Shown piece by piece: positions 1-64,000 of a stretch of 64,000 nt of DNA; positions within the stretch are counted from its first letter, which is position 1, and the number at the start of each line of letters is the position of its first letter. Origin of the DNA: Candidatus Nomurabacteria bacterium (GTDB lineage Bacteria > Patescibacteriota > Saccharimonadia > Saccharimonadales > Saccharimonadaceae); NCBI GenBank assembly GCA_031257295.1, contig JAIROX010000004.1, forward strand, positions 62,001-126,000. Reading direction: 5' to 3'. A program made the translations under genes and the position numbers. Under the pieces are notes generated by a model. The model did no database searches and was not told the DNA's origin. It saw only the letters and a list, made by a program, of their open reading frames with translations.

Positions 1-48
1 TCTTGGCGTGTAGAGCCGTGGCAAAAACAAAAAATAACAGATACAAAT

Positions 49-3000
49 ATGAGCGAGAAACTAAAACTGGCTTTTAGCAATAAAAGGGTGTCAGTACCCG
101 TATTAGTGCTGTTTATTCTGCTTTTTTGCCTGCTAACGTCATTGATTTATTCATATTTTTCAGACGTGATTAGCAAAAAGTTTAAAGTTGGTGTTGCTGA
201 ATTTACCTGCACACAAACCGTTAATGAGTATGTAGCGCAAGTATCTGGAACATATCGTCTAGAGACATGGGGCGCTCAGGGTGGAAATAACGGAGCTGCC
301 AATACTGGTGGCCACGGTGGTTACTCGGTTGGTAAAGTTAGCTTGAAAAAGGATGACAGATTGTATGTGCGTGTTGGTTGCCAAGGGCAAACTACTATTG
401 GCAGCTATGCTCCAGGGGGTTGGAATGGTGGCGGACAAGGTGGTAGGTATAGTGGGGGTTATGCCACTGGTGGCGGTGGTGGTGCAACTGACATTCGTCT
501 GGGTACAGATAGCCTTTACAATCGTTTGATCGTGGCCGGCGGTGGTGGTGGCTCAGGATCAAACAATGGCACGGATACGCTAAATAACAAAGGTGGTGCA
601 GGCGGCGGGCCTGTCGGCTCCAACGGCGCGGCTGACGCGGCTTACATTGGTGGTGGTGCTACGCTGACGCAAGGTGGTACAACGGGCTCGGACAGTCGTC
701 GAGATGCTGTTAATGGCCCAGGGACTTTTGGACAGGGTGGTAGCATGCTTGCCGGTACGACAAATGGGTCTACCACTGGTGGTGGTGGTGGTGGTGGCTG
801 GTACGGTGGTGGCGCAGGTGTCTGGGAAGGCGCGGGCGGTGGTGGTGGTTGGACCTTTACCCAAGGCAATGTTGCGTCTGGTCTGACAAACTCATCTTAT
901 ACCGGTGGTGTTTGGGGTATTACTGATAGTTTTTACTACTTACGTGATTCTCAGACATTATCAGGCGCACTCATCGGTGTCATACCATCCACTAGCGGTA
1001 GCGGCACGATAGATGGCAAAACCGGTGATGGTTTCGCTCGTATAGAGCTGATTTCGAATGCTCCGGTTATCACACTTAACGGTGATAACCCGTTAGAAAT
1101 AATAGCTGGTACACCATACTCAGAGCCAGGTTACAGTGCCCAAGACGTAGAGGACGGTGATTTGACAAGCCAAGTTGTCGTAGACAGTTCGGCCGTCGAC
1201 CACAACACGGTGGGCGACTATGAGGTAAAGTACGAAGTTATAGATAGCGACGGCTATAAAACTACAGCCATACGTGCGGTACATGTTGTTCCGGCTGACT
1301 ACCTAAATACTGAGGTCCGCAACCAAGCTGGTTGTGCCGATGATGGCAGCGAGTGCTGGTATCCAGACTATCAGAACACCAATTACGTTTGGTATAGTGG
1401 TTATCTGTGGCAAGTTATCAAGGTAAACGAGAACACCAACACTACCAAGCTCGAAATGGTCGATGCTGCTACTTCAATCAGCGGCTATGCGAACTCTGGT
1501 ACGCCCTACGCTAACAGTTATTATCGCAGTTGGCTTAACCAAGACTTTTGGAGCACACTTTACAACGGTGGTCACTATGTGGCGAACGAGGATTTCTGTG
1601 TGGGCAACGAGAATGATGAATGTGGTGTAGTGGTTGGTGATAACGTGGGGCTAATTACCTATAACGAGTATATTAATCTTTCTAATATACTTGACCAGTC
1701 TAGTAGTAGGGCTATTGGTACGGCGTATGCTAGTAATACTAATAATCGCTGGATCGTATCATCGTGGAACAATTCTCCGAATAGTTCCAACTACAACGAG
1801 GTAATAGGTGTTCATCCCACCATAAATATTAATGCTAGCATACCCATCAGCGGTGGCATAGGCGACTTCAGCGATCCGTATATATTGTATGGTGATCGGC
1901 CAGCAATTAACGGTGATGCGTTAACTGGTCGTCGTTCTGGTGAATATGTAGAGTTTGCAGGTATGACCTGGCGAATCGTAAACGCCGGTACTGATGCAAA
2001 TGGCGATTCAGCAACTAAGCTAGTGTTGGTTGACGTAGTTGGCCAGTATAAGCTTTTCAATAATGACTACAATGACCCAGACGCTAATAAGTATGATCCT
2101 GACCAAACTGGCAGCTTAGCGCACTACATGAACGGTGATTTACTTGATGCTATTAGGCAGTCACAACCAGGGTTTGACGAATATGTAACGTCGGCCCCAT
2201 GGTTTAGGGGCCAATATGACTATGCAGGTAACTACAACACCACAATTAGCACGACTACGGCCCCACCAGTAAACGCTATTATGGGCCTACCTCGCATAGG
2301 CGAAGTGATGTCGACCAACACGTCATACCTATACGGAGCCTCTCAGGATTGTTATTATACGACCACAAGGCACCCTGATACTTATCCTCAGGTTTGGTAT
2401 ACCTGCTCGGACAATTTCTCCGGCTATAACGGCGTCAATGGTAGTTATAATATAAAGCCGGAAATTTGGTTAAAGGGTGATACTTTGGTTTCAGGCGGTG
2501 ATGGGCGTACGCCTGGATCAGCCTATCAGTTGCAGCAAAAGTCTTATCTTGACTTAGTCGGCGATACTACTGTCAATATAAATGCTGGTGGTATTTATTC
2601 CGAGCCAGGCTACGAAGCTTACGACGTTGACGGTTCAGATATCTCGGGTAACGTCATTATAAATAACGGCGGCTTAAGCACTGGTCGTGTGGGCACTTAT
2701 ATCATCACCTATACCGTGACTGATACTAGTGGCAAGACCATGACCAAGACTCGTAAAGTGGTAGTTTCTAGGTCAGAAGTGTTTGACACTTGTGGCAGTG
2801 CGCAGACCTGGACAGCGCCGCAAGGTGGTATTTATCAACTTGAAGTCTGGGGTGCGGCTGGATTTAACTACGACGGTAGTAGCCATGGTAGCGATGGCCC
2901 AAATACGGCAAATGCTGGTGGCTATGCGTCAGGCAAGCTATACATGGGCAGTGGTACTGTCTTAAATATGTTTATTGGCTGTAAGGGCGGTACGCGCTAT

Positions 3001-6000
3001 GGTGGTTGGAATGGTGGTGGTAATTCTGAAACCACATATGAGTTTGCAGGTACCGATAGCGGTACGCGCGATTCTGGTTCGGGCGGTGGCGCTACGGATA
3101 TCCGTGTTGCATCTGGCGGCGGTGTTTGGAACAATAGCGACGGATTGCACTCGCGTATTATTGTCGGCGGTGCCGGCGGCGGCACGCGCTATGGCGGCAA
3201 CAACGGTTCGACGCCAGGCGGTTCAGAGGGCTCCTATGCTGGTCAGCAAAATGGCCCAGGCCCGGACGCTGGCACCATGAGTTCACCGACCAACGACAAT
3301 CGCTGGGGCACATTTGGACAGGGTGGCTGGGTAACCACAAACGACGATACATCGGGTGGCGGCGGCGGTTGGTATGGTGGCAATACCTACAGCGACTGTT
3401 GTGGCGGCGGCGGGTCAAGCTATATCCTAACTAGCTCGTCTTATATACCATCGGGATACTTTAGCTCACTGGGTGGTAACTATGCTAACTGGTACATGAC
3501 GAATGACATTAAAATACCCGGCAATCAAACTATGCCAAATCCGAACGGTGGCACGATGATCGGCAACCAGGGTGGCGGCGCCGTTCGTATCTCTCGGGTA
3601 TTACCAACAGAAGACCCACCAACGATTGCTCTGAACGGCAATCAAGAAATGTATATGGTGCAAGGTAACCCGTTCACGGACCCGGGTGCGACGGCTTATG
3701 ACAACCAAGATGGCAATCTAACCAGTTCCATCGTGGTTGCTGGCAGCGTCAACACTTCTGTACTTGGCACTTATGTCCTGACTTATTCGGTGACTGACAG
3801 TGATGGCAATTCGGCCAGCGTGACTCGCACGGTGACGGTGGGGCCGTATGACGACCAACCACCGGTCATAACAATTGTTGGCGATAACCCGATCCGCTTA
3901 AATATATATAATTACTATGTTGACGAAGGTGCTACGGCGATTGATGACATCGACGGCGTGATTTATCCAACTATCAGCTATAACGATATTGATACCAATA
4001 CACCAGGGACTTATTTCGTGATATACGAAGCCTGTGACCGTGCGGGCAACTGTTCGTATGCTCCCCGTGCAGTAATAGTGGCCGATATTGAACCACCAGT
4101 AATTAGTATTAACACCTCATTGACTCAGCAGAATATTACATTACAGGCCGGTGCGACGTTTGATCCGATGCTCGGTATCAACCTGAGCGACAACTACTCA
4201 AGCAGCGCAACTCTGCAAAGTAACTTAGCCATCACCGGCGGCCCTGTTAACACCGGTGTGCTTGGTACGTATACGCTAACCTATATCACCACCGATGACG
4301 CCGGCAACCAATCTGCGCCATTCGTGCGCGTGATCAGGGTGATTGACACAACCCCTCCAGATATCGCCATTCCGAAAACCTTGTATCTCAACAAAGGTTC
4401 CAGTTTTAGCCAAGGCGATTTTCGAAACGAGTTACTGGTTACCGACAATCTTGATGGCAATATAACTTCGGGCGCTTCAATCACTGGCACTTGGTTCAAC
4501 ACCTCTACCACTGGCAATTATGTGCTAACGATCAGCTCAACCGATTCGCACGGCAATAACTCAACCAAGCAGGTTACGGTCAAAGTCGTGGATAACCCAG
4601 CGTCGTATGACTTTTCTTGTGTGAACGATACGCAGGGGATCTATGTTGACAGTGAAACTGAGTTCGACATGGAAGCCTGGGGCGCTGAGGGCGCTGGCCG
4701 TCGTATCTCGGGCTATACCAGTAGTGGTCTTGGCGGCCTAGGGGCCTATGTATCGGGTCGTACTACCATTAGCGCTGGCACCATGCTCTATGTTCAAGTT
4801 GGCTGCCGCGGTCAATATGCCTATGGTAATGACACCAGTGTGGCTGGTGGCTACAACGGCGGCGGTTCGGCGCATACTTGGTATAACAATAATTATTACG
4901 CTGGTGATGGCGGCGGTGGTGCTTCGGACGTACGTTTGACCCGCGGTCTATGGAACGATGCTCAATCACTGCGTTCGCGCATTTTGGTGGCTGGCGGCGG
5001 CGGTGGTGCTGGCTCGAACAATACGTCATATAACGGTGGTAATGCTGGGCTGGTGACTAGCGCAGGATCTGGGCAGTACGGACAATATAGCGGCCAGGGC
5101 GCCACCCAAACGGCGCCGGGGCAAAGGAACGCTGGCTTTGGCTTTGGCGGTAGTGCTGGGATCTGCTACGGTGGCGGTGGCGGTGGTGGATACTACGGTG
5201 GTGGCGCCAATTATTACAACTATAACTATAGCGGTTGTGCGTCATATGGTGCGGCTGGCGGTAACTCATTTATATCCGGTGCTACTGGCTATAATGCCGT
5301 CAATGCCAGCGGTACGCATACTGGACAGCCTAACCACTATTCTGGCGTCGTATTTACCAACACTAACGCGGTTGCCGGTAACGAAGCGATGCCTTTGCCG
5401 GCTGGCGGTACTGGTACTGGCAAACAGGATGACGGCTTTGTACGCTTAACTAAGGTCGTGACTATCCCACCAGTAGTACCTTGTGATACCGCTGTAGACT
5501 TTACCTATAATGGTACGACTGGTAGCAACGGCTCGGCGCAAACTTATACAGTTACCAAAACTGGTGATTACAAACTGGAGGCCTGGGGGGCGCAGGGTAA
5601 AGACTACAACGCTTCTTATCCTGGCGGTAAAGGTGGCTATTCTACGGGCGTAGTGCACCTAAATGCGGGCGATGTACTTAATATGTATGTTGGTGGCACC
5701 CCATCAGCCAGCAACGCAGGTGGTTACAACGGTGGTAAACCGGCCGTAGGCAGCTCTTACGGTTCAGGTGGCGGCGCCTCAGACATCCGCATTAATGGAG
5801 ATACCTACTATCACCGTGTACTAGCGGCTGGCGGAGGTGGTGGCGGTAGCGGATGGAGCGCAGGTGGCGCAGGTGGTGGTGTCAACGGTGGGCGTCCGTC
5901 CAATATGAGCGCAGGCGGTGGTGCTACTCAAACTGGCGGTAATGGATTTGGTGCAGAAGCTAGCCCGCCAACCGGTGGTTCTTCTGGTGGCGGTGGCGGT

Positions 6001-7959
6001 GGCGGCTGGTATGCTGGCCCGTCTTCGGCGCAGTCACCAACTGGCAACCGCGGCGGCGCAGGCGGCTCGGGTTGGGTTTGGACGGCGGCTAACGATGCGG
6101 CAGGTTATACAAGCAGTTCTTATACTGGTGGCACTTGGTCTCTCGGTACGGCGTATTACTTGACCGGTGCACAAACTATCTCGGGCGATGACGCAACCTA
6201 TGGGCGAACTGGCAACGGCTTGGTGCGTATTGCCCAGGTAACTGGTTGTGGCACTAATGCTGGTAATCAGGGCTATACAGGCCAAGTCGAAACTTATACT
6301 GTGCCAGCAACCGGCAAATATAAAGTTGAAGTTTGGGGCGCTAATGGTGGTACTGGTGCAGGCGGCACATACGCTGGTGCAGCCGGCGGCGCAGGTGGAT
6401 ACTCGGTTGGCGTAGCTACATTGTCGGCTGGCGCGACACTTTCGACCGTCACTGGTGGCCGCGGTGGCGATGGCAACCCACGCACAGCCGATGGCGTATG
6501 CGCCGGTGGAGCCGGTGGTTTCGGGGCTGGCGGCGGCGGCGCAGGTGCTTGGTGCGGTAGCAGTTCAAACGCAGGTGGCGCAGGTGGTGGTGGTGGTCTG
6601 AGCTTGATCAAGAATGGTAGCACGGTGCTAATTGTAGCTGGTGGCGGCGGAGGCGGCGGAGGCGGTTCAGGCGCTAACAGCAGTTATCATGGCATTGGTG
6701 GCGCAGGTGGCGCAGGTGGTGGTAACACGGGCGGTACTGGTATTGGCTCAACAAGCGGCTCTACGCTCAACGCCAACGGTGGTGGCGGTGGTACGCAGTC
6801 AGCTGGTGGCGCTGCTTATACTGGTGGTGGTACGGCTGGCTTGGCACCAACGTCAGGTGGCGCTTATTACGGTGGTTTCGGTCGTGGCTCAGTCACTACT
6901 GGCACTATTCCAACTATCGGTAATGCAACGACTTACGCTGGCGGCGGCGGCGGTGCTGGTTCAAGCTCGTCATCAGCTGGCGGTTCGGGCGGCGGAGGCG
7001 GCGGCTACTATGGCGGCGGAGGCGGTGGTGGCTATTCGGCTGGTGGCGGTGGCGGTTCGGGCTACATCGGCGGTGTAGCTTCGGACTCAACTTTTAGCGT
7101 TACAGCACAAACTATTGCTGGCAACGGCACTTATCCGGCCAACCCAGACACCAACGGTAACGGATTCATAAAAATTACTCTACTCGAAGCCACCTTCGAC
7201 TACACTGGCGCTACGCAGTCGTTGGTAATGCCCAACGGTGGCAAGTATCAACTCGAAGTCTGGGGTGCACAAGGCGGAAACACCACTTATGGCGGCAAAG
7301 GCGGCTATTCGGTTGGTGAAGCTACTCTAATAGGTGGTGCTACACTATATATGGCCGTTGGTGGTACGGGTAGTGTCACAACAGGCACCAACATACCTGG
7401 CGGCTTTAATGGCGGCGGTATACAACAATCTGCCAACAATGGCACATTTGGCTCGGGCGGCGGTGCAACGCACATATCCCGTGCGGACGGGCTACTAAGC
7501 CAAACTGATGTTCGGAATGCCATCTTGATTGTGGCCGGTGGTGGCGGCGGCGCGGGCTATAATAATGTTTACGGCGGCGCAGGCGGCGGTTCAACAGGTG
7601 GCAACGGCGCAACCAGCGGCTACGCATCTTATGCAATCGGCCAGGGGGGCACACAGACAGCCGGTGGGACTATTTCGGGAACTTCTACGGCCTCAAACTA
7701 CGGTACGGCGACTGCTGGCACAGCTGGCCAGGGTGGAACCGGTGTTGGTTTTTCTGGCGGCGGAGGCGGCGGAGGCGGCGGCTGGTTCGGCGGCAGTGGC
7801 GGCCTAATCAACTCTGGTGGTGGTGGCTCAGGATATGTCGTTGGGCTGCTCAACGCTCAAACCATTGCCGGTAGCGCCAGCATGCCCAACCCAGCCGGCG
7901 GCACCATGACTGGTCGGGCTGGCAACGGTTACATTCGTATACGCTGGGTGAGTAATTAG
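49..7959 (+). CDS. Giant glycine-rich / Ig-like membrane-anchored surface protein
   Basis: The protein has 2636 residues. A single N-terminal membrane segment (about residues 16-37) is not followed by a cleavage site, so I infer a type II anchor with the rest outside. Six glycine-rich domains lie at about 52-334, 911-1184, 1520-1804, 1813-2064, 2066-2379 and 2381-2636. Each opens with a motif like YxLExWGAQGG and carries GGGATDIR and VAGGGGG blocks. Between them are DUF5011/HYR-type Ig modules (near 338-416, 833-907 and several in 1188-1518, with motifs such as EPGYxAxDVEDG and VGxYxVxYxVxDxxG) and two segments with 'YVWYSGYLWQVIKV' / 'FAGMTWRIV' cores. No C-terminal LPxTG signal is seen. The role is unknown; adhesion or host contact is inference. 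The start is near the window edge, so upstream context is missing. Confidence 0.85.
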   Translation: MSEKLKLAFSNKRVSVPVLVLFILLFCLLTSLIYSYFSDVISKKFKVGVAEFTCTQTVNEYVAQVSGTYRLETWGAQGGNNGAANTGGHGGYSVGKVSLKKDDRLYVRVGCQGQTTIGSYAPGGWNGGGQGGRYSGGYATGGGGGATDIRLGTDSLYNRLIVAGGGGGSGSNNGTDTLNNKGGAGGGPVGSNGAADAAYIGGGATLTQGGTTGSDSRRDAVNGPGTFGQGGSMLAGTTNGSTTGGGGGGGWYGGGAGVWEGAGGGGGWTFTQGNVASGLTNSSYTGGVWGITDSFYYLRDSQTLSGALIGVIPSTSGSGTIDGKTGDGFARIELISNAPVITLNGDNPLEIIAGTPYSEPGYSAQDVEDGDLTSQVVVDSSAVDHNTVGDYEVKYEVIDSDGYKTTAIRAVHVVPADYLNTEVRNQAGCADDGSECWYPDYQNTNYVWYSGYLWQVIKVNENTNTTKLEMVDAATSISGYANSGTPYANSYYRSWLNQDFWSTLYNGGHYVANEDFCVGNENDECGVVVGDNVGLITYNEYINLSNILDQSSSRAIGTAYASNTNNRWIVSSWNNSPNSSNYNEVIGVHPTININASIPISGGIGDFSDPYILYGDRPAINGDALTGRRSGEYVEFAGMTWRIVNAGTDANGDSATKLVLVDVVGQYKLFNNDYNDPDANKYDPDQTGSLAHYMNGDLLDAIRQSQPGFDEYVTSAPWFRGQYDYAGNYNTTISTTTAPPVNAIMGLPRIGEVMSTNTSYLYGASQDCYYTTTRHPDTYPQVWYTCSDNFSGYNGVNGSYNIKPEIWLKGDTLVSGGDGRTPGSAYQLQQKSYLDLVGDTTVNINAGGIYSEPGYEAYDVDGSDISGNVIINNGGLSTGRVGTYIITYTVTDTSGKTMTKTRKVVVSRSEVFDTCGSAQTWTAPQGGIYQLEVWGAAGFNYDGSSHGSDGPNTANAGGYASGKLYMGSGTVLNMFIGCKGGTRYGGWNGGGNSETTYEFAGTDSGTRDSGSGGGATDIRVASGGGVWNNSDGLHSRIIVGGAGGGTRYGGNNGSTPGGSEGSYAGQQNGPGPDAGTMSSPTNDNRWGTFGQGGWVTTNDDTSGGGGGWYGGNTYSDCCGGGGSSYILTSSSYIPSGYFSSLGGNYANWYMTNDIKIPGNQTMPNPNGGTMIGNQGGGAVRISRVLPTEDPPTIALNGNQEMYMVQGNPFTDPGATAYDNQDGNLTSSIVVAGSVNTSVLGTYVLTYSVTDSDGNSASVTRTVTVGPYDDQPPVITIVGDNPIRLNIYNYYVDEGATAIDDIDGVIYPTISYNDIDTNTPGTYFVIYEACDRAGNCSYAPRAVIVADIEPPVISINTSLTQQNITLQAGATFDPMLGINLSDNYSSSATLQSNLAITGGPVNTGVLGTYTLTYITTDDAGNQSAPFVRVIRVIDTTPPDIAIPKTLYLNKGSSFSQGDFRNELLVTDNLDGNITSGASITGTWFNTSTTGNYVLTISSTDSHGNNSTKQVTVKVVDNPASYDFSCVNDTQGIYVDSETEFDMEAWGAEGAGRRISGYTSSGLGGLGAYVSGRTTISAGTMLYVQVGCRGQYAYGNDTSVAGGYNGGGSAHTWYNNNYYAGDGGGGASDVRLTRGLWNDAQSLRSRILVAGGGGGAGSNNTSYNGGNAGLVTSAGSGQYGQYSGQGATQTAPGQRNAGFGFGGSAGICYGGGGGGGYYGGGANYYNYNYSGCASYGAAGGNSFISGATGYNAVNASGTHTGQPNHYSGVVFTNTNAVAGNEAMPLPAGGTGTGKQDDGFVRLTKVVTIPPVVPCDTAVDFTYNGTTGSNGSAQTYTVTKTGDYKLEAWGAQGKDYNASYPGGKGGYSTGVVHLNAGDVLNMYVGGTPSASNAGGYNGGKPAVGSSYGSGGGASDIRINGDTYYHRVLAAGGGGGGSGWSAGGAGGGVNGGRPSNMSAGGGATQTGGNGFGAEASPPTGGSSGGGGGGGWYAGPSSAQSPTGNRGGAGGSGWVWTAANDAAGYTSSSYTGGTWSLGTAYYLTGAQTISGDDATYGRTGNGLVRIAQVTGCGTNAGNQGYTGQVETYTVPATGKYKVEVWGANGGTGAGGTYAGAAGGAGGYSVGVATLSAGATLSTVTGGRGGDGNPRTADGVCAGGAGGFGAGGGGAGAWCGSSSNAGGAGGGGGLSLIKNGSTVLIVAGGGGGGGGGSGANSSYHGIGGAGGAGGGNTGGTGIGSTSGSTLNANGGGGGTQSAGGAAYTGGGTAGLAPTSGGAYYGGFGRGSVTTGTIPTIGNATTYAGGGGGAGSSSSSAGGSGGGGGGYYGGGGGGGYSAGGGGGSGYIGGVASDSTFSVTAQTIAGNGTYPANPDTNGNGFIKITLLEATFDYTGATQSLVMPNGGKYQLEVWGAQGGNTTYGGKGGYSVGEATLIGGATLYMAVGGTGSVTTGTNIPGGFNGGGIQQSANNGTFGSGGGATHISRADGLLSQTDVRNAILIVAGGGGGAGYNNVYGGAGGGSTGGNGATSGYASYAIGQGGTQTAGGTISGTSTASNYGTATAGTAGQGGTGVGFSGGGGGGGGGWFGGSGGLINSGGGGSGYVVGLLNAQTIAGSASMPNPAGGTMTGRAGNGYIRIRWVSN

Positions 7960-7997
7960 CCAGTAGCGTAAGGCTATATTGCTAGTGGTTTTTGTGC

Positions 7998-8003
7998 TAG
8001 AAT
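7998..8003 (+). promoter_or_regulatory. Extended -10 promoter (TGC TAGAAT), leaderless
   Basis: TGC at 7995-7997 precedes TAGAAT at 7998-8003. Only 7 nt separate it from the ATG at 8011, so transcription should begin at or next to the start codon. No Shine-Dalgarno sequence is present. Confidence 0.6.
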
Positions 8004-8010
8004 TACAAGC

Positions 8011-8859
8011 ATGGCAAGATTAGATAAGGTGATAAAAAAACGCAATATGGGCCTGGAGCTTAAAAAAGCCAAGGCACACAAAGCAGCTAAACCCAAGAAG
8101 CGCTCAGAAACAACAAGTATACTAGTAATTATTTTGGCGATGATATTGCTTGGTGCTGCCTTAGTGTGGGTAGTTTGGAGCATAACTGGTGGCGGTACGC
8201 CGCAAACTCCGTCTAGTTGCTTCGATTTTGACAGCAAAAACGGTGTGATCAAGAAGTTCAAGCCAGGTGCAAAAAAATGTGGTACAGATATCAATATACC
8301 AGATAAAATCGACGGCGCATCTGTTATAACTATTGCCCCCAACGCTTTTATCCGCGCAGATATAACTGGTGTCATCATTCCAGATAGCGTTAAGGCTATC
8401 CAGCCACGGGCTTTTGCCGAGAATAAACTTGAATCTGTTCAGTTCGGTAGAAATGTTGAGACTATAGGCAACGGTGCTTTCAAGAACAACCAAATTACCA
8501 GCGTTGTTTTGCCACCCAGGCTCAAGGTGGTCTCGACAGAAGTCTTTGCTAGTAACCAGATTAACGACCTGCAGTTTGGTGCGGCTATAGAGATGATTAA
8601 TCCGTCGGCTTTTAGCAACAATAAGCTTTCAACGCTAACGATTCCAGATAGCGTGATATATATTCGTAGGAGTGCTTTCGCAAACAACCAGCTCGAAGAC
8701 CTGAAGGTTGGCAGTAAAGTTAAGATGATTGATGCTTTGGCTTTCAAGAACAATCCGCTTAAGAATATAAAGATTGAGGGCGACACTAGCCGTTTTGATA
8801 AACAATGGGAGCGAATAGGCTTCCCAGCCAGTCTAAAATCGGAAAAAGCTGAGAAATAG
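8011..8859 (+). CDS. BspA-type leucine-rich-repeat membrane protein
   Basis: This 282-residue protein has a Lys/Arg-rich cytoplasmic N-terminus (1-34), one membrane segment (about 37-58) and an extracellular part with LRR_5/BspA repeats from about residue 85. Repeats follow the pattern 'IPDSVKxIxxxAFAxNxLxxVxFGxxVExIGxxAFxxN', seen about six times. Two Cys flank the start of the domain (C70, C90). BspA-like repeats commonly mediate binding to host or neighbouring cells; that role here is inference. It follows the giant glycine-rich gene by 51 nt but has its own leaderless promoter and ends at an intrinsic terminator. Confidence 0.85.
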   Translation: MARLDKVIKKRNMGLELKKAKAHKAAKPKKRSETTSILVIILAMILLGAALVWVVWSITGGGTPQTPSSCFDFDSKNGVIKKFKPGAKKCGTDINIPDKIDGASVITIAPNAFIRADITGVIIPDSVKAIQPRAFAENKLESVQFGRNVETIGNGAFKNNQITSVVLPPRLKVVSTEVFASNQINDLQFGAAIEMINPSAFSNNKLSTLTIPDSVIYIRRSAFANNQLEDLKVGSKVKMIDALAFKNNPLKNIKIEGDTSRFDKQWERIGFPASLKSEKAEK

Positions 8860-8875
8860 GCTATAGACAAACAAA

Positions 8876-8906
8876 AATAACCTCCTATAAAGGGGGTTAT
8901 TTTGTG
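8876..8906 (+). terminator. Intrinsic terminator after the LRR gene
   Basis: AATAACCTCC (8876-8885) pairs with GGGGGTTATT (8892-8901) around a 6-nt loop, followed by a short T run. Confidence 0.8.
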
Positions 8907-9003
8907 ATTAAGCGATCTCGCAATTCGCTCAAGTACCACTAGTGTATCGCATCACATGCATAATGTCAACATTATTAAACCATAAAAATAGCCATAAACT
9001 ATA

Positions 9004-9032
9004 TTGACAAAACACAAGCGGTGTGCTATAAT
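9004..9032 (+). promoter_or_regulatory. Consensus sigma-70 promoter of the KGG gene
   Basis: TTGACA (9004-9009), a 17-nt spacer, then TATAAT (9027-9032) preceded by TGC. This is a near-perfect promoter, so the downstream small protein should be strongly expressed. The spacer contains CACAAGCGG, the reverse complement of a 9-mer found in the spacers of the promoters at 38826 and 54150. Confidence 0.9.
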
Positions 9033-9039
9033 GCCTATA

Positions 9040-9147
9040 ACACTTGAGGAAAGTGAGTTTATTGGAGGTGTTTAACTCCCGCGAAAGCTGGAGCGGCGCC
9101 TTTTTAATTTGCCAAATAAAGCCCAGAATGGGCAGAAGGAGATTATC
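9040..9147 (+). promoter_or_regulatory. Structured 5' leader of the KGG gene
   Basis: The ~108-nt leader holds CACTT/AAGTG, GGAG/CTCC and a competing CTCC/GGAG hairpin that shares the same CTCC, then GGCGCC followed by five T's. A GCCC/GGGC hairpin sits just before the AAGGAG ribosome-binding site. The layout looks like an attenuator or switch, but no known riboswitch class was recognised. Confidence 0.4.
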
Positions 9148-9360
9148 ATGGCAGGAACAAAAGCAGGCGGTTTGAAAGCTGCCGCAACCAACAAAGCAAA
9201 ATATGGCCGCGAGTTTTACGCCCAGATCGGCGCTAAAGGTGGCAAACTTGGCCACACAGGTGGTTTTGCTGCCAACCCTAGCCTGGCTAAAATAGCTGGC
9301 GCAAAGGGTGGCCGTGTGTCACGTCGTGGCCCGGTTAAGGCTGCTAAAAAAGCTGCTTAA
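9148..9360 (+). CDS. KGG-repeat small basic protein
   Basis: This 70-residue basic protein has 'IGAKGGK' and 'AGAKGGR' repeats and a Lys/Ala/Arg tail, as in YciG/KGG stress-protein families. The start at 9148 was chosen because AAGGAG (9136-9141) lies 6 nt upstream; a longer upstream reading lacks such a site. It has its own very strong promoter and structured leader and ends at a hairpin terminator. The charge suggests nucleic-acid binding, but no function is established here. Confidence 0.8.
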   Translation: MAGTKAGGLKAAATNKAKYGREFYAQIGAKGGKLGHTGGFAANPSLAKIAGAKGGRVSRRGPVKAAKKAA

Positions 9361-9376
9361 TCAGCCGAATTTAAGG

Positions 9377-9414
9377 AATAGGCGCTTCGGGTTAACCGGG
9401 CGCTTATTTCTTGT
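9377..9414. terminator. Terminator between convergent genes
   Basis: AATAGGCGC (9377-9385) pairs with GCGCTTATT (9400-9408), one G-T pair, with an inner CGG/CCG helix and a following T-rich run. It overlaps the last codons of the minus-strand metallopeptidase-like gene. Confidence 0.65.
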
Positions 9415-9871
9415 TGAGGCGACGATAAACATGTTTAAACTTGTCAGAATTTACTTTCCAGGCACTAAAGCAGCTAGGGCATTTATAGTGGTCGGGGCCA
9501 GTTTGCCAGCCACCGTAGCCGCACTTGGGGCATTGGCTGCGTTTGTGCAGCCACTCGCGGTAACTGTCTTTATGGTCCTCTATAAAAGCATCGCTAATAT
9601 CAGCACCATACTTTGGCGCTAGGTGTTTTTTTGCATATTCCCAGGCTTCCGACTCGAGTCGTATCAGCTCTAAGTCCGACTTATAGCCAGCGTGCCCTAA
9701 GCCAGCGTGCCCAACCTCGTGCAAAAGCAGCCACTGCCAGTGGTCAGCTTTGGGGTTGTAGCGAACGGTTTGGCTATCGGCTTGCCAGGCGAAATCGGCC
9801 GACTCCTTAAAAACCAAGCTAGGGAAGTCGTTCTCTAGTTGCACCAAGAAGTTGTTCACCTTCAAAATCAT
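9404..9871 (-). CDS. Small zincin-like metallopeptidase with C-terminal zinc ribbon
   Basis: The 155-residue protein carries HEVGHAGLGH near residues 51-60, matching HExxH with a third histidine, in a SprT/minigluzincin-like context. C-terminal CPKCG and CPSC pairs (about 114-135) form a zinc ribbon. No signal peptide or membrane segment is seen, so it is probably cytoplasmic. Substrate is unknown. Its start is leaderless: TACAAT (complement of 9878-9883, extended by TGG) is 6 nt from the ATG. The divergent neighbour at 9933 shares this promoter region. Confidence 0.75.
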   Translation of the reverse strand: MILKVNNFLVQLENDFPSLVFKESADFAWQADSQTVRYNPKADHWQWLLLHEVGHAGLGHAGYKSDLELIRLESEAWEYAKKHLAPKYGADISDAFIEDHKDSYREWLHKRSQCPKCGYGGWQTGPDHYKCPSCFSAWKVNSDKFKHVYRRLNKK

Positions 9872-9932
9872 GGCCTAATTGTACCATTTTTGCGGTTTTT
9901 GGTGTAAAATAACCCTAAAAGGGAGTTATTTT

Positions 9933-10325
9933 ATGCCAAGGAATCGTAGCGGGAGGCGATTTTTCGCCATATTGATTTTAGCGGTGGCTTTGGTGGGCGG
10001 TTGGTTAGTGGTAGCTAAGCCATTTAGCAACAAAAGTGGTACAGAGGTGGCGGTGGAGCAGCCGGCCGAAGAAAAAAAAGACGAGAAAAAAGCCGATAAT
10101 AAGGCTAACTCAGATGATAAAACAAGTAGTGATAAGGTTAAAGAAGGCTCTGGTGACGGGTTTGGCGGCTCTACTGGTAGTGGTGGTAGCATGCCATCTG
10201 AGCTAACAACCACCGGCCCTACGGAAAATACGGTTTTTGCGGCTTTACTGGTGGGCGGGGTGGCGTATCTACTATTCTTGAACCGCAGTCTGTTACTAGC
10301 TAAGTCACGCATGCTTGAAAAATAG
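9933..10325 (+). CDS. Small surface/membrane protein with degenerate sorting-like tail
   Basis: The 130-residue protein has an N-terminal hydrophobic segment (about 9-28) after Arg-rich residues, a Lys/Glu/Ser-rich linker, a Gly/Ser stretch, then LTTTGPTE, a second membrane segment (about 98-116) and a basic tail. The tail resembles the LPKTGPAE signal of the protein at 42461 but lacks the proline. The ATG at 9933 has GGGAG 7 nt upstream; an extension to 9879 has none and overlaps the promoter. Function unknown. Confidence 0.7.
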   Translation: MPRNRSGRRFFAILILAVALVGGWLVVAKPFSNKSGTEVAVEQPAEEKKDEKKADNKANSDDKTSSDKVKEGSGDGFGGSTGSGGSMPSELTTTGPTENTVFAALLVGGVAYLLFLNRSLLLAKSRMLEK

Positions 10326-10344
10326 CGCGCCTAGCGTTTAGCAC

Positions 10345-10373
10345 TTGACTTTCCATCCCACTTATGCTACAAT
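10345..10373 (+). promoter_or_regulatory. Strong promoter of the island's first gene
   Basis: TTGACT (10345-10350), 17-nt spacer, TACAAT (10368-10373) with an upstream TGC. Transcription should start near 10380, leaving an untranslated leader of about 280 nt. Confidence 0.85.
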
Positions 10374-10404
10374 GTAACACATAGGGCTAATACCCCCATG
10401 TAAA

Positions 10405-10591
10405 TACCAGATATCACTACCAAGTATCACGCTAAGTGCGTGTATACACGCATATTTGTTTTAACAAACAAATATGCAAGGTTTAGTGTCACTTCTGGTA
10501 AGCACCTATACAACCCAAAGAACCAATCCTTTCTAACCTTAAGGACAGTGTGGTGCGCTTACTGTCAAGCCAAGCGTGCCACACTGTCCTT
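10405..10591 (+). promoter_or_regulatory. Highly structured 5' leader with nested palindromes
   Basis: Outer helices TACCAG/CTGGTA (10405-10410 with 10495-10500) and CACTA/TAGTG (10415-10419 with 10484-10488) enclose a perfect 16-nt palindrome (10437-10452) and an overlapping perfect 12-bp hairpin (10450-10461 with 10466-10477, 4-nt loop). A second hairpin pairs 10541-10560 with 10572-10591 in 18 of 20 positions around an 11-nt loop. There is no T run, so it is not a simple terminator. The rest of the 337-nt gap holds only the promoter and ribosome-binding site. Confidence 0.65.
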
Positions 10592-10661
10592 GGGTGAGGT
10601 CAGTAGTTGAGATTCACTTATGAATCTACAGCTATTTAACCCATTTGAAAGGAGTACTACC

Positions 10662-11402
10662 ATGTCCGAAACAACAACAGGGCGCGATTACTCGCGCTTC
10701 AATCAATACTTGCCATCTCTTGCCGAGCAGGCAAGGATATTGAAGGAGGCTGTTGACAAGGTTGGAGCGAAGTACGGCTTCGTCGCCTCCGCATACGACT
10801 GGATTCAAGAAAGGTTGAGCAGCCTTGAGCTGGATGACGATCATCCGCAATCTATCCAAGACTGCGACGTCTTGGTGCTCTGGCTGGGAGACCTGCGCGA
10901 CACATTGCGCTTCTACCAGCAGCTTGTTGAGTACCGCCAGACGCAGGCGGGCGCCAACGCCAACTGGTACACCGTAAATTTCAAAAAGCTCCGCATGGAG
11001 CTGCACGAAACTGCGTACCAGTACCCGGCTGGGCAATTGGGCGTCTACGTCGTTCGTGGGCTTAATCTGGTTGACAACTGGGATTATGAAGACGGATCCA
11101 GTGTCAAGCGGGCACGCGAAACGACTCAGGCCAAGCGCAATGCAGGCGAAGAGCACTTCCTGGCCTCAATCGAGGCTCTGGCACTCTATGCCACTGCATC
11201 GCCCGAGCTCTACCAGAGCCAGGATGGCGCCAACCTGCCGTACTATGACTTAGTAGGCATCGCCAGCGGCGATGGCCTCGACATGTCGCTGTACTCGTTC
11301 TGGTTCGCCGGCAATCGCGGGGTGGACTTCGACTCGTGCAACGTCGACGATGTCGGCTCGATCTGCGCTCAGCCGTCTTTCAGGGACTGTTTGGTCAACT
11401 AA
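10662..11402 (+). CDS. Orphan GC-rich protein next to the RT/Avd pair
   Basis: I do not recognise this 246-residue protein. It has no signal peptide or membrane segment. The N-terminal two thirds look helical (for example 'LPSLAEQARILKEAVDKVG'); the last ~55 residues are acidic and aromatic with three Cys. The start at 10662 follows AAAGGAG (10648-10654); the upstream ATG at 10620 has no such site. Its last 60-nt row is about 60% GC by hand count, and C-ending codons are frequent, unlike neighbours, which suggests transfer. It overlaps the convergent avd-like gene by 8 nt. It is the nearest candidate DGR target, but its C-terminus does not look like a typical C-type-lectin variable region and no matching template repeat was found. 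Confidence 0.65.
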   Translation: MSETTTGRDYSRFNQYLPSLAEQARILKEAVDKVGAKYGFVASAYDWIQERLSSLELDDDHPQSIQDCDVLVLWLGDLRDTLRFYQQLVEYRQTQAGANANWYTVNFKKLRMELHETAYQYPAGQLGVYVVRGLNLVDNWDYEDGSSVKRARETTQAKRNAGEEHFLASIEALALYATASPELYQSQDGANLPYYDLVGIASGDGLDMSLYSFWFAGNRGVDFDSCNVDDVGSICAQPSFRDCLVN

Positions 11403-11763
11403 CCGATTTGAGCCAGCCGCCCAGCATCCGTCCAATCTCAACTAGGTTGGAATCAAGTTGCTGGTAGGCTTGGTTCGGCAGGCACCGACAGTCTTTACTC
11501 AGGCATATCAGTAAGCGTAAAGTGTCAAGATGTGCTGAAGCAGCTTGCAGGTGAGCGAATTTTTCTGTGGGGCGCTTGGCATTGGTGTTGGCAGCTTGCA
11601 GGCAAGAGTGGATCACGTTCAAAGCTTCAGACTGACAGGTCGCACCGAGCGAGTAACGCTCAGACTTTGGAAAATGTTGCAAAACTGTATGAAAAGAATG
11701 ATAAAACCGATACAAACTGACGATAATGGGAGTGGAATTGAGCTTCGGGGGGGGGGCAACCAT
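11395..11763 (-). CDS. avd: Avd-like four-helix-bundle protein (DGR accessory)
   Basis: This 122-residue protein matches the four-helix-bundle/Avd family by 'FPKSERYSLG' early and 'EIGRMLGGWLKS' at the end, with amphipathic helices between. In known diversity-generating retroelements Avd binds the reverse transcriptase and template RNA and is needed for cDNA synthesis. The ATG at 11763 has AAAGG 5 nt upstream on its strand. Codons 3-6 are made by a C10 homopolymer (complement of 11747-11756) encoding APPP; losing or gaining one base would shift the frame before the conserved part. It is divergent from the RT gene, which is unusual since avd is normally upstream in the same direction. Confidence 0.75.
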   Translation of the reverse strand: MVAPPPKLNSTPIIVSLYRFYHSFHTVLQHFPKSERYSLGATCQSEALNVIHSCLQAANTNAKRPTEKFAHLQAASAHLDTLRLLICLSKDCRCLPNQAYQQLDSNLVEIGRMLGGWLKSVS

Positions 11764-12765
11764 AGTGGCCTTTCGTTTGACGATATCTCGTCTACTTTAG
11801 CACTTGAACGAGCCTGGCGAAAGTTTGCGCGCGGTAAACATGGCAGACCAGATGTAGCACAGTTCGAGGTTGGTCTTGACGAAAACTTGGCAGCCCTGCG
11901 GGACGAGCTGCTCGGTGGCACATACACACACGGTAGCTATGTGCCGTTTATAGTTCACGACCCCAAGCGCCGCCAGATACATAAAGCCAGCGTGCGCGAT
12001 CGTGTAGTGCATCAAGCGGTGGTTTCGGCCGTTGAGCCGAGCTTTGAACGGCAGTTTATTTTTGATAGTTACTCTTGCCGGGTGGGCAAAGGTACGCACG
12101 CCGGCGTGCTGCGCTTGCAGCATATGTTGCGGCGCGAAAGCCTGAATGGTACGCGCGGTGTTTATGCGCTCAAGTGTGATGTGCGGCGATACTTTGCCTC
12201 AATTGATCACGAGGTACTGATTAGCCTTATTGCCGGGCGAGTGCGTGACGAGAAGGTGCTTTGGCTGGTTCGTGACATTCTGCTCAGCCATGGCGCTGAG
12301 GTGGGATGTGGCATCCCGCTAGGTAATGTAACTAGTCAGCTGTTTGCTAACATCTATCTGCATGAGCTGGACTGGTTTGCGAAGCAACGGCTGGGTGTTC
12401 GGTATTACCTGCGTTATTGTGATGATGTCGTTGTGGTGTCTGCCGATAGACAGTATCTACTTGGGCTGGTTGAGTCATTCAGCTGGTTTTTGGGTTGCCA
12501 GTTGAAACTGAGACTGCACCCGGATAAAACTACCGTTCGCACATTTGAGCAGGGGGTGGACTTTTTGGGTTACGTAGTGAAGCCGCACGCGGTTTTGCTG
12601 CGTAAAACCACGCGCCAGCGCATGCTTGGTCGCATAGCAGCACGTAACCTGAGTTCATACTTAGGGTTGTGCTCTCACGCTAATGCGTACAGGCTATCTC
12701 AAGCGGTGCAAACTGTTGCCTGGCAGGGTTGTAATGAGGTGACAGATGGGGTACAATGGTCTTAA
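11698..12765 (+). CDS. DGR-type reverse transcriptase
   Basis: The ORF opens at 11545, but its first 50 codons are antisense to avd; I place the start at ATG 11698 (355 residues), with 11674 or 11689 possible. None has a clear Shine-Dalgarno site, and there is no in-frame ATG, GTG or TTG between the G10 tract and the conserved domain. RT motifs in order: 'DRVVHQAV', 'FIFDSYSCRVGKGTHAGV', 'LKCDVRRYFASIDH', 'GIPLGNVTSQLFANIYLHEL', the catalytic 'YYLRYCDDVVV' (YxDD as YCDD) and 'VDFLGYVV'. The GxPLGNxTSQ form is typical of DGR RTs rather than group II introns or retrons. No maturase or endonuclease domain follows. The rpsA promoter lies inside its last codons. Confidence 0.85.
   Translation: MIKPIQTDDNGSGIELRGGGNHSGLSFDDISSTLALERAWRKFARGKHGRPDVAQFEVGLDENLAALRDELLGGTYTHGSYVPFIVHDPKRRQIHKASVRDRVVHQAVVSAVEPSFERQFIFDSYSCRVGKGTHAGVLRLQHMLRRESLNGTRGVYALKCDVRRYFASIDHEVLISLIAGRVRDEKVLWLVRDILLSHGAEVGCGIPLGNVTSQLFANIYLHELDWFAKQRLGVRYYLRYCDDVVVVSADRQYLLGLVESFSWFLGCQLKLRLHPDKTTVRTFEQGVDFLGYVVKPHAVLLRKTTRQRMLGRIAARNLSSYLGLCSHANAYRLSQAVQTVAWQGCNEVTDGVQWS
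11747..11756. repeat. G10 homopolymer shared by avd and RT 5' ends
   Basis: Ten consecutive G's on the plus strand fall in codons 4-6 of avd (as C10) and upstream of the conserved RT core. Both frames are open only at lengths of 10 (or 7, 13), so slippage would switch both genes together. Confidence 0.75.
12729..12757 (+). promoter_or_regulatory. rpsA promoter inside the RT 3' end
   Basis: TTGTAA (12729-12734), 17-nt spacer, TACAAT (12752-12757) preceded by GGG. Transcription should start near 12764. Confidence 0.7.
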
Positions 12766-12849
12766 TCTGTAGAGAGTCTATTTTGGGCTGTCTTAAGAAA
12801 TACTACAAGGAAGGAGTTTGAGGTCGCTCCAAATGACCTCAGAAACATA
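12764..12849 (+). promoter_or_regulatory. rpsA 5' leader with hairpin between SD and ATG
   Basis: GGAAGGAG (12809-12816) is the only good ribosome-binding sequence but lies over 30 nt from the ATG. A GAGGTC/GACCTC hairpin (12820-12825 with 12835-12840) lies between them and would shorten the distance. A control element for S1 synthesis is plausible, as in other bacteria. Confidence 0.45.
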
Positions 12850-13920
12850 ATGGTAAAAAATAACTTAACAATGGATGACCTATTAGCGCAGACTGATGAA
12901 GGGTCCAAACAACTAACCGCCGGGGAAACTGTCGATGGCAAGGTTCTTTCGGTTAAAAAACATGAAATTTTGGTAGACTTAGGCGCCAGGGGTATCGGCT
13001 TAGTGCCACGCCGTGAGGTTAGCTTTAGTAAGGCCTTAAGCGAAGGCGACGAAGTCACCGCTAGCGTGATTGATACCGAGTTGGACAGTGGCTATGCGTT
13101 GCTAAGCCTACGCAAAGCTGTCAAGGATAAAGGCTGGGATGATATTTTAGCTAAGCTAGAAGATGGCGAAGTTATCGAGATTACTCCATATGATGCTAAC
13201 AGGGGTGGCTTACTGGCTGAATACGAAGACATTCGCGGCTTTTTGCCAGTTTCACAGCTTAGTGCTGAGCACTATCCACGCGTTGGCAGCTCTGATAAAG
13301 ATGAAATCTTACAAAAACTAAATTCATTAGTCAATAACTCAATCAAAGTTCGTATTCTAGATGCTGACAAGCGTACTAACAAGCTAATCTTTAGCGAAAA
13401 AGAGGCCGTTAAAGATGGCCTGGCTGAAAGGTTTGAGACACTTAAGGTGGGTGATACCGTACAGGGCATCGTAACTGGTGTGGTTGACTTCGGTGTATTT
13501 GTGAATGTTGATGGTATCGAGGGCTTGATTCATATTTCTGAAATCAGCTGGGAGCGTGTGAATAATCCAAACGAATATGTTAAAGTTGGTCAAACTGTTG
13601 AGGCTAAAATTATCGCTATAGATAAAGACCGCTTGAGCCTGAGTATGAAGCAGCTCAAAGAAGATCCATGGCTATCAGAGGTCGCGAAGTTTGGCGCAGG
13701 TGATAAAGTAGAGGGCACAGTGACGCGCATTACGCCATTTGGCGCTTTTGTACAGATTAGCCCAGCCGTGGAGGCGTTGGTACATGTCAGCGAACTAGGC
13801 AAGGGTAGCGATATTGATCCAGAAAACATCTTCACGCTTAACGAGCGCAAAGAGTTTAAGGTGTTAGACATCGACAAAGACAACCGCAAGATATCTTTAA
13901 GTTTAGCTAACAAGAAATAA
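12850..13920 (+). CDS. rpsA: 30S ribosomal protein S1
   Basis: The 356-residue protein has four S1 OB-fold repeats: about 22-88, 106-180, 198-266 and 283-352. The third and fourth carry the classic 'GVVDFGVFVNVDGIEGLIHISEISW' and 'FGAFVQI..VEALVHVSEL' patterns (quoted in part). S1 binds mRNA on the small subunit and helps initiation. Four repeats rather than six is common in small genomes and Gram-positives. An in-frame ATG at 12871 is an alternative start, because 12850 has no adjacent Shine-Dalgarno site. infB follows 35 nt later, probably in one operon. Confidence 0.95.
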   Translation: MVKNNLTMDDLLAQTDEGSKQLTAGETVDGKVLSVKKHEILVDLGARGIGLVPRREVSFSKALSEGDEVTASVIDTELDSGYALLSLRKAVKDKGWDDILAKLEDGEVIEITPYDANRGGLLAEYEDIRGFLPVSQLSAEHYPRVGSSDKDEILQKLNSLVNNSIKVRILDADKRTNKLIFSEKEAVKDGLAERFETLKVGDTVQGIVTGVVDFGVFVNVDGIEGLIHISEISWERVNNPNEYVKVGQTVEAKIIAIDKDRLSLSMKQLKEDPWLSEVAKFGAGDKVEGTVTRITPFGAFVQISPAVEALVHVSELGKGSDIDPENIFTLNERKEFKVLDIDKDNRKISLSLANKK

Positions 13921-13955
13921 CCTATGTAAAAATTAACGGCAGTAAAGGAGCCAAA

Positions 13956-15728
13956 ATGGAAGAAGAAAAAGTTGTACAAATTTTTGGCTCAATCACTGTC
14001 GATGAGCTAGCCGCAGCACTGAACATATCAGTTACTACGCTGATTGGTGAGTTATTCAAGAACGGCATTGTGGCCACTATCAACCAGCGGATTGATTTTG
14101 AGACAGCCACAATTATCGTTGAAGAACTGGGCATTGGAGCTAAGCTAGAGAAGAAGTCTGCCACCGAGAGCGGTGCTGCGCAAGAAAAGCATCAATTATC
14201 AGAAGATGCGGTTACGCGCCCACCGATCGTGGCGATTATGGGCCATGTCGATCATGGTAAGACGACACTGCTCGACACTTTGCTGAGCAAGAAAACTGTC
14301 GACACCGAAGCTGGTGGCATTACGCAGCATATCAGCGCCTACCAGATAAAGCACGGTGATCGCCCGATTACTTTTTTGGACACACCTGGGCACGAAGCTT
14401 TTGCAGCCTTGCGCCAACACAGCGCTACCTTAACGGATATTGTAGTCCTAGTAGTTGCCGCAGATGATGGTGTTAAGCCACAAACAGCCGAAGCTATTAA
14501 GTTTGCTCAGAGCGCTAACGCCGGTATTATTGTGGCGATTAACAAGATAGACAAAGAAACAGCCGATGTTAATCGAGTGATGGCACAATTAGCTACCGAC
14601 CAAGGTCTTAACCCTGAGGAGTGGGGCGGCAACACGATCATGGTGCCAGTTAGTGCCAAAACTGGTGAAGGCTTAGATAAGTTGCTAGATATGATTTTCC
14701 TGGTGGCTGACATTGAGGATCTCAGGGCTGATATTGGCATTCCGGCTGAAGGCTTAGTAATAGAGTCGCATATGGAGGTTGGTAAGGGGTCAATTGCTAG
14801 CTTATTAGTTGAGCAAGGTGACCTGGCTAGGGGCGACTTTGTTGTGGCTGGTAAGGCCTACGGCAAAGTTCGCACTATAGAAGATTACCTGGGTGGTGCC
14901 GTGGATAAAGCCGGGCCATCTACGCCAGTCACAATGACCGGTTTTAAGGAGTTACCAAATTTTGGTGACAGGTTCAAGGTAGTAAAAAACGAGAAAACTG
15001 CTAAAAAACTGGCTGAACAGGCTGCGGCTATCCTTGAAAAAGAAATGGCTGTGACAAATGTGACAGGTTCGGATATGCTCAAGATGATTAGCCAAGAGCA
15101 CGACGTAAAGACTTTTAATGTGGTGGTAAAAGCGGACGTTCTGGGTTCTCTCACGTCTGTGATTGATAGTCTGCGTCTAATTGATACTAAGGGCGAAGTT
15201 AAGCTGTCAGTTATTGGTTCGGGAGTCGGCAATATTTCGGAAAACGACATCAGGCTAGCAGCTGGTGAAAATACCGTGGTCTATGGCTTTAACGTCGATT
15301 TGCCACCGAGCATTAAGCGTTTGGCGGCTCGCAGCGATGTGGAAGTCTGCCTGTTTAAGGTGATCTATGAACTGCTAGATGATGCTAAAGCACACATGGA
15401 GAAGTTGCTAGCACCAGAAGTGATTGAAACAGAGTTAGGTGAGTTGGTTATCAAAGGGGTATTTAGGACCATCAAAGAAGAGATCATCGCCGGTGGTGAG
15501 GTTACCAAGGGTAAAGTGGTGCCGGGCGTGGTTGCTAGGGTGATACGAGGTGAAGATGAAGTCGCTGAAGTTGAAGTTACAACCGTCCAGCATGAGAAGC
15601 ATCAGGTCCAGTCGGCTATTGAGGGCGAAATGTGTGGTTTGTCATTAAAGACAGCCAAGAAGGTACTATTGGAAGTGGGTGATAAGTTGGTATTTATAGA
15701 GCGAGAAATTAAACAAAAGAAATTGTAA
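13956..15728 (+). CDS. infB: Translation initiation factor IF-2
   Basis: This GTPase delivers formyl-Met-tRNA to the initiating ribosome. The 590-residue form is short, with only a brief N-terminal region (an IF2_N-like helical domain at about 8-60). G motifs: GHVDHGKT (about 94-101), [12 protein letters not shown] and SAK; C-terminal domains follow, ending in '[16 protein letters not shown]'. AAAGGAG precedes the ATG by 6 nt. It lies downstream of rpsA, an arrangement linking two initiation components. Confidence 0.97.
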
Positions 15729-15759
15729 ATTAGTGGTACAATAAGCATAAGGGGGGACA

Positions 15760-16167
15760 ATGTTTCAGCTGGATGAAGAATTTCTAAGATCGATTGGCCT
15801 TGACGGCATGAGTAAAGATAAGAAGGCGGCTTTTTTGGCGCATGCTCAGGAAGAGCTAGAGATGCGTGTTGGCGTTAAAATGTCAGAGGGCTTGGCTCCC
15901 GAGCAAGTAGATGAGTTCGAGCGGATTATTGACGGTGATGAAGCCACCGTTAAAAAGGTGATTGGCGACGCCGACCTTAAAAATGACAAGATTTATCACC
16001 TATTGATTGACCGAGCTGGGTTTAAGGAAGGCAGTAAAGAGTTGGCAAATGAGTTCGCCTCAATCAAGTGGCTTACTGAAAACCGCCCAGACTATCAGCA
16101 GATTGTATCTGATGAAATTGAGGGGCTAAAGAAAGAAATTGCCGAAAACAAAGACTCCATAGCTTAA
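15760..16167 (+). CDS. DUF5663-like small protein
   Basis: The 135-residue protein begins 'MFQLDEEFLRSIGLDGM' and contains 'AFLAHAQEELEMRVG' and 'LAPEQVDEFERIIDGDE', which I recognise as the DUF5663 pattern common in Candidate Phyla genomes. It is acidic and predicted helical, with no signal or membrane segment. An extended -10 (TGG TACAAT, 15737-15742) and a GGGGGGA ribosome-binding sequence lie upstream, so it can be expressed apart from infB. Function unknown. Confidence 0.75.
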   Translation: MFQLDEEFLRSIGLDGMSKDKKAAFLAHAQEELEMRVGVKMSEGLAPEQVDEFERIIDGDEATVKKVIGDADLKNDKIYHLLIDRAGFKEGSKELANEFASIKWLTENRPDYQQIVSDEIEGLKKEIAENKDSIA

Positions 16168-16172
16168 TTTTA

Positions 16173-17060
16173 TTAACGAAGGCGGCCGTTCAAGAAATCT
16201 TGAGCGGTCATCTCTTTTTTGCCAGGTGGGATCAGTCGATCAATGACTAGGTACCGACCATCCTTGCACTTCCTATCTAGTTCGGTTGTTGGTGTATCAC
16301 CAGAGTGAGCAATAGTTATGATGCAGTCTTGCCCAAAAAACCCTAGTTTAGACTTGGGGAAGCCGGCAAAGGCCCGAATTTGTCGTAGTAACTCGTCTGT
16401 TGTATATTTTACAACGTCTAGCTCAGACATAGATCTGTCGAACTTGTAGCAATAATTAGCCTGCGTATCGTCTTGCGCGGTAGGCTTGAGCGTGCCGCTG
16501 GCTATGTCTGGCAGAGAATCTATTAACAGTTCGGTACCAAGCTCGGCCAAGGTGTCGTAGAGCTGATCCCTCGTTTCATTACCGGATAGAGCTATGCTGC
16601 TCTGGGCAAAAACCGGCCCGGCGTCCATCTTGGCTGTTAGCTTCATCAACGACACGCCAGTTTCGCTGTCACCGTTTAAGATAGCCGTCTCAATAGGTGA
16701 TGGACCGCGATACTTGGGCAGTAGCGAAGGATGGATGTTGGTAATACCATTAGGAAACAGATCTATGATGTCCTGTGGCACTATCTTGCCAAAGCTAACC
16801 AAAATCCCCAGTGGATCGTTTAGCCCCTTGATATGCTCCCTGATACCTAGCAAGTTTTGTGGTTGCAAGATTTCTACGCCATAGGAATGACCTATAGTTT
16901 TGACTTCTGGGGCTACTAGCTTGTGCCCACGGCCACTTCTGGTGTCGGGCTTAGTAATTATGGTGCTTACGTTAAAACCGGCCTCTAGGAGCCTTCTGAG
17001 GGGCTTGGAACTGAGTTTATCAGTCCCAAAGTAGACTATTGGATTTAATATCTTTGTCAT
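16173..17060 (-). CDS. fmt: Methionyl-tRNA formyltransferase
   Basis: Formylates initiator Met-tRNA. The formyl-transferase core is seen in 'VYFGTDKLSSKPLRRLLE', 'NIHPSLLPKYRGPSPIETAI' (the SLLPKYRG signature with catalytic Asn/His) and 'GVSLMKLTAKMDAGPVFAQ'; a C-terminal OB-like domain follows. About 295 residues, slightly short of the usual 310. I chose the ATG at 17060, eight residues before the core; a start at 17090 is possible. It overlaps the end of def by 41 nt, so translation is probably coupled. The pair makes and removes the N-formyl group. Confidence 0.92.
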   Translation of the reverse strand: MTKILNPIVYFGTDKLSSKPLRRLLEAGFNVSTIITKPDTRSGRGHKLVAPEVKTIGHSYGVEILQPQNLLGIREHIKGLNDPLGILVSFGKIVPQDIIDLFPNGITNIHPSLLPKYRGPSPIETAILNGDSETGVSLMKLTAKMDAGPVFAQSSIALSGNETRDQLYDTLAELGTELLIDSLPDIASGTLKPTAQDDTQANYCYKFDRSMSELDVVKYTTDELLRQIRAFAGFPKSKLGFFGQDCIITIAHSGDTPTTELDRKCKDGRYLVIDRLIPPGKKEMTAQDFLNGRLR

Positions 17061-17607
17061 AGTCGAGTGGTTGTAGCTCTCCATTTTCATCTAGTTCGAA
17101 AAAGGCGTCTTTTTTATTTTTGATATGATCGATAAACAAGACACCATTGATATGATCAATTTCATGTTGTAAGGTGCGAGCCAAGGAGTCAGTGGCCTTA
17201 AGGCGCACCTCTTTACCGTTCTCCAGTAAAGCCTTGACGCGTACCTTACTGTGGCGTGGCACCATGCCGTAAACACTGGGCACACTTAAGCAGCCTTCGT
17301 AGTCTTCGACCATCGTGCCCTCAGCTTTAATAATTTCTGGGTTAATTAGCGCGGTAAACTCTTGTATATTTTTATCCTCAAAGCTGTCGCGGATAATGAC
17401 TATTTTGTATGGCTGATCAATCTGGGGTGCGGCTAGAGCGGCACTAATCTCGTGTGGATGGCTTTTCTCCCAGTCAAGAGAGGCTTCTTTCATCTGCTCA
17501 ATAGTTTCCAGGATGTCGTCAGTAATAACGTGCACTTTTTCAGCTTTCTGGCGCAGGTGGGGGTTGGGCAAAGTGATAATATCTTTGCTAGTATATTTTT
17601 TAGACAT
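17020..17607 (-). CDS. def: Peptide deformylase
   Basis: Removes the formyl group from nascent proteins. The three motifs are present: 'AALAAPQI' (motif 1), EGCLSVP with the metal-binding Cys (motif 2) and QHEIDHINGVLF with HExxH (motif 3). At 195 residues it is of usual length. It is downstream of priA and overlaps fmt, as in many bacterial priA-def-fmt operons. Confidence 0.96.
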   Translation of the reverse strand: MSKKYTSKDIITLPNPHLRQKAEKVHVITDDILETIEQMKEASLDWEKSHPHEISAALAAPQIDQPYKIVIIRDSFEDKNIQEFTALINPEIIKAEGTMVEDYEGCLSVPSVYGMVPRHSKVRVKALLENGKEVRLKATDSLARTLQHEIDHINGVLFIDHIKNKKDAFFELDENGELQPLDYDKDIKSNSLLWD

Positions 17608-17639
17608 GTAATCAGTATATCAGATTGAACATGGTGGGG

Positions 17640-19574
17640 CTACAATAGACTGGTTGGGTCAATATCGACTTGCCAGTGAGGCCCGAGGTTCTCGTCTAGA
17701 ATTTCGAGCAGGCGAGAGCGTTTTTTGCTTTTCACTGTGAGTTGCCAGCGGTAGCTACTTCCTGGGCGTTCGTGGAATGATGGAGCAGGACCATAAAGCA
17801 CCACGTCTGGGTACTTTTGACTAATCATTTTAGCTACTTTCCGGGCACCACGTACAGCGGCGTCCTCAGTTTTATAGGTGCAAGTCAGTTTTAATAGATA
17901 TGAAAACGGTGGGAAGCCGTCGTGGCGACGCTTTTTGATGGCGTAGTTATAAAATCCGGCGTAGTCTTGAGCCACGCCAAACCTGATGGCTGGGTTATCT
18001 GGTTGATAAGTTTGAACAACCACTTTAGACGGGTTCTTACCACGGCCAACCCTACCAATCACCTGGCTAAGCAACTGAAAAACCCGCTCTTCGCTACCAA
18101 AATCTGGGATAGATAAGTTAGCATCGGCTTGAATAACACCTACGGTTTCTAATTTTGGTAAGTCCAAGCCTTTTGCTAGGATCTGTGTGCCGATTAGCAG
18201 TTGAATTTCACCACTTTGCACTTCTTGGTAGAGTCTATCTAGAGTGCTGGAGCTGTGTGTGTCTCCATCAAAACGAGCTAGCCGAGCCTTTGGCCAGAGT
18301 TTTGCCAGCTCAGACTCAATTAACTTTGTACCGATACCTTTGTGAACGATATCGGTATTGTGGCATTCTGGGCAAGAAGTGGGAACGTTGTAGTTTTTAC
18401 AGCAAGTATGGCAGGTTAGCTTGTAGGTATCGGCATGCAGGGTTAGTGGGATAGAGCACTGATCACACAGGGCTTGCCAACCACATTCGCCACATATAGT
18501 TAAGCTAGCGCTACCACGACGATTATGAAATATAAGAGATTGCTTACCATTTGCTAAAGATTTTTCGATACTACTAAGTAGCTGATTGCTAAAAAAACGG
18601 TGTTTTGAAAAATCAGTTTTCGATGTAAGATTTACAACGCTAATACCTGGAGGAGTAGCATCCTCTATTGCGGTCTCTTTTAGAGAAACGATCGCGCCGT
18701 TAGCTTGCTCGGCTAGATAATAGTCGGCTACTAGTGGGGTAGCTGTGCCAAGGACCACCTTAAAACCATATTTATTGGCTAGGAATGAGGCTAAGCGAAG
18801 AGTGTTGTATTTAGGCGATTGTTCTTGTTTATAGCTCGGTTCGTGTGCCTCATCAATCACAATTAAGCCGATTTCGCCGACCGGGGCAAAGATAGCCGAA
18901 CGAGGTCCGATAACTACCATAGGGCTTTCTGCGCTAGCGATACATTCCCAGGTTAAATGTCGTTCAGCTTCTGTCTGTTTGGAATGGATGAGGGCCAAGT
19001 TGTCAAAGTGGGTCGAAAACCTATCTATCAATTGAGAAGTTAGGGCTATTTCTGGCACCAGGATCACTACGGACTTTCCGGCAGCGATCACGTCTTTGGC
19101 CAGTTTAATATAAATATTGGTTTTGCCGGATCCGGTTATACCATGGAGCAGAATAGTACTAGATGTTGTAGATCTTACATCAGCAAGCGCTTGTTCTTGA
19201 TACTGGTTAAGCGGTAGGGTAGGTTTATCTGATGTATTATTTACAACGATATCACTTCTGGTGCGTCTTTTTTTGCCCATACCTGCAGGTATGACAGTCT
19301 GTAAAATAGTAGACAAAGGCACTTTATAGTATTCGTGCAGCCAGCTGACCGCGTCTAGTATATGTTTGGGCAGTTTTTGCTTGTATATTTTAGCTACTTC
19401 ACGCGTGGTGAACTCTGGCTTGTTGACGGACTTTGTGACGACAGCTAAAACCTGTCGTTTGCCAACAGGCACTTCAACCAGCTGCCCCATGTTAAGCGAT
19501 ACGCTAGAGTGATACGTCAAGGTATCTCGACCAGCGCCTATGTTCACTTTTGGTATCACCTCGCAGTAATGCAT
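17640..19574 (-). CDS. priA: Primosomal replication helicase PriA
   Basis: PriA restarts stalled replication forks. The N-terminal DNA-binding domain is followed by Walker A 'GITGSGKTNIY', the DEAH box 'VIDEAHEPSYKQ' and a zinc region with four paired-Cys motifs (CGECGWQALCDQC, CHTCC, CPEC) inside the helicase core; later 'GTQILAKGLDLP' and 'QVIGRVGRG' form motifs V and VI. 644 residues. The ATG at 19574 was preferred over 19580 because TATAAT (complement of 19581-19586) then lies 6 nt upstream, giving a leaderless mRNA. Confidence 0.95.
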   Translation of the reverse strand: MHYCEVIPKVNIGAGRDTLTYHSSVSLNMGQLVEVPVGKRQVLAVVTKSVNKPEFTTREVAKIYKQKLPKHILDAVSWLHEYYKVPLSTILQTVIPAGMGKKRRTRSDIVVNNTSDKPTLPLNQYQEQALADVRSTTSSTILLHGITGSGKTNIYIKLAKDVIAAGKSVVILVPEIALTSQLIDRFSTHFDNLALIHSKQTEAERHLTWECIASAESPMVVIGPRSAIFAPVGEIGLIVIDEAHEPSYKQEQSPKYNTLRLASFLANKYGFKVVLGTATPLVADYYLAEQANGAIVSLKETAIEDATPPGISVVNLTSKTDFSKHRFFSNQLLSSIEKSLANGKQSLIFHNRRGSASLTICGECGWQALCDQCSIPLTLHADTYKLTCHTCCKNYNVPTSCPECHNTDIVHKGIGTKLIESELAKLWPKARLARFDGDTHSSSTLDRLYQEVQSGEIQLLIGTQILAKGLDLPKLETVGVIQADANLSIPDFGSEERVFQLLSQVIGRVGRGKNPSKVVVQTYQPDNPAIRFGVAQDYAGFYNYAIKKRRHDGFPPFSYLLKLTCTYKTEDAAVRGARKVAKMISQKYPDVVLYGPAPSFHERPGSSYRWQLTVKSKKRSRLLEILDENLGPHWQVDIDPTSLL

Positions 19575-19580
19575 ATACAT

Positions 19581-19612
19581 ATTATACCGCGTTGCGGTTG
19601 CTGTGCTAATAT
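19581..19612. promoter_or_regulatory. Bidirectional promoter pair, both nearly leaderless
   Basis: The minus strand has TATAAT (complement of 19581-19586), 6 nt from the priA ATG. The plus strand has TGC-TAATAT (19604-19612), 10 nt from the ATG at 19623. The two start codons are only 48 nt apart. Confidence 0.6.
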
Positions 19613-19622
19613 GGGTTATAGG

Positions 19623-20288
19623 ATGGGCAACGTTTATTTTAAAGATAGAAAAGAAGCAGGTGAGCGACTGGCTGCCATTTTAGCTGATACTTATAGATAT
19701 GAAGACTGTGCAGTAGTGGCGCTAAGTGACGGTGGTGTATTAGTTGGTGAACCTATTGCCGAGAGCCTACACTCAATTCTAACAATGGTGTTAACTGAAG
19801 ATATAACCTTACCGGGTGATAACTTAGTAATAGGCAGTGCTTCGCAGAATGACATTTTCAGTTACAATAACCAACTTGCATCCTCTGAAGTAGACGAATA
19901 TGTGGCGGAGTTTCATAGCTACATAGAACAGGAGCGCCGAGTAGCACACGAAAATATTAATAGATTAATCGGCGATGGCGGTGCGTTTGACCGCGACCTG
20001 CTGATTGACCGCAATATAATCTTGGTTTCAGACGGTTTATTCAGCGGATCAATTATTGGTGCTGCCATGGATTTTTTGAAGCCGGTAAGAATCAAAAAGT
20101 TGGTTGTTGCTCTACCGATAGCCAGCGTACCAGTCGTCGACTACGTACATATCCATGCTGACGAGGTCCATATTTTGGACGTTAAAGAGGAATTTATGGG
20201 CATAGACCATTACTATGAAGACAACACCGTCCCTTCACACGAAGAAATAGTGAAGAAATTAAATGAAATAATCATGAAGTGGCGCTAA
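19623..20288 (+). CDS. Phosphoribosyltransferase-like protein with altered PRPP loop
   Basis: The 221-residue protein follows the fold of stand-alone bacterial phosphoribosyltransferases: 'VVALSDGGVLVGEPIAESL' near the start, 'LVIGSASQNDIF' and 'NIILVSDGLFSGSIIGAAM' where the PRPP loop (normally VDDGxATGAT) is expected. The second Asp, Thr and following residues are changed, so catalysis is doubtful. ATG 19623 was chosen because the promoter TAATAT covers the earlier ATG at 19611. Substrate unknown. Confidence 0.65.
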   Translation: MGNVYFKDRKEAGERLAAILADTYRYEDCAVVALSDGGVLVGEPIAESLHSILTMVLTEDITLPGDNLVIGSASQNDIFSYNNQLASSEVDEYVAEFHSYIEQERRVAHENINRLIGDGGAFDRDLLIDRNIILVSDGLFSGSIIGAAMDFLKPVRIKKLVVALPIASVPVVDYVHIHADEVHILDVKEEFMGIDHYYEDNTVPSHEEIVKKLNEIIMKWR

Positions 20289-20351
20289 AACATTGAAACT
20301 CAAAATGAAACCGTGTAGAATAAAATACAACAAGTTAGAAGGAAGGAAACA

Positions 20352-20654
20352 ATGCTAGATGTCTTCATTACATCGCGGGTGCGGCGCAAGATTGTGATTG
20401 TTTATGCTAAATATCCCGACTTTAAGACCCACGTACGAGGGCTCGCTAAGCTTATAAAAGAAGATCCGGGTAATATCCAGCGCGAACTACAGCGTCTAGA
20501 GAAATCTGGTTTTTTGTCGGTTAGTAAACATGGTAATTCTAAGATTTACTCAACAAATAAACAGTTTCCGATTTTTAAGGAACTTCAGAACATCGTAATT
20601 AAGTCCCAGCAGCACCAGGGTGCTCACCGCAAACAATCATCAGACGATGTCTAA
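20352..20654 (+). CDS. Winged-helix DNA-binding protein
   Basis: This 100-residue protein fits an ArsR/MarR-like winged helix: 'VRGLAKLIKEDPGNIQRELQRLEKSGFLSV' (quoted in part) spans the recognition helix, followed by a 'GNSKIYSTN' wing. No sensor domain or metal-binding Cys is visible. A TTGAAA-17-TAGAAT promoter (20293-20321) and an AGAAGGAAGGA ribosome-binding site precede it. Its end overlaps recJ by 8 nt, so the two are likely co-expressed. Targets unknown. Confidence 0.75.
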   Translation: MLDVFITSRVRRKIVIVYAKYPDFKTHVRGLAKLIKEDPGNIQRELQRLEKSGFLSVSKHGNSKIYSTNKQFPIFKELQNIVIKSQQHQGAHRKQSSDDV

Positions 20655-22278
20655 AGACGACATACTCGCAAGCATCTTGGCTGGGCGGGGGTTAGCTGGT
20701 GAGGTGGCCGAACAGTTTCTACATCCAGATTATGGCTCAGTCCATGATCCGTTCTTGTTACCAGATATGCATCAGGCCGTAGACCGTATAAAGCAAGCGC
20801 TAGATAAACAAGAGGCAGTTGTGATCTACGGCGATTATGATATTGACGGTATCACAGCAACTGCTATTCTGTTGGATGGTCTGACCAAGATGAGCTTGAA
20901 AGTTGATGCGTACACGCCGAATCGTTTTACTGAAGGCTATGGTTTGAATGTGGACGCCATAAAGGCCCTAGCTAAAACGGATGCAAAACTAGTGATAACG
21001 GTGGACTGTGGTAGTTTGAGCCACGAAGAGATAAAGTTGGCTAATGAGTTGGGGCTGGATGTTATAGTAACTGATCACCACGCGGTAGCAGATGACCTGC
21101 CGCAAGCCATAGCAGTGGTTAATCCGCATCGTGAGGATAACCAGTATCCATTTGCTGACCTGGCGGGCTGTGGTGTGGCGTTTAAACTAGTGCAAGCTTT
21201 GCAGACTGAACTGGTTGGCCTACCAAAAGGGCAAGAAAAATGGCTCTTAGACTTAGTCGCGTTAGGCACCGTTTGCGATATTGTGCCACTAGTAGGCGAG
21301 AACCGTGTTTTAACCTATTGGGGTATAGAAGTTATGAAAAAAACCAGGCACTTAGGGCTTAAGGCTCTCATGGCTGTTACCAAGATGTCACCAGTAGAAG
21401 TTGATTCTCGCAAGATTGGTTTTGTGCTAGGGCCGCGACTAAACGCCGCTGGGCGATTAGATACGGCGCAGCACGCGCTAGAATTGCTCACGACCACCAG
21501 CTCAAAGCTGGCTCTTGAGCTGGCGAATAGGTTGGACGGTTTGAACCGCGAACGGCGTATTGAACAAGATCGGATTTTTGCCGAGGCTGCTCAGCAGCTT
21601 GAGGGTTGCAAAGACGATGTGCTAGTGGTGGGCGACGGGTCCTGGAACGAAGGTGTGATTGGCATTGTAGCCAGTAAGCTTATGGAGAAGTACGACAAAC
21701 CAACTTTTGTGTTATCTATGGGCGAGCAAGAATCTAAGGGGTCGGGTCGAAGTTTCGGTGACTTTAATATGGCTGAGGCAATTGACGCAACTAGGAGTCT
21801 TCTGTTGCGTGGCGGTGGTCATGCAGCGGCTGGCGGCGTAACATTAAAGACCAGTAAAGTTGATGAGTGGCGTGCGGCGCTAGGTGATTTTTATAGAAGT
21901 CTAAAACTTAAAGACCAGAAAAAATACCTATTGGCCAGTGAGGACATAAGGTTGAGCAGCCTCGAAGGTGTAGATATTAGTCTAGTAGACAAACTAGCTC
22001 AGTTAGAACCTTTTGGCATGGGGAACGAAAAACCCGTATTCCACCTGGAGGACGTGCAAGCGAGGTTTGTTGATAAGATTGGCAAAGGTGGCGACCATTT
22101 AAAACTAACAGTAGCCGACAGCGACGATAACAGCTTAAAATTCTTGGCTTTTTCGCCACCAAGTGAGTGGTTTGTGGAGCCAGGCTCCAAAGTTTCTGCA
22201 TGGGTGAACCTAGAGGTCAATGAGTGGAACGGTAATAAAACTGTTGAAGGCCGAATTTTACGACTAGAACTGTTGTGA
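20647..22278 (+). CDS. recJ: Single-strand-specific exonuclease RecJ
   Basis: 5'-3' single-strand DNA exonuclease in recombination and mismatch repair. DHH-family motifs: 'VIYGDYDIDGITA' (DxD), 'ITVDCGSLSHEE', 'VTDHHA' (DHH), 'LVALGTVCDIVPL', and the DHHA1 part 'RGGGHAAAGGVTL'. A C-terminal OB-fold follows. 543 residues from ATG 20647; a longer ORF to 20620 is unlikely. Start overlaps the wHTH gene. Confidence 0.95.
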   Translation: MSKDDILASILAGRGLAGEVAEQFLHPDYGSVHDPFLLPDMHQAVDRIKQALDKQEAVVIYGDYDIDGITATAILLDGLTKMSLKVDAYTPNRFTEGYGLNVDAIKALAKTDAKLVITVDCGSLSHEEIKLANELGLDVIVTDHHAVADDLPQAIAVVNPHREDNQYPFADLAGCGVAFKLVQALQTELVGLPKGQEKWLLDLVALGTVCDIVPLVGENRVLTYWGIEVMKKTRHLGLKALMAVTKMSPVEVDSRKIGFVLGPRLNAAGRLDTAQHALELLTTTSSKLALELANRLDGLNRERRIEQDRIFAEAAQQLEGCKDDVLVVGDGSWNEGVIGIVASKLMEKYDKPTFVLSMGEQESKGSGRSFGDFNMAEAIDATRSLLLRGGGHAAAGGVTLKTSKVDEWRAALGDFYRSLKLKDQKKYLLASEDIRLSSLEGVDISLVDKLAQLEPFGMGNEKPVFHLEDVQARFVDKIGKGGDHLKLTVADSDDNSLKFLAFSPPSEWFVEPGSKVSAWVNLEVNEWNGNKTVEGRILRLELL

Positions 22279-22310
22279 AACTAGGCACCATCTGGTAAAA
22301 TGGAGTAGAT

Positions 22311-22529
22311 ATGGCAATACAAGTTACAAGAAAAGACGACAAAGAGGCGAATGAGAACATCATCCGTCGTTTTAACCGCAAAGTTTTGCAGAGTGGCACT
22401 CTTTCAGAAGCTAAGGCGTCAATGCGTTTTGCGAAGCCCGTCAGTAAGACTGAGCGACGCAGAAAGGCAATTATCCGCGACCAGCGCAAAGAAGAAAAGG
22501 CCGCTAAAGCGCGACTAGGGCTACGGTAA
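22311..22529 (+). CDS. rpsU: Ribosomal protein bS21 homologue
   Basis: The 72-residue, very basic protein has the S21 pattern: an acidic-basic N-terminus, 'RRFNRKVLQSGTLSEAK', then a long Arg/Lys helix 'KTERRRKAIIRDQR'. S21 sits near the 16S 3' end and helps initiation. An extended -10 (TGG TAAAAT, 22293-22301) ends 9 nt before the ATG, so its own mRNA would be nearly leaderless. It overlaps yqeY by one base (TAATG). Confidence 0.85.
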   Translation: MAIQVTRKDDKEANENIIRRFNRKVLQSGTLSEAKASMRFAKPVSKTERRRKAIIRDQRKEEKAAKARLGLR

Positions 22530-22984
22530 TGAACCTAAAACAGCAGATTGATAGCGACTTGAAACAGGCGCTGCTTGCTGGTGATAAAGCGAAAACTACC
22601 ACTCTACGTGGGCTTAAGGCTGTGATCTTAGATGTTGAGGTGGCAGCTGGGGTGCGAGATACTGGGCTGGCAGATGCGGAAATCGAAAAGTTGATTCAAA
22701 AAGAGGTCAAGAAGCGTCGTGAGAGCGCTGAGATTTATCGACAAAACAGCCGCGATGAACTAGCTGAAGTTGAAGAGGCCGAGATAGAGCTGATGGGTGG
22801 CTATCTGCCCAAGCAGCTCAGCGAAGGTGAGCTGAAGGCAGTTGTAAGTGATGTGATTTCTACAACAGGCGCGAGCTCTGCTAAAGACATGGGCAAGGTG
22901 ATTGGCGCTGTTAAGGCGCAGGTTGGCTCAGCGGCTGATGGTGCGCTCATAGCGCAGATCGTTAAGCAAAAACTAGGGGGTTAA
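22529..22984 (+). CDS. GatB/YqeY domain protein
   Basis: 151 residues matching YqeY: 'DLKQALLAGDKAKTTTLRGL', 'KEVKKRRESAEIYR' and 'ELMGGYLPKQLSEGEL', then 'SAKDMGKVIGAVKAQ'. The family shares the tRNA-binding tail of GatB; its exact role is unclear. It is often beside rpsU, as here, in the order rpsU-yqeY. Confidence 0.9.
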   Translation: MNLKQQIDSDLKQALLAGDKAKTTTLRGLKAVILDVEVAAGVRDTGLADAEIEKLIQKEVKKRRESAEIYRQNSRDELAEVEEAEIELMGGYLPKQLSEGELKAVVSDVISTTGASSAKDMGKVIGAVKAQVGSAADGALIAQIVKQKLGG

Positions 22985-22985
22985 G

Positions 22986-23537
22986 ATGATTTTATTATTT
23001 GGCTTGGCTGGATCTGGTAAAAGTACGCAGGGGCAGTTGCTGGCGGCACGCATGGGCTGGCGCTGGTTAAGTATTGGGCAGCTACTACGCGATACTACAG
23101 ATAAGAAATTGCGTCGTAAGATTCAAGCGGCTCAACGCAAAGGCAAGCTAGTAGACAACAAGATCTCCACTCATATGGTGCGAATCGCTGTTAACAAAGC
23201 CGAGCGCGAAGTGGGCGGTGAGGTTTTAGATGGTTTTCCGCGCGACCTTGAACAGGCTGAGTGGTTGGCGCATGGCGATTATCCGGTTGACCTGGCTATT
23301 GTGCTGAATGTGCCCAAAAGAAACTTATTGAAGCGTCTGCATATCCGTGGGCGAGCCGATGATGCTTCAGCGGAAGTTATTGAGCAGAGGTTTAAGGTGT
23401 TCGAGGGCGACATTTCGGCGATCCGCCAAGTGCTAGAAGGTCGTGGCGCGAAGTTTGTTGAAGTGGACGGTGTTGGCACGGTGGGTGAGGTCCACGACCG
23501 TGTTATGAAAGAAGTAGAAAAGTGCCAGCTGGCCTGA
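22986..23537 (+). CDS. adk: Adenylate kinase-like nucleoside monophosphate kinase
   Basis: The 183-residue P-loop kinase has 'LLFGLAGSGKSTQG' (Walker A), 'LDGFPRDLEQAEWL' (NMP-binding/hinge signature) and 'LLKRLHIRGRADD' (Arg-rich LID hinge). The LID is short, as in short-form adenylate kinases, with no zinc-binding Cys. Expected reaction is ATP + AMP to 2 ADP; another NMP specificity cannot be excluded. It starts 1 nt after yqeY stops and overlaps map by 16 nt. Confidence 0.85.
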   Translation: MILLFGLAGSGKSTQGQLLAARMGWRWLSIGQLLRDTTDKKLRRKIQAAQRKGKLVDNKISTHMVRIAVNKAEREVGGEVLDGFPRDLEQAEWLAHGDYPVDLAIVLNVPKRNLLKRLHIRGRADDASAEVIEQRFKVFEGDISAIRQVLEGRGAKFVEVDGVGTVGEVHDRVMKEVEKCQLA

Positions 23538-24277
23538 AAACGTCCGAACATATTCAAGCTATGCGCGAGGGCGGCAAGATCTTGGCGCGTATTTTGCAGG
23601 AACTTAAAGAATACACCAAACCAGGCTTAAACGAGCTGGAAATCAACGATTGGGTGGCTAACAAGATCACTAAATATGGTGCTACGGCCAGCTACCTGGA
23701 AGATGAAGTTGTATTTCCAGGCGTGATTTGTATATCCGTTAACCAAGAGCTGGTGCATAGCCCACCAGTGGACTATGTGTTAGAAGAAGGTGACCTAGTG
23801 AGTTACGATTTGACGATAAAGTATAAGGGCATGCATACCGATAGCGCATTTACGATGGTTGTGGGACGTGAACCGCGTGGTGCTGAAAAGCAGTTGCTGT
23901 CTGTGACCGAGCGAAGCTTGTACGCTGGTATAGAAGTGGTAAAGCCTGGTGCGCGCGTTGGTGATATTGGTGCTACGGTAGAAGAAGTGTTGAGCGCTGG
24001 AAAGCTGGGGATCGTGCGTGATTATGTTGGCCACGGCATAGGTGCTAGCATGCATATGGCGCCAAATATTCCAAACTATGGCGTGCGGGGCACCGGTGCT
24101 ATGCTGCAGGCGGGCGACACGATTTGCATTGAGCCGATGGCTAGCTTAGGCAAGGAAAAGACTTTTGTGGATAGCGACGGCTGGACGGTGAGTATGAAAG
24201 ATGGCAGTTTGTGCGCTCACTTTGAACACACGGTGTTGGTCACTGACGACGGCTACGAGATATTGACAATTTGGTGA
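23522..24277 (+). CDS. map: Methionine aminopeptidase, type I
   Basis: Removes initiator Met after deformylation. Metal ligands and catalytic His are visible: 'VHSPPVDYVLEEGDLVSYDLTIKYKG' region (HS..D..D, quoted in part), 'VGHGIGASMHMAP', 'CIEPMAS' and 'FEHTVLV'. 251 residues, no N-terminal zinc-finger extension, which is typical for the bacterial enzyme. Starts with GTG at 23522 inside adk. The adk-map pairing is common. Confidence 0.95.
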   Translation: MPAGLKTSEHIQAMREGGKILARILQELKEYTKPGLNELEINDWVANKITKYGATASYLEDEVVFPGVICISVNQELVHSPPVDYVLEEGDLVSYDLTIKYKGMHTDSAFTMVVGREPRGAEKQLLSVTERSLYAGIEVVKPGARVGDIGATVEEVLSAGKLGIVRDYVGHGIGASMHMAPNIPNYGVRGTGAMLQAGDTICIEPMASLGKEKTFVDSDGWTVSMKDGSLCAHFEHTVLVTDDGYEILTIW

Positions 24278-24291
24278 ATCTGTGATAGTAT
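24263..24291 (+). promoter_or_regulatory. Promoter overlapping the map 3' end
   Basis: TTGACA (24263-24268), 17-nt spacer, TAGTAT (24286-24291). A CAACACC/GGTGTTG hairpin follows in the leader (about 24307-24331). Confidence 0.75.
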
Positions 24292-24344
24292 AGTGTTATG
24301 GAGATACAACACCTCCTAATTGTTGGGTGTTGCCAAAAATAAAA

Positions 24345-25135
24345 ATGAGCGAACAAGAAATCACAAAGCGGAAAGAGTTTAAGCCGGCGTTTGTAGCGCC
24401 AGAACATGGCGCCGAAGAAGTCGAGGTTGAGGAGCAATTCGAAAAGCAGCCACTTGAAGATGTATTTGAGGCGCTCAGCGATGAGAGGTACCTTGTTTAT
24501 GGACATGGCACTCTGAAACAAGATAGTGCTCGGTCAATTATGGATAACGGATTGAACTCGTATCACCACGAACTAGCGGGCACTGCGAAAACGCTGGATA
24601 CTGGCAGCTTTGATGAGTTGCAAGATGAGTTAAGCAGTTGGCGACATCTTAACGCAAAAAATATAGTTTTATTACGGCTTCCGAAGCAGTTTATGTCGCG
24701 CCATATGTCTGGTGATGCCATGCCGCCCAAAGAGCCGCCCATCAATACTCTGCAAGCCACCAGCCAACCCATTGTTGATGATTCACTTGGTTTTTTCAAA
24801 GATAAGGCCTTTGTGCCAAAAGAATCAGGGGGGGGTATAAATCGTTTGTCGGCAGATGGGACAAGAAGTATGTTTTTGGCACATATGATGCGCTGACTGG
24901 CGAGGTGGCCTTGAACCCAAATTACAAAGCGAATCTTGACAACGAGGACGAGCTGGGGAAGATGGAAGAAGAGTTTGAAGAGTACGAGTCGCTAAAGAAG
25001 ACACAGGAAGGCAGTTGGGATAAATGGCGCCATACGAAACCAAATCGTTCGACGGCTAGCCCAAATGACCCAGGCGAATTTGCAGTCACCGGTTCTGATG
25101 ATGGTGAGTGGGTGGACGATGACGAGTGGGAGTAA
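24345..25135 (+). pseudogene. Gene split by a G8 tract (phase-variable or frameshifted)
   Basis: Frame one runs from ATG 24345 to a stop at 24896 (183 residues). From the G8 tract at 24828-24835 onward, its last 22 residues look non-native. In the next frame the text continues as 'YKSFVGRWDKKYVFGTYDAL' and runs on to 25135 with an acidic tail. Nine or six G's would join the halves into one protein of about 263 residues. The N-half has 'YLVYGHGTLKQDSARSIMDNG', resembling ADP-ribosyltransferase-like or toxin-fold openings only loosely; I do not assign a function. Natural phase variation, a true pseudogene or a sequencing error are all possible. Confidence 0.75.
24828..24835. repeat. G8 homopolymer at the reading-frame break
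   Basis: Eight G's begin at codon 162 of the split gene. With eight, the frame ends 20 codons later; with seven, a TAA follows at once; with nine or six, the long frame is restored. Confidence 0.8.
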
Positions 25136-25185
25136 TAGCCCCGTTAGCACTACACAAAATCGGCCTTAAGCGTTATACTATTGGT

Positions 25186-26409
25186 ATGCAAGAAATTTCT
25201 CGATATGCTGTTGGTGTAGATGTGGGCACTAGCTCTGTGAAGTGTGTAGTGGCGACAGTTGATGATGACGGTGTTCTTACGGTTGTGGGCGCTGGGCAGA
25301 CACCGAACAGTGGTATGCGCAAAGGCGTGGTGGTAGACCTAGCCGGTCCGGCCAAGGCGATTGACACGGTGCTTGGTGAAGTAGAGCGCATGAGCGGTTA
25401 TGAAGTTAATAACGCGACTATAAATATAGGTGGATCGCATATTTTGAGCACCAAAACAGATGGCATGATAGCCGTGGGCGCACTAGATCACGAGATCACG
25501 GTGGAAGACTTGGACCGTGTGGATGAGGTGGCGGCTACTGGCAAGATTCCGGCTAATCGCGAAATTCTTGATTTGATACCGTATAGCTATCGGCTGGATG
25601 GGCAGGAGAATATCAAAGACCCGGTGGGGATGGTGGGCTCGCGCCTCGAGATAAAGGCTAACGTAGTGTCGGCGCTTAAGCCGCATTGCCAGAATGTCGC
25701 CAAAGCAGCAGAGCTAGCCAATGTGCATATTGATAAGATGGTGGCTTCGGCAGCCGCCGCCGCCAAGTCGGTGTTGAATGAAAAACAGCTAGAAAACGGC
25801 GTAGCACTGATAGACCTTGGTGCGGCCACCACTGGTGTGGTGGTGTTTGAGGAGGGCGAGCTGCAGTTTATTTCGGTGCTGCCGTGGGGTAGCAACAACA
25901 TCACGATGGACTTGGCTATGGCACTCAAAGTTGATACAGAAGTCGCCGAAGAAATCAAGCGAAAGTATGCCTCGGCCGTCAGCGATAGCAGTGCTAAAGA
26001 GGTTGTATTTAAACGTGATAAGCAGGAGTTATACTTTAAGCGGGCAGATATTGATGAAGCTGTTGAGGCGCGCCTGGAAGAGATCTTTGATGGTGTTAAG
26101 AAAGACCTAAAACGAGCTGGTTATGACCGCAAGCTGCCAGAGGGAGTAGTTTTGGTTGGCGGCGGCGCTAATTTGAAAGATCTAGCTGAGTATGTCAAAG
26201 AACACCTAGAACTATCTGTTAAGCTCGGGAATCCGGCTAAGTTTGTAAATGTTGGAGCTGAGGTTGAGGGGTCGGAGTTTGCTACGGCTGTGGGGCTAGC
26301 CATGACCGATGCTGTAAGTGGTGGCGCCAAAGGTACAGGCAAGAAGCGTAGTAAAAGTAGTGCCAAAAAAGGGCTAGTAAAAGGTTTTTTCGCGAAGTTT
26401 AAAGTTTAA
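25186..26409 (+). CDS. ftsA: Cell division protein FtsA
   Basis: Actin-like ATPase that ties FtsZ to the membrane. Phosphate-1 motif 'VGVDVGTSSVKCVV', the SHS2/1C insertion (about 80-160), phosphate-2 'VALIDLGAATTGVVVF', and 'VVLVGGGANLKDL'; the C-terminus ends in the amphipathic basic helix 'GLVKGFFAKFKV' that binds membrane. 407 residues. The ATG at 25186 lies 6 nt after TATACT (25174-25179), giving a leaderless mRNA. ftsZ follows by 42 nt. Confidence 0.95.
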   Translation: MQEISRYAVGVDVGTSSVKCVVATVDDDGVLTVVGAGQTPNSGMRKGVVVDLAGPAKAIDTVLGEVERMSGYEVNNATINIGGSHILSTKTDGMIAVGALDHEITVEDLDRVDEVAATGKIPANREILDLIPYSYRLDGQENIKDPVGMVGSRLEIKANVVSALKPHCQNVAKAAELANVHIDKMVASAAAAAKSVLNEKQLENGVALIDLGAATTGVVVFEEGELQFISVLPWGSNNITMDLAMALKVDTEVAEEIKRKYASAVSDSSAKEVVFKRDKQELYFKRADIDEAVEARLEEIFDGVKKDLKRAGYDRKLPEGVVLVGGGANLKDLAEYVKEHLELSVKLGNPAKFVNVGAEVEGSEFATAVGLAMTDAVSGGAKGTGKKRSKSSAKKGLVKGFFAKFKV

Positions 26410-26451
26410 TGTTATAATACGAGTAACAGGGTAAGTGGAGGAGTTGGTAGT

Positions 26452-27678
26452 ATGCCAGAGATCAAACCAAGTGAAGTAGAGTCATTCGCAAGCATCAAAG
26501 TCGTTGGTGTTGGTGGGGCTGGTGGTTCGGCTGTTAATCGTATGAAAGACGCCGGGTTAGCCGGTGTGCAGTTTATTGCTATGAACACCGACGCTCAAGC
26601 GTTGCATAACTCCAAGGCTGACGTAAAGATTCACCTAGGGCATACCACCACTGGTGGTTTAGGCGCGGGCGCTGACCCGACTATTGGTGAGCAGGCAGCT
26701 AGCGAATCGCGTGAAGAGATCAAGAAAGCGCTCGAAGGTGCTGACATGGTATTTGTGACAATTGGCGCTGGCGGTGGCACTGGTTCTGGTGCTGGTTATG
26801 TTGTGGCTGAGGTGGCTCGTGAGCTAGGTATCTTGGTGGTTGGTGTAGCTACTAGGCCATTTACGTTTGAGGGCCAGAAGCGCAAGAGTAATGCTGATTG
26901 GGCTATAGATAAATTGGCTCGTGCAGTTGATACGCTGATTACTATTCCGAATGATAGGTTGTTGCAAACAATTGATAGGCGTACACCACTGCTTGAGACG
27001 TTTAAGATTGCTGACGATGTACTTCGCCAGGGTGTGCAGGGTATCTCGGAGTTGATTACTGAACATGGCTTGATCAACCTAGACTTTGCCGATGTTAAAG
27101 CTATCATGAGTAATGCCGGTTCGGCACTAATGGGCATTGGCCGAGCTAGTGGTGAGGGTCGTGCAACAGCTGCCGCCCAACAAGCTATTGAATCGCCGCT
27201 AATCGAGGTGTCAATTGATGGTGCTAAGGGTGTGCTCTTCAATGTGACGGGCGGCTACGATATGAGTATGAGTGAAATTCAGGAGGCTGCTGAGCTTATC
27301 ACGGGTGCAATTTCACCAGATGCGAATATTATTTTCGGTGCTACGTTGAGGCCTGAGGTTGAAGATGAGATTATCATTACAGTGATTGCAACTGGCTTCG
27401 ACTCGCTTTACATGGAAGAAGTCGAGAAAAATGAACCAGCACCAACTTTCAGTGATAAGACCGAGCTAACTAGTAAGAGTTTGACCGATAACGATGTCAA
27501 TTCTATTGATATGGATCTAGATAACGAACCAGAAACTACTGGGACTCTAGCCGACGAAGGCGAGGAGAATATGTGGAACTCTATTGATAGCAGCAAGGAT
27601 GACGATGAGTCGGATACTCCAGCCTTCTTGCGACGCCGCAAAAAGAATAAAAAGAACAAGGGTGGAAGCGAGGAGTAA
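26452..27678 (+). CDS. ftsZ: Cell division protein FtsZ
   Basis: Tubulin-like GTPase forming the division ring. GTP-binding '[13 protein letters not shown]', tubulin signature '[15 protein letters not shown]', T7 loop '[11 protein letters not shown]', then an acidic disordered linker and the conserved FtsA-binding tail '[11 protein letters not shown]'. 408 residues. It has its own extended -10 (TGT TATAAT, 26413-26418) and a GGAGGAG ribosome-binding site. Confidence 0.97.
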
Positions 27679-27684
27679 TTCTAG

Positions 27685-28140
27685 GTGAATTATAAAATCG
27701 GTAATAGTAAAGTTATTGAGTCTCGCGAATCGCCAGATGGCACAATGATTCGTCGTCGTCGTGAAACGCTGGATGGTAAACATCGTTTTACCACCTACGA
27801 ACGTATTGAGCGCCCCACGCTAGTGGTGATTAAGCGAAATGGCGTTAATGAACTGTTCGACCGCGATAAGCTATTGATATCGACTAAAAAATCGGTTGGT
27901 AAATTCTTCGCTTCTGAGCTTGAAATAGAAGATATCATAACTCGGGTAGAGGATGCTATTTATTCACTGGGTGAAGCAGAAGTAAAATCTAAGACCATTG
28001 GTGAAGAGGTGCTTAAGGAACTGGCACGTATCAACGAAGTTGCTTATGTACGTTTCGCTAGCGTCTTTCATGAGTTCAAGAGCCTTAACGAGTTTGAGAA
28101 AATTTTGGCTGAATGCCGTGAGAACAAAAATCGCAAATGA
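27685..28140 (+). CDS. nrdR: NrdR-like ATP-cone regulator lacking the zinc ribbon
   Basis: NrdR represses ribonucleotide reductase genes using an N-terminal zinc ribbon and an ATP-cone. The match is clear from 'VIESRESPDGTMIRRRRE', 'RFTTYERIERPTLVVIKRNG' and the ATP-cone through 'YVRFASVFHEFKSLNEFEKIL'. However both CxxC pairs of the ribbon are gone: the first is absent and the second (normally RRRECxxCxxRF) reads RRRETLDGKHRF. At 151 residues the length is near normal, so this is loss of ligands, not truncation. The start is GTG 27685, 6 nt after ftsZ. Confidence 0.85.
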   Translation: MNYKIGNSKVIESRESPDGTMIRRRRETLDGKHRFTTYERIERPTLVVIKRNGVNELFDRDKLLISTKKSVGKFFASELEIEDIITRVEDAIYSLGEAEVKSKTIGEEVLKELARINEVAYVRFASVFHEFKSLNEFEKILAECRENKNRK

Positions 28141-28403
28141 AAGTGGTGGTGGTTTTTAAAGACTTTACAGACTATGCCCGTGAGGTAACAGATTACTTAC
28201 GCGATTTTAAGTCTGTAACTGGGCACGAAATAGAGGTTGTTGATCCAGAAAGTATTGAAGGTGAGGTTTTTTGCAGAGCGCACGATATAGTAGAGTACCC
28301 AACAATTGTAGCCCTGGCTGGTGATGGGCAAGTACAACATATGTGGAAGGGCAGACCGCTGCCAGCTTTTAATGAAGTTAGCTATTACGTACAGGATGAT
28401 TAA
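28137..28403 (+). CDS. Small thioredoxin-fold-like protein
   Basis: This 88-residue protein reads 'MKVVVVFKDFTDYAREVTDYL' then 'HDIVEYPTIVALAGDGQVQH' and 'MWKGRPLPAFNEVSYYV', a beta-alpha-beta pattern with the cis-Pro region (YPT) of thioredoxin/glutaredoxin folds. No CxxC is present, only one Cys, so it is unlikely to be a redox enzyme. It overlaps nrdR by 4 nt (ATGA). Confidence 0.65.
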   Translation: MKVVVVFKDFTDYAREVTDYLRDFKSVTGHEIEVVDPESIEGEVFCRAHDIVEYPTIVALAGDGQVQHMWKGRPLPAFNEVSYYVQDD

Positions 28404-28412
28404 TATAACTTA

Positions 28413-28441
28413 TTGACCATCGTAGTTGCGGGTGATAATAT
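28413..28441 (+). promoter_or_regulatory. Promoter of the arginine deiminase operon
   Basis: TTGACC (28413-28418), 17-nt spacer, TAATAT (28436-28441) preceded by TGA. Transcription should start near 28448. Confidence 0.8.
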
Positions 28442-28471
28442 GACTCTGTAAACATAAACGGAAAGGTGATA

Positions 28472-29707
28472 GTGGGTAAGCCAATACATATAACATCAGA
28501 GATAGGTAAATTAAAGACTGTATTACTGCATAGACCAGGTGAGGAGCTTGAAAACTTAACGCCCGACACGTTGGCTGAACTATTATTCGATGATATCCCA
28601 TATCTTAAAATGGCACAGGCTGAGCACGATAGATTTGCCGATTTATTACGATCTCGTGGTGCTGAGGTGCTCTATTATGATAAGCTGGCTACTGAATCTC
28701 TGCAGGATGGCAAGGTTCGTGAGCGGTTTATCCGGGATATGTTACACGGCTCCAAACAGGCCGACCGGCGTGTTACGGAGGCTCTTTTTGACTACCTAGC
28801 TGCCATGGACACCAAAACTATGGTGCGAAAAGTTATGGCTGGCGTGCGCAAAGCTGATGTAAAGATTGCGACTCAGAACACGGCGTCACTCGAATCGATC
28901 GTGGCAGATAGTAATTTCCCATTTTATCTAAACCCAATGCCGAATCTCTATTTCTCGCGTGATTACGCTGCAGCTATCGGCGAAGGAATGACGGTCAACC
29001 ACATGCACTTTCCGGCTAGGCGTCGGGAGTCACTGTTTATGAAATATATACTTGAGAACCATCCAAGGTTTGCTGGTGAAGATGTGCCAGTTTGGTATGG
29101 CAGGGATAATCGCTGGTCGGTTGAGGGTGGTGATGAGCAGGTTTGGAGTGCTGATACTCTGGCGATTGGCTTGTCACAGCGCACCGAAGCTGGTGCTATC
29201 GAAAAAATTGCCGAAAGAGTGCTGACAGAGGGCGGCTTTAAGAGGGTGGTCGCTTTAGAAATTCCTAAGTCGCGCGCCTTGATGCACCTTGATACGGTGT
29301 TGACTATGATAGACTACAATAAATTCACGGTCTTCCCAGAAATTATGGACAATCTCGGTAAAATGAATATTTACATCTTGACACTTGATGAAAAGGGTCA
29401 GCTAAGTATCGAGCATAGGGAGAATCTGCTAGACGTTATAAAAGAAGTAACTGGTAGGGATGATATAGAATTTCTGCCAACTGGCGGTGGCGACAGGATT
29501 GCGAGTGAACGTGAACAGTGGAACGACGGTAGCAATACTCTAGCTATAGCTCCAGGTGTGGTGGTTACCTATACGCGTAACTATGTATCAAACGAGCTAA
29601 TGAGTAAAGCTGGCATTGAAGTTTTAGATATATCTGGTGCAGAATTGGGGCGGGGTCGCGGTGGCCCACGCTGCATGAGTATGCCACTAATTAGGGAGGA
29701 TATATAG
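28472..29707 (+). CDS. arcA: Arginine deiminase
   Basis: Converts arginine to citrulline and ammonia. Family motifs: 'LKTVLLHRPGEELENLTP', 'NLYFSRD', 'ALMHLDTVLTMID' (catalytic His/Asp region) and the catalytic Cys in 'RGGPRCMSMPLIRED' at the C-terminus. About 411 residues. Start is GTG 28472 with AAGG 5 nt upstream; 28466 GTG is an alternative. First gene of a tight operon with arcB, transporter and arcC. Confidence 0.96.
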   Translation: MGKPIHITSEIGKLKTVLLHRPGEELENLTPDTLAELLFDDIPYLKMAQAEHDRFADLLRSRGAEVLYYDKLATESLQDGKVRERFIRDMLHGSKQADRRVTEALFDYLAAMDTKTMVRKVMAGVRKADVKIATQNTASLESIVADSNFPFYLNPMPNLYFSRDYAAAIGEGMTVNHMHFPARRRESLFMKYILENHPRFAGEDVPVWYGRDNRWSVEGGDEQVWSADTLAIGLSQRTEAGAIEKIAERVLTEGGFKRVVALEIPKSRALMHLDTVLTMIDYNKFTVFPEIMDNLGKMNIYILTLDEKGQLSIEHRENLLDVIKEVTGRDDIEFLPTGGGDRIASEREQWNDGSNTLAIAPGVVVTYTRNYVSNELMSKAGIEVLDISGAELGRGRGGPRCMSMPLIREDI

Positions 29708-30697
29708 ATGGCGCTAAGTATTCGCGGTCGTTCGTTGCTTGGGCTGAAGGATTTTACTGAGGCCGAAATTAGGTTGATGCTTGATACCGCCAAGCACTAC
29801 AAAAAACTGAAGCAAAAGGGAGAGCTACACCAGTACCAAAAAGGTAAGTCGATTGCTTTATTGTTTGAGAAAACGTCCACCCGCACGCGCTGCGCGTTTG
29901 AGGTGGCGGCTTACGACTTGGGTATAAACGCGGTGTTCTTGGGCAAAGATGATATTCAGCTAGGTAAAAAAGAATCTATTGAAGATACCGCAAAAGTGTT
30001 GGGCAGAATGTTTGATGGTATTGAATTTAGAGGGTTTAAGCAAGAATCTGTTGATGCATTAGCGAAGTACTCTGGTGTGCCGGTTTGGAATGGCTTAACT
30101 GACACTTACCATCCGACACAGATTTTAGCAGATTTTCTTACTATTGAGGAGCATGTCGGTAAGCTAAAGGGTGTCAAGCTGGTATATATCGGGGATGGCC
30201 GCAATAATATGTCTAATAGTTTGATGGTTGGCTCGTCTAAAATGGGGTTGCACTATGTGGTGGTTGCGCCGAAAGAATTGTGGCCGGAAGAATCTCTCAT
30301 AAAAATGTGCCGCGATTTCTGCAAGGAAAGTGGTGGCACCATCGAAGTTACTGATGACATCGACCAAGCAGTGAAGGACGCAGACGTTCTGTATACAGAC
30401 GTTTGGGCGAGTATGGGCGAAGAAGATAAATTTGCTGAGCGTATCAAACTATTAAAGCCCTACAAGGTGACTATGGATGTAGTCAAGGCTACTGGTAACC
30501 CTGATGTGATATTTATGCATGCCTTACCATCGTTCCACGATTTAAACACTGCAATGGGGCAGGAGATGAAACAGAAATTCGGCCTGAACGACATGGAAGT
30601 GACAGACGAAGTCTTTTTAAGTAAACACAGCGTGGTATTCGACGAAGCCGAAAATCGTATGCATACTATTAAAGCGGTCATAGCTCTAACAATATAA
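29708..30697 (+). CDS. arcB: Ornithine carbamoyltransferase (catabolic)
   Basis: Phosphorolyses citrulline to ornithine and carbamoyl phosphate. Carbamoyl-phosphate motif '[12 protein letters not shown]', '[12 protein letters not shown]' (HPxQ) and '[12 protein letters not shown]' are intact. The ornithine-site motif, usually HCLP, reads HALP (Ala about residue 272), losing a highly conserved Cys. 329 residues. It begins right after the arcA stop. Confidence 0.94.
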
Positions 30698-30712
30698 AAA
30701 GGAGGAAAGAAT

Positions 30713-32293
30713 ATGACAGAGCAGGAAGCTAAACCTAAAAAGAAGGGGAGTTTTTGGAAACGTTTGAAGTTTCCTTCGGCTCTAACGCTGCTTTTTGGTC
30801 TAATTGCGGTTGTGGCGGTTTTGACCTGGATTATACCATCGGGCGCGTATAAGGTTGGTGAGGATGATGCGCCAATTGCTGGCACATATGAACAGGTTGA
30901 TAAACGAACAACTAACAAGGATGGTAAAGAAGAAGATGTCCGTCAAGGCCTGTGGGACATCGCTTATGCGCCAGTGCGTGGGTTTATTGATGCTGCTGAC
31001 GTTATCATTTTCGTGCTGGTTATCGGTGGTTTCTTAGCGGTCGAGGAAAAAACTGGCGCGCTTAGGGCTGGTTTAGGCAAGGTAGTACGAAAACTCCGTA
31101 AGCATACGAAGTGGATTATCCCTATTCTGATGACTCTATTTGCGATTGGTGGTACTACGTATGGTATGCAGGAGGAGACCATAGCGTTCTATCCGTTAAT
31201 TATTCCGTTGGTAATCTTGGCTGGCTATGATGCAATGACAGCCGTGATGATTATTGTCTACGGTTCGATTATCGGTGTGATAGGGTCAACGGTTAACCCG
31301 TTCTCGACAGGTATTGCTAGCGGCTTCGCCGACGTCTCAATTGGCGATGGTATGCTAGGCCGCGTGATCATCCTGGTCTTGTCATTGATTGCGGGCATCT
31401 GGTTTACTATGCGCCATGCCGCTAAGGTTAAAAAGCGTAACGAAGAGCTCGAAAAGGCCGAACATGGCGAACACAATCACGAAGCGCACGTCAGTGTTCG
31501 TGAGCTTAAAGCCTTCAAGGCGGCCAGAGAGGAGATTAAAACAAACAAAATCCCGCGTCTCGACGGAAAGCGTAAGGCCGTAATTTGGATTTTTGCTCTA
31601 ACTTTTGTGGTAATGATCCTGACAGTTATCCCGTGGGCGTACAAATTTAACATTACTTGGTTTGAAGATGTTACGGCCTGGTTGTACAGTGTGCCGTTCG
31701 TTGGGCAGATTATTGCTCATGTCATACCGTTCGGCGACTGGTGGTTTGGTGAAATAGCTACTCTGTTCTTAATCTCGTCAATTGTGATCGCTTGCGTATT
31801 TAAGATGAAAGAAGGCGAATTTACCAAGACTTTCGTAGAGGGTGCAATGGCGCTGCTTGGTGTAGCTTTGATTATAGCTGCATCGCGTGGTATATCGATT
31901 GTAATGAAAGACGGTATGATTGCTGATACGATTATTAACTGGGGTGAAAATGGTTTGAGTGGGCTGCAAGAGTCGGTATTCGGTGTGATAACCTATATCT
32001 TCTACTTACCGTTGTCAATTTTAATCCCGAGTACTAGTGGTTTGGCAACGGCTACTATGCCGATTTTGGCTCCGCTAGCTGATTTCGCTGGCGTTGGTCG
32101 TGACCTAGTAGTAACAGCATTTCAATCGTCAGTGGGATTGGTCAACATGATTGCTCCAACAGTAGGATCGTTAGTTGGTGGTTTGGCACTAGCTAAGGTT
32201 AGCTACGGTGCTTATCTAAAGAGATCATGGCCGCTATTTATCATACTAGCCTTAATTAGCACTGCGGTTATAGCCGTGCTGGCTGTTATCTAA
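30713..32293 (+). CDS. YfcC-family transporter, probable arginine/ornithine exchanger
   Basis: The 526-residue membrane protein has a Lys-rich cytoplasmic N-terminus, then about 12 hydrophobic segments, a large periplasmic-type loop after the first and a charged His-rich loop at about 240-275. It matches the YfcC / C4-dicarboxylate anaerobic carrier-like family ('GGTTYGMQEETIAFYPLIIP', 'LIPSTSGLATATMPILAPLA'). Its place between arcB and arcC suggests it does the ArcD job of exchanging arginine for ornithine. GGAGG precedes the start. Confidence 0.85.
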   Translation: MTEQEAKPKKKGSFWKRLKFPSALTLLFGLIAVVAVLTWIIPSGAYKVGEDDAPIAGTYEQVDKRTTNKDGKEEDVRQGLWDIAYAPVRGFIDAADVIIFVLVIGGFLAVEEKTGALRAGLGKVVRKLRKHTKWIIPILMTLFAIGGTTYGMQEETIAFYPLIIPLVILAGYDAMTAVMIIVYGSIIGVIGSTVNPFSTGIASGFADVSIGDGMLGRVIILVLSLIAGIWFTMRHAAKVKKRNEELEKAEHGEHNHEAHVSVRELKAFKAAREEIKTNKIPRLDGKRKAVIWIFALTFVVMILTVIPWAYKFNITWFEDVTAWLYSVPFVGQIIAHVIPFGDWWFGEIATLFLISSIVIACVFKMKEGEFTKTFVEGAMALLGVALIIAASRGISIVMKDGMIADTIINWGENGLSGLQESVFGVITYIFYLPLSILIPSTSGLATATMPILAPLADFAGVGRDLVVTAFQSSVGLVNMIAPTVGSLVGGLALAKVSYGAYLKRSWPLFIILALISTAVIAVLAVI

Positions 32294-32295
32294 AA

Positions 32296-33243
32296 GTGAA
32301 AAAAGCCCTACGGGTTGTTGTGGCGCTGGGGGGCAATGCTCTGCAAACCTCCAGCGCTATTTCGGCAGAAGACCAAAAACGGGTTGCTAGCGAAACGGCT
32401 AAGTATATCGTAGATTTGATTCAGTCTGGCTACGAGATTGTAATAGGCCATGGTAATGGTCCTCAAGTAGGTGATATTCTACTGGCCGAAGAGGCCTCGG
32501 GTACGAAAGAAAAACCAGCTATGCCCTTAGAAACAGATGTGGCTATGAGCCAAGGTCAAATTGGTTATTGGTTGCAGCAGGCAATTGAAAACGAACTGGC
32601 TGTGCGTGGTATAAAAAAGTCCATAGCCACAGTTGTGACGCAGGTTTTGGTTAACAAGAGGGACCAGGCTTTTAAAAACCCATCTAAACCAATCGGCCCG
32701 TTTTATACTGAGCGCGAGGCTAAGGACCTGGCTAAGCAGCGTGGATGGACGGTCAAAGAAGACTCTGGTCGCGGTTGGCGTAGAGTTGTGCCTAGCCCCA
32801 AGCCCACTAAGATAGTCGAAGAAGATGTGATTAAAAAGCTCATTAAAGACGGCATAATACCGATAACAGTTGGTGGCGGTGGTGTGCCGGTGGTCAAGCG
32901 CGGGCTCAGGCTAAAAGGCGTAGATGCTGTCATAGACAAAGACATGGCGTCTATGGAGCTAGCCAGGGCTGTTAAGGCAGACATTTTTATGCCGCTAACG
33001 GCAGTCGATAGTGTCAAGATTAATTACGGCACGCCCAATGAAGAATCGATAGGTAAGATTGATATACCACGCATTAAAAGGTTGATGGCCGATGGGCATT
33101 TTGCTGCAGGAAGTATGCTACCGAAAGTTAAGGCAGCTATAGCCTTCGTAGAATCTAGGCGCGGTAATAAGGCTATCATAACCTCACCAAACAACGCCTT
33201 GAAGGCGTTAGGTGGTGATGTTGGTACAACAGTTACTAATTGA
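32296..33243 (+). CDS. arcC: Carbamate kinase
   Basis: Last step of the pathway: carbamoyl phosphate + ADP to ATP, CO2 and ammonia. Amino-acid-kinase fold motifs: 'VVALGGNALQ', 'IGHGNGPQVGDILL', 'ETDVAMSQGQIGYWLQQ', 'PITVGGGGVPVV' and 'DAVIDKDMASMELA'. 315 residues, starting with GTG 2 nt after the transporter stop. In this fermentative, minimal metabolism it would be an important ATP source. Confidence 0.96.
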   Translation: MKKALRVVVALGGNALQTSSAISAEDQKRVASETAKYIVDLIQSGYEIVIGHGNGPQVGDILLAEEASGTKEKPAMPLETDVAMSQGQIGYWLQQAIENELAVRGIKKSIATVVTQVLVNKRDQAFKNPSKPIGPFYTEREAKDLAKQRGWTVKEDSGRGWRRVVPSPKPTKIVEEDVIKKLIKDGIIPITVGGGGVPVVKRGLRLKGVDAVIDKDMASMELARAVKADIFMPLTAVDSVKINYGTPNEESIGKIDIPRIKRLMADGHFAAGSMLPKVKAAIAFVESRRGNKAIITSPNNALKALGGDVGTTVTN

Positions 33244-34087
33244 GCGTTAACGACATACAGCGAGCCGAGCCGCCCGTACGGGTGAGCTCGCTAATATCTG
33301 GCGTGTAGACCTTGAGACCGCGTTCACGCAGAGCCTTTTTAAGCTTTGGCGCCTTCGACATAATAACCGATTCGCCCGTTGAGAGTAAGTTACAAGCGAA
33401 ATAAGTGATAGCCTCGTGGTAGTCTACTTCGATTTTGTCGACCGGGATTGTCCGCATCAGCTCTCGGCTGGTTTCGGTGAAAGCCGGTGGGCACCAAACA
33501 ATCGTGTGATCGTCGATAACGTTCATGGCTAGGTCGAGGTCGTAAAAGTTACTGTCTGGCCAGCGAGATGACTTGTTGATTACTGGTGTGATACCATCCT
33601 TTTTGGTTAGTGGCACAGTTTGTAGCTGAATACGTTTTAGCCCAAATTGCTCGGCGACGAAGTTTAGCGCGCGATCGTCGCTACGGTATCCCTCGTTACA
33701 GAACAGCAGTTCTCCACAGCGCAGAGCGTCACCTTGACCGCTGAAGCGCCAATCTTCTGGCACGTCTATAACTTCCATACAACCTAGGTTTTCTAGCACT
33801 TCTTTAGCATAAGGTATTTCGGCGGCACGCGCTTTTGGCAGGCGAGCCATAATCGCTTTGCCATTGTAACATACTGCCCAGTTAGCGGGGTAGCCACCGT
33901 CTTGACAACCTTCTGGTGCTAAAACCCAGGTCACGGCGATGCCGGCCGCGCGATATGTTTTTACTAAGTTGTCATGTTGCTTGATCGCTTTTCTTTTATT
34001 CAATCGACCCGGTATGTATAACGGGTTGATCGCCGCGGCGTTGTCGATGTACTCCATACCGCTCATTAAAACATGTTGGTTAATCAT
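33236..34087 (-). CDS. DDAH / arginine deiminase-superfamily hydrolase
   Basis: The 283-residue protein has the guanidine-modifying fold: 'GCQDGGYPANWAV', 'DVPEDWRFSGQGDALRCGEL', 'LDLAMNVIDDHTIVWCPPAF' and a C-terminal 'TRTGGSARCMSLTLN' with the nucleophilic Cys. It matches dimethylarginine dimethylaminohydrolase (DDAH) better than arginine deiminase. It is convergent with the arc operon, overlapping arcC by 8 nt. The ATG at 34087 was chosen because TACAAT (complement of 34094-34099, with TGC) lies 6 nt away: leaderless. Confidence 0.85.
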   Translation of the reverse strand: MINQHVLMSGMEYIDNAAAINPLYIPGRLNKRKAIKQHDNLVKTYRAAGIAVTWVLAPEGCQDGGYPANWAVCYNGKAIMARLPKARAAEIPYAKEVLENLGCMEVIDVPEDWRFSGQGDALRCGELLFCNEGYRSDDRALNFVAEQFGLKRIQLQTVPLTKKDGITPVINKSSRWPDSNFYDLDLAMNVIDDHTIVWCPPAFTETSRELMRTIPVDKIEVDYHEAITYFACNLLSTGESVIMSKAPKLKKALRERGLKVYTPDISELTRTGGSARCMSLTLN

Positions 34088-34106
34088 AAGCATATTGTAG
34101 CACTTT

Positions 34107-34134
34107 TTGCTATTTACCATAGATTTGGTATAAT
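34107..34134 (+). promoter_or_regulatory. Promoter of the T-box/ileS operon
   Basis: TTGCTA (34107-34112), 16-nt spacer, TATAAT (34129-34134) preceded by TGG. It is back to back with the minus-strand promoter of the DDAH gene. Confidence 0.75.
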
Positions 34135-34140
34135 TTACAG

Positions 34141-34325
34141 TAAGGCGTTTGAGTGGTCATCAACCACGAGCTGAGGGAAGAACGTGTTGTGTTTTTTACA
34201 GCATAAGTAGAGCCCTTCGTGAGTCTGCGTAAAAGACAAAGTAAGTGCTAGAAGAACTGTCTTTTAGAAACTGGATGGTACCGCCCATATGGGTTCCAGT
34301 GTCTAAAAGGCGGTTTTTGTTTTCG
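34141..34325 (+). promoter_or_regulatory. T-box riboswitch leader, isoleucine type
   Basis: The T-box core TGGTACCGC is at 34276-34284, with UGGU suited to pair with a tRNA ACCA end. It sits in an antiterminator-like hairpin (ACTGGA/TCCAGT). CTTTTAGA and TCTAAAAG extend this into a long hairpin, and GGCGGTTTTTG follows; ACCGCC can pair with GGCGGT instead. Near the 5' end a small hairpin GTGGT-CATCA-ACCAC (34153-34167) shows ATC, an Ile codon, in its loop at 34159-34161. This resembles the ultrashort Stem I of some actinobacterial ileS T-boxes. ileS is the last gene of the operon. Confidence 0.85.
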
Positions 34326-34339
34326 AAAGGAGAAGTAAA

Positions 34340-34606
34340 ATGAGCCACAAACCAATGGACGAATTTGCGAAACCAATCGCTGCGGCGCAAAAAAGCGTCA
34401 AGGTCGGTGGGCGCTATCAACACTTTCGAAACAAACAGTTTTACACGGTGATTGACATTGCGATTTTAGAGGCTACCGAAGAAGTTGCTGTGGTATATCG
34501 AGCAGAGTACGGCGATAGGCTAAAATGGGTTCGTACGCTCAAGAATTTTACGGAAGAAGTGGGGGGTATCAAAAGGTTTAGCTTGGCTGATGAGGAGGTA
34601 AAATGA
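34340..34606 (+). CDS. DUF1653 protein
   Basis: This 88-residue protein has the DUF1653 pattern 'VGGRYQHFRNKQFYTVIDIA' then 'VAVVYRAEYGDRLKWVRTLKNF'. The family is small, probably cytoplasmic and of unknown function. AAAGGAG lies 8 nt before the ATG. First gene after the T-box; overlaps the next gene by 4 nt. Confidence 0.85.
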   Translation: MSHKPMDEFAKPIAAAQKSVKVGGRYQHFRNKQFYTVIDIAILEATEEVAVVYRAEYGDRLKWVRTLKNFTEEVGGIKRFSLADEEVK

Positions 34607-34929
34607 GCAGAGTAGAAATAGTCGTAACGGCACCACTCGAAAACGCTGACGCAATTCGACAGGTTTTGGGCGAGGCGTACGCGGGCGTTCAGGGGGAATA
34701 TGGTTTTTGCAGTTTTTCGGTTGTTGGCAAAGGGCGATTTTTGCCGGGCGACAAAGCTAATCCGCACATCGGTAAGCCTAACAAACCCGAAGTGGTTGAA
34801 GAAGAGCGTATCGAGGTGGTGTGTGACCGCGAAATCGCAAGGCCTGTTATTGCTAAGCTCCGCGCAGCGCATCCTTACGAAGAGCCGGCGATTGATGTTT
34901 ATGAGCTATTAAACGAGGAGGGGCTATGA
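34603..34929 (+). CDS. YqfO/CutA-like domain protein (NIF3-associated)
   Basis: 108 residues with 'GKGRFLPGDKANPHIGKPNK' and 'VIAKLRAAHPYEEPAIDVYEL', the signature of the PII/CutA-like domain found inside Nif3/YqfO proteins and as stand-alone copies. Function unknown. Overlaps its neighbours by 4 nt at both ends. Confidence 0.8.
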   Translation: MSRVEIVVTAPLENADAIRQVLGEAYAGVQGEYGFCSFSVVGKGRFLPGDKANPHIGKPNKPEVVEEERIEVVCDREIARPVIAKLRAAHPYEEPAIDVYELLNEEGL

Positions 34930-35063
34930 TAAAAGAAGCTGCGATATGCCAAGATGAAATAGAAAGTAATATGCAAAAAATGCATATTGCAGTTGTCGCA
35001 AATTTTGCGACAGTTCAAAGCGGCGAGGTGGTGATGAATTTGTTAAGCAAGGAGGTGAAATGA
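34926..35063 (+). CDS. Possible 45-residue coupled small ORF with two palindromes
   Basis: ATG 34926 overlaps the previous stop (ATGA) and its TGA overlaps the Nudix start (ATGA), so the frame fits exactly between two genes. It encodes a 45-residue peptide starting MIKEAAICQDEI. It has no recognisable domain. Two inverted repeats lie inside: AATATGCA/TGCATATT and TGTCGCAAA/TTTGCGACA. It may be a real gene or a spacer that keeps ribosomes moving. Confidence 0.45.
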   Translation: MIKEAAICQDEIESNMQKMHIAVVANFATVQSGEVVMNLLSKEVK

Positions 35064-35488
35064 ACGTAATAGTAACGAATGTCATAATTAAAGATGGTAA
35101 AATCCTGTTAATTCAGGAAGCTCAGGAAAAGGCATATAAAAAGTGGTGGCTGCCAGCAGGGCATTTGGACGACGGAGAAACCATTTGTGACGCGACGATT
35201 CGCGAGGGCAGAGAAGAAACTGGCTATGATTTGAAACTGACCAATTTGTTGGGTATTTTTAACGGTATTCGAAGCGAAACACCGGTATTTATCGTTTTTC
35301 TATCCGAAATTATCGGTGGCGAAGAAGTGATTAATGCGGACGAAATCCTTGATATAAAATGGGTGCCGCTGGAAGAAGTGATGGACCATGATATTCGAGT
35401 TCCCGACTTGATGCGAGATATATTGAATAGGGTCAAGGATGACGTAAAATATCCGATGGAAGCGATAGGAGTCCGAAATGAAATTTAA
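35060..35488 (+). CDS. Nudix hydrolase
   Basis: 142 residues with a complete Nudix box 'GHLDDGETICDATIREGREETG' (key residues G, E, REExxEETG) at about 34-56. It would hydrolyse a nucleoside diphosphate linked to another moiety; substrate unknown, MutT/8-oxo-type activity possible. AAGGAGG precedes the ATG. Overlaps ileS by 11 nt. Confidence 0.92.
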   Translation: MNVIVTNVIIKDGKILLIQEAQEKAYKKWWLPAGHLDDGETICDATIREGREETGYDLKLTNLLGIFNGIRSETPVFIVFLSEIIGGEEVINADEILDIKWVPLEEVMDHDIRVPDLMRDILNRVKDDVKYPMEAIGVRNEI

Positions 35489-38400
35489 ATATGGCACGCG
35501 ACGCAAGGCGATTGAATACGAAAAAGACATCGCGCAGTGGTGGAAGGAGAATAAGATTTTTGAGAAGTCGGTCGAGCAACGCTCAAAGGACAATGCCTAT
35601 GTGTTCTACGACGGGCCGCCGTTTATCACCGGCAATCCGCATCATGGTACTTTGCTATCAAGTGTCGTCAAGGATGCCGTCGGCCGCTACTGGACGATGA
35701 AAGGCAAACGAGTGGAAAGAGTTTGGGGCTGGGACTGCCACGGTCTGCCAGCGGAAAACTTCGTTGAAAAGCAACTCGGTATCACCGACCGCCGCGAGAT
35801 TGGCACAAAAATCAGCCTGGAAGATTATGTCAAAAAAGCCCGTGAAAGTATGGTCGCCAATAGCGAAACTTGGGAGCAAGTCATCGATCGCATCGGCCGC
35901 TGGGTCGATTTCAAAGGCGCCTACAAAACGATGGACAAAGATTTCATGGAGAGCGTGTGGTGGGCGTTCAAAACGCTGTATGACAAGGGGCTGATTTACG
36001 AGGGCAAAAAGGTGCTGATGTATGACACCAAATTCGCCACGCCGGTCAGCAAGGCCGAGGTGACGATGGACAATGACGCTTATCAAACCGTGACCGACCC
36101 GAGTGTTTTTGTGAAGTTTCGGGTTAAAGATCAGATTAAGAGTGACAAAATTATTAAAATTGTCAAAAGTTTAGGTTTTTCACTTGATGAGGTTTTGGTT
36201 GTCACGACCGGAATTTTGGATGTTTTGGGACTTTGCGAGTCTGATGATATTGATATAGTTGTTTCAGATAATGTTATCCAACAGATAAAAGACAGCGGCG
36301 AATGGAAGAGTGAGTACAAAGAGTTTCCAGGAAAGATAATGTATAAAAAAATCATTGACGGAATAGAAGTTGAGACCAGCGAAGGTTATGATTGGGTTGT
36401 TGGATATGATAAAGAAGTTGGCTTTGGTAGTCTGATAAAACGTGCCGAAAATCTTGATGGAGTATATTTCAACAATCTGAAAGATTTATTGACTTTGAAA
36501 AAATTAATGAATCGTGAGAAAGATCAAGAGCATATTAAATTATTAGAAAAATACACGAACAGTGAACGGTTTTTGCTTGCTTGGACAACGACCCCCTGGA
36601 CTTTGCCGGCAAATATGGCGCTGGCGGTCAATCCGAAACTGAAATATGTCGAGGTGGCGGTTGGGGGCGAGAATCTGATTTTGGCGAAAGATTTGGTGGA
36701 GAAAGTTTTGGCGGACGAAAAACATCAGCCACTTGATTATGAAATCGTTCGCGAAATGAGCGGCAAAGATTTGGTTGGTCTACAATACGAGCCGATTTTC
36801 CAAAACGATGTTGGCGAAAACGCACACAAAATCTATGTGGCGGACTTCGTCGAAAACGAAGGCGGCACTGGCATCGTTCACATCGCGCCGGCCTATGGCG
36901 AGGACGATTTTGCGCTCGCCGAAAAGCACGATATTCCAGTGGTGGATGTGCTCGACGACGAGGGTTTTTACTTGCCGGAAATGGCCGAACAACTTCACAA
37001 AATCGGCGTGAAAGACACCGGCGAGCAGGGCATTGAGTGCTGGGAGGGCAACAAATTTATCGCGAAATGCCTCGCCGAGCAAAAAATCGTCTGGAAAATC
37101 GACTACATCCGCCACGAATACCCCTTCAACCCGCGCTCCAAACAGCGCATTATGTACCGCGCGTTTCCGTCGTGGTTCTTTGACGTGGCGGGGCAAAAGC
37201 CGCTGATGCTGGCGCAGAACCAGAATATAAATTGGTTCCCCGGTTATATTAAAAACGGGCGATTTGCCAAAAATATCGAGGCGGCGCCCGATTGGAATCT
37301 CAGCCGCGACCGCTTTTGGGCGACGGCGATGCCGGTGTGGAAGGGCGACAAAGGTTCGGTCAAAGTTGTTGGCAGTTATGACGAGTTGGAAAAATTGAGC
37401 GGCGTGAAATTGGACGACTATCATCGGCCTTGGGTGGATGAGGTGGAGTTTGATATTGCCGGCGAGCATTTTAGTCGCATTGATAAGGTCCTAGACTGTT
37501 GGTTTGAAAGTGGTTCAATGCCGTTTGCACAAATGCATTATCCATTTGAGAATAAAGAAAAGTTTGAAGTGAACTACCCGGCGGACTTCATAACAGAGTA
37601 TATCCCGCAAGTTCGTGCGTGGTTTTACTATGTTCATGTTGTGAACACCGCGTTGTTTGGCGAGTATGCCTATAAAAATGTCATCGTCACCGGTACAATT
37701 GCTGGTAGTGACGGGAGGAAGATGAGCAAATCGCTTGGTAACTACACCGACCCGAACGAGTTGATGGATAAGTTCAGCGCGGACTCGCTGCGATTTCTGC
37801 TGCTTTCGTCACCACTGTTAAATGGCGAAGATTTTTCATTGCAAGATAAAGATGTCGGTGATGTAGCGCGGAAACTGGCAATGGTTTGGAATATGTACGA
37901 CTTTTTCACGATGTATGCGGAAGTTGATGGCTGGCAATTTGGCGGCGAACTGACCGAACCGCAACATCTGACGAATCCACTGGACAAGTGGATTGTGTCG
38001 CGCTTGCATCAAACAGCGCAACACGTTGAAAAGCACCTTGACGATTACAACACCCCAGAGGCGACGAGTGAGATTTTGCCGTTTTTGGACGACGCGTCGA
38101 ATTGGTATGTGCGGCGAAGTCGGCGGCGTTTTTGGAAGGGCGAGGATGATGGAGATAAAGGGGATGCTTATCGGACGCTACATTATGTGTTGGCGTATTT
38201 CGCGCAAGTTATCGCGCCGTTTTGTCCGTTTATGGCGGAGGAGTTATGGCAAAAGATGGTTGGCGGGGAAAGCGTGCACCTGCTTGATTGGCCGAAAATC
38301 GGTGAGATTGACAAAAAAGTTTTGGCGGATATGGCGCGGACGCGCGAGATTATCGAAAGAGGCTTGGCGCTCAGGATGAATCGCGATGATGAGCACGGGC

Positions 38401-38792
38401 AGATTAAGGTGCGGCAGCCGCTGGCGCGACTTGCATATCCTGGCGAGAAGCTGGATGATTTTTACGAGGGGATTATTGCGGACGAGGTGAATGTGAAGGC
38501 TGTGGGGCGGGGCGAGGAATTGACGTTGGATAAAGAAATCACCCCAGAGCTCAAACGCGAAGGCCAGGCCCGCGAGGTCATCCGTGTTATCCAAAATGCT
38601 CGCAAAAACGCCGGGTTGAACGTGGATGATCGTATCAAGCTATCGCTCGGTACTAAACTAGACAAGCGGTGGCAAGAGCTCGTGGCGGCAGAAACACTGG
38701 CTACAGAGGTGACGCAGGGCTCAAGTTTCGCTTACGAAGAAACAGCTAAAGTTGACGGTGAGAATATCACGGTTTCGCTCGAAAAAGCATAA
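35478..38792 (+). CDS. ileS: Isoleucyl-tRNA synthetase with inserted NTase-like domain
   Basis: Charges tRNA-Ile. 1104 residues, of the eukaryote-like type 2 form: 'VWGWDCHGLPAENFVEKQLG', signature 1 as 'GNPHHGTLLSS' (HxGH reads HHGT) and 'GRKMSKSLGNYTDP' (KMSKS). The CP1 editing domain has 'LAWTTTPWTLPANMALAVNP'. Between 'DPSVFVKFRV' and that motif lies an extra ~140 residues (about 217-358), with 'LGLCESDDIDIVVS' and 'FNNLKDLLTLKKLMNREKDQ', resembling stand-alone nucleotidyltransferase-fold proteins. By hand count 36121-36540 is about 34% GC, versus 57-63% in single 60-nt rows sampled on each side. Regulated by the upstream T-box. Confidence 0.93.
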   Translation: MKFKYGTRRKAIEYEKDIAQWWKENKIFEKSVEQRSKDNAYVFYDGPPFITGNPHHGTLLSSVVKDAVGRYWTMKGKRVERVWGWDCHGLPAENFVEKQLGITDRREIGTKISLEDYVKKARESMVANSETWEQVIDRIGRWVDFKGAYKTMDKDFMESVWWAFKTLYDKGLIYEGKKVLMYDTKFATPVSKAEVTMDNDAYQTVTDPSVFVKFRVKDQIKSDKIIKIVKSLGFSLDEVLVVTTGILDVLGLCESDDIDIVVSDNVIQQIKDSGEWKSEYKEFPGKIMYKKIIDGIEVETSEGYDWVVGYDKEVGFGSLIKRAENLDGVYFNNLKDLLTLKKLMNREKDQEHIKLLEKYTNSERFLLAWTTTPWTLPANMALAVNPKLKYVEVAVGGENLILAKDLVEKVLADEKHQPLDYEIVREMSGKDLVGLQYEPIFQNDVGENAHKIYVADFVENEGGTGIVHIAPAYGEDDFALAEKHDIPVVDVLDDEGFYLPEMAEQLHKIGVKDTGEQGIECWEGNKFIAKCLAEQKIVWKIDYIRHEYPFNPRSKQRIMYRAFPSWFFDVAGQKPLMLAQNQNINWFPGYIKNGRFAKNIEAAPDWNLSRDRFWATAMPVWKGDKGSVKVVGSYDELEKLSGVKLDDYHRPWVDEVEFDIAGEHFSRIDKVLDCWFESGSMPFAQMHYPFENKEKFEVNYPADFITEYIPQVRAWFYYVHVVNTALFGEYAYKNVIVTGTIAGSDGRKMSKSLGNYTDPNELMDKFSADSLRFLLLSSPLLNGEDFSLQDKDVGDVARKLAMVWNMYDFFTMYAEVDGWQFGGELTEPQHLTNPLDKWIVSRLHQTAQHVEKHLDDYNTPEATSEILPFLDDASNWYVRRSRRRFWKGEDDGDKGDAYRTLHYVLAYFAQVIAPFCPFMAEELWQKMVGGESVHLLDWPKIGEIDKKVLADMARTREIIERGLALRMNRDDEHGQIKVRQPLARLAYPGEKLDDFYEGIIADEVNVKAVGRGEELTLDKEITPELKREGQAREVIRVIQNARKNAGLNVDDRIKLSLGTKLDKRWQELVAAETLATEVTQGSSFAYEETAKVDGENITVSLEKA

Positions 38793-38825
38793 CACGACAA
38801 CACTAGTCAAAACGCGCAAAAACCA

Positions 38826-38854
38826 TTGACATTTTAAGCCGCTTGTGCTAAGCT
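38826..38854 (+). promoter_or_regulatory. Promoter of the envelope cluster (shared 27-bp core)
   Basis: TTGACA (38826-38831), 17-nt spacer, TAAGCT (38849-38854). The 27 bases 38825-38851 are identical to 54149-54175, the promoter of the candidate large ncRNA. Confidence 0.8.
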
Positions 38855-38884
38855 TGACTCGTATAGTCTAACGAGAAAACAAAA

Positions 38885-39127
38885 ATGACTAAAAAACAGA
38901 TAAAAAATCAGATAGACAGTATGGGCGATTCTCTTGATATTGAGAACGATGCTTCGTTTGACTTTGTGATTCCGGCAACGACAAATGTGCCTAATATCGC
39001 GCGTACTAAAGCTGATGGGCAGAAGATTCTTAAGCTGATAAAAGACTATACTGAAATGCCAATCGAAAACGACGGCAGGTTTATGACAGAAAAAGACTTA
39101 CATGACACTATGTTGGAGGCGACGTAA
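38885..39127 (+). CDS. Short acidic hypothetical protein
   Basis: I do not recognise this 80-residue protein. It is soluble and mixed charge, with 'FDFVIPATTNVPNIARTKAD' and 'GRFMTEKDLHDTMLEA'. No Shine-Dalgarno site precedes the ATG, only A-rich sequence. It follows the strong promoter and opens the cluster. Confidence 0.6.
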   Translation: MTKKQIKNQIDSMGDSLDIENDASFDFVIPATTNVPNIARTKADGQKILKLIKDYTEMPIENDGRFMTEKDLHDTMLEAT

Positions 39128-39186
39128 AATATGTATTCGGCACTAATATTTAACACAGACAGTAAAAATAAAAAAGAGGAGCAACA

Positions 39187-40857
39187 ATGAGTGAAAAATT
39201 TCCAACATCATCCAGCGAGAATGAATACATGGGCGGTGGTTTTGTGGCTCCAGAGCAGATGGACGAATACGAAGCCAGGATGGATAAAATAGACAGGGAA
39301 AATCAACAACAAACTGGCCCAGAAGAATATATATTTAAGGACGGCAAGCGTGTGGATGCTAGCCAGTATGAGTGGAACGACGAAGCTGGAGATTTTATTT
39401 TGAAACCAGAGTTTCAAACTAAGCAGCATACCGGATTTGAGCCGACGGATAAATATCGCCTAGACAACCCGGATAATATCATAGATCTACGTAAAGACAA
39501 GGGTTATGCTGGCTGGAGTAAAGAAGAGCTCAAGAAAATGGAAGAAGAATACACTCAGCCTGAAGCTCCGAAAGAAGATGAGCCCAACGAATCGCCTAAT
39601 GGTGATAAAAAGGACGAGAAAGATGCTTCAATTGATAGTTCTGATGAAAACCACGCAAAGGTTGAGAGATATATGGATATGCTGGAAAACAAGAAAGACG
39701 AGAAGGGCGAGCCTATGTATGGCGAAGATTTCTTGAAAAAAGCCAGGGAAAACGCCCCAGAACGACTTAAAAATGGCGGCAAGAAGTTGAAGGCTGAGGC
39801 TAAAGAGGAAGAAAGCGAGCCTAAAGGAAAGAGCCCCGAAAAGAAGAAAAGTCCGGAACAACCGGGTGAACAAGAGCAAAATCTGACAAATATAGTGAAT
39901 GGTATTGATGCTTTACTAATATCAGATGAGGCCAAAGAGGCGGTTAAGAAATTGCTAGCTGAAGTGATAAAAGCTGCCAACGCAGATGGCTCAAAGGAGA
40001 AGCCAGAAAAGGATGGTAAAAAGGCTGAAGAAACCGGCGAAGGTGAGCAGGGTAGCGACGCTAAAAAAGGCGAAAAGGCTGGTGAAGGTGAATCGGATGC
40101 TGAGTTAGAAAAAAAGATTGAAGGTGCAGTGGCTGAAGACCTAAAAAAATATGAGGAGAAATTCCCTCAAAAGGACGGTGAATCTGACGAAGACTATGAA
40201 GCCAGGATCGCGACAGTTGAAAGCAGGCTGCAAGAAAAATATGCGGGCCAGTTTGAAAAATCGGCAGAGACGGGTGAAAAAGGGACCGGAGCAGAAGCTG
40301 ACCCTGTAAAGGATTTTATGGAAAAGATAAGTGACCTGCCGATTAAGAAGCAAAGGCGCAAGATCAGGCAAGAGCTGAAAAAGCGTAAAAAAGCACAAGA
40401 AAAACGCAGGGCGGATTTGAGCAAGAACCAGAAGGCTCGCATAAAAGAAATAATTGATACTTATGGGTCTAAAGACCTGACAGCAAAGATGGATGAAGTT
40501 AATTCTATCTATCAAAAGACGAAGCGCTTTGAAGAGTCTGATAAGTTTGATAAGAGTAATGAAGAGTACAAAGAACTACTAGACAAAAGGAGCAAGCTGC
40601 AGGCTGAGCTGACAGAGGAAACTCGATCTAAAGATGGGGTTAGTATGTACGAGCAAGCTCAAAAATATAGCAAAAACCAAGAAGAAATGGTAGCGAGACT
40701 GGACGGGCGCATCACCGAATTTGAGGCCGAATATGAAAAGGTGAGTGAGAAATCCAGGCAGGGTAGGTTTGGCAACAAGCTTCTATATATATATGATAGG
40801 CTTTTCTCAAAGGACGATACTTTAAATAACAGCCATGTGGCAAGTAGGGAAAGGTAG
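39187..40857 (+). CDS. Lys/Glu-rich coiled-coil hypothetical protein
   Basis: 556 residues, without signal peptide or membrane segment. After 'GGGFVAPEQMDEYEARMDKI' and 'IFKDGKRVDASQYEWNDEAG' comes a long disordered Lys/Glu/Asp region (about 120-390), then a basic helical stretch 'KKQRRKIRQELKKRKKAQEK' and predicted coiled coil to the end. The charge pattern suggests an intracellular scaffold; this is inference. Clear AGAGGAG ribosome-binding site. Confidence 0.75.
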   Translation: MSEKFPTSSSENEYMGGGFVAPEQMDEYEARMDKIDRENQQQTGPEEYIFKDGKRVDASQYEWNDEAGDFILKPEFQTKQHTGFEPTDKYRLDNPDNIIDLRKDKGYAGWSKEELKKMEEEYTQPEAPKEDEPNESPNGDKKDEKDASIDSSDENHAKVERYMDMLENKKDEKGEPMYGEDFLKKARENAPERLKNGGKKLKAEAKEEESEPKGKSPEKKKSPEQPGEQEQNLTNIVNGIDALLISDEAKEAVKKLLAEVIKAANADGSKEKPEKDGKKAEETGEGEQGSDAKKGEKAGEGESDAELEKKIEGAVAEDLKKYEEKFPQKDGESDEDYEARIATVESRLQEKYAGQFEKSAETGEKGTGAEADPVKDFMEKISDLPIKKQRRKIRQELKKRKKAQEKRRADLSKNQKARIKEIIDTYGSKDLTAKMDEVNSIYQKTKRFEESDKFDKSNEEYKELLDKRSKLQAELTEETRSKDGVSMYEQAQKYSKNQEEMVARLDGRITEFEAEYEKVSEKSRQGRFGNKLLYIYDRLFSKDDTLNNSHVASRER

Positions 40858-42432
<1,575 letters not shown>

Positions 42433-42460
42433 TTAAGATAGCGTAAGAGAAAGGAAAGAT

Positions 42461-43381
42461 ATGAAAAAAACAAAAATTGCAAAAATCGTAGCGTTAAGTA
42501 CATTGTCTGTAGTAGCCCCAATGGCCTACTGTGCCTCAGCGTTTGCCTGGGGACCAGAACGTACAACTTACACAATTGAGAAACCAGCTGATAAAGTGAC
42601 GTTTGATTCTATTACTAATAACCCTAACTACGGTGATGAGCGCAATTTTACTATTGCTAGGGCCGCAAATGAAGCGTCTGACCAGTGGCGTGATTCTATC
42701 GACATCGTGGCCAACCAAGAATATATCATACGTGTTTATGTGCATAATAACGCGGCTTCAAACCTAGGATTAGTTTCAACTAATACGCGTGTTGCAATAA
42801 GCGTGCCGAACAAGTTGGCCGATAATATAACGGTCAATGGCTATATAATGTCGGCTAATGCGGATCCGAAAGACATCTGGGATCAGGTAGTATTTAAGAG
42901 CGCGAGTTCCAAGTTTAGCCTACAGTATGTAGCCGGCTCAGCTCGATATTATAACAACGCAAATCCATCAGCTGGCTTTGTACTGCCAGACTCAATTGTT
43001 ACAGAAGGTGGCGCTTTGGTCGGCTATCAACAAATGGATGGCAATGTCCCTGGATGCTATGAGTATTCCGGAATAGCTACTATTAAGGTTGTTGCAAAAG
43101 TTAACGAAACGCCTCCACCAGTAACACCTCCAGAGACTCCGGCTGAACTGCCAAAAACCGGCCCTGCCGAAGCGGTGCTAGCTATTATTGCTATACTGGC
43201 TATTACGGTTGGTGTGGTCTATTGGTATAAGAGTCGTGCAGATATGCGCAAGATTGCGCTTGGTAAAGATGGTGGTACTACCAGTGATGTGGAGCCAACA
43301 CCTGTGAGTAGTAGTGAGAATAAAAGTGAGGTTGAACCTCACCACCATGGGACGGAGCGTGGCGAAGCCGATAGGCAATAA
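42461..43381 (+). CDS. Secreted surface protein with LPKTG sorting signal
   Basis: 306 residues: a signal peptide (1-29, ending 'ASAFA'), an extracellular beta-rich domain with 'DIVANQEYIIRVYVHNNA', a Pro/Thr-rich linker, then LPKTGPAE (about 224-231), a membrane segment and a long charged cytoplasmic-side tail. LPxTG is the sortase substrate motif; the tail after the membrane helix is longer than usual. Last gene of the cluster, before a strong terminator. Sortase is not encoded in this window. Confidence 0.88.
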   Translation: MKKTKIAKIVALSTLSVVAPMAYCASAFAWGPERTTYTIEKPADKVTFDSITNNPNYGDERNFTIARAANEASDQWRDSIDIVANQEYIIRVYVHNNAASNLGLVSTNTRVAISVPNKLADNITVNGYIMSANADPKDIWDQVVFKSASSKFSLQYVAGSARYYNNANPSAGFVLPDSIVTEGGALVGYQQMDGNVPGCYEYSGIATIKVVAKVNETPPPVTPPETPAELPKTGPAEAVLAIIAILAITVGVVYWYKSRADMRKIALGKDGGTTSDVEPTPVSSSENKSEVEPHHHGTERGEADRQ

Positions 43382-43400
43382 ACACAAATGTGGCCTAATA

Positions 43401-43430
43401 CAAAACAGCCCTTTAGGGCTGTTTTGTTTA
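43401..43430 (+). terminator. Intrinsic terminator after the envelope cluster
   Basis: AAAACAGCCC pairs with GGGCTGTTTT around TTTA, followed by GTTTA. Confidence 0.9.
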
Positions 43431-43462
43431 CTTGAAGTTGGTAGTTTGTTAATATTGTGTAT

Positions 43463-44716
43463 ATGCTTAGTATTATTGAGGATCTCACCAGAACTGAAGA
43501 GCAGTTGGTGGATACCAGGCTGTTGGTTGCTAGAGCCGAAGAGGCTGGAATAAAAACTCAGGTTTGTGATTTTAGGGACGTTGATTTAACCCAGAAGACG
43601 AAGCTAGGTGAATGGATTTTCACTAGGATAGTGAAAGAGTCACGATCAAGTGCACTTATGGCCGCACGTGCTTATTTTAAAGACAAGATTGTAATGAACT
43701 CGGCACTTTTTTTGCGACCAAACTCGGGGAATAAATTTTATCAGCAATTGGTGTTTGCTAGCACGGAGCTTTCTGATTACGCCATCCCGACTTGGCCGGC
43801 AGATAGCAAGAATGATATTTTAAAGCTGGTTGAAAATGGCAGAATTAGCCTACCGTTGGTAGTAAAACCAGATAATGGTAGTCAGGGTGATAGGGTCAGG
43901 ATTGTGAGAAGCTTAGCGGAATTGGATCAAGCGATGGATTTTGCAAGAATGGTTGTCCAGCCGTACATAGAGTTTGACAACGAGTGGCGAACTTATGTAA
44001 TGGGGGGGGCGGCCCTAAGCTCTGGGTGTAGTAAAAATAGTATTGGCCAAAACTCCAAGCCAGGTGGCAGAGAGATGCTCTTAGAAGGTAACCAAAGTAT
44101 AACAGAGGTTCTTAATAAGATTAGTCTTCTCGCCGCATCGATTCTCGAGCTAGAGTATACAGGCGTTGATATAATGCGTGATAAAATCAGTGGCAAATTT
44201 TACATTATTGAGGCTAATGTGCTGGCTGCAATTGCTATGCCGCATTACAGTAGGCATACTGGAGAGAATTTACCGCAAGAGGTGGTCAGGTGGTTCATTG
44301 AACGCGATAAGCTTATTAACCAAAAACTACCACTTGGACGGTGTCTAGATGACTACCTAGAGCCAAGATTGAAAAGACTAACTCCAGAAACACAAAAGCG
44401 CGTCAAGGCAATTCTTGATTTCAAGGAAAAACCAGCCAACAATCTAACGGAGGCAAGGGCTAAGAACAACTTTTTCAACATACCGCTCGAGGATAAGCTA
44501 AAATTTCTTTATGATAAGTTAAATCAAGGTGCTAAGGTGAAGATATCCAGCATTATTCTTGGTGAAGCTGACAAGTCTGTATCATGGGCAGGCAACTTCT
44601 TGGTGGATAGAAACGACAAGACTAACACGGGTCTCAGTACGGCGCATACACTCGAGAACGGCGCTGCAGCCAGCGCCTACTACGTCGCCATCAAGCGCCG
44701 GCTTGCTAAGAAGTAG
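43463..44716 (+). CDS. RimK-like ATP-grasp protein
   Basis: 417 residues. ATP-grasp pattern: 'LPLVVKPDNGSQGDRVRIV' (nucleotide-binding Lys and loop), 'VVQPYIEFDNEWRTYVMGG', 'TGVDIMRDKISGKFYIIEANV' (metal-binding E and N). It would ligate an amino acid to an acceptor; the substrate is unknown. The ~130-residue C-terminal part is unassigned. A G8 tract (44002-44009) is present, here in frame. TAATAT (43450-43455) is 7 nt before ATG 43463, suggesting a leaderless start. Confidence 0.8.
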   Translation: MLSIIEDLTRTEEQLVDTRLLVARAEEAGIKTQVCDFRDVDLTQKTKLGEWIFTRIVKESRSSALMAARAYFKDKIVMNSALFLRPNSGNKFYQQLVFASTELSDYAIPTWPADSKNDILKLVENGRISLPLVVKPDNGSQGDRVRIVRSLAELDQAMDFARMVVQPYIEFDNEWRTYVMGGAALSSGCSKNSIGQNSKPGGREMLLEGNQSITEVLNKISLLAASILELEYTGVDIMRDKISGKFYIIEANVLAAIAMPHYSRHTGENLPQEVVRWFIERDKLINQKLPLGRCLDDYLEPRLKRLTPETQKRVKAILDFKEKPANNLTEARAKNNFFNIPLEDKLKFLYDKLNQGAKVKISSIILGEADKSVSWAGNFLVDRNDKTNTGLSTAHTLENGAAASAYYVAIKRRLAKK

Positions 44717-44756
44717 ATTTTTTGTTACAATACACCAGATTAAATAAAGGAATCAA

Positions 44757-45062
44757 ATGAAAGCAGTCGTTAAGGTTGGTGGTAAGCAATATCTTGTCGC
44801 CGAAAAAGAGCGCCTCTTGGTAGACCTGCTACCGGAAGGCACCAAAAGCCTCACGCTTGATGCGCTGCTCACGATAGATGGTGATAAAACCGCCGTGGGT
44901 AAGCCGACAGTCAAAGACGTGAAGGTGTCCGCTAAGGTGGTCGAGCCAGAAGTTAAGGGCGATAAGCTCCGCATTATCCGATACAAAAGCAAAAAACGCG
45001 TTCATAAAGAAACTGGTCATCGCCAAAAGTACAGCGAGATCGAAATCAGCTCAATCAAGTAG
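44757..45062 (+). CDS. rplU: 50S ribosomal protein L21
   Basis: 101 residues beginning 'MKAVVKVGGKQYLVAEKERL' with the C-terminal 'KVVEPEVKGDKLRIIRYKSKK' and 'RHRQKYSEIEI'-like end typical of bL21. Binds 23S rRNA. Extended -10 TGT TACAAT (44726-44731) and AAAGGAA before the ATG. rpmA is not adjacent, unlike the usual rplU-rpmA pair. Intrinsic terminator follows. Confidence 0.95.
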   Translation: MKAVVKVGGKQYLVAEKERLLVDLLPEGTKSLTLDALLTIDGDKTAVGKPTVKDVKVSAKVVEPEVKGDKLRIIRYKSKKRVHKETGHRQKYSEIEISSIK

Positions 45063-45064
45063 CA

Positions 45065-45090
45065 AAAGTGCCCCGCAAGGGGCTCTTTTT
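45065..45090 (+). terminator. Intrinsic terminator after rplU
   Basis: GCCCC-GCAA-GGGGC, flanked by AAAAG/CTTTT, then a T run. Confidence 0.9.
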
Positions 45091-45110
45091 ATGCTATACT
45101 CATACCAGTT

Positions 45111-45878
45111 ATGGCAACTATAATTGCAATTACTAATCAAAAGGGAGGTGTAGGTAAAACTACTACGGCTATTAACTTAGCCTATTGCCTGGCCAAAAGT
45201 GGTAAAAAGACCCTTATTATTGACTTTGACCCACAGGGTAATGCTAGTAGCGGCCTAGGGTTTGAAAAATCAAACCTTAAAAAAACCATGGTCGAAGTAA
45301 TGTTGGGTGAAGCCACTCTGGAAAAGGCGATTTTGGAAACAAAGTTCAAAAACCTAAGTATCGCACCAACTACGCCGCACTTAGCGAATGCTGAGGTGGA
45401 CTTGAATAAGCTAACCCGCAAATTTGCCTTACTTAAAAAAGCCGTTGATACAGTAGCGGAAAACTATGGCTTCATCATTATAGACTGTCCGCCGTCGCTC
45501 AGTTTGCTAACAATCAATGGCTTAATAGCTGCCAACTACGTGCTTTTACCAGTCCAGACTGAATTTTATGCTCTAGAAGGCGTCTCACAGCTCCTAGAAA
45601 GCATGAAACTAGTTAAAAAGGCCATGAACCCGGACTTAGAAATACTCGGCGTTGTGCCCACAATGGTGGACTCTAGGACGACACTTAGCATGCAAGTGCT
45701 AGAAGAAATTAAGCGATTTTTTGGCAAAAAAGTCTTCGAGACCAGTATCCCGCGCAATGTGCGCTTGGCTGAAGCACCAAGTCACGGTGTGCCAGTTGGA
45801 GTTTATGATAGGTTTTCTAAAGGAGCCAGGGCGTATAAGGCGCTGGCCAAAGAAATTGTAGAAAGGGTAGGTGAATGA
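45111..45878 (+). CDS. parA: Chromosome partitioning ATPase ParA
   Basis: 255 residues with the deviant Walker A 'TNQKGGVGKTTTAINLAY', Walker A' 'LIIDFDPQGNASSGLG' and Walker B 'FIIIDCPPSLSLLTING'. No N-terminal HTH, so it is the chromosomal Soj type. TATACT (45095-45100, extended by TGC) lies 10 nt before the ATG. Overlaps parB by 4 nt. Confidence 0.96.
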   Translation: MATIIAITNQKGGVGKTTTAINLAYCLAKSGKKTLIIDFDPQGNASSGLGFEKSNLKKTMVEVMLGEATLEKAILETKFKNLSIAPTTPHLANAEVDLNKLTRKFALLKKAVDTVAENYGFIIIDCPPSLSLLTINGLIAANYVLLPVQTEFYALEGVSQLLESMKLVKKAMNPDLEILGVVPTMVDSRTTLSMQVLEEIKRFFGKKVFETSIPRNVRLAEAPSHGVPVGVYDRFSKGARAYKALAKEIVERVGE

Positions 45879-46756
45879 GTATAAAAAAAGGCTTGGGCAG
45901 AAGTTTTGAATCGTTAATTCCTACGGAGTTGATTGATGAGACGTTTGATCCAACAACTAAGCAGGACCAGCAGGTAAGTAAGTTGGTCGAACTGTCGCTA
46001 AAGTCGATTACCCCAGACGAATCACAACCACGCCGGCATTTTGACGAACAGGCATTAGACGAGCTAGCGGCATCAATTAAAGAATTTGGCGTATTGCAAC
46101 CCATTGTGGTAACCAAGCACGGTAACGGCGAATACATGATTGTGGCGGGTGAGCGCCGTTGGCGTGCCAGCAAGATGGCAGGCCAGACGAAAATTCCGGC
46201 GATTGTGCGTACTATGAGTGACCAAAATAGGCTTGAATCATCTCTGATAGAAAATGTGCAGCGCAAAGACCTAAACGTCTTAGAGATCGCCACAGCTTAC
46301 GCCAAACTACGTGATCAGTTTGACCTGACGGTCGACGAAATTAGTCGGCGAGTCGCTGGGCGTTCTGCTAGCTCGATTAGTAACATGATACGTTTGCTCA
46401 AGCTACCAGCGAATGTTAAGCAAGCTATTGTTGAAGGCCAGCTAACAGAGGGCCAGGCGCGCCCATTGATTGGCGTGGATGCTAAGGTTATTGACGAAGT
46501 TTTGCCAAGAATTATCTTTGAAAACTGGAGTGCCCGCAAGATTGAACAGTTTGTGGTCGGTCTGAAAAGTAATGTCATTGCTGAGAAGGCGCTAACTAAA
46601 AATCCAGATCCTCATAGCGACGAGGTTAAAAAGTTCGAAAAGTCACTTGGGTTGCAGGTCGGTATTCATACCAGCTCGCGCGGTTCGGGTAAGATTGTAA
46701 TCAAATTCAAGAACGCTAAAGAATTTGAAAAACTAAGCGACAAGCTGCTTAGCTAA
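45875..46756 (+). CDS. parB: Chromosome partitioning protein ParB
   Basis: 293 residues: ParB/Spo0J N-terminal CTPase region 'ITPDESQPRRHFDEQALDELA', 'YMIVAGERRWRASKMAG' (GxRRxxA) and 'LIENVQRKDLNVLE', then the HTH 'SRRVAGRSASSISNMIRLLK'. Binds parS and loads as a clamp with ParA. I saw no canonical parS 16-mer in this window. Convergent overlap of 4 nt with lepB. Confidence 0.96.
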   Translation: MSIKKGLGRSFESLIPTELIDETFDPTTKQDQQVSKLVELSLKSITPDESQPRRHFDEQALDELAASIKEFGVLQPIVVTKHGNGEYMIVAGERRWRASKMAGQTKIPAIVRTMSDQNRLESSLIENVQRKDLNVLEIATAYAKLRDQFDLTVDEISRRVAGRSASSISNMIRLLKLPANVKQAIVEGQLTEGQARPLIGVDAKVIDEVLPRIIFENWSARKIEQFVVGLKSNVIAEKALTKNPDPHSDEVKKFEKSLGLQVGIHTSSRGSGKIVIKFKNAKEFEKLSDKLLS

Positions 46757-47364
46757 AAGAGCCTGATTTTATCAAACGGGAAAATACGCATTCCGGCTGG
46801 GCCGACTACATCGTATAAGGGAATTGTACCTAGCCCATTACGTGAGTCATAGGAGTTACCATTTTCACGGTTGTCGCCAGACACGAAAATTTCACCTTCT
46901 GGCACGACTATATCCACATCACCATCAGTATGTTTTTTGGGTTCGCCATGGAAACCTAGGTCAGGTTCAAAACCGCTGGGGTGCTCATCGTTATAGACAG
47001 TCAAGACACCGCCCTTAACTACTACGCGTTCGTCAGCAAAAGCGATGACGCGCTTAATTATATACTTATCCTTTTCAATAGAGTTGCCATTAGGGTTGGT
47101 GAACACAATAATTTGTCCGCGTTCGGGTACATATTCTTTATTCTGCAAGTGAGCTATAGTGACTGGCATGCGATTAACCAGGATGCGGTCATCCGAATGA
47201 AGGGTATTTTCCATGCTGCCACCAACCACATTGTAGCTACGAAATACAAAACTGTTGAGAATGACAGTGCCTACGACAACGGCGATAATAAATCCAACCA
47301 GCCCAATAGCATCCTTTAATACCGGGTGACGTTGTAGGAAGGTGGTTTTCACTTCTGTGTCCAT
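46753..47364 (-). CDS. lepB: Signal peptidase I
   Basis: 203 residues: one membrane segment (about 18-38), catalytic Ser in 'VVGGSMENTL', catalytic Lys in 'DKYIIKRVIAFADE', and box E 'SGDNRENGNSYDSRNG'. Removes signal peptides outside the membrane. The extended -10 TGA TAAAAT (complement of 47376-47381) is 11 nt from the ATG. Confidence 0.95.
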   Translation of the reverse strand: MDTEVKTTFLQRHPVLKDAIGLVGFIIAVVVGTVILNSFVFRSYNVVGGSMENTLHSDDRILVNRMPVTIAHLQNKEYVPERGQIIVFTNPNGNSIEKDKYIIKRVIAFADERVVVKGGVLTVYNDEHPSGFEPDLGFHGEPKKHTDGDVDIVVPEGEIFVSGDNRENGNSYDSRNGLGTIPLYDVVGPAGMRIFPFDKIRLF

Positions 47365-47469
47365 ACGTATTTGTTATTTTATCATAAATCCCACGCACAT
47401 AAGCGTAGCGTTTTAATTTCGAGCAGTTTTTGGTAAAATGGTTAGGTGTTAAACTGGAGATATAGGTAG

Positions 47470-48258
47470 GTGATAAACCTTATTAGGATAGCTCGTGGTA
47501 AAACCTTGCTGAGCCAGGCTATGTATGTGGCTCTTAATATTCTACTTGCAGTGGCTACATTGATATTAGTTTTAGTTACAAATTCACCAGTGCTAGCTTG
47601 TATATTAGTGCTACTGGGTAAGTGGCGGGTGTTGGCGGTGCGTGTACGCTACTGGTGGTTAAACATAAGAGCAAACCTAGTGGATATGATAGTTGGGCTA
47701 AGCTTTGCGTCATTGATTTTCCTGATGGGTGGATACCTAGCAGCACAGATTGTAGCTACTGTGTTATACGCAGCGTGGTTGATATTTATTAAGCCTAGCT
47801 CTAAGCCAGCTCTGGTTAGTATCCAGGCGGGTGTGGCGCTGCTGCTTGGCATAACGGTTGCCACATCGTTTTTTTATGGCCTGCCGCCAGTTGTTTTAGT
47901 GGCCGCTTGCTTCCTGATTGGTTATGCAGTGACTCGGCATGTTCTTGTCGCCAACCTTGACGATGGTAGTAGCCCGGAGTTTGTCAGCTTGGTATCTGGC
48001 TTAGTTTTGTCAGAACTGGCTTGGGCGGCTTACCATTGGTTAGTTGCTTATGGTATCCCAGACACTGGCCTTAAGTTGCCGCAATTCGCACTGATAGCTA
48101 TGCTGATGGGTTTTGTGGCACTTACTGTTTACAGAGGCTACGATAGGGATAGCGGTAAAGCTAAGGTGCAGGATATCATAATGCCCATCATATTTGCAGT
48201 GGCAGTTATTTTAGTTATGTTGTTGGCGTTTTCTGGAGCGTCAATAAGCTTAAGCTAA
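47470..48258 (+). CDS. Multi-pass membrane protein
   Basis: 262 residues with about eight hydrophobic segments and short basic loops. I do not recognise the family. Extended -10 TGG TAAAAT (47434-47439) lies upstream; the start is GTG 47470. It precedes htrA by 32 nt. Confidence 0.6.
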   Translation: MINLIRIARGKTLLSQAMYVALNILLAVATLILVLVTNSPVLACILVLLGKWRVLAVRVRYWWLNIRANLVDMIVGLSFASLIFLMGGYLAAQIVATVLYAAWLIFIKPSSKPALVSIQAGVALLLGITVATSFFYGLPPVVLVAACFLIGYAVTRHVLVANLDDGSSPEFVSLVSGLVLSELAWAAYHWLVAYGIPDTGLKLPQFALIAMLMGFVALTVYRGYDRDSGKAKVQDIIMPIIFAVAVILVMLLAFSGASISLS

Positions 48259-48290
48259 TCTTCAGTTTGATGTAATAAATTAGGGGGCCT

Positions 48291-49511
48291 ATGGAAAACG
48301 ATAATATCTACAAGCCGAACACAGAAAACAGAAGTCTATATGGTCAGCCTAGGCAAACTATACAGCAGCCACCTAGTGGCCAACAGCGTAACCGTACTAA
48401 GCTTCGTACTTTGTTAGCTATTGCCATAGTGTCCTTATTGGTGGGCCTGGGTGGTGTAGGGCTTTCAGCCTATAATTTAATCAGGTTAAACCAACAGCCC
48501 GAGCAGGCGCAGGTGCCGCCAGATGGTAATTTTGCCAAACTTGATGGCACTTCCATCGACGCCGTAGTTAAAAAGGTATCACCTAGTGTGGTTTCAATTG
48601 TGTCAAAAACTAAGAGCAGCTCACGTTATAGCTACATGCTCGGCAACGAATACGGCCAAACTGCTGGTACAGGCATGATTGTTAGCAAGGATGGTTATGT
48701 GCTAACTAACAAACACGTTATAGAGAGTGCAGTTGAGCTGAATGTGGTGACGGATGATGGCACGACTTATAGTGATGTTAAGGTGGTAACAACAGATCCG
48801 GTAAATGATGTGGCATTTCTAAAAATTAGTGACGTTACGGATCTTAAGCCGGTTGAGATTGGCAACTCTAATACGATTTCAGTTGGTCAATCGGTCATAG
48901 CTATCGGTAATGCTTTGGGACAGTTCCAGAATACCGTAACTGCTGGTATTATCTCTGGTGTTGGGCGATCCCTTAGCGCTCAGAGTAGCGACGGTCAAGC
49001 TGAATCGCTAACTGATATGATCCAGACGGATGCGGCAATTAATCCGGGAAATTCTGGCGGCCCATTAGTTAATGCAGCTGGGCAAGTGATAGGTATTAAC
49101 ACAGCAGTGGCAGACGAGGCTCAAGGTATAGGTTTTGTGATACCGATTAATTCGACTAAGGGTATGTTGGCTAGCCTGATTAAAACGGGCGAAGCTAAGC
49201 GCGCATTTTTGGGTGTAAGCTATATTACTTTAACCCCAGAAACCGCTAAAGAGCTTAAACTGTCAGTCAATAAGGGGGCATATGTCTATACAGAATCTGG
49301 CTCGTCTGTGCAAAAGGATAGCCCAGCCGACAGGGCGGGTATTAAGGATAAAGACATTATCACCAAAATTAACGGAATAGAAGTTGGCCCTAGGGGGAGT
49401 GTAAGCAACCTGATTGCAGAGTATCCAGTGGGCACTGAAATTGAAGTGACGTTGTTGCGCGACAGTAAAGAAGTAACCGTCAAAGTTACGCTTGGCGAGT
49501 ACCCAGAATAA
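48291..49511 (+). CDS. htrA: HtrA/DegP-like serine protease with PDZ domain
   Basis: 406 residues: cytoplasmic Gln/Pro-rich N-terminus, one membrane anchor (about 40-62), trypsin-like protease with His in 'LTNKHVIE', Asp in 'PVNDVAFLKI' and Ser in 'INPGNSGGPLV', then one PDZ domain (about 300-400, 'ADRAGIKDKDIITKINGIEV'). Handles misfolded surface proteins. GGGGGCC precedes the ATG. Confidence 0.95.
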   Translation: MENDNIYKPNTENRSLYGQPRQTIQQPPSGQQRNRTKLRTLLAIAIVSLLVGLGGVGLSAYNLIRLNQQPEQAQVPPDGNFAKLDGTSIDAVVKKVSPSVVSIVSKTKSSSRYSYMLGNEYGQTAGTGMIVSKDGYVLTNKHVIESAVELNVVTDDGTTYSDVKVVTTDPVNDVAFLKISDVTDLKPVEIGNSNTISVGQSVIAIGNALGQFQNTVTAGIISGVGRSLSAQSSDGQAESLTDMIQTDAAINPGNSGGPLVNAAGQVIGINTAVADEAQGIGFVIPINSTKGMLASLIKTGEAKRAFLGVSYITLTPETAKELKLSVNKGAYVYTESGSSVQKDSPADRAGIKDKDIITKINGIEVGPRGSVSNLIAEYPVGTEIEVTLLRDSKEVTVKVTLGEYPE

Positions 49512-49538
49512 CCACTTCTGAATAAATTATTTATACAG

Positions 49539-50324
49539 TTATTTAATCTGGAAAATGACGAAAAATGGGGCAGTTTTTAGCACTGTGAAACGCTTATTTT
49601 TCACGGCGTAGTTAGTGATGTTTTTAGCTTGGCGCGGATCTAGCTCAAGCGCCAAGAAGCCGCCAGATTTAAGGCGGTTAGGAGCCTGGTTGGTCAGCTC
49701 TTTTAGTAATCTTTCGCCAGCATCATCGGCGTATAAGGCTAGGCTAGGCTCGTACTTGGTGGCGGGCGAGACTTGCCAATCATGCGCCACGTAGGGCAGG
49801 TTAGCCACAATCACGTCAAACTTGCCGTGGACATTTTGTAGCAGGTCGCTTTGCACAAACTGTATCTTTGCGCCGAGTTTCTTGGCGTTCTGTTGTGCGA
49901 TTTCCAGCGCAGCGGGCGATATGTCGCTGGCGGTCACAGTTGCGTCTGGCAGTTCTAGCGCCATTGTCACTGCGATTGCGCCACTACCTGTACCAACGTC
50001 TAGAACGTCGCAAGGTGTGCCTCCGCAATATTCTAGCACGGCGCTGGCTAGCTGCTCGGTTTCGGGGCGGGGGATTAGAACATCGGGCGTAACGGCAAAC
50101 TCTCGACCATAAAACTCCCTACTGCCCAAAATGTAGGCTAACGGCTCATGCGCGCCGCGCCGCGCCGCCATAGCGTTAGCTTGCCTGAGTTCGGTATCTT
50201 GTAGCTCATGGTTATCGTGTGCCACTAGCCAGGTGCGTTCATGGTCTAACACATACGCCAGGATCAGCTCAGCGTCGAGCCTGTCAATTTTGCTAGCGTT
50301 TAGCCAATCTTTAACCTCTGCCAC
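49539..50324 (-). CDS. prmC: Release factor glutamine methyltransferase (PrmC/HemK)
   Basis: Methylates the GGQ glutamine of release factors. SAM-binding 'VLDVGTGSGAIAVTMAL'. The substrate-binding motif, usually NPPY, reads NLPY ('IVANLPYVAHDW'), a replacement seen in some homologues. 261 residues. Last gene of an operon that also has prfA, its substrate. Overlaps rlmB-like gene by 14 nt. Confidence 0.9.
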   Translation of the reverse strand: MAEVKDWLNASKIDRLDAELILAYVLDHERTWLVAHDNHELQDTELRQANAMAARRGAHEPLAYILGSREFYGREFAVTPDVLIPRPETEQLASAVLEYCGGTPCDVLDVGTGSGAIAVTMALELPDATVTASDISPAALEIAQQNAKKLGAKIQFVQSDLLQNVHGKFDVIVANLPYVAHDWQVSPATKYEPSLALYADDAGERLLKELTNQAPNRLKSGGFLALELDPRQAKNITNYAVKNKRFTVLKTAPFFVIFQIK

Positions 50325-51114
50325 GTTGTCGCACCACTTCGTAAGCTAACACTACAGTGGCGGCGCTAACGTTTAACGAATCGGCCAGCCCTAGCATTGG
50401 TAGTTTAACTTGCAGGTCGGCGGCATGCATCATCTGGTCGCTTAGGCCAAACTGCTCCGAGCCCATTACCACGGCAATCGGCTGAGTCATGTCAACGCTA
50501 GTGTAGAGCGTATCGGTATGTGGGGTGGCCGCCAAAGTCTTGATGTCATGCGTTTTGCAGAAAGCCAGAGCGCTGGCTGAATCTGTTACCACTACTGGCA
50601 CCTTGAATAGTACACCGGTAGAGGCTCGCACTACGTTGGGGTTAAATACATCGGTCACTGGGTCAGTCACGATCACGGCTTCAGCGCCAGTGGCGTCGGC
50701 CGAGCGCAAAATCGTACCCAAGTTTCCAGGTTTTTCGATAGACTCAACAATCAATACAAAGGGGTTATCGGACAATTCCAAGTCTTCCAGCTTGGTGTGC
50801 CATTGTTTGCCGACTGCCAGTAAGCCTTCGGGCCGGTCACGATAGGTGACTTTGGCAAAAGCCTCGCGGCCTAGCTGAGTGATGCGTGTTCCAGTAGATT
50901 CGGCAGCTTGTACGACTGACATCTCATTTTCGCCCAAAAACCACTCGGTTGAGTAGTATAAGTCCTCAAGGTGAAACCCGCTCTCCATGGCTCGCGTGAT
51001 GGGCCGGTAGCCCTCGATCAAAAACAGGTCGCTGGTGTCGCGCTCTGAACGCTTGCTTAGCCTTACTAAGTCTTTTACAATCTGGTTGCTGGGGCTGGCA
51101 ATCACTTTAGGCAT
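50311..51114 (-). CDS. TrmH/SpoU-family RNA 2'-O-methyltransferase
   Basis: 267 residues: N-terminal substrate-binding domain '[20 protein letters not shown]', then SPOUT knot motifs '[21 protein letters not shown]', '[10 protein letters not shown]' and '[15 protein letters not shown]', '[19 protein letters not shown]' . It methylates rRNA or tRNA; the exact site cannot be read from sequence. Confidence 0.9.
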
Positions 51115-52180
51115 TGCTGCTGGCCTGGGCTATTAGTTCGCGTTCGTAAGCTTGCAGGTGCTCAACCAGATCGTCAATCTCGCCATTCAAAGCAGTTGGG
51201 ATATTGCTGCGAGAGTAGCCGATGCGATGATCGGTGATGCGGTCTTGCGGGAAGTTATAGGTGCGGATTTTTTCGCTACGGTCGCCGGTGCCGATCAGGC
51301 TGCGGCGTTGGTCGCCCAGAGCTTTAGCTTCTTCGTCCAGCTTTTGTTGTAACAAGCGACTACGTAGTACGCTCATAGCCTTGGCCTTGTTTTTGATCTG
51401 TGATTTTTCATCTTGATTGGTTACTACTAATCCGGTGGGTAGGTGAGTGATGCGCACAGCAGAGTCGGTGGTGTTGACAGATTGCCCACCGTGCCCGCTT
51501 GAGCGGTAAATATCGATGCGTAAGTCTTTCGGGTCGATCTCTAGGTCGGTTTCTTCAGCTTCGGGTAGTACTGCCACGGTTACAGTACTAGTGTGAATTC
51601 GCCCTTGGCTTTCGGTGACTGGCACGCGCTGCACGCGGTGTACACCACCTTCAAACTTGAGTTGCCGATAGGCACCGTCGCCGTGTACAGCAAAAATTAC
51701 TTCTTTGTAGCCGCCAGTATCGTTAGCGTTTTCGCTCATTAGTTCGGTTTTCAAGCCATGTAGCTCAGCGTAGCGCAGGTACATGCGGTAAAGCTCGGCC
51801 GCAAACAAGCTGGCTTCGTCGCCACCCGCGCCGGCTCGAATCTCAACAATCACATCTTTGTCATCGTTTGGATCTTTGGGCGAAAGCGATTCAAATAGTG
51901 CGGACTCGATCTGCTCTAATTCAGTTGTAGTTTTCACAACATCTTCTTTAGCTAATTCGGCCAATTCGTCACCGCCTCGAGCCAGCTCTTCGGCTTCGAC
52001 TAAGTTTTTTTCTAGTTGCTTGCGGCGTTTGGCTAGTTCTAAAATACTCTGTAGCTCGGTAAAACGCCTGTTTTTGGCAGTAAAATCGGGGCTAGAATAC
52101 GCCGTGGGCGTGCTTAAAAACCGCTCCAGCTCTACTAGCTCAGCTTGTAGTTTGTCGGCGTCTAGTTCAATTCTTGCCAT
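51107..52180 (-). CDS. prfA: Peptide chain release factor 1
   Basis: Reads UAA/UAG. 357 residues: GGQ in '[18 protein letters not shown]' and the RF1-type stop-recognition motif PxT as PVT in '[16 protein letters not shown]'. The ATG at 52180 was chosen from alignment with the family; an upstream ATG at 52195 is possible. It follows tRNA-Ala by 29 nt on the same strand. Confidence 0.95.
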
Positions 52181-52209
52181 AGCCCACCAAAACAAGTTTT
52201 AACAGGCTA

Positions 52210-52286
52210 TGGTGGAGCATATCGGATTCGAACCGATGACCTCTTCCATGCCATGGAAGCGCGCTAGCCAACTGCGCCAATGCCCC
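52210..52286 (-). tRNA. tRNA-Ala (GGC), CCA encoded
   Basis: On the minus strand the cloverleaf starts GGGGCAT and ends ATGCTCC-ACCA. Anticodon arm CTTCC-ATGGCAT-GGAAG gives anticodon GGC. T arm ends GGTTCGAATCC. The 77 bases include an encoded CCA. It lies between rpmE and prfA in one direction, so it is probably processed from their transcript. Confidence 0.95.
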
Positions 52287-52309
52287 TCGTGTCCGTATTA
52301 TACCATTAT

Positions 52310-52636
52310 TTAAACAGTTTTTTCGTCTTTTTTAGCGGTGTTTGCTGCCTGTTTTTTGGCCTTATTAACCAACGCAGACTTGCGTTCTTCGGCCTTAGCG
52401 AACTTGGCCTTAAAGCGATCAACACGGCCTTCGGTGTCGATAATCTTTTCCTCACCGGTGAAGAACGGGTGAGAAGCCGAGCTAATCTGAATGTCGATCA
52501 CTGGATATTCTTTGCCGTCTTCGTACTTGACCGTTTCGGTAGAAGCAGCGGTGGAGCGGGTTAGGAACATAAAGCCAGCTGACTTGTCCCGGAACACAAC
52601 CACGCGATAATCTGATGGGTGAATGTCTTTTTTCAT
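52310..52636 (-). CDS. rpmE2: 50S ribosomal protein L31, Cys-free (type B-like)
   Basis: 108 residues: '[20 protein letters not shown]', '[20 protein letters not shown]', '[20 protein letters not shown]' are L31 signatures. There are no zinc-binding Cys, as in type B. A Lys/Ala-rich tail extends it by about 25 residues. Start at 52636, 10 nt after TGC-TATAAT (complement of 52647-52652). Confidence 0.93.
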
Positions 52637-52646
52637 AACTCGGATG

Positions 52647-52688
52647 ATTATAGCAGAGCTTGCCTCAAGGTGCAAGCCATGATATACT
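52647..52688. promoter_or_regulatory. Divergent rpmE2 / rpsB promoters
   Basis: Minus strand: TATAAT at 52647-52652. Plus strand: TATACT at 52683-52688, with TTGCCT 52661-52666 as a possible -35. A GCTTGC/GCAAGC inverted repeat lies between. The rpsB leader is about 70 nt. Confidence 0.6.
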
Positions 52689-52765
52689 TGCGTAGTAATA
52701 AGATTAATGAAACAACCCCGCTAGTCTTCCTGATTAAGAGCGAGGTGGTGGAAAGGAAGTTTACA

Positions 52766-53479
52766 ATGTCTGTTGATATTGACATTAAAAAACTGCTGGA
52801 GTCTGGTGCGCATTTTGGTCACAAAACTAGCCGCTGGCACCCCAAGATGGCGCCATATATTCATAGCAAGCGCCAAGACAGTCATATTATTGACTTAACC
52901 AAAACGGTGGAGGCGCTAGAGAGTGTGCTGCCCGAGCTAACTAAAGCAGTCGCCAAGGGCGGTAAAGTGCTGTTTGTAGGCACTAAAAAGCAAATTCGTC
53001 CGATTATCAAGGAAGTCGCAGAGGCTACGGGACAGCCATATGTTACTGAACGCTGGATTGGCGGCACATTAACTAACGTTAAAACAATTAACCAACAGGT
53101 TAAAAAATTGCACAATCTTGAGAAGCGCATGGAAACGGGCGAGCTTGAAAAGCGTTACAGCAAGCTTGAAGTGCAGCGTTTTGCTGAAGAAATTGAGGCG
53201 CTGAACGAAAAATATGGTGGCGTTAAAGACTTGAGCGGTAAGCCTGCCGCGGTTGTGGTGATCGATGTGGTGGCCGAGCGCAACGCTGTAAAAGAAGCTA
53301 AGACTTTAGGTATCCCGGTGCTTGCGCTGGTGGATACCAATGCTGACCCGAGCGAAATTGACTATGTGATCCCAGCTAACGATGATGCCATCAAGAGTGT
53401 GCAGCTCATCTTAGGCTATATAGGTGAGGCCGTCAAAGAAGGCCTAAAGAATGTCAAAAAGGTGGAGGACAAAAAGTAA
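52766..53479 (+). CDS. rpsB: 30S ribosomal protein S2
   Basis: 237 residues: 'LLESGAHFGHKTSRWHPKM', 'LFVGTKKQIRPIIKEVA' and 'GIPVLALVDTNADPSEIDYV' are uS2 hallmarks. The ATG at 52766 follows GGAAAGGA; the ORF extension to 52619 overlaps the promoter and is rejected. tsf starts at its stop, the usual rpsB-tsf order. Confidence 0.97.
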   Translation: MSVDIDIKKLLESGAHFGHKTSRWHPKMAPYIHSKRQDSHIIDLTKTVEALESVLPELTKAVAKGGKVLFVGTKKQIRPIIKEVAEATGQPYVTERWIGGTLTNVKTINQQVKKLHNLEKRMETGELEKRYSKLEVQRFAEEIEALNEKYGGVKDLSGKPAAVVVIDVVAERNAVKEAKTLGIPVLALVDTNADPSEIDYVIPANDDAIKSVQLILGYIGEAVKEGLKNVKKVEDKK

Positions 53480-54078
53480 TGGCAGATTTTACAGTTGAAG
53501 ATATCAAAAAACTCAAGGAATTGACTGGTGTGGGCTTAACTGATGCTAAGACGGCGCTAACTGAAGCCAAAGGTGACTTCGACAAAGCGGTTGAGGCCAT
53601 GCGTAAAAAAGGCCTAACTAAGGCCGAAAAGCGTGGCGACCGTGAAGCTCGTGAAGGGGTGATTGACTCATATATCCACGATGGCCGAATTGGCGCTATT
53701 TTGGAGCTAAACTGCGAAACCAGCTTTGTGGCCAAAACCGATGCGTTCAAGGAGCTGGCCCATTACATAGCTATGCAGATTGCCAGCATGAACCCAGTTT
53801 ATGTAAGCGAAGGTGATATCCCTGAAGCTGACATGAAGAAAACTCGCACGGAGTTTGAAGATAAGCTAAAGGACGACAAAAAACCAGCTGACGTAAAGGC
53901 GAAGATTATCGATGGTCAGGTTAAAAAGCATTTTGAAGACAAGGTTTTGCTGAGCCAAAAGTATATTTTGGATGATAGTGTAACTATAGAAGGCTTAATT
54001 AAGAACTACATTGCCAAAACAGGCGAGAACATTGTAGTCCGTCAGTTTAAACGCATGGAATTAGGCGTTACTGAGTAG
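53479..54078 (+). CDS. tsf: Elongation factor Ts
   Basis: Nucleotide exchange factor for EF-Tu. N-terminal UBA-like 'LKELTGVGLTDAKTALTEA' with 'AVEAMRKKGL', then 'DGRIGAILELNCETSFVAKTD' (quoted in part). 199 residues, the short form with one core subdomain reduced. Its ATG overlaps the rpsB stop. Confidence 0.96.
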   Translation: MADFTVEDIKKLKELTGVGLTDAKTALTEAKGDFDKAVEAMRKKGLTKAEKRGDREAREGVIDSYIHDGRIGAILELNCETSFVAKTDAFKELAHYIAMQIASMNPVYVSEGDIPEADMKKTRTEFEDKLKDDKKPADVKAKIIDGQVKKHFEDKVLLSQKYILDDSVTIEGLIKNYIAKTGENIVVRQFKRMELGVTE

Positions 54079-54100
54079 ACTGTTGTTAGTTTTACAACGC

Positions 54101-54136
54101 TACCACCCTTGCTCAACAGGGGTGGTAATGCTTTTT
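54101..54136 (+). terminator. Probable terminator after tsf
   Basis: TACCACCCT pairs with AGGGGTGGTA (one bulge) around an 8-nt loop; CTTTTT follows after 4 nt. Confidence 0.65.
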
Positions 54137-54149
54137 AGGCGCAAGGGTA

Positions 54150-54178
54150 TTGACATTTTAAGCCGCTTGTGCTAAACT
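54150..54178 (+). promoter_or_regulatory. Strong promoter of the candidate ncRNA
   Basis: TTGACA (54150-54155), 17-nt spacer, TAAACT (54173-54178) preceded by TGC. Core identical over 27 bases to the promoter at 38825-38851. Confidence 0.85.
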
Positions 54179-54184
54179 GCCAAG

Positions 54185-55123
54185 TACAAGCTGATACAGG
54201 ATCAGCCAACAAAAATAAAAAGTTTTAGTCCTAAAAAATTGAAACCGATTATCGTAGTTGACGGATTCGTTCAATGTCAGTTTGTCGCAGATTAAACAGG
54301 ACCGTTTGGTTCGTCGAATTATTGCAGTTACTTTGTTGCTTTGTTCGGTGGAACTTAGTTTTACCCTAAAAAGTGAGGCCTAGTTTTACTTTATGCTTTG
54401 TGACTTTTCTTAGACCAGTTTTCCTAACCCGATTATTGATTTAAGGTTTTGTGATTGTTTCCGGTTTGGCATTTATCCCTTTCGGCCTCTGTTTATCCGC
54501 ACCTTTCAATCACTAGCTTTACCGAAGTTTTTCTAGGTTTATAATTAGCTAATTACTTGTTATTTACTTAGCTACTTACTTTCAGGTTCTATCTTTTACA
54601 TTTTTCTATTTGATTTACCTCTTATAGTTTGGTGTTTTGTGATAGTATACTCAAGTTTTTGGGAGTTTTTTGTTCTTCCATTTGCACCTGTTGGTTTTAT
54701 CTGTAAGGTTTTTATAGTTTTCTATTTACCTTAAAAAGTTTATAGAGCTTTTGCGCTAAGCTTGATCACTTAGTTTAAAAGTTGCTGTTTAAATTTTATA
54801 GTTTGTAAGATTTTTTCGGATTTAGTTTTTATATGTTTGATTAAACACTTATATATGATTTCTTTGTTTGTTCTTCTTACTTTTTCTTCGGTTGGCACTA
54901 TCAACTCTTCGTGGTTGGGGTGGTGAGTTCAAGTTTCGGCTTGTTCTTACCACTCCCACCATGAAAAAGTAGTAGTAATGTGTATGTGGGTCCTCGGACC
55001 TGCACACGGCTAGTTTGAAAGAACACTGTGTAAAGTGGTGCACACCTTTACACGATGGCCATGTCGAGAGTCCTTCCTTAACCGGTGGGATTTTCGATTT
55101 TCTGGGGCTTTTGCCTCTTTTTT
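54185..55123 (+). ncRNA. Candidate large structured noncoding RNA (~0.94 kb)
   Basis: No ORF with coding character crosses this gap between tsf and frr. The unit has a consensus promoter, a perfect 5' hairpin GCTGAT-ACAGG-ATCAGC (54190-54206) and a 3' terminator. Internal pairings seen by eye: GTGATTG/CAATCAC (54451-54457 with 54507-54513), GGTTGGGGTGGT/ACCACTCCCACC (54913-54924 with 54949-54960), GGTCC/GGACC (54989-55000) and GTGTAAAG/CTTTACAC (55028-55053). Three small hairpins of the type TTTTA-xxCC-TAAAA occur near 54224, 54359 and 54726. The middle is very T-rich. It does not match tmRNA, RNase P, SRP or 6S RNA by any landmark I know. Confidence 0.6.
55104..55123 (+). terminator. Intrinsic terminator closing the ncRNA unit
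   Basis: GGGGC-TTTT-GCCTC (one G-T pair) followed by six T's, just before the frr -10 element at 55126-55131. Confidence 0.7.
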
Positions 55124-55153
55124 GTTATAATCAACTTAATAACTTGGAGGCAT

Positions 55154-55708
55154 ATGTTTACGTTAGATACCTATGAAAAGAAGATGAGTGATGCGCTGGG
55201 CCATTTTCAGAGTGAAATGAATAAGGTTCGCACTGGGCGAGCTCATCCATCAATGCTTGATAGTGTACGGATAGAAGTGTATGGTACTAAGTTGCCGCTT
55301 AACCAAGCCGCGAACGTAACAGCACCAGAGGCTAGTATGATATTGATTACACCGTATGACGCCGGTAATATCCCGGCCATATCGAGCGCGATTCGGGCCG
55401 ATCAGTCCCTGGGGCTAAACCCAAGTGACGATGGCCGCGTGGTGCGCGTGCCGATCCCGCCAATGACTGAGGAGCGCCGCAAGCAAGTGGTTAAACAGGC
55501 TAGCGAAAAGGTTGAAGAATCAAAGATTGCCCTGCGCAATATCCGCCAAGATGCCATTAAAGAAGTCAAGAAGCTTAAGGATGATAAAGAGGTTTCTGAA
55601 GATGACCAAAAGCGGCTTGATAAAGAAATCGAAAGCTTGGTAAAAGACTTCACGGCCAAGATTGATGAAGCGTTCAAAGTTAAAGAAGCGGAAATACTGA
55701 AAGTTTAG
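55154..55708 (+). CDS. frr: Ribosome recycling factor
   Basis: 184 residues: 'MNKVRTGRAHPSMLDSVRIE', 'LNPSDDGRVVRVPIPPMTEE' and a helical C-terminus 'EIESLVKDFTAKIDEAFKVKE' (in part). Splits ribosomes after termination with EF-G. ATG 55154 follows TTGGAGG; the ORF extension upstream overlaps the terminator. TATAAT at 55126-55131 is its -10. Confidence 0.96.
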   Translation: MFTLDTYEKKMSDALGHFQSEMNKVRTGRAHPSMLDSVRIEVYGTKLPLNQAANVTAPEASMILITPYDAGNIPAISSAIRADQSLGLNPSDDGRVVRVPIPPMTEERRKQVVKQASEKVEESKIALRNIRQDAIKEVKKLKDDKEVSEDDQKRLDKEIESLVKDFTAKIDEAFKVKEAEILKV

Positions 55709-56395
55709 ATGGTAGAGCAAGCTCCTACTCATGTTGGTTTTATTGTTGACGGTAATCGCCGTTGGGCTAAGCTGAATGGCGTATCAAAGGATGTCCATCG
55801 CAAGGGTAAGGACGTAGTGTTTGACGTGGCGGTGCGCTGTTTTGAACGGGGTATCAAATACGCTACGTTTTACATATTTTCGTCTGAAAACTGGCAGCGC
55901 AGTAAGGTGGAAGTTAGCTACCTGATGAAGCTGTTTGCCACGGCACTAGTTGATGACATTCATATTCTGCACGAAAACAAGATCAAACTGGTATTTTTGG
56001 GCCGCGACGATCATGTGGACTCAGAGACCTTGAGGACAATGCGCGAAGTGGAGGAGGCGACTAAGGACTATACCGGTGGTACGGCCTGCCTGTGTTTTAA
56101 TTATGGCGGGCAGCAAGAGATAGCCGATGCGGCTAGGAAGATGATTGCTAGCGGTGTGGCGGCCGATGAGGTTACTCCAGAGCTAATTGGCCAGAATATC
56201 TATCACCCCGAGATTCCGCCGGTTGATATGGTGGTACGCACGGGTGGTGAGTTACGAATTAGCAATTTTATGTTGTGGCGAATTGCGTATTCGGAGTTTA
56301 TGTTTTTAGATAAATTGTGGCCCGAGATGACGCCGGGTGATGTCGATGCGGTGGTCGACGAATACAATCGGCGATCGCGCCGCTTTGGCCGTTAA
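55709..56395 (+). CDS. uppS: Isoprenyl (undecaprenyl) diphosphate synthase, cis-type
   Basis: 228 residues: 'GFIVDGNRRWAKLNG' (catalytic Asp, Asn-Arg-Arg), 'FYIFSSENWQRSK' and 'DMVVRTGGELRISNFMLW'. Makes the C55 lipid carrier for cell-wall precursors. ATG follows the frr stop directly. Convergent with, and overlapping by 4 nt, the trans-polyprenyl synthase gene. Confidence 0.95.
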   Translation: MVEQAPTHVGFIVDGNRRWAKLNGVSKDVHRKGKDVVFDVAVRCFERGIKYATFYIFSSENWQRSKVEVSYLMKLFATALVDDIHILHENKIKLVFLGRDDHVDSETLRTMREVEEATKDYTGGTACLCFNYGGQQEIADAARKMIASGVAADEVTPELIGQNIYHPEIPPVDMVVRTGGELRISNFMLWRIAYSEFMFLDKLWPEMTPGDVDAVVDEYNRRSRRFGR

Positions 56396-57465
56396 ACTTT
56401 GGTATGTTCGGCTACGTAGTCGACTAGGCGTGTGAAGAACTCGGTGGCGCCGGGTGGTAAGCTACTAGCTTGGTTGATGGACTTTTTGGCCTGCTCGGTC
56501 AAGCGTTGCACTTCTGCCTGGCAGCGTTCTAGGGCGCCAGTGTTCTTGATGGCTTGCCGAGCGGCTTCAAACTCGTCGTCGGTTAGGTTCTTATTGCCGA
56601 GAGCTTGGGCTAGGGCGGTCTTTTGCTCGCTTGTGGCGCGCTCTAGAGCGTAGACAACCAGTAAAGTACGCTTACCCTCAATAATATCGCTACGGTTGCT
56701 CTTGCCAGTCTGCTCTACTTCTCCAAAAGTGCCGATGATGTCGTCGTAGAGCTGGAAACTGATCCCGGCGTTCAGTAGGTAATCGTTTAGCTCTGGGCTG
56801 ATACCCCTGCCGGCTAGTGCAGCGCCAAAGTAAACTGGCATGCAAAAGGTGTAATAGGCGGTTTTTAATTTTAATACTTGAACCACGTCTTCTTCCTTAC
56901 TGGTTTCGAAGGCCTCGTTATTGAAATCACCGAGCTGGCCAAAACAAGTTTTGGTTAAGAAGCCATTTAGGTGGGCTGAAGCGGCAACTTTAGCGGCATC
57001 GCTAACGGGTAACTTGAGTGCCCGCGATAGCGCCAAGTTTTGGCCAGCCAGGGCGGCGTTTATGGCCTGTGATACGCCATAATGCGCTTGGTCGCCAGCC
57101 AGGTGGTGCTCCTGGTGGTAGTTTTCGAGCAAAATATGGGCGGCGGGTTTGCCACGCCGTAATGTAGAAACATCTTCGACGTCATCCACCACGAGCAGGT
57201 AATCATGCAGCATCTCGATAATCACGGCGGCTTCTAGCCCGACGCCAGTGTCTTTGCCACCGTGGAATTCGTAACTATGTTGGGCTAGCACGCCACGCAG
57301 GCGCTTACCACCACGGCCCAAAACATCTACATAAGCAGCCAGAATATCGCTGTAGCGTTCACCGTAGGTGTTTTTGGTATCGCTAAGCAGCTCGGTAGAC
57401 ACTACAGCTATGCGCTGGTCGATTTGGTGTTTGCTGTGTTCTAGGTCTTGTTTGAATTTGTCCAT
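56392..57465 (-). CDS. Polyprenyl diphosphate synthase, trans-type
   Basis: 357 residues: first Asp-rich motif 'LLVVDDVEDVSTLRRGKPA' (DDxxD present) and second motif 'FQLYDDIIGTFG', where the usual DDxxD reads DDxxG. Chain length unknown; it may supply the allylic primer for UppS. Start at 57465; 57477 is possible. Confidence 0.9.
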   Translation of the reverse strand: MDKFKQDLEHSKHQIDQRIAVVSTELLSDTKNTYGERYSDILAAYVDVLGRGGKRLRGVLAQHSYEFHGGKDTGVGLEAAVIIEMLHDYLLVVDDVEDVSTLRRGKPAAHILLENYHQEHHLAGDQAHYGVSQAINAALAGQNLALSRALKLPVSDAAKVAASAHLNGFLTKTCFGQLGDFNNEAFETSKEEDVVQVLKLKTAYYTFCMPVYFGAALAGRGISPELNDYLLNAGISFQLYDDIIGTFGEVEQTGKSNRSDIIEGKRTLLVVYALERATSEQKTALAQALGNKNLTDDEFEAARQAIKNTGALERCQAEVQRLTEQAKKSINQASSLPPGATEFFTRLVDYVAEHTKV

Positions 57466-57550
57466 ACTATCAACCATGGTACCACGTCATTAGGGCTATG
57501 TGTGGTAAAATAGACTAAACGACAACATGAACAGGCAGGAGGTTTGCTAG

Positions 57551-58693
57551 GTGATAGTGTGGGGCATTATTGTTGGGATTCTTATTTTAACTCTATTGGT
57601 GGTGGTGCACGAACTAGGGCACTATATTGCTGCTCGGCGCAGTGGTGTGGTGGTCGAAGAGTTTGGTATCGGCTTGCCACCGCGGGCGTGGGGCAAAAAG
57701 CTCAAAAACGGCGTACTACTGAGTATTAACTGGCTGCCGATTGGTGGTTTTTGCAAAATGCAAGGTGAGAGCGACGCTGCTAATAAAAAAGGCGACTATG
57801 GCAAAGCGACTTATTGGCAAAAGACCAAGATCTTGTTTGCCGGTGTAGCCATGAACTGGCTGGCAACTATTGTGATTTTTACAATACTTGCCTGGGTCGG
57901 TATGCCTCAAATGATAAAAGATCAGTTCACTGTTCCTGCAGATAGCTACAGATCGGCTAGTGAGGTGGTGGTAGGCACGGTTGTAGAAGGTTTGCCGGCC
58001 GACAAAGCTGGCCTAAAACCAGGTGATGAGATTGTCAAGGTTGATGGAACACTCATAACTGACGCTGCGCTCATCCCAGAAATCAGCAGGGTTGATAAGG
58101 GTAAGAGGGTGAAGATCGAATATCGCCGCGATGGCCAAACTAAAACTACGACGGCAGAGCTTCGCGGGAGCAACGATGACGGGAAAGGCTATTTGGGCAT
58201 GAGCTCTGGGCAGAGCACCTATGTGCGCTCAACTTGGTCGGCGCCAATTGTAGGAGTGGCCACTACTTTGCAGCTAACTGGCGAGACTTTCCGTGGTGTG
58301 GGTGTGCTAGCAGGTAATTTCTTTGGTGGCTTGGCTAAACAGTTAAGCTTTGACGCTTCGGTGCGCGAAAGCGGCCGCGAAAACGTTTCGGCGGCTGGCG
58401 AAGGTGTAACTGGCCCGGTTGGCATTGTGGGCGTGCTGTTCCCGCAGGCTACGCAATCTGGCGGTGTCACTCTGCTTATGCTAGCTGGTATTATTTCGCT
58501 GTCGCTGGCGGTGATGAATGTCCTGCCGATTCCAGCCCTAGACGGTGGTCGCTGGCTGTTGATGACGATCTATAAGCTAAGGCGTAAAAAACTAACGGCA
58601 AAAACTGAAGAAAAGTTTGTAACTGCAGGTTTTCTTGCACTATTCGCGCTAATTATCCTGATAACTATCGTAGATGTGGTGAGGCTATTCTAA
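57551..58693 (+). CDS. rseP: Site-2 intramembrane metalloprotease RseP
   Basis: 380 residues: first membrane helix with 'VVHELGHYIAARRSG' (HExxH), a PDZ domain (about 135-220, 'ADKAGLKPGDEIVKVDG') and the second metal motif 'NVLPIPALDGGRW' (LDGG). Cleaves membrane-bound regulators. GTG start at 57551 with AGGAGG 8 nt upstream; -10 TGG TAAAAT near 57504. Confidence 0.95.
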   Translation: MIVWGIIVGILILTLLVVVHELGHYIAARRSGVVVEEFGIGLPPRAWGKKLKNGVLLSINWLPIGGFCKMQGESDAANKKGDYGKATYWQKTKILFAGVAMNWLATIVIFTILAWVGMPQMIKDQFTVPADSYRSASEVVVGTVVEGLPADKAGLKPGDEIVKVDGTLITDAALIPEISRVDKGKRVKIEYRRDGQTKTTTAELRGSNDDGKGYLGMSSGQSTYVRSTWSAPIVGVATTLQLTGETFRGVGVLAGNFFGGLAKQLSFDASVRESGRENVSAAGEGVTGPVGIVGVLFPQATQSGGVTLLMLAGIISLSLAVMNVLPIPALDGGRWLLMTIYKLRRKKLTAKTEEKFVTAGFLALFALIILITIVDVVRLF

Positions 58694-59499
58694 TGAAGGC
58701 GGAAGATGCAAAAAATAACGCCGCCGTGCAGGCTGAAACCGGACCAAAAAAAGCTAAACGTGGAAAAGATAAGTGGCTAAAAGTTCTATACTATGCGGCT
58801 GGTGTGATGTTGGCATTTTATGCTGTACAGTATATTACGGCGTTTGCCCTGTACTTTATTTTTGGCGATAAGTTGACCGACATGGTAGCTAGCTCAGTGT
58901 TTAGCACAGTTATTTCGGCTGTGATGTATGCTGTCATCTTGGTGGTTGTCTTGGTGGTGCCAGTGCGGCTGTTCAAACAGAAACTTTCAACCAAAGAACT
59001 CGGTGTTCAGAGATGGCCAAGCTGGATGGATATCTTGTTGTCGCCAGCAGCATTCATAGTCTATATGATTGCGGCGGCTATATTAACTACGTTGGCCGCT
59101 GGGGTGTTGCCTTGGTATGATGTCAATCAAGCACAGGATGTTGGTTTTTCGAATGACAATCTAGTATCACAGGTAGACTATATCCTAGCGTTTATATCAC
59201 TGGTAGTAGTAGCACCAGTTGTTGAGGAGATGATTTTCCGCGGATATCTTTATGGTAAGCTGAGGGGCTATGTTGGCATAGTGGTGTCAACCTTGATCGT
59301 GAGCGTATTATTCGGTGTGGCGCATGGCCAATGGAATGTGGGTGTCAATGTGTTTGCGATGAGCTTGGTGCTTTGCGGCCTGCGTGAGCTCACAGGCAAC
59401 ATTTGGTCTGGAGTGTTGCTGCATATGCTCAAGAACGGAATTGCCTACTACTTTCTGTTTGTTAACACGACATTTTTAACTAATGTAATGGGAGGATAA
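58693..59499 (+). CDS. CPBP-family intramembrane metalloprotease
   Basis: 268 residues with about six to seven membrane segments. Motifs 'PVVEEMIFRGYLYGKLR' (EExxxR) and 'VLFGVAHGQWN' (FxxxH) identify the Abi/CPBP (CAAX-protease) family. A Lys-rich cytoplasmic N-terminus precedes. Substrate unknown. Its ATG overlaps the rseP stop. Confidence 0.92.
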   Translation: MKAEDAKNNAAVQAETGPKKAKRGKDKWLKVLYYAAGVMLAFYAVQYITAFALYFIFGDKLTDMVASSVFSTVISAVMYAVILVVVLVVPVRLFKQKLSTKELGVQRWPSWMDILLSPAAFIVYMIAAAILTTLAAGVLPWYDVNQAQDVGFSNDNLVSQVDYILAFISLVVVAPVVEEMIFRGYLYGKLRGYVGIVVSTLIVSVLFGVAHGQWNVGVNVFAMSLVLCGLRELTGNIWSGVLLHMLKNGIAYYFLFVNTTFLTNVMGG

Positions 59500-59500
59500 T

Positions 59501-60736
59501 GTGAGAGTTAGCCAGCTATTTACTAAAACTAGCAAGAATATTCCAGCTGATGAACAGGCTAAAAACGCTCAGCTATTAATACGTGCGGGCTATATACATA
59601 AGGAAATGGCTGGTGTGTATGCATACTTGCCGCTAGGTCTACGAGTGCTTGAAAATATCAAGCGGATCGTGCGTGAAGAGATGAACTCGGTCGGCGGGCA
59701 GGAATTGTTGATGACAACTTTGCAGCCTAGAGATATTTGGGGAAAAACCAACCGCTGGGATGATGAGGTCGTTGATAACTGGTTCAAGACGCGGCTAAAA
59801 AACGATACCGAACTAGGTGTTGGACTGACGCACGAAGAGCCGATCGTTGACGCGCTGAGCTCATATGTAGATTCTTATAAGGACCTTCCACTGTATGTTT
59901 ATCAGATTGCGCCAAAGTTTCGTAACGAGCTACGCGCTAAGTCGGGAATCTTGCGCGGTCGTGAATTTTTAATGAAAGACATGTATAGCTTTGCTCGCAC
60001 GCAGGCTGAACACGATGAACTATACGAAAAAGCCGCCGAGGCTTATACGAGGATCTTCGACCGGCTAGGAATCGGTGATCGAACTTATCGCACAGCAGCT
60101 GATGGCGGTTACTTCACAGAGCGTTTTAGTGATGAGTACCAGACTATTAGCGAGGTGGGTGAGGACACGATTTACGTTGACGAGGCTAAGAAATTGGCAG
60201 TAAATAAGGAGATCTGTACAGACGAAAACTTGGTAAAACTTGGCCTAAAAAGGGAAGATCTGGTAGAGAAAAGGTCTGTTGAGTCTGGTAATATATTTCC
60301 GCTTGAGTCCAAATATTCTGATGCGCTGGGCCTTTACTATACTGATGAGGAAGGCGTGCGACAGTCGATCATCATGGGCTGTTATGGTATTGGCATTAGC
60401 CGGGTTATGGGCGTGCTAGCCGAAGTTTTTGCGGATGGCAAGGGGCTAGTTTGGCCAGAAGCAGTAGCGCCGTTTAAAGTCTACCTAGTTAATATCGGTG
60501 ATGTTGTAAATAAGACAACAGATACCTATGACAGGCTGCAGAAAGCCGGGGTAGAGGTGCTATGGGATGATCGCGAAACTCGCCCAGGCGAAAAATTCGC
60601 TGACGCCGACCTGCTTGGTATCCCATATCGTGTAGTGGTTAGTGAGCGTCTAGGGGATAAGCTAGAACTTAAGGCACGAACGGGCGATAAGATTGAAGAG
60701 CTAAACCTAGACGAATTATTAAAACACCTAGCCTAG
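59501..60736 (+). CDS. proS: Prolyl-tRNA synthetase without editing insertion
   Basis: 411 residues. Class II motifs: 'VGGQELLMTTLQPRDIWGKT' (motif 1 region), 'KFRNELRAKSGILRGREFLMKD' in part (motif 2) and 'GIGISRVMGVLAE' (motif 3). Between motifs 2 and 3 only about 100 residues remain, so the ~180-residue INS editing domain of the common bacterial form is absent. GTG start. Confidence 0.94.
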   Translation: MRVSQLFTKTSKNIPADEQAKNAQLLIRAGYIHKEMAGVYAYLPLGLRVLENIKRIVREEMNSVGGQELLMTTLQPRDIWGKTNRWDDEVVDNWFKTRLKNDTELGVGLTHEEPIVDALSSYVDSYKDLPLYVYQIAPKFRNELRAKSGILRGREFLMKDMYSFARTQAEHDELYEKAAEAYTRIFDRLGIGDRTYRTAADGGYFTERFSDEYQTISEVGEDTIYVDEAKKLAVNKEICTDENLVKLGLKREDLVEKRSVESGNIFPLESKYSDALGLYYTDEEGVRQSIIMGCYGIGISRVMGVLAEVFADGKGLVWPEAVAPFKVYLVNIGDVVNKTTDTYDRLQKAGVEVLWDDRETRPGEKFADADLLGIPYRVVVSERLGDKLELKARTGDKIEELNLDELLKHLA

Positions 60737-60765
60737 TTGTTAAACTGGGCAGATTAAACTACAAT
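60737..60765 (+). promoter_or_regulatory. Leaderless promoter of lysS
   Basis: TTGTTA (60737-60742), 17-nt spacer, TACAAT (60760-60765), then only 7 nt to the ATG at 60773. This is the clearest full -35/-10/start set in the leaderless group. Confidence 0.8.
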
Positions 60766-60772
60766 AGTTAGC

Positions 60773-62305
60773 ATGGCAACACTAAAAGATTTTAGAGATG
60801 AACGACTTCGCAAGCTCGAAGAGCTGAGGGCGCTTGGCGTTGATCCGTACCCAGCAGATAGCAATCGCACGCATAAAGTTGTAGAAATTACAACAGATTT
60901 TAAGAAGTTTGATGGTAAAGCGGTAACTGTTGATGGGCGTGTTACCAGCATACGTAAGTTTGGCAAACTAGCTTTTATTGTATTAAAAGATTTCAGCGGC
61001 GAGATCCAGCTATTTTTGCGCGATGGTGATGTGGCTGACCTGGACGCCAAGAAAGGTACCTTGGGGCTAAAACAACTGCCGCTACTTGATACTGGCGACT
61101 TTGTAGAGGCTACTGGTGAAGTGATCAAAACTAAAACTGGTGAAGTGTCTGTGGCAGTTAAAACTTTGCGCTTACTCACTAAATCATTGCGGCCTATGCC
61201 AGCTAGCCATGAAGGCTTCACCAACAAAGAGGAGCGCATGCGCCGTCGCTATGTTGATATGAATGTTAACCAAGAGGTCCGTGATCGTTTTGTGCGCCGC
61301 AGTAAGTTTTGGCAGGCCACGCGTGACTTCCTAAACCAGCACGACTTTATCGAAATTAACATTCCGGTGCTTGAACATACCACAGGTGGCGCTGATGCTA
61401 ACCCATTTGTGACACATATGGATGCTTTGGGGCAAGATTTTTACCTGCGTATTAGCCACGAGCTGCCGCTAAAGCGCCTGCTGGGCGCGGGTTACGAGCG
61501 TGTTTACGACATCGGCCCGAGGTTCCGCAACGAAAACTACAGCGACGAGCACCTGCCGGAGCATGTGGCTATGGAGTGGTATGCGGCTTATTGGGACTGG
61601 CAAGATGGCATGGAGTTTATGGAAAGCCTTTACAAATACGTGCTGAAGGAGACCTTTGGCAAGTTGCAGTTTAAGCTGGGCGATTTTGAGATTGATCTAG
61701 ACAAGAAGTGGGAAGTTTGGGATTACGCCGAAGTTATCAAAAAGCACTACGATATTGATGTGTATAGCACGAGCATCGAAGAGGTCAAGAAGGCGCTCAA
61801 AGACAACAACCTTGAGGTTGAAAAAACCGAAAACTTGCCGCGCGGTATCGACAAGTTATGGAAAAATATTCGCAAAAACGTAGCAGGGCCAGTTTGGCTG
61901 GTCAACACGCCGCTGTTTATTTCGCCGCTGAGCAAGTCGAACCCCGATGGCAACACCGTACAGCGTTTTCAGCCAGTTATTGCGGGTAGTGAACTCGGTA
62001 ATGGATTCAGCGAGCTTAACGACCCAATAGACCAGCTAGATCGTTTTGTTGAGCAGCAGCAAATGCGCGACGAAGGCGATGACGAAGCCATGATGCTAGA
62101 CATCGACTTCGTCGAAATGCTAGAGTATGGCATGCCGCCGGCTTGCGGTTGGGGCTATTCGGAGCGCGTATTTTGGATTTTCGAAGGCGTAACAGCACGT
62201 GAAGGTGTGCCGTTCCCGCAGTTGCGTAATGACATTGACGATGTAACTAGGTCGATTTATCCTGAGTTAGATTTGACAGGTGGTGAAGCGGGTGAAAAAA
62301 AGTAG
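60773..62305 (+). CDS. lysS: Lysyl-tRNA synthetase, class II
   Basis: 510 residues: OB-fold anticodon domain (about 45-140, 'VDGRVTSIRKFGKLAFIVLK'), class II motifs 'HDFIEINIPVLEHTTGGADA', 'DIGPRFRNENYSDEHLPEHVAMEW' (in part) and 'GMPPACGWGYSERVFWIF' (motif 3, altered from the usual GxGxGxDR, with Tyr-Ser-Glu-Arg). Leaderless start. Confidence 0.93.
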   Translation: MATLKDFRDERLRKLEELRALGVDPYPADSNRTHKVVEITTDFKKFDGKAVTVDGRVTSIRKFGKLAFIVLKDFSGEIQLFLRDGDVADLDAKKGTLGLKQLPLLDTGDFVEATGEVIKTKTGEVSVAVKTLRLLTKSLRPMPASHEGFTNKEERMRRRYVDMNVNQEVRDRFVRRSKFWQATRDFLNQHDFIEINIPVLEHTTGGADANPFVTHMDALGQDFYLRISHELPLKRLLGAGYERVYDIGPRFRNENYSDEHLPEHVAMEWYAAYWDWQDGMEFMESLYKYVLKETFGKLQFKLGDFEIDLDKKWEVWDYAEVIKKHYDIDVYSTSIEEVKKALKDNNLEVEKTENLPRGIDKLWKNIRKNVAGPVWLVNTPLFISPLSKSNPDGNTVQRFQPVIAGSELGNGFSELNDPIDQLDRFVEQQQMRDEGDDEAMMLDIDFVEMLEYGMPPACGWGYSERVFWIFEGVTAREGVPFPQLRNDIDDVTRSIYPELDLTGGEAGEKK

Positions 62306-62642
62306 CATACTTGAGAAAATCTTGTGGGTATGCACGCTGGCTCTAGGTGTAACATCCATAGTTATGATGCCGATCCTAATTTTGGACGAAAACTCTTTGC
62401 AAGACACTATATACAACATACTAATCATAATCTTAGGCTTAGGTGCACTACTAATCGGCACAATCAGTAGCGTAGATGGACGAATTCAGCGGCGTGCAAC
62501 CCTAAAACTACAACAGGAAATCAAAGAGGCTATTCGTGAGCTAAAGAATATCGATAACGAGAGCGATGCTATCTTACATGAACTGGAAAAAGATGAAAAA
62601 CTCGATCGTGAAATGCTAGAGAAATTAGACAAAAAAGCTTGA
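62292..62642 (+). CDS. Small two-helix membrane protein with coiled-coil tail
   Basis: Two membrane segments (about 8-28 and 40-60) are followed by a charged helical tail 'KLQQEIKEAIRELKNIDNES' to the end. The ORF is open from GTG 62280; I prefer GTG 62292, about 116 residues, with AGGTGG 8 nt upstream. It overlaps the lysS 3' end. Function unknown. Confidence 0.65.
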   Translation: MKKSSILEKILWVCTLALGVTSIVMMPILILDENSLQDTIYNILIIILGLGALLIGTISSVDGRIQRRATLKLQQEIKEAIRELKNIDNESDAILHELEKDEKLDREMLEKLDKKA

Positions 62643-62658
62643 GCTGTTAGGGGGTGGT

Positions 62659-63570
62659 ATGCAAAATAAAGTCGTGATTATAGGTACTGGTAATGTTGGT
62701 ATGAGCTACGCCTATGCGCTCCTGAGTCAACAGGAGTTTGTAAACGAACTAGTTTTGATAGATAAGAATATAGCCGATGCTGAAGGTGAAGCGCTTGACC
62801 TTGAGGATGCTTTGCCATTTGCGCCTACAAACATGAAGGTTCGACGTGGAACCTATAAAGATTGTAAGGGTGCTGCTATGGTGGCTATTACGGCGGGCGC
62901 CAATCAGACGCCAGGCGAAACGCGCATGGACCTAGCGCAGAGGAATGCTGTAATTGTGCAAGATATAGTCACTCAAGCTATGGCAGCCGGCTTTGATGGC
63001 ATATTTTTGGTGGCTACAAACCCGGTGGATGTCATGACATACGTGGCTTGGCACACATCCAAGTTACCTAAACATAAAGTGGTAGGTAGTGGCACGGTAT
63101 TAGATACAGCTCGGTTGCGCTATGCTCTTGGGCAAAAACTTAGAACTAACCCCAAGAATCTCCATGCTTATGTAGTTGGCGAGCATGGTGATAGCGAATT
63201 TGTGGCCTGGAGTAGCGCCAACTTTAGTTTGCAAAAGGTGACTGAGGTACTAGATAAAGAAGGCCAATCTAAAATTGAAGATGCTGTTAAAAATGCAGCT
63301 TATAAAATTATTGAGAAGAAAGGCGCTACATACTATGGTATCGGCATGTGTATGGCGCGTATCACTGAAGCGATCCTAGGCGACGAGAATGCCGTACTGC
63401 CCGTTAGCAACTTTAACGAACGTGGCCAGGTGTTTATCGGTATGCCAGCCGCTGTTGGACGTACCGGAGTTAAAGAACGATTACCAATCGAGCTCAGCGC
63501 TAGGGAGCAGAAGTATCTAGATAGGTCAATTGATATTATTAAAAAAGCTGTTAAATCAGTGATAAAATAA
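62659..63570 (+). CDS. ldh: L-lactate dehydrogenase
   Basis: 303 residues: Rossmann 'VVIIGTGNVGMSYAYALL', substrate-loop 'TPGETRMDLAQRNA', 'VATNPVDVMTYVAW' and the catalytic His in 'VVGEHGDSEFVAWS'. Regenerates NAD+ from pyruvate, fitting a fermentative cell with the arginine deiminase pathway. GGGGGTGG precedes the ATG. Confidence 0.96.
   Translation: MQNKVVIIGTGNVGMSYAYALLSQQEFVNELVLIDKNIADAEGEALDLEDALPFAPTNMKVRRGTYKDCKGAAMVAITAGANQTPGETRMDLAQRNAVIVQDIVTQAMAAGFDGIFLVATNPVDVMTYVAWHTSKLPKHKVVGSGTVLDTARLRYALGQKLRTNPKNLHAYVVGEHGDSEFVAWSSANFSLQKVTEVLDKEGQSKIEDAVKNAAYKIIEKKGATYYGIGMCMARITEAILGDENAVLPVSNFNERGQVFIGMPAAVGRTGVKERLPIELSAREQKYLDRSIDIIKKAVKSVIK
63563..63568 (+). promoter_or_regulatory. 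Extended -10 overlapping the ldh stop, leaderless
   Basis: TGA-TAAAAT (63560-63568) overlaps the last ldh codons; 6 nt separate it from ATG 63575. Confidence 0.6.
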
Positions 63571-63574
63571 AAGT

Positions 63575-64000
63575 ATGAAAAAGCCCGCTGTCGTTCTCGT
63601 CGCTCTGTCTGCGGGTGTGTTGGCTATTTTAGCTACGGGTATAGCGCTGGCTAGTGTGCAAGAATTCTACTTTAGTAGTTTTGCGGCCGACTACTATCTA
63701 TCGAAAGACGCTGAGGGCGTTAGCCAGATGCATGTAGAGGAAAGGTTGACTGCTGAATTCCCAGACTACGATCAAAATAAAGGCATAGTTAGGGTGGTCC
63801 CGCGCACTAACCAAGGTGGTAAAAATCGCGTGCTCAACAATACGCATATTAGTGTTGATCGCAACGGTCGACCTGAGCCGGTTTATGAGAAAACTTCTGA
63901 TTCCGAAAACTACTATATAGCAACTGGCACAGAGGACTACCTACATGGTACACAAAGATATGGCTTTGGGTATCAGTTTGATCGCGTGATTACGGGGTTT
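63575..64000 (+). CDS. DUF2207-like membrane/secreted protein (truncated by window end)
   Basis: The frame is open from 63575 to the window end (142 codons). It encodes an N-terminal signal or anchor (about 1-27), then 'FAADYYLSKDAEGVSQMHVE' and 'LTAEFPDYDQNKGIVRVVP', the opening of DUF2207 proteins. These are usually signal/anchor plus extracellular domain and later membrane helices, which lie beyond the window. Function unknown. Confidence 0.75.
   Translation, partial: MKKPAVVLVALSAGVLAILATGIALASVQEFYFSSFAADYYLSKDAEGVSQMHVEERLTAEFPDYDQNKGIVRVVPRTNQGGKNRVLNNTHISVDRNGRPEPVYEKTSDSENYYIATGTEDYLHGTQRYGFGYQFDRVITGF

Follow-up and report, generated by a model that had tools for sequence, protein, structure and literature searches.

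The window analysed here is a stretch of 64,000 nucleotides (bases 62001-126000 of contig 4) from a genome of 747,608 bases distributed over six contigs (label G000). Within the window, a gap of 1,075 bp separates tsf (53479-54078) from frr (55154-55708), identified by Pfam as the genes of EF-Ts (PF00889) and of the ribosome recycling factor (PF01765). The gap contains no ORF of at least 65 amino acids, the longest one (64 amino acids) being encoded by the opposite strand. All six frames are interrupted by 18-30 stops each, and the search of all six against Pfam gave no match. A first-pass annotation, which had pointed to a gap without a plausible ORF, is borne out in this respect. All stretches lacking ORFs of at least 70 amino acids were ranked along the genome, using contigs rebuilt from the fetched pieces. 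By this rule the gap measures 1,006 bases and ranks third, after two stretches of the rRNA operon region; outside that region, no longer stretch without ORFs exists in the 747-kb genome. The GC content of the gap drops to 26-36% in its middle, and the T skew of the plus strand is strong. The locus is present as a single copy in its genome.

The candidate RNA gene is carried by the plus strand. Its promoter (54150-54178) consists of a -35 element TTGACA (54150-54155), a spacer of 17 nt and an extended -10 element, TGC-TAAACT, with its hexamer at 54173-54178. The first-pass annotation had already proposed the promoter TTGACA-17-TAAACT, to which the TG preceding the -10 element can be added. This site (TTGACATTTTAAGCCGCTTGTGCTAAACT) fits the motif TTGAC-N15-20-TGnTAnnnT, which behaves as a house type: it occurs 99 times genome-wide, compared to 8 times in shuffles. 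Near copies of the promoter precede a tRNA-Lys gene and, near 38825, another reading frame. A simple consensus scan yielded 10 promoter-like sites versus 5.2 expected, which is weak when taken on its own. The promoter is kept in a relative of the same genus (G001), and the conserved part of the RNA sequence starts at about 54184, the expected transcription start. Upstream, tsf is followed by a terminator-like hairpin on the plus strand (54101-54127), an 11-pair stem followed by ATGCTTTTTA, which is predicted to separate tsf transcription from the RNA gene; this hairpin is not clearly preserved in G001. At the other end, an intrinsic terminator (GGGGC-UUUU-GCCUC-UUUUUU) is found on the plus strand at 55104-55123. 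The closing terminator with six T's described earlier is therefore present, but the consensus scan retrieves such sites at chance level on their own (3 versus 2.8 expected). The hairpin at the end of the G001 RNA is a different one, with AUGGCC before a UUUUUU run. The interval 54149-55123 assigned to the gene in the first-pass annotation is accurate, as it runs from the start of the promoter to the end of the terminator. A separate extended -10 element of frr (TGTTATAAT, 55126-55131, plus strand) lies just downstream and is also conserved in G001. Since frr has an extended -10 of its own, read-through from the RNA would not be required for its expression. Given the promoter, the terminator and the separate frr element, the RNA appears to form a unit of its own.

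The predicted transcript of about 940 nt (54184-55123, plus strand) was folded; all folds described here are energy-model predictions. Compared to shuffled sequences in two separate runs, the plus strand gave z-scores of -7.4 and -8.3, and the minus strand -2.9 and -3.0. Five domains can be delineated on the plus strand. Domain I (54186-54285) begins at the predicted transcription start and is closed by the helices 54186-54196/54275-54285 and 54199-54207/54260-54268; its helices are shared with G001 and show one-sided changes that preserve pairing. The perfect 5′ hairpin reported in the first-pass annotation (GCTGAT-ACAGG-ATCAGC) is present in the sequence, but in the predicted fold its two halves pair within this longer domain. 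The other hairpins listed there are also present in the gap. Domain II (54294-54494) is closed by the helix 54294-54304/54483-54494, and its interior differs between the two species. Domain III (54503-55021) forms the main multi-helix junction and is closed by the helices CUUUCAA/UUGAAAG and ACUAGCU/GGCUAGU, which are identical in both species. It comprises three subdomains. Subdomain IIIa (54521-54892), closed by ACCGAAG/CUUCGGU, is an array of arms composed of short helices with UU/UU and UUU/UUU loops between them. Subdomain IIIb (54897-54976) is a long hairpin with a single UU/UU loop at 54927/54946 and is the most sequence-conserved part of the RNA. Subdomain IIIc (54980-55007) is a hairpin in which GUGGGUC/GACCUGC is replaced by GUGGAUC/GGUCCGC in G001, pairing being kept. 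The sequence of the domain IV hairpin (55024-55057) is poorly conserved, and the relative is predicted to form a hairpin of its own there. The domain V hairpin (55063-55098; GUCGAGAG...UUUUCGAU) carries two compensatory changes in the relative. Sequence conservation is densest at the base of domain III and in its long hairpin, where uninterrupted identity reaches 46 bases; in the arms containing U loops, the type of structure is better preserved than the sequence.

G001 was the only genome of the same genus available for comparison, and the RNA comparison relies on two sequences. In its contig 3 (24,241 bases) the genes follow the same order, and a counterpart of the RNA is present that is 72% identical over the aligned part. 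The conservation in relatives anticipated by the first-pass annotation is thus observed within the genus, where G001 keeps both promoter and fold at the syntenic site. When the two RNAs were folded independently, 154 base pairs were found in common, compared to a mean of 2.7 and a maximum of 17 in 12 runs of column shuffling. The same test applied to the flanking genes gave 11 shared pairs for tsf and 7 for frr, within the range of their own shuffles. The RNAalifold energy of the shared-pair alignment was -162 versus -71 ± 9. An earlier RNAalifold calculation on a longer alignment gave -180 versus -48 with 31 pairs changed on both sides, the structure in that case being fitted to both sequences. 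Finally, the fold of each species was projected onto the sequence of the other. In this test 75-76% of the pairs were canonical, compared to 40-50% when the partner was slid by 1-3 columns. This excess is mostly due to invariant pairs. Among the varying pairs 46% were still paired, no better than in the slid controls, and double changes numbered 24 and 21 versus 9-17 in these controls. Part of the low figure for varying pairs may be due to alignment errors or to genuine divergence of the variable arms. Covariation counted over the whole RNA carries little weight with two sequences, and because varying pairs stay at control level we claim compensatory change for particular hairpins only. It is clear in four of them, at 54589-54645, 54829-54858, 54986-55003 and 55063-55098.

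A striking feature of both folds is the abundance of symmetric internal loops made exclusively of U (UU/UU or UUU/UUU). The window RNA contains 14 of these 2x2 or 3x3 loops and the G001 RNA 13, many of them separated from the next by a few base pairs. In 25 dinucleotide shuffles the means were 1.4 and 1.6, with maxima of 3 and 5, respectively. Structures sampled from the ensembles contained on average 10.7 such loops for the window RNA and 11.9 for that of G001. Six loops occupy homologous places, and the others belong to arms that are not alike in the two species. The homologous loops of subdomain IIIa lie at 54580/54693, 54602/54631, 54609/54624, 54821/54866 and 54825/54862 (base before/after). 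In this subdomain the relative carries about 83 extra nt, which fold into two additional arms of the same type. The best supported example is the hairpin 54589-54645, where the helices CUAUC/GAUAG, CAUU/GGUG, CUAU/AUAG and GA/UC are separated by UUU/UUU and UU/UU loops. In G001 the corresponding helices are UUACC/GGUAA, UAUU/GAUA, CUAU/AUAG and AG/CU. Several stem pairs have therefore changed on both sides, and the UUU/UUU and UU/UU loops are identical. We scanned the U-rich windows of the whole genome on both strands for such loops. The RNA locus came out alone on top, with windows containing 3, 4 and 5 loops, and every window in the rest of the genome contained at most 2. The same scan of 740 kb of a neighbouring-genus genome (G067) revealed no outlier. 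The single outlier in a sister-genus genome (G011) is antisense within an ORF of 721 amino acids and was dismissed as a chance occurrence.

The Rfam 15 scan of the whole window gave no match in the gap at the gathering score, including for GOLLD, ROOL, OLE and raiA. At lax threshold the sole match in the gap was a chance one, to CRISPR-DR2 (E 4.6). The Rfam search proposed in the first-pass annotation thus links the gap to no known RNA, and the landmarks of tmRNA, RNase P and SRP RNA which that annotation had failed to find are indeed lacking there. RNase P RNA (RF00010) is encoded elsewhere (L068 18552-18891). A hidden tmRNA in the gap had been suspected because smpB is present but this RNA had escaped both ARAGORN and the Rfam scans, which covered most of the genome. 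This identity was rejected, as the Rfam model places tmRNA (RF00023) at G000:C4:41656-42041 with 88.7 bits, a gene that ARAGORN misses. Just downstream of that tmRNA gene, outside the window, lies a 770-nt ORF-free stretch (G000:C4:42497-43266; L069:2497-3266) with a modest fold z-score of -2.3, partly conserved (76%) near the tmRNA gene of G001. Small SRP RNA (RF00169) has no match in the gap, and the canonical GGAAGGAAGCA motif is absent from the genome. The SRP model exceeded its cut-off in none of 40 relatives from the family and order, as opposed to 9 of 14 control genomes. The SRP RNA of this group is absent or unrecognisable as judged from these genomes. Since this is a property of the group, it gives no hint about the RNA gene, and a hidden SRP RNA was rejected as its identity.

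To describe the distribution of the RNA, we used two covariance models, R1 for its 3′ part, built using subdomain IIIb, and R2 for its 5′ part. Among 394 genomes of the family, both models matched in two genomes of the same genus only. R1 found no further match in 295 genomes of the order and 380 of the phylum. All these searches apply strict filters, with which remote relatives could be missed. DNA, pattern and model searches of phage, plasmid, viral-contig and genome-contig records yielded nothing beyond the genus. Two weak matches of R2 were considered. The first, in G374, lies inside a ligase gene (ligA by translation) and was attributed to chance. The second, in G195, has an E value of 0.046, and its locus contains no R1 match. 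The tsf-frr gap is itself a variable spot, ranging from 27 bp to more than 1 kb in relatives (L011-L038). In other genera it is either short or occupied by unrelated protein reading frames, which differ between genera and lie on either strand. The alignment of syntenic gaps suggested by the first-pass annotation therefore fails outside the genus. The gap of G108 (g11), with a GC content of 36% and two ORFs on the other strand, was rejected as a homologue.

The genome contains other ORF-free stretches outside the window. A 507-nt stretch (L085:8521-9027; G000:C3:128521-129027) has a z-score of about -8.8 on both strands. It is 72% identical in G001, parts of it match three g11 genomes and G067, and it has no Rfam match at the gathering score; it may be a structured RNA or a leader common to the family. 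A LOOT RNA (RF03000, 83 bits) is located at L055:18699-18813 (G000:C1:58699-58813), inside a 721-nt ORF-free stretch.

Taken together, these data lead us to conclude with high confidence that the segment 54150-55123 is the gene of a structured non-coding RNA whose structure is conserved. On sequence grounds, the best reading is that of a new large non-coding RNA, a free-standing predicted transcript of about 940 nt restricted to one genus. The dedicated, lineage-specific RNA gene put forward in the first-pass annotation is supported by the syntenic promoter and fold and by the lack of a match to known RNAs. The RNA presents the features of the descriptive kind 'large ornate bacterial non-coding RNA', being free of ORFs, at least 0.5 kb long and extensively structured in a conserved way. 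We infer that it works as a folded molecule. By analogy with OLE, ROOL and GOLLD, to which it is not homologous, it is plausible, if somewhat short of probable, that it serves as a structural scaffold. The conserved core junction, formed by 54503-54530 with 54886-55021, would hold quasi-continuous arms, in which short helices would be spliced by stacked U-U mismatches within the UU/UU and UUU/UUU loops. Such arms could behave as rods that avoid the long perfect duplexes open to RNase III, in our interpretation, and the rods would position junctions and loops so that the RNA could self-assemble or dock proteins. Its confinement to a single genus speaks against the RNA being essential in general.

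Alternatively, the U-loop modules could bind a small RNA-binding protein, for instance of the cold-shock or Hfq-like type, which the RNA would titrate as a multi-site sponge. CsrB titrates CsrA, and in CsrB, too, a single small structural motif is repeated many times. The 13-14 repeated modules of one kind, varying in number and place between species while their type is kept, are consistent with this role. However, the modules are internal loops buried in helices and not exposed hairpin loops, whereas the CsrB repeats are GGA hairpin loops. Much conserved sequence also lies outside the modules, and no protein partner is known, so that we consider a sponge unlikely.

Two further possibilities stem from the position of the RNA. 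It could be a long cis-regulatory leader of frr, acting as a riboswitch or attenuator, as it is on the same strand, directly upstream of frr and ends in a terminator. This is improbable, given that the terminator is followed by the separate conserved -10 element, that about 100 nt separate the RNA end from frr in G001, that the RNA is far larger than usual leaders and that no such element precedes frr in other genera. Equally improbable is a selfish or mobile RNA element, or its remnant, inserted at a variable spot. The gap is occupied by other genes in other genera and the RNA is confined to one genus, as expected for such an element. Yet the RNA is present as a single copy and at the same place in both species, it contains no ORF and matches no Rfam intron, no phage or plasmid match was obtained, and three pattern scans of viral contigs gave no true match.

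We also examined whether A-rich strands, in cis or in trans, might dock into the U-rich loops and form U-A-U triple helices. The model for this is the ENE of PAN and MALAT1, where U-rich internal loops also face each other between helices. In the predicted folds, paired UUU/UUU loops are flanked by helices, and runs of A5-A6 occur near the 5′ end in both species. However, ENE U loops comprise roughly 5 U, and those of this bacterial RNA are shorter (13-14 loops of 2x2 or 3x3) and without clear A-rich partners. Unpaired A-runs number 3 and 1 in the two species versus about 0.7 ± 0.8, with no clear excess in both, and a triple helix appears highly doubtful. Last, despite its low GC content, its T-richness and the two sequences known, it is extremely improbable that the locus is AT-rich, T-skewed junk or a decayed gene folding by chance, in view of the 154 shared pairs versus 2.7, the z-score of about -8, the U-loop excess, the conserved promoter, the identical blocks of up to 46 bases and the six frames free of any protein trace, the Pfam search ruling out a protein-coding remnant.

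The scaffold reading draws on known large RNAs. Only a small number of large ornate RNAs are known, namely OLE, GOLLD, ROOL, raiA and a few more. Of these, three have only recently been shown to form RNA-only particles. OLE comes from extremophilic Firmicutes and has known protein partners. It is a large RNA with long coaxial pipes (RF01071; PMC12286853). These pipes offer the closest picture, by analogy, for the stacked arms proposed here, but the present RNA does not match the OLE family in Rfam, and OLE differs in having known protein partners. GOLLD (RF01998) is a free-standing, ORF-free RNA of at least 0.8 kb with an ornate multi-domain fold and unknown function (PMC12286853). The candidate RNA, as seen in its sequence and predicted fold, resembles it in being free-standing, ORF-free and ornate with multiple domains; however, it sits between housekeeping genes and not in a prophage or tRNA island, and has no Rfam match to GOLLD. 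To our knowledge, arms with U-U loops have not been described for GOLLD. ROOL (RF03087) is a large ornate RNA, imaged in an example of 659 nt, which forms RNA-only assemblies, and OLE, ROOL and GOLLD all form RNA-only oligomers (PMC12286853). The candidate RNA is similarly large and ornate in its sequence and predicted fold, but it differs from ROOL in size and sequence and has no Rfam match to it. The comparison with OLE, GOLLD and ROOL made in the first-pass annotation thus holds for size and style, as an analogy without family membership.

We tentatively propose, as a possibility to be held with caution, that the RNA represents a new class of large RNA, in which arms of U-U-spliced short helices, with UU/UU and UUU/UUU loops in alternation, would be gained and lost as modules around a fixed, conserved core junction. 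Such an RNA would serve an ultra-reduced and presumably host-dependent bacterium as an RNA-only scaffold or assembly particle. The repeated U-U module lends itself to testing in vitro, as the RNA can be produced and imaged with no need for a culture of the organism. If this proposal is true, a genome of about 0.75 Mb would devote nearly 1 kb to an RNA class with an unusual repeated U-U loop module, so far confined to one genus, and large RNAs could arise in single lineages and be retained there despite their cost.
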